Positions 1-64,000 of a stretch of 64,000 bases of DNA are shown piece after piece. The position numbers and the translations under genes are program-made. Numbering within the stretch: position 1 is the stretch's first letter; each line of letters starts with the position of its first letter. The notes under the pieces were generated by a model that worked only from the letters and a program-made list of their open reading frames with translations, was not told the DNA's origin and searched no databases. Origin of the DNA: Nautilus pompilius (Eukaryota > Mollusca > Cephalopoda > Nautilida > Nautilidae); NCBI GenBank assembly GCA_018389105.1, contig JACATO010000604.1, positions 124,001 to 188,000 of the forward strand, written 5' to 3'.

Positions 1-73
1 CTTCTGCCTTAATCCCCGTCTCTACGACGTCAAAAGCCATTGTCCCGCGGTTTCTAAAGACGTGAGTTCGTCC

Positions 74-128
74 ATGACTTGGACAATAGTTTTCCGTCCT
101 TTGTTCCTCCTCCTCCATCTTCTCGCGT
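74..128 (+). CDS. Candidate first coding exon (signal peptide) of the astacin gene
   Basis: An ATG at 74 opens 18 codons with a typical signal-peptide core ([13 protein letters not shown]). They end at a possible donor GTACAA. The leftover T (phase 1) joins the next exon to give Ser-Ala-Cys, a plausible signal-peptidase site. The donor is weak and the next intron would be 2.5 kb, so this start is an inference. An alternative is a 5' untranslated exon ending at the much stronger donor ACAG|GTACGT at 315/316. Confidence 0.35.
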
Positions 129-3100
129 GTACAAAACGAAAAAAAAAAGAGGAGCAATAATAATGATACATCGCCATTTAAAACCAGTCCCTGAAGGTAG
201 GCAGTACAGTAATCTCATCGGGTTGGGGGGGGAAACCAATCAGTGCCCCCTCCGGGAACGTATTATACCCCTTCGTTACCGGAATCGCTGTCAGTGTCCC
301 AAGTCGAGAATACAGGTACGTCTGAGACGGGCTCCTTTGTTTAAATAAAACGGTCGCCCTCAGAGATGTTCGGCGCCAAATCTGGTGGGTGAGGAACGTT
401 GTGCCTGGTCAGAACTTCTCGTGGCGAGTGCCTAAATGTGATATGGTGGCGTTGTCGTGTTGCAACATCCCACGCACCTGACCGCTACCTTCCGGGCAGT
501 TTCCATCTAGCTGCATCTCTCAGGTGTTTCAGGACGGCCATCTCCACACGAGAATTTCTGACCGTCAAATGACCCCTTTTTCTAGCCGCGCCCCCCCCCA
601 AGAGTGAAATGCACCCTAAGGGGAAAGAGATTTCAGGATGTGCCAACCATCATCCGAAACGCGATGCGGGAACCGAAAGCCGTCACGAAAGAAGATCACC
701 GGGAGACGCTTCGACAAGTTCCGGAACCTTTTGATCATACCTACCAACCAATCTATTAGCGAAGAATTTTAAAAGTGAAATAGGATGGGGAAGACCTTGA
801 TCAACAAAAACAAATGAAATTATTGGATGAGATTCTGTAGTTTTCGAGTTTCTTTATCAGGTAAAAACTGTCACTGGAGAAATACACATTAATTTATTCA
901 TACTTCTGCTCCCCCACTGTCCCTGATGACACAAAACCACCAAACAAAGTGGGCACCCATCGATCCTTTAATTATTAATTATTAATATCACGTCCTTTTT
1001 TTTTTTTTAAAAATCAGGATGAAACGAGAGAGATCAAATAAAACAATTGAATACTCACAAGTCAAGCTGTATATACTAACCCATTTTCCACCCATTGTTG
1101 TTCACTGAACTGATTTCAGAAGTCAGGACTCTGCAAGGCTTTTGAGATCTTTGAAGATCTCACTGCCGCTGTCTGTGTTTCCAGCTTTTGGAGTACACAC
1201 ACTGGCTGGTTTTTGAGTCTCTCTTCAGCTATCTGGAATGTGTTCCGATATACCACCCACTCTGTTCATTCAGGTAATTAGCTACACTATGCATGTTCAG
1301 GACTGGCCATTTGTATTTATATTGTCATTGTCTTTACTGGGTGTTATGCAATATTTTGTTTCTGCAATATTTCGCACTACTCTGACTTCACAATGTAGGA
1401 ACCAGATGAAACCTATTATACTATAGTTAGTTGCGAGGTACCTTTGTCCTGAATCCTAACAACCTTTGCCTCAATTCATGTAAGTTCCTTTCCATCCTGT
1501 CATGGCATTGCTCTTGGATTTCCCTTTGTAGCAACTTTTGAGCTACAATCTGCAAACCATTCTGTGTTCTGGAATGATGGACAGGTTGGCAGCATTGTTC
1601 TATTTCTACAATTGGACAGTAACCAAGAAAATGAATGAACACTGACTGGCTAAAGGAGAACTACAGCACGCGAGGCGGCTTCCAGCAAGATCAGATTATC
1701 CCTCCGCCAATTTCTTCTGTAGGTTTTTCAGTTTTCACACAGTCTCGCCGCCCCGTTACTTCGATTACGATGGCGACTCGATATTGCGTGCCTAAACTCT
1801 CATGATCTGAAAAATTCTGAACTCTCGGCTAGAATACCGAGTGCCACTAATACCAAAATGCCCTTAGCGGACTACTTTTGTTGAGAGGCCGACCACACAA
1901 CGCAACTTGCTGAAGAGCTCAGAGATCTCTGTCCTTTGGAGTTATCCATCACGTAAGAATGTAAACACATCTAGCTGCATTTTCCACTAAAATATCACAT
2001 TTACTTGATTTCTGCGCTACATCGGTTATTTCAGAATGGATATTTTTTTTGTTTAACTCCATGTCGCAGAGCAGGTATGGAATGTCGGATTCCAAAAGTT
2101 GATGTTACTGTAAAATCTAACAACGAATTAAAGAAACGCCATTTTAAGTGACGATCTCCCCGCTAACATGGAGACAGATCACAGTATTTACATCAACGAA
2201 AAGAGAAAATTGTTTTGGTAAAGTTTGTCAACTGAAAATGTATTCGTCACAGTTTCCTATCCATCTCTGAATAATGCATGCACAGCTATACAAATGATAC
2301 TAATGCGAGATTTGTGAGTGAAATGATTTATATGTAAAATTTCAGCAATATTTTTTCTTGAGCTATAAAAATATTTATATGGAATGTAGGGAAAGAGGAG
2401 GAAGCCAATTAGTATTAGACATTTAGATCCAGTGGCGTTTTCACTACATCCATCTGTGATAAGTACTTTCTAAAATTCAGTACTATAATACAGATACAGC
2501 GAAATGATCGGTCCCTGTCTCCTTCACGACGGAAAAAAAAAAGGTCATAAGGTAAGACACATTTTCCTCTTTATACTATAACATTTTTTTCTTTTTCCTC
2601 CAAAATGTAGGAATGAACTTTTCTCCCCGCTCTTTCTTCAGCTGCATGTCCACCATCTCTCTGCAACACGTCCAGTATGCTGCAGTCATGGAAGCAAGGA
2701 GGTGAGAATCTTCAAAGTTCATAATTAACCCTACTCTCCTCTCACTTTTTTTTTTTTTTTTAAACAGTGGTTGTGAATATCATCTGAATTTCTATCACGA
2801 GTATGGAATTAAGTGGAGTTTTTCTTTTGTTTATTCAAATTGTCTCCCCTTTTTTTCTTGGATTATGGTAGGCATAGTGATAAGCTGGAAGTGCCCCTGA
2901 ATTATGCTCTTGTTCCTTCTTTAACAATAATAAAAAAAAAGAAAATGCAGGATGACTTTGCACTGTTCAGATAAAGCCACTTGTCCAAAAAAGAACCATT
3001 TTGTGGCCGATGGTTCCAACGCTATGACATCAGTGATGATAATAAATATTTCTAAAATATCCAGACATTTAAGTGTTCTCTGACGGAAAGGAAAAAAAAG

Positions 3101-6100
3101 AGTAAACTAACACTGGATCTTTCTCCATATTTTTACAGGAAGTACCCCGTTCTTCCAGGGAGACCTCGTGTTAGATGCTAACATGGAGAAACTTATATGG
3201 AACTTGCGCCAGAAGAGGGCAGCAGTGAGGAACACATCCCGGCTATGGCCGCAGGGTAGAGTGCCATATGTGTTCGGCGAGGGCATAAGTAGGCACTTAA
3301 AAATTTCTAAATTACACTAACTTAGAAGAGGTAAACGTAAGGTATTTCCAGATTCACGACTTCATTATTAAAAGCTTTTCTTCTTTCGCGAGAACTTGAA
3401 TTCGTAATGATCCCCCCCTTTTTTTGCTCCTGCTTCACTCGAAAATGATTTTTGTAAATCTCCCTTATAAAAGTCACAATTAGGGGGGAAAAGTACCCTC
3501 GTTTTTTTGTAAACAAGGAATCAAAAGATGAACAGGGGCCAAGTGTGTATGACAGTGTAATGGCTTCCTGTGGCTGGGGACAAGCCTCCCACAGCTAAAC
3601 AGAGCTATAGGGCAGAATTTCTGCCTGCCGCACCGTCCTTGTAGTTGCTTGGCTCCAAGCCCAGATCACGTGGGAAGGCTTAAGCGCGAGGCAAACTAAC
3701 CGGCCTCGTAAAAGGGCGGCAACTGATTCTAAAAATGGAGCCAAGCTACCATTCGGACCAGTTTCCCCCCCCCACCCCATGCACTGGGAAGATGCAACTA
3801 CAAGGTTACATCAATGCAACCCACAGATTTGTTGTAACAGAGTTTTATTATTAGTGACAAACGTACTGTCACAGGTGGTGTACAGCGATTTAGGGTTTTT
3901 CTCTTGTTGTTAAGACACCCTGGGGCTTCAGGCGTTAGTCCGGTGTGGCAAGATTTAACATGCCACCGCTGCTACGATCCTTTGCCCCTCGTTCAAAAAA
4001 ACAGAAGAGATTATCACGCAAATGACGATAATTAACCTGAAAAAAAAACAACAACATTAAAATGTTCGCTGACACCAGCTTAACGGAAATGATTTTCCTA
4101 AAATAAGTTGGTTTCATGTCACAAATCAGAAGTTACCGTTAGTTACAGATGGGTAACGGGAAGAAAATTACAGCCATCTTAGAGTGGAGTTGCTCGTAGA
4201 TCCAGGGGGGGAGATAACAATCTAATTTTTCCACATGCAACACTGCACAGTAATGGTTTTGTCTTTTGCGAAGAAAACCAATAGCTCAGCAGAAGATATA
4301 TAAATGCATCCCCACGATATCATTGTAGATGGGCCAATATAGTTTGTGGAAAAACTCACGGTAGGCCGGTTTGGCCCAGCATTGGCCCAATGACCTGTGT
4401 AATGGGCCAACGGTGCCGGTACAAAACGGTATATCGCCAGCATTGGCCAATACAGGCAATTTTGTTGGGAACTTGGAACCAGTCTGAACCTCCACTGCGC
4501 GGAAGCTTCATGGTGGCACTACTTACTGTGATGGATCTGGTTTGTGAAGTCCTGCGAAACCAAAACAGTCCTCACCGGGGGCCGCCTTCAAAACAGAGAC
4601 AGGCGAGATTCTGAGACGGTGATAAAAACAGTCGGTCTTTAAATGTCCATCGTCCATATGGGAGTCGCTTCAGTTTCTGGAGCCAGGATAGAGTTTTCTC
4701 TGTTAATCTGTAGATAGGTTTGTTTGTTACTTGATGCGATGTCACATGACCCCTCCCCCAAAAATGGCGCAGTTCTCCTTCCCACAGATTAGCTGTTCGT
4801 CTTGTAGAATGGTAAATAGTTTTTTCTTCTTTTTTTTTTGTATTTAAAAATCTCCCCATCATGGTGGATCCGGAAGATTTCGTCGTGGAGGCAACCAGTA
4901 TCCCAGATTCTATCTACTTCTACGGTGGTGAAAGCGCTAGGGAGTTAAATGTGCGATCTCAGATCCCAACAGTTTGCAATATCTTGGCAAACAAAACAAA
5001 CAAAAAAAAAAACAACATTCCCACAATGCAACGCTGTGAAAGCTGAGTCCTAGTAGAATATGGTGCAAGGTGTACAAAGGGAAAGTTGGTGAATATAAAA
5101 CTTTTATTAGATTCCATGCCCCGGCCACTTCGAGTTTCGTTTTTGATGACAGTATACAGTATATAATCCGAACGCTACTTATGCGCATTTGGTCTAACTT
5201 CTGTGACAGCTTCCCCAGGAATCTGATCCTGATATCTGTTTACTGTAGATTCAAAGCTGAGGAGGGTCATCTGGAAGGCGATGAGACTCATACAGGAGAA
5301 AACGTGCATCAAATTCAGGCGAAAGAAACACACGGACAGAAATTACCTGAAATATGTCGCCGAGCCCGGGTAAGGAAATGTCCCAGCTGGCTCAGCCAGC
5401 AGATTTATCTAACGTTTCTGTGTATTGCTGTAAAACTGACGGCCAGCGCCGTCAGTTATGTTGGGACCAGGGGAGTAAGACCCGCGACGCGTCAGCCAAG
5501 GAGGGAGTGGGGGGCTGGAAAGTTCACGTGTTGTTACTGACTTCTTGAAATCCCCTTTCAGTTGTTGGTCGTACGTCGGGCGCGTAGGAGGGGAGCAGAA
5601 AATCAGCTTGGGTAGAGGATGCGAGCACCGGGGTACAGCCATTCACGAGACGGTACACTCGCTGGGCTTTTGGCACGAACAGGTGAGTTGGTACGAGGGG
5701 AACCGGGGAAAACCAACAAGAAAGCTGAGAGGCGAGACAAAGCAGCGCCACCAAAATGAGATCGCTTTAACGAACGTATACTTTATTGTGTGTATAGTGT
5801 GGACATTTAAATTACTCAGATCAGAAAATTAATTTCGAACTTCCCGAAATATTCTCAAAGAAAAAGGGATGGGGTGGAGAGACAGAGAGAGAGAAAGATG
5901 ACGTCAGTACAGAGAGAGAGAAAGATGACGTCAGTACAGAGAGATGGCGTAGTACAGAGAGATGACATAGTACACACAGAGAGAGAGATGACATAGTACA
6001 GAGAGACAGAGAGAGATGGAGAGAGATGACGTAGTACAGAGAGAGAGAGAGATGACATAGTACAGAGAGAGAGAGATGACGTCAGTACAGAGACAGAGAG

Positions 6101-9100
6101 ACATAGAGAGATGACATAGTACAGAGAGACATAGAGAGAGATGACGTCAGTACAGAGAGAGAGAGATGACGTAGTACAGAGAGAGAGAGAGAGAGTTCTT
6201 CTTGCTTCTTTTGTTGCTCGCTTTAATAACAGAGTGGTGACAGTTGTTCACAAACTTTTCAGTCCCGGCCAGACCGAGCCAAGTACATTCGAATTAATGA
6301 AAAGAACATCACGCCGAGCGGACTGCGAGATTTCCAGCTGCTGGACCAGAGGCTCGTCAACACCCGACAATACGCTTACGACTACCTCAGCATCACTCAT
6401 TACGGCTCGCTAGCATTCACGGTCAACGGACAGCGAACAGTTGACGTAAGTAAGCTCCCCCCCACCACAACGTGCGTTCCGAGATAAAGCACAAACAAAC
6501 TGTCAGGAATTTCAGAAACAGCAGGGAAAATAGAGAGAGAGAGGGAGATGGAGAGAGGTGGAGAGAGGGAGATGGAGAGAGAGAGAGAGATGGAGAGAGA
6601 TGACGTCAGTAGTACACACAGAGAGAGAGAGAGAGAGAGATTTTCTCACACAGAACTCGTGTACGTATATCCCCCCCCCCGCCTCGCGCCCTACACCCTA
6701 TCAGAAGTAATCCTGAAGATGGCGGGCAGAACTACTAAGCTGCTGCTGTTCTCAGCAACATGGAAACCCAGTATCTAGCAAACGATTCCAAAGTGTTCTG
6801 ATGCGGAAACTGAACCGCGATCATCCGTAATCTGCGTGCGCTAATTTTATCAACGAGTTTTCGTCTATTCTCCGAAGAGCTGGTTCTTATCCACACAACT
6901 TCTCCGAATCCAAAACCACCCAACAAAAGGACGACGGTTTCCCTGCCCTCCTCAGCAAAGAATCCTCTCCCCCGTCGGGTTTAGAACTAACGTTGCAGCG
7001 CTAGGGATGAACGTCCCCCCCACCCAACATCTACGTGAGGCAGTAGGACCTTTTCTGCGATTACCCCTTAAAGGGGAGAAGAAGAAAACAACACACGTGT
7101 TAGCGTTGGATGCACATTAAAAGGATCAATGCAACAGCTCTGTGGAATGAGGTTTACACAATGGGCGATCCACTGCTCGTATTTTCATAGCCCCAGTTGT
7201 GGTACTCCCTGACTATTTACATGACAACCAGTCACAACAGCATGTTATACCAACACATGGCTGTACCATGGAGCATTCAACCCGTATACATGACACGTCA
7301 GGTGTTATTTGCAGTTTTTCCTATTTCAATAATTATTTACAATACTGCACACACACACACATATATATATAAAAGTAGGTTAGCTATACTGCATTATGGT
7401 TAATCACCCTCTGGCCCCTTTAATGAGAGAATTAGAGACTGAACCAAAGGTAGGTGGGTGGGGGGAGAAAGAAAGAAATGAAGGGAAATTCCTATTTCAG
7501 ATTTAAGGGCAATCATTTGAACCCAGGAACAACTTCTAATTCTCGATGAAAAGAACACCTGTGGAAGAAAGGAGAGAGAGAAAGAAAAGTTTATAGATAC
7601 TGGGTGTTTATAGTTGGCTGTCAGAGATCAGCTGGGGTAATTGAGGTGAAACTAGAGGACCCCTGCCTGTTGTTAGGATAGAGAATGCAAAACCATTTTG
7701 TTGGAAAATATTTTTTTTCTAAACAAAACCTAGAAATATTCTGTAAATAAACATTCCTTTAAAAAAAAATTAACTCTTTTACTTTTCAAATTGACCAATG
7801 GATGTTAATTTTGAGATTAAAAGGTAAAAGCAAGAATTACAAAAGAGAATTAAATATTTCTGGTTTAAAATAACAATGAAATTGTTTCCAGTTTTTGTTT
7901 TGACCCGAAATGTTCGATTTTTTTTTACAAGAGTTACCTCCTCTTGTTTCAGAAATGTTTCATTAAAATGTTGACTTATCAAATGCTAAACTACTAATCT
8001 TTAGTATTTTTAAAAAGTTTTCCCATTTAGCATTCAAAGTTAAAAAAAAAAATTAATAAAAACGCCCTTGTTCTGTTCCCTCATTTGTGGGATAACATAC
8101 CTTAGTTTTTCTCTTCGAGCTCGTCATATAGAAAAAGGAAAACCAACAACAACAAAAAACCGTACAGTAGGGAAATGTGACCAGTGAAAATAGTTCCTAC
8201 CTATCCCAAAGGGTCGAGCTCCATCGTTGCATAGTGCAGAGGACTGCCCGAAACGTTGAATTTTTCCTCAGCTGTTTTCTGCATCTCAGGGCTTGGAGCT
8301 TTGAAACTTTTTTTTTTTTTTTGTGTTTGTTTGTTTGTTTGCCCATTAACCCTTTTCCCGTTAGAAACGGGCAGCTAAAGTTGCCCAACTCGTTTCTCCT
8401 GCTTTCGATTCACAGTCGACGCTTCCGTCCCGTCAAAATGCGGCAGAGGCGATGGTCAGGGGCAGCAGGAGCTGGTGGTTTCTCGAGCGAGGATCTCCGG
8501 CAGAGTTTTAAGAATTGTTGTTGTTGTTGCCAGGGAGTCCATTAAAAAAACGCAGAGAGAGAGAGAGAGAGACGGACAGGACAGGACAGGACAGATGTGC
8601 TTTTTTGTTGTTTTGCAGGTCATTGGTGTTGGGAAGGAACTCGGGCTGACCATCGGGAAACGAGATTCTTTGAGCGAACTGGACATAGCTCAGTTTAAGG
8701 ATCTTTACCGATGTAATACCAAAAAAGACAGCGAGGAACAGTGTGAGTGTACAAGGACCCCCCCTTATCTCCTACAAAACAAAAATGAACAGACAGACAC
8801 CTTCCTCCAGCTAAGCAATTCTCAACTCTCTTGTTAAACTTTACTAACTGGATGGAAGCGAAGAAAACAATATTAAGTACTGGTAATTCAAAATCTTTCA
8901 ACAGTTGTCTTTTAGGCAGGGCAGGGTTAACCAGCCTTGCCTGAACTAATTTTGCCATCATCTTTTCTCTTGTTCCCGAATTTTAAAAGAAATTTAAGTT
9001 TTACATTTAAAAAAAATCAAAAGTGGTAAGCAGAGAATATATATTCTGTCCGTATATACAAAAGCAATCATAAGATGGACTTGTCAATGAAATATCACTA

Positions 9101-10718
9101 AATTATCAAGCATATACCGATGTGCATGCAATGGTGAGTCTACAATTATGGCTGCCAGAGAGAGAGAGAGAGAGAGATGTCCATACAGAGAGAGAGAGAG
9201 AGATGTCCATACAGAGAGAGAGAGAGAGATGTCCATACAGAGAGAGAGAGAGATGTCCATACAGAGAGAGAGGAGATGGATATATACATATAATGTGTGT
9301 GTGTGGTGTGTGAAATTGTATGTACCACTTTTTATTTAAAAAAAAAAAAAAGGTTTTTCATTTCAGCATGTCCAAAAGGCTGGGAGAAGTTCAGTACCAG
9401 TTGCTATAAGTTTATCCGGGTTCCTAAAAAGCAATTTGCAGGTGCACGTCAGTTTTGCAGGGAAAATAAATCACACCTGGTCAGCATTGAAAACAGCCGT
9501 GAAGACGGTTACCTGAAACGCTACCTGGAAGGAAACCATGCAGTGGATCTGCACTGGCGCACGGGGGGAAGGCTGGTGAATGGTACATTTTACTGGTATG
9601 GAGCAGGGAAAAAGGGGACCCACACTAGAATGAGGTACACCAACTGGCCGGAAGGCTATCCAGGGATATATACTTCGCTGATATTGGCTAAACAATCAAA
9701 ACTAAAGAAGTTCATCTGGCAGGGAGCCTGGATAGGATCTGCAGAGCAACTACCTGATTACACGTATTCATTCATCTGTGAAAAGAAAGCAAAACGTAGG
9801 TAGCCAAGCCTGTCTAGCAAGGCATGCCTTTGTATTAGGGTAAGCTCACTGTGTTGATACTTCCCCTTTAATGATCTTTAGAAACAGATATCTGCAAGCA
9901 GTTTTATTTGAGTTTGTAGAACCAGGCAGCCTATACTGATAATATTTGTACCATAAATCCATATAAAAAATGCTTTTATTTACAATTCCACAGGGCTGAA
10001 ATCTAATCTGACCCAATTGTTATCAACAATTTCACCAGCTTTAAATCTCTTGGGATTGTGATATTACTTGCAAACTAAGGTTCAAAAGGTAATTGTGAAT
10101 TCCATCTGGTTTTCAGTAACATTATAACTGTTTTTAATCTTGATAGGGGAGGTGAACACACGTGCAGAGCATGTATACTTTACTTTTCTTACTTGGTTTA
10201 AAATGCAAACTGCATAATTGCCAATATACCTTTAACATAAACTGTCTCCTACCATTTACGAAGCTGGTAATTAAGTATGAGAAAATTTTCTGATGGATTT
10301 GTCACTATCAAGCTGTTTAAGATTTTGCCAGGTCTCTGGTATCCAGTCAGATTTAGAATGATTCTCCAGCATAAAGTAAAATACAATGTAACATGGTGAT
10401 AAATCTTTTGTGTTTCTCCTCCCTAAACAAACAGGTAAATGCATCTGGTCTGATTACAAGGATGTGCGTGACTACAGAGGAGAACTGGAACACAGCCAGG
10501 ATGGTTCAACATGTCAGAAGTGGACGTCCCAGTACCCACACAAACACAGGGCTCTTGTCAACGACGCACTTGCAGCCCAGGACGGCCTCGGAGATCACAA
10601 CTTTTGTCGAAATCCCAGCACAAGCCGGCGGAGGAAGCCCTGGTGCTTTACAACCAAACGTAGGAGAACGTGGAACTACTGTGACATCAGGGCATGCCGG
10701 CAGAAGAAAGAACCCTAA
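74..10718 (+). CDS. Secreted astacin (M12A) metalloprotease with C-type-lectin-like and kringle domains
   Basis: This is a spliced gene encoding a zinc endopeptidase that should be secreted. Coding exons: 74-128 (tentative), 2642-2701, 3139-3288, 5249-5369, 5562-5682, 6263-6445, 8619-8742, 9367-9795 and 10435-10718 (stop TAA). Every junction is GT-AG and the phases (1,1,1,2,0,0,1,1) join to 1527 nt, or 508 residues. Order in the model: signal peptide about 1-18; propeptide with FQGD aspartate switch (44-47); basic site RQKR (62-65); astacin domain about 66-262 with [12 protein letters not shown] at 157-168; C-type-lectin-like domain 273-411; six-cysteine kringle 417-505. The Met-turn reads SITHY instead of SxMHY. 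Substrate and tissue cannot be told. I do not recognise a named ortholog. The catalytic, lectin and kringle exons are secure; the first exon is weak and the second moderate. Confidence 0.85.
129..2641. other. First intron or 5' flank of the astacin gene
   Basis: No gene is recognised here. It holds homopolymer runs, a strong isolated donor (ACAG|GTACGT at 315/316) that may end a 5' untranslated exon, and an 18-bp near-palindrome at 1144-1161. Open frames in it (for example 1427-1642 minus) match nothing I know. Confidence 0.4.
2642..2701 (+). CDS. Astacin gene exon 2, propeptide start
   Basis: A 60-nt exon lies between TTCTTCAG and G|GTGAGA. In the only phase that joins the next exon it reads [19 protein letters not shown], with two cysteines and no stop. 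The splice consensus and the matching phase support it. The residues themselves are not diagnostic of astacins. Confidence 0.5.
3139..8742 (+). CDS. Astacin propeptide and catalytic domain (five exons)
   Basis: Exons 3139-3288, 5249-5369, 5562-5682, 6263-6445 and 8619-8742 encode the protease. The first carries FFQGDLVLD, the propeptide motif whose Asp caps the zinc in pro-astacins, then RQKR and the mature start [13 protein letters not shown]. The second carries [18 protein letters not shown]. The third carries [10 protein letters not shown] and the zinc site [13 protein letters not shown] with all three His ligands and the catalytic Glu. The fourth starts SRPDR and holds the Met-turn [10 protein letters not shown]; the zinc-bound Tyr is kept but the Met is Thr, coded ACT. 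The fifth ends the domain with [14 protein letters not shown]. The fold and catalytic residues look intact, so activity is likely. The Met-turn change may alter metal-site packing. Confidence 0.93.
3289..5248. other. Astacin gene intron with GGCCAATG repeat cluster
   Basis: No exon is recognised in this stretch. At 4329-4450 there are clustered direct and inverted copies of GGCCAATG, including a perfect 8-bp stem TTGGCCCA / TGGGCCAA at 4382-4389 and 4403-4410. This looks like the remains of a repetitive element. Confidence 0.4.
5434..5457. repeat. Perfect 10-bp inverted repeat (hairpin) in astacin intron
   Basis: AACTGACGGC and GCCGTCAGTT flank a CAGC loop in the intron just upstream of the zinc-site exon. 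The stem is perfect and GC-rich. No known function. Confidence 0.6.
5870..6196. repeat. GA-rich minisatellite with TGACGTCA units
   Basis: Irregular units of the form (GA)n-ATGACGTCAGTACA or ATGACATAGTACA fill most of the intron between the zinc-site exon and the Met-turn exon. Perfect TGACGTCA octamers (the CRE core) lie at 5899, 5926, 6077 and 6142. Many other units have lost one base of the palindrome. Open frames across it are repeat artefacts. Confidence 0.85.
6531..6644. repeat. Second GA-rich minisatellite
   Basis: GAGAGAGGGAGATG-type units follow the Met-turn exon. They include one more TGACGTCAGTA unit at 6601 and are clearly related to the array at 5870-6196. Confidence 0.8.
6645..8551. 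other. Astacin gene intron, no gene seen
   Basis: AT-rich intron with a (CA)n(TA)n run at about 7347-7372 and several homopolymers. I see nothing coding. Confidence 0.5.
8552..8594. repeat. (GA)n followed by (GGACA)n microsatellite
   Basis: A short GA run is followed by four tandem GGACA units just upstream of the acceptor of the exon at 8619. Confidence 0.8.
9155..9275. repeat. GA minisatellite with ATGTCCATACA units
   Basis: Four near-identical units of (GA)n-TGTCCATACA lie just before the lectin-like exon. They use the same layout as the arrays at 5870 and 6531: a GA run, then ATG, then a short fixed tag. Confidence 0.85.
9367..9795 (+). CDS. C-type-lectin-like domain exon of the astacin gene
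   Basis: One exon encodes a whole C-type-lectin-like domain, from [15 protein letters not shown] to YSFICEKK. Cysteines are at model residues 273, 284, 302 and 409. The N-terminal hairpin pair and the C1/C4 pair are present, but the C2-C3 pair is not. The calcium and sugar motifs are also missing: the EPN/QPD position reads TNWPEGYPG and there is no WND. The fold is therefore likely kept, while calcium-dependent sugar binding is unlikely and a protein-binding role is more probable. Both flanking introns are phase 1. Acceptor TTTCATTTCAG, donor C|GTAGGT. Confidence 0.9.
10435..10718 (+). CDS. Kringle domain, last exon of the astacin gene
   Basis: The exon reads [20 protein letters not shown] and then continues with TCQKW, PHKH, NFCRNP, PWCFT, YCDIRAC and a short basic tail before TAA at 10716-10718. 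All six kringle cysteines and the hallmark NxCRNP and PWC segments are present, so a complete domain is encoded. Kringles are disulfide-rich binding modules of secreted proteases and growth factors. It is entered in phase 1 from the lectin-like exon. Confidence 0.93.
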
Positions 10719-11706
10719 CCAATATTCCTGTCCGAATTGACAAGGACTGATGAGTGTAGCCTAATGCGTGGCCGCTTCATCCGGAAAAGAAAAGTTAAAG
10801 CAAACCAGTCTCTTAGGTCCAGGGCAATAAATGTGACGCAGAAATCAACAGACAGAAACTAACAGTAGGTAGTCTTTCCAGTCTTCCACTCAGACATTAC
10901 AACTGAAGGGAGATGATAATATAATACTTGTGAATTCTTAACACTTCCTGGTTGGCACAGGCCACCAATTTGTTGGATCTGAAATAAACACCATAATTAT
11001 TATTATTATTATTATTATTTTTTTTTAGGCTGAGGTTTCACCAAAACTGTATTTAGCTTTAACAGAATAAATGAAAATGAAGAAAGAAATCAACAAGTTT
11101 CCAAGTTGTGTGTGCTATGTAATGTTTTTCAGACCAATCTGTGGATTCATTATGGTTTATAGGCAGCATGTGCAATGAAACAAAGAAGCACCTGCAAGGA
11201 CAATTACAAGTTGTTTTTCTCTGAGTGGAGGAATGTAATGTTTAAAGAGAACAGCATTTAAATGCTGTAGACTGGTTCACAACAAATTTCTATTATTATC
11301 GCTGTTCTTCTTTAAACTTTTTTCTTATTACAATATTCTGCTATAACACCTGATAAAATTTTTAAAATCCCTATCCTCTGAGCAATAGCGAGAAAAACAA
11401 AAACAAAAAAAAACAACTCAGATTACTTACCTTTTCCTTACTTTCACAATTTTAAATATCTCTACTAAATCTCCATGCCAATTATGAAGTCTTACCGAAG
11501 AACCAAGATTGTTTGTGCCACGCAGTCTATAAACACCTTGACACATGCAGGTATGAGAGTCTTTTTTTTAAAAAATCTTTGTATGTGTGCAGGTGTGTAC
11601 TTGCTGTTCTTTAAAAAAAATTTTCACATCCATGACATCATTTTAACGTTGTGCTGCATCCCTAGCTGGAGTAGCTGAAACTTCTTAGCCACTGGCATTT
11701 AAGGAG
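10719..11706. other. Tail-to-tail spacer between the astacin gene and LYRM2
   Basis: This holds the 3' untranslated region of the astacin gene, an (ATT)n run at about 10995-11020, and presumably the LYRM2 3' untranslated region on the other strand. I saw no clear minus-strand AATAAA. Confidence 0.5.
10826..11071 (+). promoter_or_regulatory. Candidate polyadenylation signals of the astacin gene
   Basis: AATAAA occurs at 10826-10831, 10983-10988 and 11066-11071 downstream of the TAA stop. The second is followed by an ATT repeat and a T-rich stretch. Which one is used cannot be told from sequence. Confidence 0.5.
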
Positions 11707-13564
11707 TCACTTTGTCATTTGAATGGTTGTTTGCAGTTCCTTGAGCATCATCTTACCTCGGGAGATATGCATCTTGATTAGCTCCTGGAAACAAAACAAA
11801 CCAGTTGTTAACACAGTTGCTGCTAGGTCATCTCCAGCATTTTAAACATCAGTGTCAAAATAAACTGTTATTCTAAATAAAAATAAGGTTAGATCAATGC
11901 CATATTCCTTTATTCAGGGTTACTGTTGCATTAACTAATACTCCTCCATTCAGAGTAAAGTTACAGGTGGTGTGGTGGTCCAATGGCTAGCCCACTGGAC
12001 TGCTAGGATCAAGAGCCTGAGTTCGATTCCCACTGGTTTGGCATACTTCCCCGATAGTTTCTTCATGTGCAAGCTGCATGCATTTTCTCAGGGTACTTGG
12101 TTTTTCACACACATCTACAATCGAAGAGTTCCAGTGAGGACTTTTGCATGACACTTCGCAGTCAGTTTTAAAAGGACCAGGCCTCCACCAAGCACTATTA
12201 TTAGCCAAGAATGCAATGCTAAGATAATCAGCATCTCATTATTAGCATAGTGGCTTGTAATGAGCCATTCAACTTATCCAACAGATGCAAACTAAGATGA
12301 GAACATCTTACGAGAACCAGTTATGCTAAACAATCACGTGCCATCATCTAAGGGCTATAAGAGAGGAACTATGAACTAACATAGTTTATTATTCATATCT
12401 GATATCATTAAATTTTAAAATAAACAATTTTTGAAATCTGACATTAAAGGAGAGGCAGATATCTTGCTTAATGACTTTTGTCAATAGACAAGGATTAATC
12501 TCCTGATAAAAGATGCAAACCTTGAATATTAAAAAGTTTAATGATAATTGTGTTGAGATTCACTGAGTTATGAGGGGAAGAAGGATAAAGAGACAAGTCA
12601 AATCCCATCAGCAAAAGCCAATTAGAGAAAACATCTGAACCTAAATCAATTCTTTGTAAAAACTAAATCATGCACACCCATCTTTGCAAAATAATTTACT
12701 CGACAATTCCAACCAATGAATAATAAATCTTGCATTTAGCTCTTACCCACAACAGATCCAAATGCACAATGAGCAATAATAACACTGTTGTTCTCACAGT
12801 ACTAAAGAGAACCACAAGAGTGGATATACCAGCAGTGTAAGATGCATAATTGTTTGGAATAGTTGCCTGAAATTGTTCCAATGGCTTTACCATGACCTTG
12901 CAGAAAAATGGCTCATGACTTTGGGGGACCATTTCTGTGTCTGGCCAAAACACTGCTGGATGTGTAATTGAATCTTGTATTAGGATTTCTAGTTTAAAAA
13001 AAATTACCAAGCCAATAAGAAGCTTTGCACAGATAAATTTAGTTACACCTTTTAAGTTCTGTCTTCTTCTCACTAACCACAGGTTTGTCAAAACAACAGG
13101 ATTTCCTATGTTTACTTTCTGCCGACACTTGGCTCTTTCTGTGAAGCGGTCCAGAAATTGTTCACACCAGCTCACTGAACGAAGAGGCTAAAGTGGGAAA
13201 TTTAAGAAAATCTGAATAAAGTTTCTCTCCTCCAACGGTTAAGGGGGATAGTGATGTTACAAAAGCCAATCCCAGTGTTAAGCATAACCTCTCTCTCTCT
13301 TTAGAATTTTAAATACAGCTACAATCATAGCATCCGGCAGCTTCCACAGCAACGGCATTGAGGGAACAGGTTCCCGATTATCAGCAGGGAGAAACCTACA
13401 CACACCCACCCACTCTGCTTTACCTCATCAGTATGATGTTTGTTCATCTCAAAGTCACGGCGGGCCCACCGAGTTAGCTCCCGTTGATGGTCCCTGCTGG
13501 ATACGTTCCGAGCGGTTCTCAGAATGTTCCTGTACAGCTTGAGCACCTCGGATCTCAGCAGAAA
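11707..13564 (-). CDS. LYRM2: LYR-motif mitochondrial protein, LYRM2-like (5' end missing)
   Basis: Two coding exons on the minus strand are recognisable: 13564-13424 (47 codons) and 11784-11707 (26 codons including TGA). The first begins FLLRSEVLKLYRNILR, with the LYR tripeptide, and continues ELTRWARRDFEMNKHHTDE. The second reads ELIKMHISRGKMMLKELQ to the stop. Order and spacing match LYRM2, a small Complex1_LYR-family protein of mitochondria. Family members bind acyl-carrier protein and help assemble respiratory or Fe-S complexes; the specific role of LYRM2 is less settled. Junctions are phase 0 (acceptor ATAATTTCCAG, donor GAG|GTAAAG, acceptor TTTCCAG). The start exon was not found. A minus-strand donor at 15565 would join in phase but shows no in-frame ATG. 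Paralogs in the LYR family are the main alternative. Confidence 0.85.
11964..12230 (+). mobile_element. tRNA-derived SINE in the LYRM2 intron
   Basis: A polymerase III-like head has an A-box-like segment (TGGTCCAATGGCTAGC, from 11976) and a B box (GAGTTCGATTCCC, from 12019), about the spacing of a tRNA gene. About 190 bp of non-tRNA body follows. The ends of the head do not pair as an acceptor stem, so it is not a functional tRNA. The 3' end is approximate and no target duplication was identified. Confidence 0.7.
12231..13423. other. Rest of the LYRM2 intron
   Basis: A 159-codon open frame at 12696-13175 on the minus strand is the longest unexplained frame in the window. It matches no family I know, has hydrophobic but low-complexity character, and lies in intron sequence, so it is not called as a gene. 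Confidence 0.4.
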
Positions 13565-13927
13565 CTGGAAATTATACATACAAGGATACGTTACCATGGT
13601 CAGCAGTCCTTTGAGCCAGGTGGGGGGGGGACTGGTTCATATATGATCACATGATGGGGAATTGAGAGTCAAGAATTAAGGGGGGGGAGGGAAAAAAAGT
13701 ATTAATTACAAAAATGGAGGAAGAGGAGGAGGAGGAACGCCCGAGAATTATAGCATACATCTAAAGTTGCATTTTATCTTCCTGCAAATCCGTTTGTTTT
13801 ATCCTTCTTTTATTACTTAGATGGTGGGACATTTGAACTGAGGCACGGTACAGAACCGAGTCATTGTATTATCCCCAACCACAAACAAGAGGACCAGAAC
13901 GATCTGAGTTGTGGTGAGGAACACAGT

Positions 13928-14023
13928 CAGACATGCCAACATTATAGATCCTAAAATCGGGAGAAAAATTAGAGCTTTAAAATCGGGAGTCTCCCGCGGG
14001 AATCGGGAGTGTTGGCATGTCTG
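13928..14023. mobile_element. 96-bp MITE with 14-bp perfect terminal inverted repeats
   Basis: CAGACATGCCAACA at the left end is the exact reverse complement of TGTTGGCATGTCTG at the right. A 6-bp direct repeat CACAGT flanks it (13922-13927 and 14024-14029). The inside carries three copies of AATCGGGAG. Too short to code. The CAG ends suggest a hAT-like origin, but a 6-bp duplication is not the usual 8 bp. Confidence 0.7.
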
Positions 14024-14634
14024 CACAGTTCACCAACGTATTAGTTTATTTACAATGGCGCACACACACACAAAGGTCTTTCTAAACGGCTGCTTAAAAA
14101 GAAGTTGGGCTTCCAATAAACAACAAAAAGGAGAACAGGAAACCCACTCTTTTCAACGACATCTGGGCAGGCATGGCACGCCGACAAAATCCCAAGGACA
14201 GGTAACTCAGTAAAATAAAAAGGAACAAAGGTACATAACTCATCTGAAAGTAAATCTGTAAATATATGATAATAGATTGAACCATGTACTACTACATTAC
14301 CGGTTTTAAGTATAACTAATTAATACGGGAGAGTTTGTTGTTGTTAAGTACGTGCACACTAAATGCCGATTTCAGTTATGGTTGGCTGAATAATAATTTC
14401 TTTGGAACGATAACTAAAAAAGGAAGTTGATAAATGTTACAGATGCTGCTACTCTGAATCCCGGTGTCTTGCAGATGCATATATTTTATAAAAATTACAA
14501 ATAGAATTTTTAAACAAATCTCGAAAATACTTCCTAGTCGGGAAACATGCCAATGCCATTATCTCGGTTTCCTCGATTAAGATTTTTAGTCGTGTATTTG
14601 AAAGCCTACAAGTATTCACGCTTAACTTCTATAC

Positions 14635-15128
14635 CAGTGACTCTCAACCCTTCCTCTGTCATTTACCCCCCCCCCCCGGACTCGATGTATTTCGCCATTT
14701 ACCCTCTTACTCCCGTGCAGAAAAAACGTACAGCCGGCATAGAGGCACAGAAAAAGAGATGATGGAACAACTTTATTATTAGGAAGAAGAGGGAAATTAA
14801 TTTGCAATCAAAAGACGACAAAATAAATAAAATCTTAACAATAAAAGGAGTTTTTTCAGAACAGATTTTTGTGGGATATGAACAGTTTTGTTTTTATGAC
14901 TCACAAATTTTGAATGAATATATATATGATCTTATCATCAAAAAACAAAGGAATTTTAGCGGGTATGGTAGATAGTACATCCTACATCAAAGGGGGAATG
15001 CATCCTCAGAGGATCTACGCCCAGGAAAGCCATAATTTTTCTAATACAGGCTGACCAGGTATAGTCTATTACAGAATTAATGCTTCATTTGCAGGTGTGA
15101 TATATTACCCCCTGGTTGAGAATCACTG
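14635..15128. mobile_element. Non-autonomous hAT-type element, 494 bp
   Basis: The termini are CAGTGACTCTCAACC and, inverted, CAGTGATTCTCAACC (14 of 15 match), close to the CAGTGGTTCTCAACC ends known for hAT-Charlie elements. Flanking 8-bp direct repeats TTCTATAC (14627-14634) and TTATATAC (15129-15136) match at 7 of 8, the hAT duplication length. No transposase is encoded. Confidence 0.85.
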
Positions 15129-15429
15129 TTATATACATATTTCTCCGTAGTTCATTTTAAAATAAATAAATAAATAAATAATATCAGTGGCTGAGGGTAC
15201 ACTATAAACACACACACAGTGCACACGAGTACATTATTAATCCATCCTCATCACCTACTATACAATATAGTAAAAAAAATTTTAATGTTTGGAAATGCTA
15301 TAGTTATGCCACAAAAGGAGCCCCCCACTCCCAGAAGCAATTATACAACGCATTTTCAAACATATCCCCTGCCCTTAGTGGATGGGCGTATTAACTTAAT
15401 CTTATATTCTACTTTTCATTTCGGTTCTG

Positions 15430-16030
15430 TCAAACAGTAACCAGCGCAGGCAGAAAGTCCGCCGGGCGTCGCCGTCAGAGGCAGCGAGTGGATGTCCGAC
15501 ACCGGTTGGCGATAGAGGGCGCTGCCGCGCCTTTTGGTTGCGAAATACCCGGCCGCCTCACCACCTGCCTTCGTGTTACAGCCGACAGTTGATGGACGAG
15601 AGTTGAACCTCCCTCGTGGCCCCGTGAGTATACTTTCTGCTTCGGCTCGCGGGAGGAGACCGTAAGAGGAAGGACGAACCCTTTCAAACAAAACGGCGGC
15701 AACAACAACAACAACAAAATCCTTTCGTCGCAGTCTCCGCCGAGAGAAAGAAAAAGAAAACAACAACAACAACAACATCTCCAAAGTCAAACCCTCCCCT
15801 CCCCTGCCCTCCCTCCCCTACCCTCCCCTGCCATCCACCTCGGCCAGCGCTGACTCTGTACTTTCGTTTGACCTTTTTCTTTCACTTCCAGAAAGATTTT
15901 GGAAAGAAAGAGGGGTGGGAAGGGGGGTGGGTGGGTGTCGTCTGCGTTCGTCAAGTCCTCGCGCTTCCCTGTTCTGCTGGCCGTCCCCCTGGAAAGTTTT
16001 CAACTCTCCGGCTCGGGAACAAACTTCTGA
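15430..16030. promoter_or_regulatory. GC-richer promoter-like block between LYRM2 (-) and ASCC3 (+)
   Basis: CpG-containing sequence stands out from the AT-rich surroundings. It contains a possible 5' exon donor CCCC|GTGAGT (GT at 15624), AAC repeats at 15687-15716 and 15758-15777, and a C-rich tract at about 15787-15835 whose other strand has closely spaced G runs. I see no TATA box. Its position between two divergent genes fits a shared promoter, but no transcript start can be read directly. Confidence 0.45.
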
Positions 16031-16150
16031 CTTCACCATTAATACCGACCCCTGATGTCTCCCAGTTATTTACATCTATTAAAAAACAAACAAGCATTAC
16101 AATCCAGTGTCTGTTATTAAGCTAAAAAAAGGCATTAACTCCTGTTGCAG

Positions 16151-16266
16151 AGCTATTATTATTATTATTATTATTACTACTACTGTTATTAGTAGTGGTC
16201 ATCTTTAATAGTATATTAATATGAGGTGAAAAGTTAATTAAAGTCTAAAGAGCATATTACTACTAC

Positions 16267-16298
<32 letters not shown>

Positions 16299-16599
16299 TA
16301 TTATTATTATTAGTATAGTAGTAGTAGTGGTCATCTTTAATAGTATATTTATACAAGGTGAAAGTTAATTAAAGTCTAAAGAGCATATTACTACTACTAC
16401 TATTATATTATTATTATTATTACTACTACTACTACTATTATTATTACGATTACTATTACTGTATTAGTAGTGGTCATCTTTAATAGTATATTTTATACGA
16501 GGTGAAAGTTAATTAAAGTTAAAGAGCATTTACTATTATTATTAGTAGTATTATTATTATTAGTATTATATTTTATTATTATTATTATTGCTACTACTA

Positions 16600-16640
<41 letters not shown>

Positions 16641-16836
16641 TATTATTATTACTACTACTGTTATTAGTAGTGGTCATCTTTAATAGTATATTTATACAAG
16701 GTGAAAAGTTAATTAAAGTCTAAAGAGCATATTACTACTACTATTATTATTATTACTACTACTGTTATTAGTAGTGGTCATCTTTAATAGTATATTAATA
16801 CGAGGTGAAAAGTTAATTAAAGTCTGAAGAGCAGAC
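16151..16836. repeat. Composite minisatellite: five 60-70 bp cores in (ATT/TAC)n
   Basis: A core beginning GTGGTCATCTTTAATAGTAT and ending near AAAGTCTAAAGAGCATA recurs at 16195, 16327, 16470, 16670 and 16774 with only a few substitutions. Runs of ATT, TTA and TAC triplets of different length separate the cores (periods about 132, 143, 200 and 104 bp). It lies in the presumed 5' intron of ASCC3. Confidence 0.9.
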
Positions 16837-18560
16837 GTCATTGGTTTTCAAATATGAAGTGCATGTTTTATTTGATATCGAAAAGAATAATGGATATCTG
16901 GTGTTAGTATGTTGCCAGTCTAAGACCTGAAGAAAGTTTCGAATTTTAGACCAGCATCATCTGGAGTTTGTTCACTATCATTGCCTGTTAAGAATTTCTG
17001 ATACAATTCCCCCTCCCCCCAACATTAGCTACTGACTAGTTTGATTTATTTAAATGTAGGATCAGATTTTCCTCTGTAGTAGAGTGGTTGTCTTGTTTGG
17101 ATTGTGGGATATAGCTTGTTTTAAAATGCAGGTGATAAGCATTTTTGGTTCACAGTGGTTGGTTGCTCTTTTGCAAAGTGGATTTGCTTCACAGGCAGGG
17201 TAAAATTATAGGCATGCTTCCTTACTCCAAAATGCCTCTCTGCTCACCTAACGTTAAATAGGTACCCGATTGTTTGCCACTTGTTAAATTGCTTTCCAAG
17301 GTAATTGTTTTACCAGTGCAGGTTTTAAGTCGTTTGGTGATCTTGTTTAATCTTTGAAGCAAGTTATATTGCTTGCTACCTAAAAGTGTGGTTGCTGTGT
17401 GATGCTGCAGCTTCTACAGTGGAATCAAATTCATGCACCCTGTTATTTGATTACAATTTGTGAATCTCAATTTTTTAAAGTTGTTAATTAAATATCTTTA
17501 GCAATTTTTATTATTTAAATTAAATTTCTATAGCCAAATTGGCTGACTAGCAGATGACTTTTTATATAAATAATAATGAATAGATATTTTTGATATTTCA
17601 TAATATCTGTACAATATAATTTTCATATCTACCATAGCAGTGAGTGATGACAGCATGAAAATTATCTAGATTTCCCAGATTATGATAAAATAATCATTTT
17701 GCAATTGTTTTAAATAATTTTGTCCATGATGTTAAAAATCTGAAGATACTGTTAGCAATTTTTATGAAAGAAGAAATGAAAAATTCTAATTGACAACATA
17801 ATCATAAAAGTTCAACAAAAGTTATTTCAGAAATTTCTTTTCTAGTTTCTTGTACAAACTCAGTTTTTAGAATCCCTAACAGTATGTGCTAATTTTCCTA
17901 GGTGCCATATCTTTCAATTTAGTATATGCTTGGAATTCTGCTTTCACAAACCTGAAATTTAATGTTTAAAATGCCAGAAACATTTAAGACAAATAAATTT
18001 AAGTATCTAAGACAAAGAAGAAAACAAAAGTTGTAAGAAATTTGTTATAATTTGCTTTAAGGTTCCTTGAATGTGTGTTCAGATCAGTTTTGAAGAGCAG
18101 TATCTATTGCTTTGAGAAAAAGAAAGCCATAGAAAATGGTTGTACAAATTTCTTTTGCCACACCAAGAATTTTTTGAACTGTAAAAAAGTTGTCTAGTTC
18201 TCTTAGCACTGTATACAAAATTTAAAAAAAATTCCTTCAGAATTAAAACAGCATAAGTACTCTGCATTGGGTCGTCATTCTTCATACATATAAGTCGGAG
18301 AGACTTCTGTAGCATTGATCATCAGTTATTAATTTAAAACTTTTTCTGTCACGCTTATGCACAGGAAAAGAAATCAACCCTGATCTGAAATATTAAATTT
18401 ATTTGAAAAAAATATCACTACCAAAATTGAAATAAGTTAATTCTAGTTTTGTAATGTCATCTATCCCCGCCCCATGTTTATACTTGCAGTACATTTGCTA
18501 CATATTAAACTTTTTAGTTTTTTACTTTAAAGGGAGATAATTCAAATTGCATAACGTTAA
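16837..18560. other. ASCC3 5' intron or upstream flank, no gene seen
   Basis: AT-rich sequence with no recognisable exon or element apart from an AGGGAGATAA motif at 18531. Confidence 0.4.
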
Positions 18561-18579
18561 AAAAAACAAACTACATGCT

Positions 18580-19600
18580 ATCATTGATGATTTTGTCAGT
18601 GAAGAAAGAATAAGATCTTTGACGAGCCATCTTAAATTACATAAAGCACAAGTCTCTGATGATATCCAGTCTAGATATGGCTCATTTTGATAACTAACTT
18701 TATTAGAAATATCTTCATGGTTCTTATTCTCAAAAATCTTGCCTAACTAATTTGCTAGACTTCTTTAAAATATAGTAACTTGGACAAAGTTAATAATGTG
18801 GATGCTTTTTATCTTTATTTTCATATAGCATTTGATACAAATTTCAAAGAGACATTTACTAGAGAAGTGTTAATGATTCAGGTAGCTTTTTGTTATGGAT
18901 CATTGGTTATTTACATAGTAGGATTTGATGTTTTAGAGGGTGTTATGTCGTTTTCTTGGTTACTAGTGGGGTTCCCCCAGGGTTGGGCTATCATGCCTAT
19001 TCTTTTTTAAAAATGAATACAGCTGATGTTGACATTTGAATATTTAATAATAATATGAAATTTGTAGATTATACTAAATTATATGGTAGGCTAATGATAG
19101 CAATGATTTTAAGAGTTTAACAGTTTGATTTAACCCTTTCATTGGACAAATCGACTACAGTCTCTGAAATCTTTATTTATACATATTGGCCTTGAAACTG
19201 TGGTGAAAGGGTTAAATTGTTTAATGGATTAGTTTCTCAACTGATATGAAATTTAGTACTGCTATCAACTACTTGTATGAACTACATGGTGCTACCATTA
19301 CAACAGCAGCAGATAAAAAGGATTTAGGTGTTTTTATAATTGATTCCTTAAAAAATCAGAAGCAATGGATGAGTGTATCTTAAAGTGACCAGGGTCTCAG
19401 GTATGCTAAATCATACTATAAATAATAAAAGTTTGGAATTTACAGTCTCTATATAAGACATTTTTACTATGCAGGATTGGCATGGAATCTACATTATGCA
19501 AAGGATACTGATACTTGAGAAAATGTTCAGAGATTGTTTACTAAGAAGAAATATAGAATAATGCAGATTAGTTATCACAAAAAAAAAAGACGCATAAAGC
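18580..19600 (+). mobile_element. Decayed non-LTR retrotransposon (CR1/Jockey-type) reverse transcriptase fragment
   Basis: In changing frames the + strand shows landmarks of LINE reverse transcriptases: SKSCLTNLLDFF; LDKVNNVDAFYLYFHIAFDT (like YLDEG..VDVIYLDFxKAFDT); GFPQGWAIMPILF (like GVPQGSVLGPLLF); KFVDYTKLYG in place of KFADDTKLYG; and FYYAGLAWNLHYAKDTD near the end. Many stops and frame changes make it a fossil. The catalytic FADD is altered. No ends are defined. Confidence 0.8.
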
Positions 19601-20260
19601 TTTAAATTATACAGTAAGTTAATTCTTTATAATGACAGTGTTTTCTTTAATTCTCCTCTCCTCTCTAATGTGTAAATTAATAAACTGTATATTCTTTACA
19701 TGGAACCTGCATAAATGTATTCTTTAATGTGGAAGTTTTTTTTCTTTTCTCAGGTTGATGGACAGCTGTAGACTACTTATAATTGGTATTACTATCTAAT
19801 TAGTTAATGCAGTGCTTTTAAAAAATGGAGATGAGGTTTAGCTTACTGGCTGAAATTGAGCCTTTATTAAATTCTTTGTGAGGACCCTGTTGCAGAAAAA
19901 CTTAGAGACAGCAGACATCCTGGCATTTGGATGCTACATTTAGTAATGACTCCTTGCTTATATGGATCCTAGTATTATGACATTTCAGATTCAAGTGATA
20001 TAAAAAGTTAACATGTAGCCAGCTTTCTTAGGCTTCCAGCTATAGATTTTATTTTTTTTTTTGTTTAGTACACTACATGCAACTCTGATTTATACTGGAG
20101 CTGACTGGAAACCTCAGAACTACCATCCTGACAAGTCTTGGTTCAGCACTTTACCCTCCTAACTCATAGCATCCTATAGCAGGTAACGGATAACCAACCA
20201 AGCTTGCCATGCCTTTCCTTTCCTTTTTCAGGCATTGGGTGCTTCAATAGATCCACAAAA

Positions 20261-23200
20261 ATGCAGAGCCTGCCAAGGCTGACCAATGCTTTGCGAGCTT
20301 TTTCTGTTGTTGCTCCAGAGGACACGAACAGGTGCCATCGAGATGAGCTGCTGCTGCAGAAACGACTTAAGAAAATGGAAGAGCATCAAGGCAGTGGTGG
20401 TGCCTCCTGGAACACATTGGAGTCTGCCATTGTGAACAAGTCGGAAGCTGATACTGACACTGTGGCCAAAGCAGTCAAGCAACTACTTCAATGTGCTAAA
20501 GATATTGGTAAGAAAGAAAATGTTTCTTTGTCTAAATGGTGCATTGCATGGTGAGATCCTGCATGCTTGTCTTGGTATTGGAGGGGCTAGTTGGCAAAGC
20601 AACATAGAAGCTCTTTGATGGTTGAGTATGGCCCTGTTGAGCATGAAAAATTGTGACTATTTTACTGATCGTAGTTTACCCAATTTAATAATTCTGAGGT
20701 GAAAATTATTAGGATAAGACAAACTGTTCCAAAAAAGAATGAAAAATTAGTTTGTTTTAATTTTATCATAAAGTAATTTCTTATAAGGATCCTTGTTTCT
20801 GTTAAAAGAGAAAAATCCATCCATTTAACTAAAAGTATTTATATTTTCTTTCTTTCCTTAGTTGGTTGTGCAAGTGTTCAGGGAACCATGGAATGTGCTG
20901 CATATTTCTTGTTTCAAGTGTTTGCAAATGTTGAGATGGTTGGACAGCGAGAGACTAACAAGCTCCGCACCATTTTTGGCCCATTCCCCGCATCGGTTGC
21001 TACTCGAGCCTGTCAAGTGGTGAGCCAGATTGTGGCATGGCTTCCAGAGGAGGTGGTTCTCTGGCACATCAGCCAGAATGAAGAGCAGGCCAACACAGTG
21101 GGACAAGAGTTTGGTAGAAACATAAAGTTCTCCCATGAACTCTTTACTGTGAACAGTGAGGGCAGTGGCTCTTCGGGTTCGGACTTTGAGGAGGAGAATG
21201 GGTCATCTGAGTTATCGCTGAAATACCGTGGGACCAAACACGATTTTCCTGCGGTGCACCGCACACCAGATGGGGGAGATGACACCAAGTCAGAGATTGC
21301 TGATGAAATAGACTCATCATGGCTGGTTGGAGAAGTCAGTAGACATTTTGAGGATCGTGAGAACGCGCTTGGAATGAGTGTGACGGCACTGTGCTCTACT
21401 CTTTTTGATGTTCTTTCATCGTCCAAATCAGACGAGGCTTTACAGAATGAGGTACATATTTTTACTGTGCTGAACTAATTTGGTAAACTGGGTGTAATTT
21501 TTTTTTTCTCTTAGTTTCCAATCCCCTCCTGCTTCACCCTGCCCCCTCCAGTTTGGACAACTAAGCACAGAGTAATTTGTTTAAGGTAGAATTATATTAG
21601 GTTGTTACAAAAGTTTTTTCGGTTTTTTTTTTTACCGCAACAGTGAGACTTCATCATCGTTGCTGAACATAAAGTTTATCAATCAAAGTAAGTTCCATTA
21701 CAATCAATACACCTCTGCCAACGAGTTACAAGCACATTTATACCATTTTGAAAAAATCTGGATTTCTGGAGTCAATAAACTGTTGGAAGGCAGTTTTAAT
21801 TGCTGCTTGGTTGGAGAAGGATTTCATATGGAGAAAACTGTTGAGGTGTTTGAAAAGGTGGTAGTCTGTGGGAGAAAGGTCTGGTGAATAGGCTGGGTGA
21901 GGGAGAACTTTGTATCCCAACATGTTCAGTTTCTGAAGAGTCACTTTTGCAAAATGAGGACAAGAATTGTCATGGAGTAGGATTGGGCCTCTTCTATTCA
22001 CCAATGCTGGCTGTCATTGGGAGAGTTTCTGATGAACAACATTTAATTCACAACAGTACCTTTCAGTTGTGATGTTTACACCAGGTTGCAAGAAGTTATA
22101 GTGGATGACACCAGTCGCAGCCCCCCCAAGACATGACCATGACCTTCTTTGGGTGGAGGCTAGGTTTTGGAATGTGGTTAGGCACCTTGTCTCTGTTGAG
22201 CAACTGTGCTGATCATTTGTGATTGTTGTAAAGGATCCATTTTTCATCATGTAATGATTCAGTCAAGAAATGGGTCCTTTTTATTTCTTATGAGAAGTAC
22301 AGAGCAGATCTCCAGTGGATGATTTTGTTATTGTTGATTCAAATGGTGAGGTATCCACTTGTCAAGCTTTTTCACCTGGCCGATTACATCAAGATGTCGG
22401 GGAAACAATTGCAGTGCTTATGTCAAGCTCTCCAACAATTTCTCGCACTGTTTTTCTTGGATCAGCTTCAACTGAGGCATTCAGATGGTTGTCATCACAG
22501 CTGGAAGGACATCCGTTACGTTCCTTATCTACAAGGCTCACATCTTGTGATCGAAACTTTGCAAACCATTGTTGTACTGTGCAGTCATCTGCTGTGTCCT
22601 CGCCCCATACCTGCTTAATGTTGCCTCACTCGCTTTGTGGCCTGGTTTGAACCCATGAAGCAAAATGGCATGAAACACTTTTCTATCCATGCTTCACTGA
22701 GAACCCTGAAACAAATATCCATTTTATGATTTTTAAAAGGTAGGTTTTGCATAATGTATGCCAGAACACATGCTACAAAATGATATATAACTTACCTACA
22801 TACACCTTCACAAGCATGCAAGAAATGAACTCCAAATTAACATAATATAAAAACCAACAAAACTTTTGTAATGACTTAATACTATCTAGTTCTTGGGTCT
22901 TTTAGTAATTAATTTCTTTCTGTATTGCAGGACTCAAAGGTAAAAAATATACCTAAACTTTAAAAATCAAAATAACAAATAACATCCTCAATCTAGGAAG
23001 TTTTGAAACCTATTTTCTTTTTCCATTTCACATTTTTGTAATGTGTGTGTTCCTGTAAACTTATTTTCCTTCAAAAAAAAAAGTTACTATAAAATCACTA
23101 ATCTTCAAATGCCATTTAAAAAAAGTCTAATTTTTTTGGAGATGTTATTTACTTATATCATTAATTTTTTTCTTTCTTTTAAAAAATTACCAGTTGTTTG

Positions 23201-26200
23201 AGTTGCTTGGTTTTGAACGATTTGAACTGATGCAAAGTTTGCTGCAGAATCGTCGGAAACTGCTTTCTGCTGCTGTGAGTACTGGGAAGGAATCAAAAAT
23301 TTTCCAGACTGCTAGTAAGTATAGAATTCTGCTATCCTACCTAACCTTTCTTGTCTTGGAGAATTTGAATGACAAAAGAAGTAGCAGTCTTTTAAATTTT
23401 AAAGATTAATTTTTATACTAAGTTATTTGCTTTATTTACATTTGTATTGCTAAAGAAAGTTTGCTGGATATCAAGACCTGCTGATACTTTAGCTAGCTTA
23501 AAATTGATGTCTAGTGTTTGTAACTGTTAATAACCAAAAGAAGGGGTTTTGCTGGGTCTGGATAACACACCCCCTCCCCCCAGCCAGCTGAACTAAATTG
23601 ACACCCTTCAAAGTTAGATTCTCACCAGATAAAAATGTTAAGTTTAACTTGTTTGGATAACACTGAACATGAGACCCTTAAAAAAAAAATTAACCCTCTC
23701 TACTGAAATCCTGGATCTACCACTGGCTATCTAAATTCTCAAAACCCTTAATAATTTAAAAAAAAAAAAATTTTTATCAGATTTTCCCTCAAATTTCTAA
23801 GTAAACCAAATTTAGCTGGATATATTTAAAATCTTTCTGGGTTCTCTTACTGCCTGAAAACAGAAGACATTCTAGAGAACTTGTGCTGTACTCTCTTTAA
23901 CAGTCACATCTGGTCATGTGGCCGCCCCTATTAAGCGATTACCTGTGTTCTCAATAACTATAGCAATTCCCTTCCAATGGATTTTTCATGTTAAAATTTC
24001 TGCAGTGAGCAGTCAGCGAGGGTTTCCCATCTGTGTGACCAACGACAAACTTCTGCAGCCCCTTTTAGCACCATCAGTGCAAACTGCAGGTGTGCACCTT
24101 GCCAATGTGTCTGCTCTGGTGGGGGTGCCTTGCCAGAATAATTTGGAAAAAAAAAAACTGAAATAATGCAATTCCTGGATTCTAGATAATGGAATAAGTG
24201 CATCTCGAGGAGTGTGCTCGTGGTGCTGGGATAATGATGATGTGCAGGCTAATGCTGGACGTGGCCAATACACTGTTGCAGAATATATTATGGACAATAG
24301 GGTGTGTGCATGCATGCATGTGTGTCAGCAGAAATCAAAAGATTAAATATCACATGAAAATAATCATGATAATGGGTGGCTTCTCTCTCCTCGTTGTGAT
24401 CCTTAGTTTGGGAATGGGTGGTGTGAGTGAACTTGAGCCACCATCAAGTTTTGATTCTCACCTGCTGATGTATGGAAAATACCAGTTATCCAAATACCAA
24501 TTTACATTGTTTTGTCATTAATTGTGTTTATTGACTGCTACAATTGAAGTTTTTAAGTCAAAAATAAATTACTACATACATGATGATATTGTAGGTTATT
24601 AAGTGTAACTAGGTAATTAAGCAGGTAGACTTTTAATTTAAAAAAACAAATAAAAGGGAGATAATCCTTTTATCTCCCCTTATTTACAGTTAGTCTTTGG
24701 TCAAGCATCCATCAAATTTGTTATCGGGAACACTAGAGATTGCAATTTTCCTAGTTTTCTGTATTTCCAATATGTCAGCGTAAATGAAAACTTAACATGC
24801 TTTTTTTTCTAACTACTTGTAAATTGTCTTCGTTTGTGGAGCTCTGCTTGCATGGTCCATTGCTGTGCTCATTATGTAAGCACAACATTGTCTATGTTTA
24901 GGATGGTCTGCTCTAGATGAATGTTCCAGGATGTGTGTTAACTTATGGTGAGCAAGTATGATCTAAAGAGATGATGACAGCAGCATGCGGATACTCTGAA
25001 CCCTGATTCCATCTGAACAATGTCCAGAACTTAGTGACAGTGCACGTAAAGATCTGCAGAGAAATCCAAAGGAAACTTGGCGTCTGGAAAATCTGTTCAT
25101 AATATTGTAAAAGAAGACTTTTTAATTTTCTGTCTGTCTCTTTCCTTATGTACTTTTCACCCCTGATAGGTGATGACAATTTCAATATTTAACAGCTGCA
25201 TCTCACTGTAAATGTATTTATCATTTAGGTAAGTTTAAATGTGCACACTGTTATTAAAATATTACAAAATTATTGCTGTTCTATAAATTTTGTTTGTAGA
25301 AGCTTTTTGGCTGGTGTTAACTTTTCACTGTAGCTTAGTTTTGAGATTGTCTCTCTCAAGAGGCTAGTTTTGATGTCCATTGCAAGTGCTTTGGGAAAAA
25401 AAGTTTTGCAATAATTCATTGTTGTCTTAAACATGGACTCTGTTCCTGTATAGCATATAAACTAAGAATTTATATAATGTGATTACATATTCCTGTTAAT
25501 TTCAGTTAATGAGTGTATTATTTTGTTTAAAATATCTGTTTAATGGCAACTCCAGTAGAAAGTGCACCTGTTTTGAGAGAAGTAGGTTAGGAGTTGTCAG
25601 GTGGGAGGGAGAGAGAGAGATGGATTTTCTTAAGGAGTCTGGTTGACGATCTTGCTTTACAAGGTAGATTTTTCATCATATTTGCCACTACAGAATTTGC
25701 TAGAAATTACAGCTTTCTGAACCTAAAACTTGTTTGTAGTTTTATCCAGATGGCAGGTGTATCTTGGAAATGCAGGAATTATGTGATGTCTTAATTTAAC
25801 ATTGTTAAAGAATTTTTTCTCTTCAAAACTGGTGAAAGAAAACATGGAATCAAACAACTGCAAATGTTTTACGGAAGATGGCGTAGGCATCTAATGTTTT
25901 TTGTTTGTTTGTTTTAAACAGAAAAGAAGGTTCAATCTGGAAGCCGTCCAGCTTATGGTTGTCAAGTGACCATACAGGTAATGTAGCAAAATGTTTTGCA
26001 CTTTCTGAAAGAGAGAATGACTGCTGCCTGACTTGAATGATCCAAATCATTATTTTGAGCAATAATTATTCTGCTCCCCTTTATTTGTTAAAAGTAAGGT
26101 ACAGAGTTTTGTTTGAGTGGCATGCTATTCAAGTTTTAAGTTATCAATAAAAATGTATGCAAGAAAAACTGCTGATAAAGGTGCATTAGGTTTGAGATTA

Positions 26201-29200
26201 GTATCTGGCAGTCCAACATTCTAGCAAGCACGTTATTTTTAACAAAAGAAAACTTTGCTTGTACTTAAAAAAAAGAAAAAAAAAATAATAATGTGTGTAT
26301 CAGGCCTTATAGGAATGTTTAAAATTTAACAAACATTTGTGTGGGTGCTACACAAAATAAGTAAATTTTATTACTTAAATAATTCTTCACCTTAAACACA
26401 ATAGTGTAATTTTTGTTAAAGTTAAAATTTTTAAGAAGGGAGATAATCATGTACACAGTGTGACCATAAGTTTGCTTTCTGGGAAAGTTGTAAAGGGAAA
26501 AAAAAAAAAACTTCATCTGCTCTTGTAGAATTAAAATTAGATTTAAAAAAAGTAGTTTAAGATAAGTTGCTATGCAAGCAGTCTCCTAATTTGATGATGA
26601 TCTTAAAACTCTCTTTGCAGTCAGAGCAGGAGAAACAGTTGATGAAACAGTTTCGTAAGGAAGAGAAGAAGATGGTGAGAAAGGAAGGTATAGGTCTGGA
26701 GGAGGAGAAGTCTTTTGATCCCCAGGAATTGAGGATTCAAAGGTAAGAAGAGAATGAGCCAAGTGAATCTTTCTTTCAACTGATCAGATAGGCTTAAGGA
26801 AAAAAAACAACAAAAGAAATGACTTTAAACTGATCTTAATGATGGGGGATCTATCTGCCAGTCTTTGGAAACTTATAGCTGGATGGGCTAACCATTTGGA
26901 TGTTGTATTGTATTATTTAGACAATTATCGTAGTGCTAAATAAGTGCAGTCCATTTTTCCTTAAAGACGCCAGAAAATTTCAAATGACTTTCAATACAAT
27001 TTTTCACTTTAAATTTTAAAATCTATGTAGTATTATGGAATAAAAATAATTATCAAATAATTTTTTTGTTACTTTGAGCAGATCTTAAAGTTCAAGATAG
27101 TCTCATCTAACTGTAGTAGGCAGATGAGCATTTATGTAGTGCTTGCAATATAGTGATGGCAATAATTGCTTACCCCAAATAATAACTTTTTATGGGATTA
27201 AAATTTTTTGGCACGGACAAGTGGTTACACATGTATGATATCTTGTGATCACCTTTTTTGTTAACAGTAAACTAAAAACAGCAAATTATAGATAGTAACT
27301 CATTTTACTTCTCTAAGAAATAACAATTAAAAAAAGTATTTTAATTGTGAAGGGATAGTGATTAAGTCAATTTATTATTATTATTTTCCATAATCCTCTG
27401 TATATCCCCTGAAGTGCATTTGCAACACACTATTCTTCAGCTCAGCACAGGTTGAGCCACCTTCATTAATATGACCCTTTGAGACGACAAACCCTTATAT
27501 TACTCCAACCCCATGTATTTTGCATTATGAGTGTATTGACTAAAGGGACAGCCAGTTCAAAAAATTCTTAGCTGGGGTGGAAATACATCTCTAGAGGTGC
27601 AGGTAAGATAAAAACTAATGTGATATATGAAGGGTTACATTTAGAATTGTTAGTACTTGTGTAGAAAATGATAGTTATTTGAAGGAACACTGAAGTTGGT
27701 AAGAAAAAACAAAAAAAAATGTAATTTAATGCATAACTATAATATTACATATTTTAAGAACTTAACATATCAATATCATTAATTTCATGGAGAATTATAG
27801 TGATTTAAAACTATCTAATAAACATTTACTTGTAATGTGATAGTGCTCTGTTCAGAATATCTAAAACAGATGTATTATGGTTTTGTATATTGTTGTCTGA
27901 AATTGGGTTATATGTCATATTGTGCAAGATGATGTGCTCTGATGTTACAAAATGGCAATCACTGAAGTACTGATGTAAGAATATTACATTTGGTAAAATG
28001 TGACTGGTAATTGTAATATTTAAAGCAAGTCTTAAATGGTAGTGGATAGTTTTGATTTTGCACTTAAAAGCTCTCAGTTGCTTATGTGATTCCAGAGAGG
28101 CTGCACTCATCACTGCTTCCACTTCCACCGCGTTTTCCAAGCGGGTACAAATGTCACCACCAGAAAATTTCCCCTATGTCTTCGACTCCATGATATCAGC
28201 AAGACAGAGCTCAGCGTTTATTGGAGGCTCCAAGGTAACCACTAAGTTGTTCCTCTTTCAGTTATGGTATAAGTTTAGTGTTGCTGGCTTATTCTTTCTG
28301 TCAATTATCACTGGGTGTTGCTGAAACATTCTGTCCACAGGTCAGAGAAAAAGATGATATTGTAGATAATCAATAGAATTGTAGATTTTACTCTGATTGG
28401 TTCTATGTACATAAGGAAAAATCTACCACCTTAAGTTAGGCTCCTTAACTACAGTTTGTTTGCATGACAAGGGAATGCTAATCACATAAACAAAGAATAT
28501 AGTATGTTAAATGCATAAACACAACAACATTGGAAGTATTAGAAGACAAAAATTAATATTGCTTATTCAGTTCTTTTGCTATGCAATGTTTCTCTACTTG
28601 GTGTGGAACATAAATTATGAAGACGAAAGTATATAGTGCCATTTATCTGCTGAAAGCATATACAGGTACACTAAATAATACTAATCACCTGATTCAACAA
28701 CAATCAGTCTCATGAATACTCCAGTGAACCAACATGGAGCAGTAACTGTGATCATCATTTTTAGGTTCACATCAAGTTATACCCTGCTGTGGCTCTACTT
28801 AGAAAAATTACCCAGTGAGGAACAAGTAAGAATAGTTAATCTAAATAATGGTTTCATGCATAACTATCTTGCAAAGAAATGACAAATTTTTCCAAGGGTA
28901 TAACCCAAAAACTTGAGGAATATTAGTAGAAGGAATCATTTTTAAGGAGGAAAGAAGCACTTAACCAAAGGATGAGGAAAGATAAGAGAGAAGAAAGTGC
29001 AGCAGAGTATTTGTATATGAACTGTGCAAGAGTGCAGATGAGGGAGTTAGTGCTTCAATGGCAAAAAAAAAGGTGCTGAAGAAACTGGTTCTTAAGGGAA
29101 GGGTAGCAGTGACAAAGACTTTATTAAGAGGAGGAAAAAGAGAGAGAGAGACATGAGGAGGACTAGAAGAAAAAGAAGAGTTAATTGACAAGTTTGTGAA

Positions 29201-30463
29201 GCTTACATTAACCGGTAGATAAGACAGCTCAAGACTCGAGTGGGGGTGTATACTCATGAATATGGTTGGGGAAAATGCTAAGCAGTACAAGCAAATCTTG
29301 AAACAACAAACCTCCCACAAATGGATGTAATCTACTTGGTCCAGGTTTTTTTTATTTCACCATGACTATGCTCTTGTTCCTGCTACCTTCTTAAACTGAA
29401 ATATCTCTTAAAGAGCTGCCTTATACTTAAAAGAATTCTGATATGAATAACATTGATGTGTGGGTCGTCAAAATTTTGAAAAAGTTAAAGGAGATAAAAA
29501 AAAATTTCTTAGCAGCCTTTGTCTGTATTTGTGACACTTGGGATGATGTATTTAGTTTGTTTTAAAGACTAGTACCTGACATACGAAAACAATTATTTTA
29601 CAGGAAATAAAGTTAAGATGTTTTGACATAAACCTTGACAGCCACTAATTGGATGTCTTATTTCAAACTATTTTAAAATTGGGTATTTCCTACAAAGTAC
29701 TTCGAGTGTGATGAATTTTGATTGCTACACCATCAGTGCTTTTAGGGATATCTCAGGCTGTCCAGTTAAGTGTGAAGTTTCTCAAAACTTTGGTACAGCC
29801 CTTGTTCTACATGCGCACACTCTTTGATCAATCGGCTGTTTATCTCATGTGTGTTGTCCACAATAAAATGGATTTGTCTGACCTTTTTTAAGTCTATACT
29901 TACATGCAAGTCTATTGTTTTATTCTTAATTAGTAATGATCATTAGTGTTCTCGCTGTGTGTGTGTGTGTGTGTGTGAAAAAACAAAAAAAAAACAATGG
30001 AATATTGTTGGAATCCGTGAATTACACTAGATTATTGTAGTGCATGTTTGTCTCCAGCAAGAAGAATACACCTGTAGTCATCTTTGGTGTGTTTATAGTA
30101 ATGGCATGATGCATGAGCTAACTAAATTGGTTGGAGGAATACAATTTGGTTTTTAAAATCAAATGGCCTCATGACTGAAGGAAAAACTGCACATCAGTTA
30201 ATAACGTTGCCCTTTTTGCTTTTCTGACAAAAGCAGCATGTCTCCTGTTAGTTAGTAAAGCATAAGACTCCAGTCTCCTTGTATTGTTTTCAAGCTGTCA
30301 GCCAGTGTTTTCTGAACTTTTGCTTCTCTTACTGCAGATGGTGTTGCCACTTGGATTTGAAAAACTGGACAATAAACTGTTTGAAGAAGTTAACATTCCG
30401 CCGACTTCCTTAGGATCAGCTGACCTCAAGAAGAAGCAAGTTCAGATTACCGAGCTGGATGAG
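20261..30463 (+). CDS. ASCC3: ASCC3 N-terminal region (seven exons)
   Basis: Exons 1-7 encode about 467 residues before the first helicase cassette. Landmarks shared with vertebrate ASCC3 are [85 protein letters not shown] and [20 protein letters not shown]. In human ASCC3 this part binds ASCC2. The middle ([18 protein letters not shown]) is acidic, low in complexity and divergent. Confidence 0.95.
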
Positions 30464-32190
30464 GTGAGATCTTTGAGCCTCTTGAGTGGAAATATAGCCA
30501 TGACAGCTTTGGTGTTTGAAGTTTCTGACAGATTTTTTTCCTGGCAGTTGCCTAGTAGCATCTGAAATTATTGAGTGGACCTAGCTAGCACCCTCTCACT
30601 CTGTGCTGGTTAAAATCTCTCTTTGGAATGAAGGTGACTGCTGGTGAACAAATTCATTTCCATGCAAATTCTTGTGAAAAGTGCCAGAAATCCAGCTTAG
30701 TTACTGTTGCTGTGCATTAAAACTAATGCTAAGAAAACAATGATTTGTGCTGTCAAAGATAGGAAAAAAAAACTTTAGAAAGTTATGAATAAATATAGTG
30801 TATGTTGGTCATTTAAAATTGTTTCAGTATGCCTTTGCCTTGGACAAACCATTATAAGGATGTTTTGTATGATGTGTCTTGTATGGCAATTTTCAGTCAA
30901 CTTAGCCATTGTGGGTGGTGTCTGATTCTTCAACATTCTCAGTCCAAGGCTTGAATCACATGACAATTCTATTATTTCAAGTATTGCGTGAAGATCATAA
31001 CACTGTCAGATTTACATAAAAACTATCAAAATTGGTGTAAAACCAGTTGTGAGTGTTGACATAACGAAGTTACTGAAATTTAAGAGTATATCGCATCATC
31101 AATGACTTAACAGTGAACACTGATATCTGGCTGCTGAATGCAGCATACTCTGGTAGGGGGCAGTCACATCGGTACTGACTGCCACGCTAACTGTTATATC
31201 ATTCACATGGCTCAATGCACCATGCTATCTTAGCATATTCCATCTAGAACAAATTGCAGAATGTTAATCTGTACAAAATCAGCTACAATCTGCTATTTTG
31301 CAGGCTAGGTATCTTTTCTTACCTGCATCCCTAATGTCAGCATACCATAGGGTAAATTTGGAGTGAACTAGAACTCATTTGCATCAGACTTTGGCAGTCA
31401 GAAGGCAAATTCTGTGATGAGAATAAGTTCAGCTTTCACTTTGCTGATGGTCATTTATGTATTTTGCATGGCAGTGGTTTTGCCAGGGTTCCTGTGACAT
31501 GCGACCACAAAAGGGAATTGTTTTAGGTCAGTACTACATGAATAAGATCTCTAAGTATGTTGTTATACTCTTTGCATGAAGTCACTTCTTCAAGAAATAT
31601 ATATTGCAAGGGTCCATCATGCAAGAATACTTGTAAACCACACTCAAGAGGAAAGCATTCAATGTCTTCCATTCTTTGCTCATTCCTCCAACTCTAATCC
31701 AATGGAACAAGTCTGCTCTTCATTGGACAGTGACCTCATGCTTCTGGAACCATTCCAGAACTGCATCAAGCCTTGATACAATATCTGAACTCAGGTACAT
31801 TTCTTTAGTGCAAACCAGAGACTTTTGTATATGATACTAGAAGTCATATGACTTTAGGGCATGGATGTAGTGACTGTTGTCATTATGACATCACTATATG
31901 CATGGTTCACTGTCCAGACATTGTGCAAAATGAACTGTACATCTCAAACTTAATGGTCAGTTTTGGATTCCAAAAAGTGTTCCCTCTATTATCCTGATCA
32001 ATAATTTTCTTTTAACGATATCTTGGTTTCATTTTTTTTTTCATTTGGTTGATTAAAAATACTATTATAATAAATCACGCTGACATTTTAATCTATGATG
32101 AGAATTTATTAATTATTATTAACCTTCCAGTATCACATCAGTTTTTATCTTACTCAGTCCACCAGCCAAGGTGCCAATATTTGAGTGCTG

Positions 32191-32230
<40 letters not shown>

Positions 32231-35200
32231 GTATTTGTTGTTACATAAGGTTTCATTAGTGATGAAGGTACTGTGTCACAGGCCCTTTAGCCCAACCTAT
32301 GCTGAGTAATAGAGATTTTAAAGGTATTTGGGTACAGCTGCATCCCAAGTGGTATGCAGAGACAAACCAGCAGCAAGAAGAAAAACAACTTGCTTCAGAT
32401 CTTATGTAAATGTAGAAAATGGTGAAATATTATCGTGGTGTCTAGTCTCTTATATTTACAGAATTTTAATGGCAGTGTTGGTACTGTATTGTATGTGATC
32501 TGAGAGCCTTTCTTCATCTCCTGAAGATGATCTATTGCCAATTCAGGAAACTGAAGATGGTGACAGGAAATGTGACAATATCAGTACAGCAGATAATTTT
32601 AGGTGTTGATGAAAGCCAAAAAAAAAAAAAAAATTTCTCCATCTCATCCAGCCACATGTCATTACATTAAATCATACATCTTTTTTTTTTTTTTTTCCAG
32701 ATTGGTCAGATGGCTTTCAAAGGAATGAAGCAGTTGAACTGTATCCAGTCCGTGGTTTTTGAGACGGCCTACAAGACAAATGAGAACCTACTGATCTCTG
32801 CCCCAACAGGTGCCGGAAAGACTAACATTGCCATGCTGGCTGTAATACACGAACTGAAACAGCACCTTTCTCAAGGAGTCATCAAGAAAGATGAGTTTAA
32901 GGTTTGTTTCAATCCCACCACAGTTCAGGATTCGTTGCTGTATTTTAATCTGACACAATCCTGGATTCCAAGTAACCATCCATCTTCTCTTTTTCTGTTT
33001 TTGAATCTTGAAATTTTCAGCAGCAGAGCTAGGCTCACATGATCGCTTTACTTGCAGAAAACTTTTTTTTTTTTTTTTTTTACCAGCGATATGTTGGGCT
33101 GCGCAGGTCTGTGCTGCCACTCTGCATTCGTTGTTCAAAGGAACCAGGAGGAATACTCTTCATAAGATAGTGGTCAGTCTCTGTAGAGCAGAAGCAAGAA
33201 TTTAAAATTGTCTTTACTTTCCTTTTGAAAACTTGTCTCTTATAAGATTCGTTCTCATTGTAAAAAAATTCCTTTTGTTGTTAGATTGTTTACGTGGCTC
33301 CTATGAAGGCGCTGGCTGCTGAGATGGTGAGGAACTTTGGGCGTCGCCTTGAGTCCCTGGGGATAGTTGTGCGTGAGCTCACAGGAGACATGCAGTTGAC
33401 AAAAAAGGAAATCCTTCAAACACAGGTAACTTGAAATCTACGATATCATTTAAGATTTGCAAAAAACTGAAAAAATTCGTTTTCTGCTATGGTAGACTCA
33501 TCAACTGGGTCAGAAAGACCACTTTTATGGTGGAGAGAACAAATTATTAAAAGAATTGGCCTTCTTAATTAAGGGGAGACTAGGCACAGTGGCACAAAAC
33601 AAGAGAAAAATAAATTTTTTTTTCTTTGGCAGTCAGTCTGAAAAAACAAACCGTCAACTAACCTAGAGTAATTTTGCCCATACCGAAATCACTAGTTACA
33701 GAGTAAAATCGCTTACATGTGTACATATAAGAACAATTAAGAGTTTCGACAAACTTTGTATTGCTGTCTCTGGAAATAATCATAATTCTGAACAGGACCA
33801 AGTTCAGTGACTTTACAGTATATGTGGTCATATCTAATTCTGGAGGAGATTCTTTGAGAACCTAGCCATCTTAAAAGCATGACACTGTCCGTTTTCTGGA
33901 AATATTAAATCTCACAGAGTGAGTCATCTAGGTCTTAATTTAGTATGGCTATTTTGAATTAATTTTTTTCAAGTCTAGTTCGGCCTTAGGTAGGTTGAAT
34001 CAGCATATGATAGGTCAGGAAGTGAGAAAGTATTCTTAGAAACCAGAATATACAGCAGCAATTAATGAGTGGATTCCATAACATTGCTTTCTTAAACCAG
34101 TTATTTTGTTTGTTTTGGTTTATAGAATGGCCAAATAGTATTGTTTATCTTCAGTTGCTATTTATTGGTACCACAGTCAAGGATTTAAGAATCTGACAAC
34201 ATGTTATGGGTTTATCACGTGATGGCTTTGTTTTCAGCCGTTGTGTGTGTGTGCCTGTATACAAAATTTGTTTGGCCTTAGTGTTTTTGTAAGCTTTTCT
34301 TATTTCTTTGAATCAAAGTATTTACGTAATATTTTAAAAACTTGCTGATGTGTGTGACTTATCTGCAGCGCACATTAAATTGTTTGTCTTGATGGCAAAT
34401 TAAAGGTTAAGGTCGTCTTAATAAGGACATATTCAAAAAATGCATTCATACAAAGGCTTCATATTTATTTAGTATTTTTTCTAAATGTTTTAGAATGGTG
34501 ACAGGAAAACAAAGAAAAAGAAACTGTTGATTTTCCCATAGAAGCAAAACATCAACTTTTGTATTTAAAATGAGACCAAAAACTCTCTCTATTTCTGAAA
34601 GGAGATAATTATTAATGTAATGTAGTTAATGAGAGAGAAGCAACGAAAGTAAGTTCTTCAGTTATTAGTTCTAAAAATATAAAAAGCTTAGTCAGGAAAA
34701 ATAGGAATAAAAAAAAGACACTGGCCAGGTTTTGTACTTGGCATCTTGTTACTAGTGAGTGAGTAGTGGCTGTTTATTTCAGATGTTAGTGACCACGCCA
34801 GAAAAATGGGATGTGGTAACCAGGAAGAGCACTGGAGACATCTCTCTCTCTCAGCTGGTGCGGCTGCTGATTATTGATGAGGTTCATCTGCTCCACGATG
34901 ACAGGGGCTCAGTCATTGAAAGCATTGTAGCTCGGACCCTAAGGCAGGTGAGAGGGGCATCTGGTTTTTGTGATATTTAGCTGCATTATTTATTTATTTC
35001 TAGGAATTTTGATAAAAAATCAGCTATGGGTGCTGGGAGGAGGATACTTACAGCACTGATGATAAATAATCATAAGATTAATTTTCTTTTCTCTAAGCTA
35101 GTACAGAAACTTTGATGAACTTTAATATAACTGACTAAAAATCCCAAATCAGGCATAGAGTAAAGAATATCATGGAGACTGTGCAGTCCTTTTGGATTTA

Positions 35201-38200
35201 TAACACCTGATCTGAGAAGAAAAGAGCCAGTAGGTATGGTAATGAATCCTAAAAAGGTGGAAGAAGATACCCAATAACAATTGATGTTAAACTGTCAAAA
35301 ACAAAAGTTCAAATATTTTTTAACATTAAAAAGGACAAATATTTTTAGAAAACCCATAAAACAAATAGAAATGAATTTAAATGTTTTAAAGCGATTAGTG
35401 GATTTCAAGAAACAATCCACTTTAGGGATTTTACTTATGTTCTAGAAGCTGGCTCAACTGTTTCTTAAATACTGAAGATCATTTCATGCATTCTTTTTAC
35501 TCTCCTCAGACATTATATATATATAAAGGTGTTAACCTGCTTGAAAATTATAGTTTGCTTGTATGCATTTTCTGTGACCATGCTGTTATCCTGTCCAAAC
35601 GGATAATAGCTAAGCATATGGCTATAAAAACTCACTTTTTACTATTTTATTTTATTTTTTTTCAAAGGCAACTTTAATTTCTAATCCCCATTCTATTTAT
35701 TTAATTTTTTTTTTCTTTTTTAAATTTCCATTGTAGGTTGAAACTTCTCAGAGCATGATTCGAATACTTGGCCTGTCAGCCACACTGCCCAATTATCTAG
35801 ATGTTGCACGCTTTCTACATGTCAACCCGCATCAAGGGCTGTTCTTCTTTGATGGCAGATTTCGGCCTGTCCCTCTTGGACAAACTTTTATTGGTAAATA
35901 ACTTCAGATAACCTTTTCTTTTTTTTTTTATGTTGTTGCTTTTAGATTTTTGGGCTTGACTTATCAAATACCAGCTAGCTTTATGCCACCTACAGCGAGA
36001 TGGGCTGCTGCCAATTGAAAAATAAATGCTGAATGTAGTAGAGATACTTATCTTTAGACAGGTGAGAATATAAGCAGGTGGAAACTTGTGTAGTCAGGAA
36101 CTGAGAGCTGAAGTTGCCTGAACGTGAACACCATGTGTGGTTTTTGAAAAGGGTAAAAGGTTGGAAGAAGGAAGAGAAAAATTACGATAATATTATTCAG
36201 ACATCCTTTCCAAGAAATAACATGATGTTGATGAAATTTTTTGGCTATTGTCTTATGAATTGATAGTGTTTTACATGGGTTCAGCAAGATCTGATGATGT
36301 CATGGGATGAGCAGAAAGTGCCACACCCTAATTTGTGGTGGTTTTGAACAGCATTAGCATTTGTTGCCGAGAACACGTGCAGATTTTTCTTGTTTCAAGT
36401 GGAAATGCTTACCTATTAAATAATATTTCAAACTTGTACCACAAAGCATGAAGATGCCAGCACTAGGACAGGCAGATAGAGAGACCACATCTTATGTTTA
36501 AGGCCTGTCTTAATGATGGGTTGCAGCTCATGTGGTGTACACATCACAAAAATACAGATTACCAGAGAATGGCCTGGCCAACAAATATGGCTGTGGCATC
36601 TATGGATTTAATACTCAACAGTGAATAACTGCATGAATGCATGACACATCATTGCATCCAATCAGTCATCAAAAGTCAGATCAGCCAGTACAGAGGGTTA
36701 TTTCTGATCAAATAGGATTGTTGCTTACAGGACCAGGTGTATGCTGAATGTTGCCAGTTGTTTTCTCAGAGATGAGTCACAATTCACTCCATCATTTGCT
36801 GGTGTCAGATTCTGGATAATCTCTGTTCAAATGAACTGTTTGCAGACTTGCACAATACTGCACAACAGATCTGGTGGTGGCAACATCATGCTCTTGTTTT
36901 CTGTGAACACTGTTTGAAATCAGCTTGTGGTTGTGAAACAGACTGATAGTTCAATGGTGCATGAACAGTCTTAAGCATTCAGTTTTCTTCCTCCTGCAGC
37001 AATGTTAACTGTGCCTGCCAACATGCAGTGAGACTTGTGCAAAGCAAAAGTGCGTCATTTTGAGTCCTTTATATCTTCTCATCTCAGCTGCTTACCTGGC
37101 ATCTGTCAGATTAATTTCATCAGTGTAACTTTGAACCCACACTCTATCACCAAGTTTTCATCATCATCAGCACTGCAGCAGGAATGGAATAATGCTTCTG
37201 TAGTCAGGATGTGGCAGTCTAAGCACCATAGCAAGAAGTAGGCCTTACTGGTTATACTACTATCTGTTATTGAATGTAGATGTCAAAGGATGAACTGTTA
37301 TTATGGATGTTATAACACTCAATCTCCACTTCTGCATATTTGCTAGTGCTTAGTATAATACCGTAGCAAGTAAGTTGGTTTACTTTGATCCTCTCATTAT
37401 TTAGATACCTGAACTTTGTTAAATGAATGTAGAGAAGGAAGTGTTAAAGGTTTCTGGTAAAAGGTGGGGACGAGTTGGCCTGAAAATTGAATTTTGATTA
37501 ATGTTGTTTCAATTCATTCTTGACGTACACAGATCAGTTTATTAGTGCATACAGTTACATGTATATAAGCATGGGGCATTTAGAGAATCTATACCTATTT
37601 TAAAAAATATAAAAAAAAGAGAATACATATTTTCACTAAACCTATCAATGAATTATTTTACTCTTATGTCCTCAATTACAGCTGTGAGTGTGGTAGGTAT
37701 TAAGATAAAGTTATCAATAACCTGTTACTTGAATCATTTGTACAATCATCTCATTATGAATGAGTATATCAGATAGAACCATAGCTGAAATCGAATTTGC
37801 CATCTGGAAACCATGTTTTGGAAGCATTAATTCAACATTACAATGTACTGTGGTAACTATTAGTAGATTTATTTGGAATTTTTCTTTTTAAGGAATAAAA
37901 AGTACCAACATACTGCAACAACTCCAAGACTTCAACACAGTTTGCTATGAAAAGGTGCTGGCCCAGGTGAAAAAGGGATACCAGGTGTGTGTGTGTGCTT
38001 GTTTCTAATATATATTTTAATAAAAAAGAAAGTTGTTTGGAGATATGGAAGAGTTATGACATAATTTTAATTTTAAATCTTTATTATATTTTTTAATAGG
38101 AAGGCTGTACGTTTGTGCATGTGCTTTGTGAGTAACTGACTACAGTTGTTTGTTTCTCTAGAATATTTTTTCAAAATATTTCTCTCAACTGCTGTTTAGA

Positions 38201-41200
38201 ATCGTGGTTCCCCCTTTTTTGTGCATCATCCAGCCTTCGTAAAATTTTAAAAGTTGACCCACTGGTTTTTACCTTTTGTGTTTGTAGTGCTTTGCTTTGC
38301 TTGATTTTTATTTTTTCTTGGTTTAATCTCTCTCTCTTGCAGGTGATGGTGTTTGTCCACGCTAGAAACGAAACGGTTCGCACGGCAACTGTGCTAAGGG
38401 AGATGGCGAAGAACAGTGGTCACATCAACTTTTTTTTGCCCAAGCAAAGCCCACGGTATGCTGAGGCTAGGAAAACTGTGAGTAGCACCAGCAGTATGTC
38501 GAGTGAGCTGCTTCTAGATGAAAACAAACTTTAGATACTCCTCAACCGTGCGTGGGTTGGTGCTGTAGCTTTTCCTCTCAAGAAGACCAGAAATAACTTT
38601 GTCAGGTTGTGTAGAGTGTTGTGGAAATCAGTTGGCTCTAACATCACTACCATTTCTACCCTCACTCCCAAAAGAGCTCAAGCATGCAAGTCAGTGGTGT
38701 CTGGAGTATTTGTATGAAGATATTTAAATCCTTATATGCATCTGATAACTTGTCATTATTAAATTGAGCATTGAACCAAAAACACACACATTAGTAGCGT
38801 TAAGAAGAGAATTGAAAATTATTAGTGTTGTATTATTTACAGAAACTAATGTCTCACCCACCACCCTATCATGTATGTTTGTTTGTTAGTTCAGTTACTA
38901 CTAATAATCTGATAGAGAAATATCCAAACTACACTGCTACTTTCAGTAGTGTCACATGTTAAGATAGTGGTGAGTTATCAAAAAGATATCGTACTAAAGT
39001 TTTTGAAGTTGACTGAGCAACACTTCATTTGAAAGGCTGTCAACAAAGTCACTGAAAAAAAAGGAAAGATAATGAGGTTATGTCTTCTGGCTCTGGGACA
39101 TCTTAGTAAACGGGGGATGAGAGAAGTTCCTTGGGATTACTTGTTAATGCAAGTACAGTACATAGAATAGATGAAGAAAAATGGCCGATTTAATTCTTTT
39201 TTTTTTTACATTTCAAGGATTTGGTCTTTGTAGCTTTTTTTCTTTTTTTTTTCGTTTGTTTCTGTTAGAGATCAAAACCTGTTTTTACCCCTTAACCTTC
39301 CAACCTCAACTTACCTGTCAGTCTGATCTACCATTGACTGAACTGTGTTTGAAAAGGACAAATTTAAAAACACCTATGCCAAATTAAGTCTTGGGTGGTT
39401 AAAATCTGAAAAGAAAAATTACATAATGAATTCAGATTCTTCTAGCAGGTAAACAACATTAATGTTTTTGTGCATGGAAAATATTTCACAGGTGTGACTT
39501 GTACCATGTATCTAGTCATCACAAGTCGGATGGCCTATTACAAGCTGCTATGGCAATGATGAGACATTAAATGTTGATTATTATGGGCCAAAAAATAATA
39601 GAAGTAAATGGTATTTCTAATTATAGAAGAAAATGACCAGTTCACTAAAGCACTTTTCTAGCTCATTTCCATTAAAGCTCATCAGATTTCTTTAATTTGC
39701 TTTTTTCCACTGTTTTAATCTTTTTCTGTATCCATTTAAAATCTGGAAATCATTCACTTTTTCTCCATGCTTTCGTCTAATTCATTTTAAAATTTTTATA
39801 TTTAAAGACTTTGTCATCTAGAAACAAACAGTTACAAGAGTTGTTCCCGGATGGGTTCAGCATCCATCATGCAGGGATGCTGAGACAGGACAGGAATCTT
39901 GTGGAGAAGTATTTTGCTGAAGGCCTTGTCAAGGTGCTGGTGTGCACAGCCACACTTGCCTGGGGAGTTAACCTGCCAGCCCATGCTGTGATAATTAAGG
40001 TCAGTAACGATCTCTAGAACCCCTCCTCTTCCTCTGTTGTGTATTAAGTACCATCAATGTGGGGGCCTCACTTCCAACAGAGATGTGCCCTCATCTGCTT
40101 CTTTTTTAGAGCCAAATTTTTAATTTATCTCTATTTTTCCTCCCCCACCACAGGGAACACAAATCTATGATGCCAAACGTGGCTCATTTGTGGACCTGGG
40201 AATCCTGGATGTGCTGCAGATTTTTGGTCGTGCTGGCCGCCCACAGTATGACACATTTGGTCATGGTACAATCATCACCACCCACAAGATGCTGTCCCAT
40301 TATCTGTCTCTGATGACTCGGCAGAATCCTATAGAAAGCCAGTTCATAGCAGCTTGACCGACAATCTGAATGCTGAGGTGAGTTGTCTGTAAAGTACAAG
40401 TTCTTGGGCTCAGCAAGATGAAATCGATCTGCAGCTTCTATTGTCACTACTAGTGTTAGCAATCTTAATGTTTTTTTTCTTCTTTCTTTCACCTGTTATA
40501 AAAGAAGCAATGTAGACTTTACTAAGAGGCTTATGCCCATTTCTGTTACTTCAGATTGCCCTAGGCACAGTGACCAATGTTGAAGAGGCAGTGAAATGGT
40601 TGAGCTATACTTACCTGTTTGTCCGTATGAGGTTTAACCCTTTGGTCTATGGTATTTCATATGATATGGTCCAGGTAAGCTCTTTATGTATGTGAAAAAA
40701 GAAAATGTTTAGAAAACTGAAACTTTTTATTTACAAAAAAAAAAAAACAATTTAGCTATCACTTTTGTTCTCCTCTGATAGATTTTATTTGAAGTCGCCT
40801 ATTAGTGTTCAAATATTTTGAATTGTATTGTGGATAATCAGTTCACCGGATCCTTATGATTCACTTAGATCAGGTTAACCCATCATGTGCTGTATGTTGC
40901 ATAATACTGATAGGTATCACTTGAATTATTATCATGCTTTGGAATTTTCAGTTTTCTAAATGCTTCTGTTTTGAGGTTGTACAGTTTCTCATTAATTCAG
41001 TTTTTGGACTAATTATCCAGTGTACATGAACTTACAGAAAAGAAGCCTGATGCATTGTGCTGGTTATATTTAAGAACCAAAAGATTATTTTATCTATTGA
41101 GGTTACAGAATTAATCTTGGCTTTTGTCATTACTGGTATCAGACACACATTTTAGAATTGATTCTTAGACTTTTGAGGAGGAACTATTGGAGTTTTTTTG

Positions 41201-43049
41201 TTTGTATGCATGAGACAGCCAAAACCCTGTTTTTATGCAGTGGGTTTACTGTTTTAGATACTAGTTTTGTTTAATGGCTGCAGCTGCTGGTTGGTTGGTT
41301 GGTTGGTTCCTCAACTATTTTTTCCCCAACCTTTATAACTTGCAGAGACATTAGACACATAAAATTAGGTACCGCGTAGATTGGTGGTGGTGTTTCTTTA
41401 TCCTTTTCCTTTAACAGAAAAACCTAAATATTTTCTCTGGGGATTTGGCTTATACAAAAAAAAAAAAGTTGATGTAGTTCAGAGAAACATGAATAAAGCA
41501 AAAAAAATATTTTTTTTGTTTGTTTGTTTTTTCCACAGGTCTTTATCATATTTGTGGCAAAGTTTTTTTTTTAACTATATGAGTTTATTCTATGAAAGCT
41601 GTGTGGTGCAGTTTTTATTCCTTTCTGAAACAGGAGAGGTCTTGGAGGAAACATGTATAGCCAGCTGGTGATGATGAGCAAGAGGACCATTACTTGGGAG
41701 GTATGCCAGACCTGAACCCAACTGGGGATTGAACTCTAGCCCTCAACTTTGGCAGCCCCTCTGCATTACCTTGATGAATGTGTGCTTTTCTTTCTGGAAG
41801 CTACTTATAGGCTTGGACCAGGATTTGTACAGCAGATTATTGTGGTACTAAAGCTTTTGGAATTCAAGATCACTGGGTACCTTTTTATGGAGTGCACTTC
41901 ACAGATGAAACATTTAATTCTGTCATCTTTTATTTCCTTTTTTTTAAAATTTAAAAAAAATTTTTTAGAGATGCTGATGAGAGAATTGCAAAAGCAATTT
42001 GTTTTTTTAAGAACGTTTGCTTGGAATAACTATTCTGCTTGCTTCTAGGATGATCCCAATCTGTATCTCCATCGGAGAAAACTCATCTTTGATGCAAGTC
42101 GAAAACTGGATAAAGCAAAAATGATGAGATTCAATGAGAGTACAGAATATTTTGTTTCCACGGATCTTGGACGCATTGCCAGTCATTTCTACATAAAGTA
42201 TGCTACAGTGGAGGTAAGACTGAAGACAGCTGACTTATTTGCTGTTTGTTACCTGCTGTTCCAGACATTACATAGCACTGACACTTAGGCATCAGATCTC
42301 TAAAGATGCATAATTTCTCAACTCTACAAATAGATCATGTGTTTTTAATGACTGTTCCTCTTAGAAGTATAGCACATTCTGTCTAACGATCTCAGCCAAA
42401 GAGACAGACTATTGTCTAACTGTGGTTTATTTCAGCTGAATAACACTTTAATTTAATAATTGGACATTTTGATTGGTAGCATAACATATAATTAAAAACT
42501 GTACACACTTTATTAGATTAAAACAAACCACAGAATTCTCTTGTATGCTGGGTAAACCAAGTGAAAATTTAAATGTCTGCTTGGTACTACTGTAGTCCAA
42601 TTTATACTGTTTTGTGTTGTAGTTACGTAAACCGTACTTTACTACAAACTTGTCATCATTCACATTCTTTTAGGTGGTGAATGAAAACTTTGGCCCTCAC
42701 CTCTCAGAGTACAATGTATTAGATATTGTGTCCAAGGCCCAGGAGTTTGAACAGATCAAGGTAGATGTGCTTTAATAATTTTACAGTGACCGCCATTAGA
42801 TAAGAAGCCTGTGATGTGCAGTTTACTGCTCAGGGTTAGGAATTTCAGCAAGTCAGTGTGTAATGACTGAACACCGTTTTTGTGCAAAAAGTAAATTTGG
42901 AGAAAGATGAGCTGCTTGAGTACACTGCATAACTGCCAAATGCACTGTGTTACATGAAGTTTTTTCATATCATATTAGCTTTCTCTGTTTTTTGTGGTAA
43001 AAGATGTCTAAAATTTGGTGCATTAGTTTTTAACCTCGTGCACACGCGT

Positions 43050-43086
<37 letters not shown>

Positions 43087-46000
43087 CTCTCTCTCTCTCA
43101 ACACAGGCAGGCAGTTGTAAGGGGGTGATTACAAGAGTCTGCAAGGACACAATTCATTTGTATTATCTTTTCATTGGGTTCCTGACTGAACAAAAACCTC
43201 CAGTAATGATGCATTATGTTTCCAGAAGTAGATGAATCAGTGACAGAACAATTTGCTAATGTCTTGCAGAATGAGATATCTGTTGTCTGCTTACTGTGGT
43301 CAGATCTTCTTTAATGCAACTTGGCAAGACAAAGTTGGTTTTCGAAAGTGTCATTGAGGATGGCATATCATTTTTTTATGAATCTGGGTTTAACGTGACT
43401 TTGGTGAATGGATGCACCTGGCCCGGCTACCATTAATTTCAGATTCCATTGACGGCTTGTGACTACAATTGGCAACATGAGAGTGGCATGGACAATGTTT
43501 TGTGGTCTGTGTTGTCCTCAATAAGGAATGGGGACCAAGGAGGAGGTTCTTTCAGTATGACACAATAAATACTCCTACTCAGCCAGGGAGAAGTAGGGCT
43601 TTTTGAATGAACACACCATCTAAGTTTTTAAATTTTTTTTTTTTTTGTTTTTTGGATATAGCTCAGTATATTTTTTTTCTAAAACAACAGAAGAAAAGAA
43701 GTAATCAGGATGAAGCATGTTGCATATATGAACCAAGACATGGCTTTGAAATGAAAATCCTTTGTTTAGCAAAGCTGCAGGTGTATGGAAAAAATGTTTA
43801 TTATTATTTTATTTTAGTTTTTATTGAAATGTATTATTTTCATACTTTTGTCTTAAAAAAAAAACATGACATCAAGAAATCCTGTGCTAATTTAGTTCAT
43901 TTGTGTCTTTGGTTATTTTTTGTAGCTAAGACCATAAGTATGAATAGATCAAGACATTCTTTTTAAAAAAATTTTCAAGGTTCGAAAAGATGAACTTGAT
44001 GAGCTGGAGCACCATCTCTTGGAAAACTGCACAATGCCAGCTTCTCTTGGTCCAGAGAACTCTGCAGGAAAGGTGAACGTGCTTTTGCAGTCATACATCT
44101 CTCGTGCTACTGTGGATAGCTTCTCCTTGGTGTCTGACCAAGCCTATGTTGCTCAGGTAAGAATCTTTTCCATTCATCTCTGATGCTTCCAGCATTTGTT
44201 GTCTTTCTGTTCCAGATTGCAGGGATGCATTTTTTGACAGTATTGCTCCTTAAAAATTCAAGTTCTGTGACAGCAGTTGCATGTGTGTCCACCATAACAC
44301 CTTCAATGTTTCAGTAGGCATGATGCTGAGCCAGACATTGGTCGAAACTTGTCTGTACAGTGCTTTGAATTTTGTAGGCTGTCAGTCAGTTGCATCACCT
44401 GTGCAATAATTTAGCAAACTCAAGCTCATCAAAAACTTGCATAACACAATGACTCAGGACAGATTAAATGGCTTTGAGTACTGAAAGTGAATTGGCATAA
44501 TTTGGTTTTACCTAAAATACTACTTTATATAGGTTGAGTTTTAAGCTCTGTCCAAACACTTTTTTTTTTTTTTTCAGAAGCTCAGATTTAAAACAGATTA
44601 ATTATGTCAATTGAAAACTTGAATCCACTAGTTTACAATGATATTAAAATTGATAAATTTGCCTTTGGCTTTGATACAATCCTAGGCAAAGGAAGTCATC
44701 AAAAGCATTTCAGAGCTTGAGGGATTTTGTCTCATTGTTTACACAATGATTGTTTAAGCACTTTGACATTTTTGTGGGGCTTTGAACAAGCATTCTTTCC
44801 AAAATCTCCCAAATGGAAAAATCCAACGGATTCAGATAGGAGCAACAATGATGTCCCAATTGTCCTTGCCTGTCAAGTGTAGAAAATTATAGCACAATCA
44901 CATCTGCGTTGTTTAGGTTATGTAAGCAGTGCTCCTTATCCTGTTGAAATGTCTTCACATGACCCGCTAAAATATCATTTTATAGATTTTGGTATTTATT
45001 TTCATATCATGAAAGACAAAAACTAATGGGGTTTATCTCTCAGCATTGATGATGGCCAAGATCACCACAGAAGGTGCTGCTTGCATTTGATATGGTTTTT
45101 TGGTCTCAATGGATAAAGGAAGATCTGATAGACAAAGTTTGGCTGTTTTGGATGTTGGATGAATGTTAGTGTGTGAAAAATTGCTCATCTGAAAATAGGA
45201 TGCATAAATGATTGCTGTTTGTGTACCAGGGCTTGAGTTGATGATAACAATCCAGCTGCTTTTGATTTGATTGTACTGTTGGGAAGTAGTCTTTCCAGAA
45301 TTTATCAGATTAGAATTGGAGGTTTCTTCTAACCACTTAGCATACCATCAATTTGCTGACCTTGAACTTCATGGTCATTTTTTTCCTGGAGCTGGTTTTG
45401 GAAAATCTGACAGGCTATGACTTTTAGAAATTTCTTTGTTGAGATAGTAATTGGTTGGCTCAGCCCTGGTCTGTTTTTGATAGAGGGGGTTCTGACTGGT
45501 GTATTAATAGTATATGAGATGAAGTTTCTCTGGTAGTTTTCATTCTTGAACGGATTAAAGATTTTGCTTTGTCTTCACAGATCTAAATGCCATCACAGCA
45601 CAAAAGCTGTTCCATCTTGCATAATTTTAAGGCAAAATATGGCATGTATATTCTTACAGTAGACAGTTAGGCTTTTCACTCAATGCAAATTAAAAACAAT
45701 ATTGGCCAATTAACACTCACAAAATTAGTTTTAAAAGTTTTGGAGAACTTAACATGCATCCTGGTGTATGACCTTCTTTGGTAAGAATGAGAAAGCAAAT
45801 CATAATTAGTGGCACATTCCCATTGTTAGTTTGGCAAACCCACATCTGAACCAACAAGTAAATATATCTGGTTTGGGATGATTGAATTTTGTTGAAAACT
45901 TTGAAGAAATGGAAAGAATTATTCTAATTATTTTTCTTTAGATTGTGTTCTTTTGTGAAAATTGGTTTGTTATGTTCATTTGTTGGATCTGTGTATGTGT

Positions 46001-49000
46001 TTATATTTGCAGTCAAAAATATCTTTTTTTTAAAAAATTCCTCTGCAGAATGCTGCACGTATTATTCGTGCTCTGTTTGAAATTGCTCTACGGAATGGTT
46101 GGCCAACGATGGCGAGTCGTGTGCTGACCCTGAGCAAGACAGTCGACAAGCGTCTCTGGTGGTTTATGAACCCACTTCGTCAATTCCCCAATCTGTCAAA
46201 TGAGATCCTGAACAAGATGGAGAAGAAGAATCTAACCTTGGAAAAGATGAGAGAAATACCATCACAGGAAATTGGTAAGCAAGGGATTTTTGCCTGACAT
46301 TGCATCACCCACCCCATAGCTCAACTAAATGCCTTTCCGCCTTCCCTTCATTTCTTTCTTTCTGCTTAGCCCAGATATTTTTTATTGCGCTTAGTAATTA
46401 CACTTCATTTAACAGCAGTGAAGAGTTATATTTCGAAACCAATTTTATTACTGTGGACTGTCAGAAATATTAGGTGGATATTCTGTTTATCCCACTAGAA
46501 GTTTCAAAGATGTACAATCAGGTTATTGTATTGTAGAGCCTTGTTACATGACATCAGATTTCTCTCTTCTCCCTGCTCTCTCTCGCTTTTTCTAGACCTC
46601 AATTTATGCAAAGTCTTAATTTTTGCTCAGATTTATAAAGTTATTTAGCCCTACCATTTTACACTAACACTCTAACAGTCATAAATAAGCCACTGATTAA
46701 GAGAAAAGGATTCACCGAAGTCCAAAACAGATTTATGAAACAAATTAGCTTAAAGAAAAGTAACATTGTTCAGAGCAAACTGATAAGCTGTATGGCTGAC
46801 AAATTTAAAATTACCTGTATAGCAGAAAATACAGTTTAATGCCATGATCTCATTTTGCTGAGCAACCTGACAATGTCATGTTGTTTTTACAGTTTGTCAG
46901 CAGTAAGTGGCCTGCCACTGTCGATTATCATCACAGAGGATATACAAAAATGTTGAGATTTTTTTGTAAAATCTGCTAAACAAGATCTTGAGCTACTTCA
47001 TAAGGTTCATTATTGTTTTATCACTTTTAAAGAAAAATGACAGGCCTATTAATCAGTTATAAAACTATCAACTACCCAACTTTCAGTAATTTTGTTCCAC
47101 ATCCCAAACAGATTTAATCTAATGAAAATCTGTTTGTGTCATGACTGTTTTTTTCCACATTCGAAGATCATTTAAAGATTTTAATTGGTTTGTATTTGTA
47201 TGCAGGTATATATATATATTTAACTTCATACTGTTTTGTCTCTCATCATGTATTATTACTTTTATCTAATATTTGCTTTGGTTTTGTTTCAGGTTACATG
47301 ATAAATCATTTGAGGATGGGACCGACAATCAAGCGGTTTGTTCATCAACTGCCCTATCTGGAATTGGATGCCTCCATTCAGCCAATCACTCGCACTGTCC
47401 TCAGAGTTAGGTTGACCATTTCTGCAGAATTCACCTGGGATGACAAGGTATGCCACAACTACTCATTAGCAATCATTTAATATTTCCACATCTCAAATAT
47501 CAGAATGTTTTGTATGCTTATCCATTGTCATCTGATGGTAATGATGACACCTAATGTTGTTTTCTTAGTGTTTTGAGTTATTGGCCAAATGAGAGAGTGG
47601 AAAAATCCAGGATATTTAAACATCTGTATGAAACAGAACATTAGTGGCGTTCTACTATTTACGAAAAGTTGACAGCTAGCTCAGACATCTCCCATCATCT
47701 TATTAATAGATACTTGAACTAACTAATGAACATATGTTTTGGAAATATCTCTTGGACCATCTTGGTGTGCAGTGATAAGTTACTGTATCAATTTCTATTT
47801 ATTTTGGATTGTACTTGTGGCTTGTGCTGGTCTTGAAGTCACAACCTGTTGGTTGTAAGTGTTGTTTTTTTTACCAGCATTTCAGCCCACTACGTCACTC
47901 GACTTTATCTATTGTCTGGGTCTTGTCTCCCATTTCTTTAGTTTTAGATCTGTTCATGTACTTTAACTTACCCATGAGTTTGGGGAGAGGAACAGTGGCA
48001 TTCATTTCTCTGCTATTTGCAATTGTCCACTCAGATAAAATTATTTACTCTTCATTTTTTTTTACAGTTTATGTTCTGCAGTTAGTGTTAACTTTACTAG
48101 TTACATGCATTTATCAGAAATGATTTTTCTCTTTTTTTGTAGAATTTGTTTATTGGATAAATAAAACCTTAAAAGCAACATTTAAATCTGTTAATAAAAC
48201 ACTTCATTTACTTCAAAACTAGAAAAATGTTCTAATATCTTACCTATATAAATTCTGAAGCAATTCTAGTAAATTTACAGTTCTTCATACTCCTTAAACA
48301 TGCATGGAGGATGCTACAACGATCACAGATATGCATGGCATTTAATTGTCATAGTTGTGCACTGTGCTCTATGGGTTCTGATACCACTACTTTTCCTACT
48401 CTCACTTCAAAAGTGCTAGAAAAAAAACCCAAATTTGTCAACTTTTGAAGTTTCCATAACAAAATATTTCATTAGTTATTCCATATGTGCATCTGATTAT
48501 TTGGGATTCAAAATTCTACTCCTAAAACCAAATCATAAATGGAAGTTAGCTTCTTGGGCCCTTCCCATTACCTTATTACTGCTAATGCAACTAAGTAACA
48601 CACCTGTGCTTTGGAAATATTTTCTGCTGCCATCATCAGAACTTGGTAATGAAGGACTGTTTCATTGTGTGGAGTTGTTATTTTTGAAATCAATGTTTAT
48701 GTTTTTGGATTGTTCACAAGACTCTAGCTGACCTAAAACCTGTAATCTGTTGGCCACTAATTTTCTGGATGTTATAATTTGACTAATCCTTTAGTCTACT
48801 GGAGCAGTGTAGCTGCATTATTACTAATGTTGACTGCTGCTATCATTCAGCTATAACAAAGCAATAATACATGTTAAAGTCAGTATGGACTTTAGTAGTG
48901 TCCCTTTAATAACAGGAATTACCTATTGATTTGATTTTGATTGTCTTTATGCTTGTTAGTGATTATTCAGTTATTCAGCACATTTTTGTCTCCCTCTCCA

Positions 49001-52000
49001 CTAATTATAACTGTACCACACTTGTAAGTGTGGATTCTCAGAGTGAGTTTTTGTTTTCTCTCTCCCCACCCTCCACAGGTGCATGGGAAGACAGGTGAGC
49101 CATTCTGGATCTGGGTGGAAGATCCAGAAAACTATCACATCTACCATTCTGAGAGCTTCTTGCTGCACAAGAAATGCGTAAGTGGATGGAGATTTTATTC
49201 TATCAAGGAACTTACAGAAAAGATTTCAAAGTAGACTCTTGAAACCAATATTAATAAAAAGACTGAATATAATTTTAAATCCACAATAGATAGCACACTA
49301 AACTTTTCACTGTGTCAATGTGTCAAGGTTTATTTCTTATCATTATTCTAAAAGTTGGCACTATGGACTCCTGTCTTGATGCCTGCAGCTAATCATTGTT
49401 TACATGATGAGAAAGCTCACACTAAGTACATACTGTCATCTTGATGCTGAAGCTAAACCTACAATGACATTCCAGCATGAGAATAATGTTGCCACAATAG
49501 GTTTTAAGTAAAATTTTATAAAAATCAAAAGATGCTGACTTTTCTTCACTATATTTGGTAAATTCCACAATAATTTTTTAGACTCACTAACTTTAATTCT
49601 CAGTAATAATTCTCAGGTTCAACAACTTTGAGATATATCTAATAGCTTCTTTCTCAGTCATGGTTGAAAACAAACATCATCTTGTGATGGAGTTTCTTTC
49701 TCTGGCTTAGTTTTCCTTTAAAACACTAGGTTCTATTGATGCAGCACACATTTCCTTTTAAATGTATAGGGTATGTTTGACAGCAGTAACAACAATGACA
49801 TAGTGGTTCTATCAGTAAGTGGGCAGAACTGGTAAATGTTGTTGCATTTTCTGCAGGAAAACCTGTTATTAGAATACCTTTATAGCTCCTATATGTGTGC
49901 TCTCTCTCTCTCTCTCTCATATAGATATATTATTTTTATGCCAGGTTATAAAGAAGGAGCCACAGACGCTGGTATTCACCATTCCCATCTTTGAGCCACT
50001 CCCCAGCCAGTACTACATTAAAGCTATGTCTGATCGGTGGCTGGGATCGGAATCTGTATTCCCAATCTCCTTCCAGCATCTCATTCTTCCTGAACGACAT
50101 CCTCCTCACACTCGTAAGTTAACTGTCATTTATGATGGCATAGCGATTGTTGATGATGGGTTTGTTTGCTTTTCTTTGTAATTTTTAAAATAGTTTCTAA
50201 TGCTATCAAATGGGAGGTAACCTAATAAAACTTTGTGTTGACTTCTATCAATGTGTGAATGAAAACTTTTTTTTATGAAGGATTTTATATCCATCACATA
50301 TCCTGTTTGTAACATTTTTGCACAGGAAAACTAAGAAAAAAATTTAGGCAGTTTACTTTGCTGAGGTACTTGGCAAAGATTTGCAATTTCACTTATCACT
50401 TGTTTACTGATTGTCTCTATGGACTGGGAAGATTTATCTTAAAAGTATTCTTTAAACCATCAAAAAAAAAAAAAAGGAATCCATCTATGGACACCTGGAA
50501 GATTTAGATAACTCATAAAATATTGCATTTGTTTACATGGCAAGTGGTGGTAGTAGTACTTTTTTTTTTTTTTCCATAGTGCCTGAAGATGATATATGGT
50601 AACATTTTAGTAAACTCCATGAATGTCCCCTACATATTTGAGGCAAAGAAACTGATTTTTTAAATAGTTTTTTCTAACTCAAACTTTTTCCATCTCATGG
50701 ATGCATTCTTCTAGACTTTTATTTTAATTTCTTAGATGTGTGTAGTGGTTGAGGGATATTGATAATTCTCATGCCTCTCTATTCTAAGTGGAATATAAGG
50801 CCTTCACTACTGTCTTCCATCTTGGACCACTTTGTGCTGCTTCCTTTTTTGGCAGTGGGGTGCATAGCTTCCTTCTGGTTTTCATCTCAATCATTTTTTG
50901 TGGTTGACACTTTCAGACTAATACATAAAACTGTTTGTTTACAGCTGTGACAAATTAAAAGGCTTTTAATGAGAGTAGTTGCTTACGTGCATTGGCAAAA
51001 TAAAGAAAAAATTAGTCAGGGATTGAATACTGTCAACGAGTTAAATAAGTGGCCATGTGGGCTTCCAAAAGAGACTGACCCTCTTACCATTACGTTCAAA
51101 CCATGCAGACGTCAATAGTGAGCCTTATAAACAGATAGATACGTTATAAAAAGTAAATAAAAATTTTTTTTTTCTCCCAGAACTGCTTGATCTGCAGCCT
51201 CTTCCAATCACAGCCTTGGATAATCCGATGTTGGAATCCTTATACAAGTTTACACATTTCAACCCTATCCAGACGCAGATTTTTCATGCTCTGTACCACA
51301 CAGACCATAACATCTTACTTGGTGCCCCAACTGGCTCTGGAAAGACTGTTGCAGCAGAGCTGGCGATTTTCAGGATTTTTCAGCAGTACCCAAACACTAA
51401 GGTCTGTTGAACTAGCACTGTTTTTAATTTAGAAAAGATCACTTTGGTAGATAAGGATGTGGAGAAGGTGGCATTGAACGATACTTGGGGGTGTAAAATC
51501 AGTTTTTTAAGAATCAGTTTGATGTCATGTGATTAGTGATGGGACTTAAAGCTTGATAAATTCTGTACTGTTCATGTCTGTCTGCTGATGTTGGCTCCTC
51601 TCTCCACAGCATCACTACTTTCTGAATGAAGATGTCTGTAACTGCTTCCCAAAGTAAAATGGCAGTATTACAGAATGAGATTTTATGATTTCTAGGCACT
51701 CCATGAAAGGATTCATTCATTTGAAAAATGTTTACCAGTTTTGTGCCAGGCTAATTTTTTTATCCACCTGCTTTGTACAAAGTCACCTTTTTAATCACAA
51801 AGCTTTCAGTAATGATTATGGCAACTAGAGAAAGGACTGCAATGCTGGAGACATGTAATGGCAGGTGTCTGACAAGCGCTGAAGAGATCTATAAAATATT
51901 TGCTGGTTTATTTTTGTGTGTTAAGAAGATCTATAAATTTTAGAAGGGAGAGTCACACAAAATATCTGATGATATGTCACATGTTAGCCATGACCTGGTT

Positions 52001-55000
52001 CTTAACTGATGAGAGATTTGAAAAAGTATTTTCTGAGTGTGAAAGGAAAAGGTACGAATTGGAGAGAAGTGGTGAACATTTAACTTGATAGCACTGCACT
52101 GGCTTAATACCAAAGAATAGTATAGCATCCCAAAGGTCTACAAGAAACCCAAGAAAATGTTTGGCAGTTGCTCTTAATAAATTACAACATTGATTCAGAA
52201 AGAGGTGAGCACATATGCATTCTGAATTAGCAAAAAAAAAAATGAGTTGGTTATGGAGGGAGGAGGATTTTGGCATAGACCACGGTAGCCTGAAGTGAAG
52301 TGTACAATTAAAAATGTCAGCTGCTGAGAAGCTGCATTTTACGGATTGATAAAGATTGCTTTTTACTTGCTTATGCCTGCTTTCCTCACCTTTGTTATTT
52401 AGACATTGTATTTTACAGGCTGTTTACATAGCTCCTCTGAAGGCATTGGTGAGAGAACGAATTGATGATTGGAAAGTTCGAATAGAAGAGAAGCTGGGGA
52501 AAAAGTAAGAGAGGGGAATCCATTTTAAATCTTTTTAAGGATCTCATTGATACGTTAATGGATATGCTTTCTCTTCTGAATGGTTTATAAGTGTCATTAG
52601 TAGAACATTTAAGTAGGCTTTATAACTTTTATTGCCACTACATTGCAGTAATATTTTCTACTTAGTTAAACTTTGAGAAAGCTGAGGATGAAATCATGCT
52701 GCCTGCCTCTTTGGGTTGGGGACCCTGTATAAGATATAATGTTGTCCTGTCGTTTTATTTAAGTTAGGGACTTTGTATAAGCCATGAGATTGTCTTGTCC
52801 ACATTTCTTAGTTGGGAATCTTGTATAAGCTAATTACATCACTGTAATAACAATGTGTTGCTGTCCTCCTCCTCCTGATACCTGGCAGGAGTTCATGTTA
52901 GTACATCTTGTAATAACCTTTGACTTTTAGGAACACTGCATGGCTACTGACTCTGTGATCTGTTCAAGAATGTTTGCTGTCTAATCTTTGAATTAGGATT
53001 GTGGAGCTGACCGGAGACTTCACACCAGACATGAGGGCTGTGGCCAATGCTGACCTGATTGTGACCACACCCGAGAAGTGGGATGGTGTCAGTCGTAGCT
53101 GGCAAACCAGGAGCTATGTGAAAGCTGTTTCACTGCTGGTCATTGATGAAATTCACCTTCTAGGTGAGATGATTAAAAGTTTGCTTGTTTTTATCTTTTG
53201 TGATGCTTTGAATTTGTAGGGCCTTGATACTCTGCAGTAATGTCCTCAGTATCACAATAATCCAGTCATCAGGTTCTTACTGGCTTGTTGCCTTATCAGT
53301 TGTGAGGTTTCTTTCTCTTTCACTTTACTTGTTTCAGGGTGTCTCCCTATTGCTGCTTAATCAGGTCTTTCTACAGTACATGGATGCACCTGTTATGGTG
53401 TTAACCCTTCTGGTCATGAGTTTGATGTATGTGTGCTCCTAGTGTAAAATAATAATAGTTCAGCTTTATTTGATGATTGTATATGCAGAAATATACAGAA
53501 TCATTGGAGATGTAAACCACTGAAGCCAACTGTGAAGAAAATTATCAAGAGCATCTACTTACTATAGCTTTTATTCACATTAGCTATTAGAAAGAACAGC
53601 TTTGTAAATATATTAGAAATGCTTCCAAATTTAAATTTTAAAGAGAAAACAAGGCAAGTAATAGAAAAGTTACTCTGTGGAGTTTGCTTGTCACAGAATA
53701 AATTTTCTGTAAATGTTTTATGCAGGTCAGACACGGGATGTACAGCTAGGATTTGTGAAATATCATCATTTTTTGAAGTTTTAATACTTGTAAGGAAAAA
53801 AAAAAATCATAATACTGATCTCACAAAATGCCCGATATAAAATCTTCTGTTACTGGAAATACATCAACTGATTGCTTTGCTAGTTTTCTTCATGTGTTAT
53901 CTTGGGAATGTATAGGGTTTTTTTTTTTTTTATCTGCCTTGCTACCATGTTTGATGAGTGCCCTTGTCCACTTCCTGCTTTCCAGATTGCATCATGTACA
54001 GAGTGAGTAGACTTGTCCACTAGCAAAAATTTAAGCAATACAGAAGGCACTGGTTGGAAAAAAAAAAAGGAAGGAAGGAAAAAGGAGTTACCTCCCATCC
54101 AATGTTGATTGCAGATGAGTTGTTTATTTGGGGAGGTAATAAGAGTTTAATTAAAAAGACATCCAATGAACGCTGGGGTTTGAGCCTGAGGAATGTTATT
54201 TTCTAAAGTTTCTTGTTACAGAAGAATTGAAACTACAGCAAAATAAATTCTGACTATTGCTTTCCTATTCAGGAAATGCAATATCCAGCATGCACAAGCA
54301 TTCAGATAATTCCCGAGATGGCTTCACAAAATGCACCAACCTGATTAAACTTATAACAAACTAAAATAGCACAAATGACTTAGCTTGTAGTTCTGTGATC
54401 CAGATGAAAAGGAAATGTGTCCAGAAAACAAGGAAAAATTTAATTTATAGTGCAGAAAGTCAAAAGTGTAGAGCAAAATCATCCAACTGTTGTCGCAGAG
54501 GTGCCAGTGCTGATTCAGTTTTTTGAATCTCCTCACTGTCATTACCTTTGACACTGAGTTCATTGTCCTCACTCCAGTAATCCTCAATTGATGGCAAAGA
54601 ATTATAGTCATGTTTATTGCTACAAATGGTTTAATTTTCTCTCTCTCTATGTGGCATATTGTTAGACTTCTCAGCCATGGCCTTGCATCACCTGAGATGA
54701 CGGTCTTCAAGCCAGTGGACTTCGCAAATACTGGTGCATTGATTAGTCACAGATTGCCTGAACTTCACTTGACAACCCCCCCCCCCCCACTCTTACTCTC
54801 TACATCTGATGTCTGTCCATTGCTGTCCAAATAGCTAAGTGCTGAGAGGTTCGAGGTGTGAACACTTAAGGCCTCCACATCATCAGAAGGAAAGGATTCT
54901 CTGTTGAACTTCATTATTTGTCAAATAAATATACTAGTTAATGACATGGTTCACACTAGCAGCTTCACTAGTAGAACTACTTTTGCAGGAAAAACTAAGT

Positions 55001-58000
55001 GACGCAAACAGCCAGAGGAAGTAATAATATGGACCAGCATCCTTCTGTATGTACTTGGAAGTGGTCATTAAATGCCTCGTCAGTTTGCTAACTTGAACAA
55101 GTTGGAAGTTGCATAAAGACTCCATATAAAAGGATTAAAGCCAAGATGTAAAATTAAACAGTCAAAGGAACATCAAGAGTGGTTTGGTTTATTTATATTT
55201 TTAATTTGTGGAAGTGAAAATGACAAAGATGTTTGTGGGCAGGGGAACAAGGGAAAAAAGAGCTGTGGGATAAAATGATTTTATCTAGTCCCATCTTTTA
55301 TGTAAATGTCACTTAAATCTTTTACTAAAAGCAAAAAAAAAAAAAAACATTTTAGTTAGATTTTTATTTTTATTTTTTTTTTGGTCATGAAAGCATTGGC
55401 TTTGATGGGTTTCTTTCTGCCTGCTTGTTTTTTCTATCACTCTGCAGGTTTTTTTTTTTTCTCATTTAGAGAAATCCATGAGCTGCGTTTCGGGTTAGCA
55501 GCAGTCTACCAGCAGAAGAATGCTGTGCACTACCCATTAGTGATGAGAGTCCTGATCAGGTCAAATGTGTCAGTGTTGCTGATCTTTGTCATTTTTAAAT
55601 GTAACATTGGGGGGCACTTTCTTGGTGGCCGAATGACTGGACAGACAGACAGACACAGACTTGGATCTAGTCGAATCTGCAGAAGGGGCAGCTGCCACTT
55701 TGCTGATTTAAGCCACCAGCAGACTTATTCCCAGCATTCATCAGTGCATGGAGCTAAGACGAATAAATAAGTAAATCAGAATAAGTCTTTGAATTGTTAG
55801 CAATTCATGAATGTGGGTTGTCTCCCCTCAGGAAATTCTTCCCAAGTGAAAGACAGAAAAATGCAAAACTCGTCATGGAATAAGTATATTTAGGTATTTT
55901 GGATTGTGGTGCATGGAAAGTTATTGTTGCAAAACTAAGAAAGGCTGTTTATTTTGTTGTTGTTTCTAGAGGGTTTAGATGAAAGGTGTGGATATTTAAA
56001 ACTAATTCTTTCTGTGATATCATTATAGTACTTTTAACATAATTTAGTCTTTGTATATTTGTGTAGGTTAGTGTAGAAATTGGAAGCTGCATAACTGGAA
56101 AATTTGCAAGCTTCACTCTTTAGGTAGAGAGACATTCATTTGTTAAATTAGGGACAACGAAAGCATGAATGCTGACTGATCACGGGTGATGACGATACTA
56201 ATGCCACATCAGATCAGTTTATTTGCCTTGATAGGTTTGTGGGGATTGGGAGTGGAAGCCAGCAGGTATAATGTTGTGGAGGAAGAAATACTATGCAGTT
56301 TTTGATGGTATTTATTCCACCATGTTGAAGAAGGTGACTCCAGAGCAGAATGCAATTAAGGATGTCAAATGAAAATCTCTCATGCATGAAATGCAATTTG
56401 GCAAAGAAAAAAAATGAAAAAATCCATCTGACATTTTTTTTTTTTTTTTTTAAATTAGTAGTAGTTCGTGCAGTTGAGTGACCACATCAGTATTCAGAGG
56501 TTCAGTAAAAAAAAAAAAAATGTTCCTTTTACACTTTGTCTATGGTTTTTCCAATTTCTGGAAACAAAACATCAACCTACAGCAAACATTTCCTTCCCTC
56601 CTCACTCTCCACAGCAGTTTTGTTTGCTTTATTTTACCTCAAATCTATTGGGGGTGTGGAAATCATCTAAAGGCATGCACTTTGCAATTGTGAGCCTTGG
56701 CCCATTAGCATACACCAACATAATCTTTCTTTCTTGTCCCTGTTTAAGAGAAGATCGCATATTATAACATGGCTGTGCAGATTACGTTGATAGCTTTCAC
56801 CTAATCATTTAACTCTCCTAGCAAAGGCTATACATTAAAAGTTATTCGCTATTCTTGGTGGAAGCCTTTCTTCCTTTTTCTCCATGTGCTGTCTCCGAGA
56901 GAGGTTGTGTGTGTGTATTACATTCATACCTAAATAATAGTTATACACAATATTTTCCTATACAAGTTGCTGCGTATTTATAAACTTAAAAATGTTGCAA
57001 ATGTAAACAAGTTTTGTGTTTTTTTTTTGTTGCAAAATTCTAGAATAAATGTTTATTTATGTTAGACCTTGGACAAAACTTGATTTGTGTTTTTTTACCT
57101 GTTATAAGCAGTGTCAAACATTGTCAATGTAAACAGTGGTTCTAACTCTAATTTGTATATTAGATATTATTCAATATTTTTACAGGTGTAGATAATTTTA
57201 CATATGCTACTATTATTGAAAGTCAAAGTTAATTTATCGTATTCTTTTGACATTTTTGGACTATAAGCTGGAAGGCACTGCAACTTTAAATAATTGAACT
57301 TTTGCTATTACAAGATTTGGAAAGAGTGTTTTAATGTGAGACATCTCCAACTTCTTGTGGGAAGCATCTGTTGCGCTTTTCTTCAGTCATCCAATACACA
57401 AACTTGGTTATGCTAATGCTTTTGTTATCTTGGTGCTTGGTCCATTGATACCTGTAATTGAATTATAATGAAACAACTATCTTTGGTGTTGGTCACCAGG
57501 TAGGATTTGTTGGAATGTTGGTTTTTTAGTGCAGAACATTTTTTTTTGTAGCATGTGTTTTGTCTTTTTCATACTTGGCAAAAGCGGATGTGCTGCTTGC
57601 ATTGTTTAGTGTCACACGTTCCAGTTTCAGTTGATGAATCTTGACTGGGTGCTTGGCCATGTTTAAGCAAGGTGTAATTCTAAGACAATCAGAAATTCTT
57701 TGGTATTATAACGGATGGCGAATGGCACAACCTTGAGATGGTGCAGTTATATTTCTTGATGGTCTTCTGTACTGATTTTCTGTGTAGAAAGGTGTGCGAA
57801 GAAGGGCTCCTTTGCTTCTGGTTTGTAGCATGATTGGAAGGGCCCTGCCAGATAGGATGGATTCCCAAATCACCAATTTTGCAGCTTTGAACATGTGTTA
57901 ATCACTGAAACGAGTCAAGGTAGGGCTGAATTGTTTCTGGTGTCGTCATTTTAGGAAGCAGTGAGTTAGTGTGGTTAGGCACATTAATAGCCCCTTTCTG

Positions 58001-61000
58001 TGGCTACTCAACAAATAATGATTTTCACAGCATAATTGTGACCTTTCATCAATCGATTTAAGACTGTTTTAGTTGGCAGGTTACTTAAGCAATGTGCGTT
58101 TTTGTTTGTTTCTGCTGAATTTTTTTGTTAACCAAGTTTCACTATAAGAGTAAGGTACAAGTCTGTCTATAATAAGGTCTGATAATTGAGCTTTGGGAAA
58201 ACTATTATGCTATTAGAGTTGTAATTAATATTATAGTGATTGTTTTTCTTATTTCACTCATAACTGTTTTCATGCAACCTAACTTAAGATAGGGTTTAAA
58301 GATTTTTTGTCAGGATTAAGGGATGATATATGAGTATTAGCATTAGACAGTCATTGGAAGAGTGCCAATTCCTTGTAGCCTACCAGTTAGTCTTCACTTA
58401 TAAATCTCTCACTGTATAGGAATGAATAATTCTACACGTATCACAATACAACTCGATGTGAGGTATTTGCTTAGCAGAAATAAAAACCAAAAAAAAAATA
58501 ATGATAAGGTTGATCTATAATATATTAGTTTTCTTACTAATCTCTCTTTTTTTTTTTTAGCATCTCTTAAGTCACAGTATCAGGGTAAATAATTAAACTA
58601 TGAATAATTATGGTTGTAATATATAAAGGTGCTAAATATTAAATTTAATTAATGTGAAACAAAATTAAGTTAAAAAATTTATTAAAGGAAACAGCACAGG
58701 TTGCTGTGAAGAAGAAGTGAAGTATACTTACATCAGGTATAGGGTTTGGAAATGGAATTTTAAAGGTGTGGCGGGCTAGGATTGTTGAAGTATAGATTCG
58801 CAAATTAGCTATGGTAGATGGTGGGTTGAGGTGGGGGGGGTCTTGAATACATTTAAAAACTTTTTTAAACATAATGATAATATTCTGTTGTACTCTGTTA
58901 TTAGCATTGTCATAAAAATGTTCTGTTATTATTGTGTGGTTGAATGGCAAAAGTATTGTCAAACTATGTTATATGTGGTTTCTGCATTTGCATCTGTGTT
59001 TTCTCTCTGGTTTTCATTTAGGAAGGGGGGAGGAAAACTGATAGCACCATTAAATTGTATTGTTGTTAATTTACTGTACTGCTCGAATTATTGATCTTGT
59101 TAGCTATTGACTTACAGGTGATGTAAATCATCTGTTACTCACAATAGAGAATGCAGGAGAATTCTGTAAATACACTTCCATAATGCTGGTTGATTTATGG
59201 CATTTGTCTGGTTCTGAGTTCATTCTTATACATGGCAGATCTGGTTAGCAGGTTAATTTTATTGCCACACAGGCTGAGCCCAGTTACATTGTATGTGCCG
59301 CCATGTTTTATATATGTACGTTTGTATGGTTTAGAATACCAGAGAAAGGATAGATAAAAATCTAATTTCTCTGAGAGGGGCAGGGAAAAGTGTGGTTCAG
59401 TGATGAAATAAACAGTGCTTTTGGGGAGAATATACTACAAAATAAGCAGCAGCCTCTGCATCTTACCTGCCTTTTGTAGTTGAAATTTAGTAATAACAAA
59501 CCCCTGTCTGATATTTCAATACCTTTGTCATCAAAACAACATAAGAAAAATGGGTGAAAACCCTGAAGTAATGACATAGTTCTATCTAACTTGTTTATTA
59601 AATAGTTTATATTACATGTTAACTCTTCATATGTCCTGGATAATATCATACAGCAGCCATACTATAGTATTCTGTTGTCTTTTTAAAGTGTTAAATCTTG
59701 TTTATTTAGGTGATATCTTTCGAAAATCAGGATATTTTCTTTGCAGTTAACAATTTCACCTTTCACACGAACTGCTGAATTATGGAAAAATTAAATGACA
59801 TGGTCAATTTTCTGTCTGTCTCTCTTTCTCTCTCAATCCTTTCTTTCACATAGACTTCTGTGGTTGTAATGCTTATTATTGATTGGAAATTGCTGAAACT
59901 TCCTAGAATTGACTCTCTTTTTTGTCATGTGCAGTTTGCATAGATATGGTTGAGGTCTTCTGCATGAAAAACTGACATAAATACAAGAACAATTTGTTTT
60001 TAGTTTAGTTTTTTTTTTTTAAATTTGAAGTAAATAGTGTAACATGCTTTTTTCCCCTTTCTTTAGCATCTTTTTTTTTTTTAAAAGTTTATTACTGTGG
60101 AAATTCAAATGAAACTTATTCAGATATGATTATGGAAATCCCATTTTAGCTGGATTTCGTTTGAACATCATCATATATTTCATTCTGGTTTCTGTGAGGA
60201 AATGGCATCAGGTAGAAGTGAATAAAATACCAACCTTACAAATTCTATAGAATGGGACAAGGAAATTTTAGTTGTAATACATCTTGAATAGACTATGCAG
60301 TCATGGAGCCCATATTTAAGACAGGACAGAGTTCAGCATAACTATCCTGCTTCCAGGTTTTAAACGTTCAGAGAATAATACGCCGAATGACTATAAATAT
60401 TAAGTTTACCACGTTCTGATGCACATTAAAGAGTCCTTTCAAGGAAGTTTTCAAAATGATAACTTTATCTTCCTTTAACACCACTGTTTACAACCTTAGA
60501 CATGGTTGATGAAGCTGCTTAGTGCCATGGGTTACTATTCATTCCTGCTTCAGCAAGGTTAAGTGTCTTGATCTACAGATTATTTTCAGCTTTCTAGTTA
60601 CTGTTGCTGGAGGTCATGTCATAATTATGAGTTTGTTTGTATATTCTTTTAGTTACAGCTGTACACTAGACCACATTTGGCAGATCTTTACATTAAATAT
60701 TTCGGTAGAAATGCAGCATTCTTTTCTCTTTCTTCTTTTTTTTTAAAATTAATATAAAACTAAAAATGTTAAAAGTTCTACAACTCATTCAATTATTTAA
60801 AAAAAATTATTAGTTAATAATGGAAGTAAAATTGTGAAAAAAAAAGACAAACTTGTAGATACATGGACCTGGCTAAAATGGTTATCATGCATTTCAAACC
60901 ATCATTATACATTGGCAGTAAAGAGCAGATTGTCTTGACTTGCTTTGTTGAATTTGTCATTTAATTAATTTTTGTTTGTTATTTCTGTCAGTATGTCATG

Positions 61001-61379
61001 TCACCAGTAATGTTATGATTGGGGCTGCAGAGTTGGGGGAAATGTAAATCTCAATTCAAGAAACTCGGAGAAGTCGTAGTTATCATTGGTTGCCTGTGAA
61101 TGTAGGGAAAACAGAAATCCAATGGTGACAACGATGACAATGCCAGTCTGGGTGTTTGGATTTTCCAGGGTTTTTGTTTTTTGACCCCCTGCTGAAAAAA
61201 TTCTTTTATGACCTACGCTCATTTGTTTCCTAGGTGATGAACGGGGACCAGTTCTTGAGGTGATCGTTTCTCGAACAAACTTCATTTCTTCGCACACTGA
61301 GAAAGTTGTCAGAGTTGTGGGCCTCTCCACAGCCCTGGCAAATGCCAGGGATTTAGCTGATTGGCTAGGAATCAAACAG
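20261..61379 (+). CDS. ASCC3: ASCC3, activating signal cointegrator 1 complex subunit 3 helicase (3' part outside window)
   Basis: This is a large Ski2-like helicase with two RecA-pair cassettes. In animals it unwinds alkylated DNA for ALKBH3 repair and splits collided ribosomes in the ASC-1 / RQT complex. There are 27 coding exons: 20261-20507, 20862-21451, 23194-23314, 25922-25977, 26621-26742, 28096-28234, 30338-30463, 32701-32901, 33285-33425, 34783-34947, 35737-35893, 37893-37984, 38343-38477, 39808-39999, 40154-40377, 40555-40674, 42049-42213, 42674-42760, 43980-44156, 46049-46274, 47293-47447, 49079-49177, 49945-50113, 51181-51401, 52419-52504, 52997-53163 and 61234-61379. All junctions are GT-AG with matching phases. 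About 1509 residues of a usual 2200 are present. The start is set by the match of [15 protein letters not shown] to the vertebrate start; its exon opens at 20232. Exon 40154-40377 is one base short. Confidence 0.97.
21597..22879 (-). mobile_element. Mariner (DD34D) transposon, both ends present, transposase broken
   Basis: The left end TTAGGTTGTTACAAAAG and the inverted right end TTAAGTCATTACAAAAG lie inside a TA duplication (21595-21596 and 22880-22881). At about 1283 bp the element has the usual mariner length. On the minus strand, pieces of transposase run from [14 protein letters not shown] through [20 protein letters not shown] to LLHDN and [13 protein letters not shown]. The HDN Asp and the PTD Asp are 34 residues apart, as in mariners. 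At least three frame breaks or stops make it inactive. It sits in the ASCC3 intron between the exons at 20862 and 23194. Confidence 0.93.
23315..28095. other. ASCC3 introns after exons 3, 4 and 5
   Basis: Apart from the small exons at 25922-25977 and 26621-26742, nothing coding is seen. A short hairpin GGGAGATAA / TTATCTCCC occurs at about 24655-24680, and another AAGGGAGATAAT motif at 26436. Confidence 0.5.
28235..30337. other. ASCC3 intron after exon 6
   Basis: A purine-rich stretch at about 28900-29330 and a (GT)n run at 29956-29977. No recognisable element. Confidence 0.4.
31340..31790 (+). mobile_element. Tc1-like transposase relic A
   Basis: The segment [16 protein letters not shown] (like FSDESRFSL.) is followed by [14 protein letters not shown] and [20 protein letters not shown], matching the C-terminal Tc1 pattern ARPHTAR...LPWPARSPDLNPIEH. 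Catalytic Asp of SPDLNPIE is lost (SNSNPMEQ). Ends not found. Confidence 0.7.
32190..32231. repeat. (CT)n(AT)n microsatellite
   Basis: A CT run passes directly into an AT run in the intron before the Walker A exon of cassette 1. Confidence 0.9.
32701..40377 (+). CDS. ASCC3: ASCC3 helicase cassette 1 (eight exons), with one-base gap
   Basis: Motif order is complete: [10 protein letters not shown] (exon at 32701); Ia APMKALAAE and ELTGDMQL (33285); TTPEKWD and II DEVH (34783); III LSATLPN (35737); [17 protein letters not shown] (38343); [15 protein letters not shown] (39808); [11 protein letters not shown] (40154). After IESQFIA the last exon runs into TGA at 40355-40357. In the next frame it continues SLTDNLNAE, exactly as the family expects. 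The exon is 224 nt where 225 would keep frame, so one base is missing near 40349-40351. A sequencing or assembly slip is the simplest reading; a real allele cannot be excluded. Confidence 0.95.
33426..35736. other. ASCC3 introns flanking the DEVH exon
   Basis: Apart from the exon at 34783-34947, I see no genes or clear elements. An AAAGGAGATAATT motif lies at 34598. Confidence 0.4.
36640..37060 (+). mobile_element. Tc1-like transposase relic B
   Basis: [16 protein letters not shown] resembles the FSDESRFTL block of Tc1 transposases, and [12 protein letters not shown] downstream resembles GGGSVMVWGGIS. Upstream residues loosely fit the linker before it. Much decayed; limits approximate. Confidence 0.45.
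38535..38880. repeat. Unclassified dispersed repeat, copy 1
   Basis: This intron stretch is similar to 48287-48560. Shared blocks include CACTAC..TT.CTAC.CTCACT..CAAAAG.GCT and ATATTT...TTAT...ATATG.GCATCTGAT. There is no coding sign and the ends are not fixed. Confidence 0.55.
40555..50113 (+). CDS. ASCC3: ASCC3 winged helix and first Sec63 unit (eight exons)
   Basis: Exons 40555-40674, 42049-42213, 42674-42760, 43980-44156, 46049-46274, 47293-47447, 49079-49177 and 49945-50113 encode [97 protein letters not shown] and [17 protein letters not shown] through [12 protein letters not shown]. This covers the winged helix, helical bundle and FN3-like parts of the Sec63 unit that closes cassette 1. 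All phases fit. Confidence 0.96.
40675..42048. other. ASCC3 intron after exon 16
   Basis: A small GGTT repeat near 41291 and T-rich runs before the acceptor. Nothing coding recognised. Confidence 0.4.
43040..43100. repeat. (CA)n(CT)n microsatellite
   Basis: A run of CA dinucleotides is followed by a CT run in the intron between the exons at 42674 and 43980. The rest of that intron is unrecognised. Confidence 0.9.
44640..45600 (-). mobile_element. Mariner-like transposase relic in the ASCC3 intron 44157-46048
   Basis: On the minus strand, in shifting frames, recognisable blocks appear in the right order: an N-terminal helix-turn-helix-like part ([15 protein letters not shown]); [38 protein letters not shown]; and NAFDDF. 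They match mariner transposases of the NPLDFSIW type, a different lineage from the element at 21597. Terminal repeats were not found. Confidence 0.75.
48287..48560. repeat. Unclassified dispersed repeat, copy 2
   Basis: Same orientation as the copy at 38535. The first match is ACTCCT..A...TGC.TGG and the last is GCATCTGAT. A third, weaker piece may lie near 47630-47720. Confidence 0.55.
49898..49920. repeat. (CT)n microsatellite near a splice acceptor
   Basis: The CT run lies about 25 bp upstream of the acceptor of the exon at 49945, so it may double as its pyrimidine tract. Confidence 0.8.
51181..61379 (+). CDS. ASCC3: ASCC3 helicase cassette 2, N-terminal half (four exons)
   Basis: Exons 51181-51401, 52419-52504, 52997-53163 and 61234-61379 carry motif [13 protein letters not shown], Ia [37 protein letters not shown] and [17 protein letters not shown]. 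An 8.07-kb intron splits the protein right after DEIHLL. Motifs IV-VI, the second winged helix and Sec63 unit 2 are not in the window. The next expected residues after IKQ do not appear before the right edge. Confidence 0.96.
53164..61233. other. 8.07-kb ASCC3 intron, longest in the gene here
   Basis: Apart from the possible zinc-finger relic at 54350-55140, I see AT-rich sequence, poly-T and poly-A runs, and a C run at about 54777-54789. A short frame at 55381-55770 looks slightly coding-like but matches nothing I know. Confidence 0.5.
54350..55140 (-). pseudogene. Possible zinc-finger pseudogene relic
   Basis: On the minus strand near 55127-55030 the sequence reads [19 protein letters not shown] then [17 protein letters not shown]. 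It follows the C2H2 layout: 12 residues between the second Cys and first His, followed by a linker-like segment ending in PY. The first Cys and the second His are lost. Further along the minus strand (about 54600-54450), [18 protein letters not shown] and an acidic stretch look coding-like. No intact frame. The family call is inference. Confidence 0.3.
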
Positions 61380-64000
61380 GTAAGTTGAAAGTAGAATTAT
61401 CTACCTACAGCACATTGCTTTACCTCTAATCTAGTATGCTTGTTATCCTTACATCTTATATACAGTTCATCATATTTTTCTCTTTGGAATTTAATTCTGA
61501 TGAAAAAAAAGGAGCAGCTATTACAAAAAAAAAGAAGAAAAGTAAAACTACCATTAAAAAAAAGTTTGGCTGACTTTGTTGTTCTAATTGACATTCTAAG
61601 AAAGGGAAGCAGGGAGATTTAAATTGCTAGGTTTATTATGTTTGTTAAATTATAGCCGTGTTGTTTCTGTGTTCTCAGCAAGGGGAAGTGCAAGAAGTGG
61701 AGATTGCATCACAAAACTCATGTGCATGCATTATTTCTATTTAAAACATTTCTCTATACACGCATCTCAGTAGTAGTTTCCAAATTTTTCAAGATTTCTG
61801 ACTTATTAGAATTGGTAAGATTGAGTACGCAGGATATCTGGGTGACATCTGTCTGTTTTCCGTGTAAATGGATTTTATACTCAGTTTTAGGGTAATGCAG
61901 TTATATGGAAATCTTGAGCTAAATGCACACAGATGAGATAAGTTGATAAGACAGAAATTGCTGTTTTGCTTTATGACCAAGAAACAGTTTAGTGATGTGG
62001 ACTAGTTTTTTTTGGCTGCAGTTTTGACGAAATACAACACAATTTTTTACATTACAATCAGCTCTTTTTTTAAAATCTATTTTGGAATGGAATTAGGGTT
62101 ACTGAAAGACTCTTGTCAATGAATAGTTCCAATAGTGACACTTTTGGTGGTGGTGGTTGATTACCATGAAGCCCAGGATAGGTTTAAAATGATCCTCATG
62201 CTACCAGATAAAACATTAAATTTATTTATCTAAGGACACAGGCCCCTATCTTCACATAATCAAGTGCTTCATCATAGGTGTTCATTTGAGTTTAAAGATT
62301 TTTTTATTATGCTGGAAAAAGCATCTCTGTCTATCTTGAATGAGGAGATTTTATTCCATCTGCTATCAGAGGACTTTAATTAGAGGAAAGTCCTGAGCCT
62401 TTGATTTTTGGCACTGATTGATCCAACAGAGATGGATTTAGCAATATGGTTTTAAATTTGCATTTTCAACTAGGGAGATCATTTTACAAAATCAGAATAC
62501 CATAATTTGGGGAAAATGTACACGTGTTTCTCTCTCTCCAAGTTTATGTTGGCATGGGTGACAGAAATTGGACATTTGGGAATGAGTGTAAATGGGTCAC
62601 TCATTCAGTGGCAGATGATGATCATTATCATGAGAGTTCTTCCCCTTATAGTCTGATCATTCTTGTTACTTGTTAAGGGTTTATCAAGTTCTGAGAAAAA
62701 CTGTCGTTTTACCCTTTCAAAAAAAAATGTGATTCTTTTAAAATTTGAAATAAAAGATTTAGATGAAGAACTTTAAAATTAATTTTTAAAGATCTAATGA
62801 GTAAACAAATCACTATAACTGTTATTAACGGACACTATTGAACATAATAGGGTTAAAAAAAGAAAAAAATGGGCAGAATGAAGTGGAAAGGTAATGCAAT
62901 CATTAAGCGCCTGACATTTTACCATGAAAAGCTAACACAAGCATTATGCATTTGGAACTGCATTCTGAATAGCTGATGCACTTGATGTTGTATTCATTAA
63001 TATTTTAAAATACTTACTATACAAGTGTTCATCACTTCATTTTACGGAGATCTAGGATAAACAGACCAATTTCCTTAAAATGAAGACATGAACTTTTTTG
63101 AACAGTTAATTTGTTTGACCCTGTGGAAATTGAGTTGGTGGGTAAAAAATAATAGTTATACCCAAGCAAAGAGAGAGAGAAGCAAACACGGTCATTGTAT
63201 GTGGCAGATGACCAGTTTTGTGTGGTCAGTGGTACGTACGTTCACAGTTTTCCTTCTACTATATATTAGATGAAAGTGGTAATGGAATTAGGGGAACAAT
63301 TTAATAAAGGATTTTTTCTCTTATTGAGTAGTGGGGAGGAATTTAATCAGCTAAAGCCTCTCATGGAGCAAAAGGGTAAGATGTCTTCTCCATTGGAAAC
63401 TAAAGTCTGCTCACTTAAGTGTTTTGTTTACAGGGATAACAGAAAGAAGATAGCAAACCAGTAAAATAAGCCCCAAGAATAAAAATACAAGAGTATATAA
63501 CTTAGGTCAGCCCTATATATGGCTGCATATCATCAGGGCAGCTGAATGTGGAGGGTATCCTGATGATATGGATTGAGCTTTGTATAGATGGTTATCAGCT
63601 GTAAAAGATTGCCAGCCCAGCAGTCAATGGGTTTGATGATCCTGCAGTGGCTACCAGAATTCCTCTTGACGGACAGGCAGTGTGTGTAGTTGCCTTAATG
63701 GCTCACTTTATTGCAGTTTTACCTGCGCCATGAATATCAGTCCACTTAGATAATTGTAATGGCTTATTTTAGTTATCTAGACAGGAACTGAGATTTTGAA
63801 TTGGGGGCATATATCGACAAGTTGTCAGTTTGTTGCATTTGATAGGTTCTTTAACCGAACAATTAGTTCAACTAAAAATGATCTGTGCATGGATTTAGTA
63901 AGAATTTTGGTTCCTGGTGTTAAACACACACACACACACATTGACTGTACCTTAATGCTATCTTAAACATATGTAAACAGCATCTGTTGAAAATCAAAGA
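61380..64000. other. ASCC3 intron running off the window
   Basis: The next exon (expected to begin near MGLFNFRPSVRP in other animals) is not found. A (CA)n run lies at 63923-63940. Otherwise unrecognised. Confidence 0.5.

Follow-up and report, generated by a model that had tools for sequence, protein, structure and literature searches.

On the + strand of a stretch of Nautilus pompilius DNA, exons of an astacin protease lie 5' of exons for a C-type-lectin-like domain and a kringle. The locus thus raises the question of whether these modules belong to one gene, and with it whether the encoded protease would be active and whether such a combination is new. A preliminary description had proposed one phase-consistent gene from 2642 to 10718, carrying the three domains in this order. 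The window (the whole stretch of 64,000 nucleotides analysed here) is animal-like DNA with spliceosomal introns.

Exon structure of the locus

Seven exons on the + strand, from 3139 to 10718, are joined through GT-AG borders into a single in-phase open frame of 469 codons, which is closed by a TAA at 10716–10718. The features of the locus, including two candidate exons further 5' and the probable 3' untranslated stretch, are as follows.

1289–1394, + strand: possible signal-peptide exon, candidate only; hydrophobic open frame starting with ATG, phase-1 GTAGG donor
2642–2701, + strand: possible small propeptide exon; 60 nt, CAG acceptor, GTGAG donor, phase 1-1, no homology support
3139–3288, + strand: exon with the propeptide end and the start of the mature protease; phmmer against PDB, TLL1 matching from AA and pro-astacin from FQGD
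3153–3164 and 3207–3218, + strand: FQGD and RQKR within the same exon, the border to AA lying at 3219 (positions counted by hand)
5249–5369, + strand: exon of the astacin catalytic domain; Pfam and PDB matches
5562–5682, + strand: exon with the astacin zinc site (5644–5676) followed by the family glutamate; PDB matches, motif positions counted by hand
6263–6445, + strand: exon with SRPDR and the Met-turn SITHY (6389–6403; Thr codon ACT at 6395–6397); PDB matches, motif positions counted by hand
8619–8742, + strand: exon closing the catalytic domain (LYRC), followed by a linker; Pfam and PDB matches
9367–9795, + strand: C-type-lectin-like exon, the entire domain in one phase 1-1 exon; matches to Lectin_C and to C-type lectin domains in PDB
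10435–10718, + strand: terminal exon with the kringle and the TAA stop; matches to Pfam Kringle and to plasminogen kringles
10826–11071, + strand: probable 3' UTR stretch from the hexamer scan, with three AATAAA 3' of the stop (10826, 10983 and 11066)

The 469 codons contain no stop and no frameshift, and all exon borders are intact (the second exon, for instance, ends at 5369 immediately 5' of GTAAGG). The phases carried out of exons 1 to 7 are 1, 2, 0, 0, 1, 1 and end, and the six introns are between 192 and 2173 nt long. The GC content was 0.46–0.59 for exons and 0.35–0.53 for introns, overlapping ranges that give no clear separation. The lectin exon is symmetrical, 429 nt with phase 1 carried in and out. 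The donor after 8742 (GTGAGT) shares phase 1 with the acceptor before 9367, as does the donor after 9795 (GTAGGT) with the acceptor before 10435.

All three domains scored above their Pfam cut-offs on the + strand in the order proposed in the preliminary description, and its two borders, 8742/9367 and 9795/10435, were correct. The phase-consistent single-gene chain was likewise supported, at the level of sequence, by the seven-exon open frame. Its span held at the 3' end, where the TAA was found, and not at the 5' start: 2642 is placed by phase fit only, and homology begins at 3139. In phmmer, that earliest homology-supported exon was matched by 6ht9, an entry named Astacin, and by 3lq0, named ProAstacin; both matches begin at model residue 5, the second F of FFQGD. 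The candidate at 2642–2701 is in frame with the next exon. The signal-peptide candidate at 1289 was not taken as evidence, as it is at chance level, similar candidates occurring in 21 of 40 same-size segments (both strands, own region included).

No second copy of any exon was detected by tblastn in the 64-kb window; five more matches there, with E values of 2.8 to 8.6, were discarded as exon copies.

One gene or two

The same exons could in principle come from two adjacent genes, a short astacin terminating shortly 3' of 8742 and a lectin-kringle protein with its first exon within 8743–9366. The frame remains open past 8742 as far as 8834, which would allow a short form that retains the intron and ends there, and the interval contains one hydrophobic ATG candidate by the thresholds used (9253), followed at 9299 and 9308 by GT sites in phase 1. 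However, these two candidate donors read GTGTGT and GTGTGA and lie inside the GT repeat in which the candidate ends, and the GTGAGT donor at 8742 is already phase-matched to the lectin acceptor. A scan of both introns, 8743–9366 and 9796–10434, found no AATAAA or ATTAAA, which speaks against two genes. A separate lectin-kringle gene would moreover need an upstream first exon, because neither of its exons starts a protein alone: the open frames 9294–9800 (lectin exon) and 10392–10715 (kringle exon) have no ATG before the domain. The intron 9796–10434 holds three hydrophobic ATG candidates, none with a phase-1 donor. By eye, the lectin exon contains an AATAAA within its coding sequence. Taken as sequence evidence, these observations make a single gene very probable and two genes improbable. 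One might also think of a gene copy in decay, or of unrelated exons united by an assembly error, since the window offers no second copy to confirm the arrangement, but with 469 codons free of stops and frameshifts and every border intact we give this hardly any credence.

The protease domain

In the first five exons, Pfam detected one family, Astacin (E 1.4e-59; 201.4 bits, cut-off 22.5; profile positions 2–189 of 189). The protease search of PDB, in which 17 distinct sequences passed E 0.001, ranked TLL1 first (129.1 bits), ahead of BMP1 (about 125) and astacin (121.4), with the meprins at the bottom (101–112). The best matches of the catalytic domain are thus of the BMP1/tolloid kind, with the AA start in register. 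Alignment to TLL1 begins at the AA taken as the putative start of the mature enzyme and ends with the last cysteine; the TLL1 chain in PDB itself begins with AA, so that the match could not extend further upstream.

The propeptide end carries FQGD, followed by a furin-type border between RQKR and AA. Pro-astacins have an FXGD motif whose aspartate blocks the zinc, and RQKR followed by AA fits the furin-type cleavage motif. Because the TLL1 match starts at AA, a furin-type cut here would leave the new N-terminus in the known register. Both the propeptide and a mature N-terminus able to dock on the family glutamate are recognized from sequence only.

The zinc motif HEXXHXXGXXH is present and is followed by EQSRPDRA, in which the family glutamate and RXDR are kept. 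Two departures from the family stand out against the motifs EXXRXDRD and SIMHY that the consulted part of PMC9848320 gives for astacins, where the Met-turn methionine is described as conserved within metzincins. The last D of EXXRXDRD is A in the Nautilus protein, and the Met-turn reads SITHY, with the tyrosine kept and the methionine replaced by threonine (codon ACT, two bases different from ATG). In contrast, TLL1 and BMP1, the two printed PDB alignments, both keep the methionine. The Nautilus domain also has one cysteine (GCWSYVG) where TLL1 and BMP1 have three (CGCCSYVG). The four cysteines of the catalytic domain equal the number in the two astacin disulfides given in that part of PMC9848320. 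By profile and zinc site this is an astacin-family (M12A) protein, one whose Met-turn departs from SIMHY.

The Met-turn change could make the protein a pseudoprotease, catalysing little or nothing and acting as a binding protein through its lectin-like and kringle domains. The replacement of a residue kept in both printed alignments and in the family motif favours this. Against it, the protein keeps the three zinc histidines, the catalytic glutamate, the family glutamate (in HEQSRPDR), the zinc tyrosine, the four cysteines, FQGD and the activation border, and in inactive homologues some of these features are usually lost. We therefore judge a pseudoprotease unlikely. Because the histidines and the tyrosine of the zinc site, the catalytic glutamate and the four cysteines are retained, catalysis is the likely outcome predicted from the sequence, although the threonine and the alanine may weaken the enzyme. 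The Met-turn threonine provides a natural experiment on the extent to which a residue that PMC9848320, in the part consulted, describes as conserved in metzincins can vary.

The lectin-like domain

The sixth exon matched Pfam Lectin_C (E 4.1e-7; 31.1 bits, cut-off 22.6) only over profile positions 2–72 of 107. It also matched UL45, a family described as C-type-lectin-like, at E 0.0031 and 17.6 bits, under that family's 27-bit cut-off. The PDB search returned C-type lectin proteins (best 60 of 159 to E 1), and 2ox9 was aligned over query residues 1–140 of 142. An AlphaFold model of this exon alone, from the single sequence, was poor (mean pLDDT 49.4; end blocks 63–74) and was not counted as evidence, and the assignment to the C-type-lectin-like domains comes from sequence match only.

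Calcium-dependent C-type lectins have EPN or QPD and WND motifs and a second core disulfide. Neither EPN/QPD nor WND was seen by eye in the Nautilus domain, which has only four cysteines, none of them between RQFC and the last FIC; the usual cysteine pair of the second core disulfide is missing. Because this pair, EPN and WND are missing, calcium-dependent sugar binding by the domain is unlikely, as far as can be predicted from its residues.

The kringle and the charge of the tail

The last exon matched Pfam Kringle at E 6.7e-21 (74.8 bits, cut-off 34.3, profile positions 7–79 of 79) and encodes the six cysteines of a kringle. Plasminogen and HGF were the best PDB matches (best 60 of 91 distinct sequences to E 1). 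Lysine-binding kringles have an acidic pair before PWC. In the alignment to plasminogen this pair is absent: at the position of DNDP-QG (CRNPDNDP-QGPWC) in the first plasminogen kringle displayed, the Nautilus kringle reads STSRRRK, and because of this replacement, plasminogen-type lysine binding is predicted to be unlikely.

The computed net charges are +14 for the protease, +15 for the lectin-like domain and +8 for the kringle, and the modelled mature protein is very basic, with a pI of 9.79. On the strength of these domain charges and this pI, we infer that the tail may dock the protease on anionic or glycan-rich material.

Similar proteins already described

The preliminary description knew of no described family with a lectin-plus-kringle tail; its suggestion of novelty did not stand up against the literature. 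P-vulgata_14, a bulk pedal-mucus protein of Patella vulgata, has, in the part of PMC7333891 consulted, all three domains and more: peptidase_M12A, ApeC, CUB, kringle, two SUSHI, C-type-lectin-like and ShKT. It counts as a bulk protein there by a rule that required detection in all three individuals, and its authors proposed an antibacterial role. Compared by domain list only, it shares M12A, the C-type-lectin-like domain and the kringle with the Nautilus protein; unlike the Nautilus model, its sequence is 1113 aa without a start codon and includes the additional ApeC, CUB, two SUSHI and ShKT domains.

The Figure 1 legend of PMC9848320 names CLEC and KRING as modules that accompany the astacin domain, though not necessarily both in one protein. 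Pfam found no C-terminal CUB or EGF of the BMP1/tolloid kind in the exons scanned; Lectin_C and the kringle stand there instead. The gastropod Colubraria reticulata has astacin-ShKT and astacin-MAM proteins, as given in the consulted part of PMC4460706; these astacins, too, have extra C-terminal modules, but ShKT or MAM rather than lectin-like and kringle. A receptor figure legend from a sea-slug study (PMC7663992) names both Astacin and CTLD, not necessarily in one protein. No astacin-kringle-lectin protein was found in the consulted portions of PMC12549020, PMC10855680, PMC6626399, PMC11788884 and PMC4581086, and a text search of the main text of PMC12549020 did not find the word kringle.

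Among the matches listed for the running text of open-access papers, no compact protein of astacin, lectin and kringle alone was found. Thus the combination of three domains in one protein has already been described, and the compact form is new as far as the matches listed go. No relatives of the 469-aa model at E 1e-3 were found in GTDB contigs (18 pattern matches) or viral contigs (6), collections that hold no animals, so that little can be read from this result. What the locus adds is the exon layout of an astacin that has a lectin-like domain and a kringle, covered from the end of the propeptide to the stop and open to comparison with P-vulgata_14. Beyond that, it is a further example of the shuffling of phase 1-1 extracellular modules onto an astacin.

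Proposed mode of action

The reading we favour, with reasonable though far from complete confidence in what is predicted from sequence, is that of a single animal gene that encodes a modular and probably secreted M12A astacin made of a propeptide, a zinc protease, a lectin-like domain and a kringle. Such a protein would be made as a zymogen in which the propeptide aspartate keeps the protease latent. A furin-type convertase would cut it in the secretory path, and the Ala-Ala N-terminus exposed in this way would, in the manner known from astacins, dock on the family glutamate. The lectin-like domain and the kringle, both basic, might then dock the protease on mucus, matrix or a microbial surface, anionic or glycan-rich, where it would cleave protein. 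We hold this docking role of the tail only tentatively. For such a protease, the most likely role would be the processing of mucus or matrix, or epithelial defence.

A more specific idea, which we put forward as speculation and consider rather doubtful, is that this is a compact, lineage-specific astacin with a lectin-like and kringle tail, its zinc site retuned by the change from methionine to threonine, and tethered by its two basic modules, which would bind polyanions in place of their usual calcium-sugar and lysine ligands; it might be a simple ancestor or a pruned relative of P-vulgata_14.

The rest of the window

A Pfam scan of 10 other open reading frames in the window gave matches for two: a DEAD helicase at 32671–33039 on the + strand (where ResIII also matched, right at its cut-off) and Sec63 at 49873–50178, also on the + strand. 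These exons presumably belong to an ASCC3-like helicase gene downstream, and they are probably parts of one such gene extending over much of 20–50 kb. A tRNA scan and an Rfam scan of the window at gathering thresholds returned nothing. By eye, AG-rich repeats are present in introns of the astacin gene at about 5870–6200, 6530–6640 and 9155–9280, with GATGACGTCAGTAC-like or GATGTCCATAC units interspersed in them.
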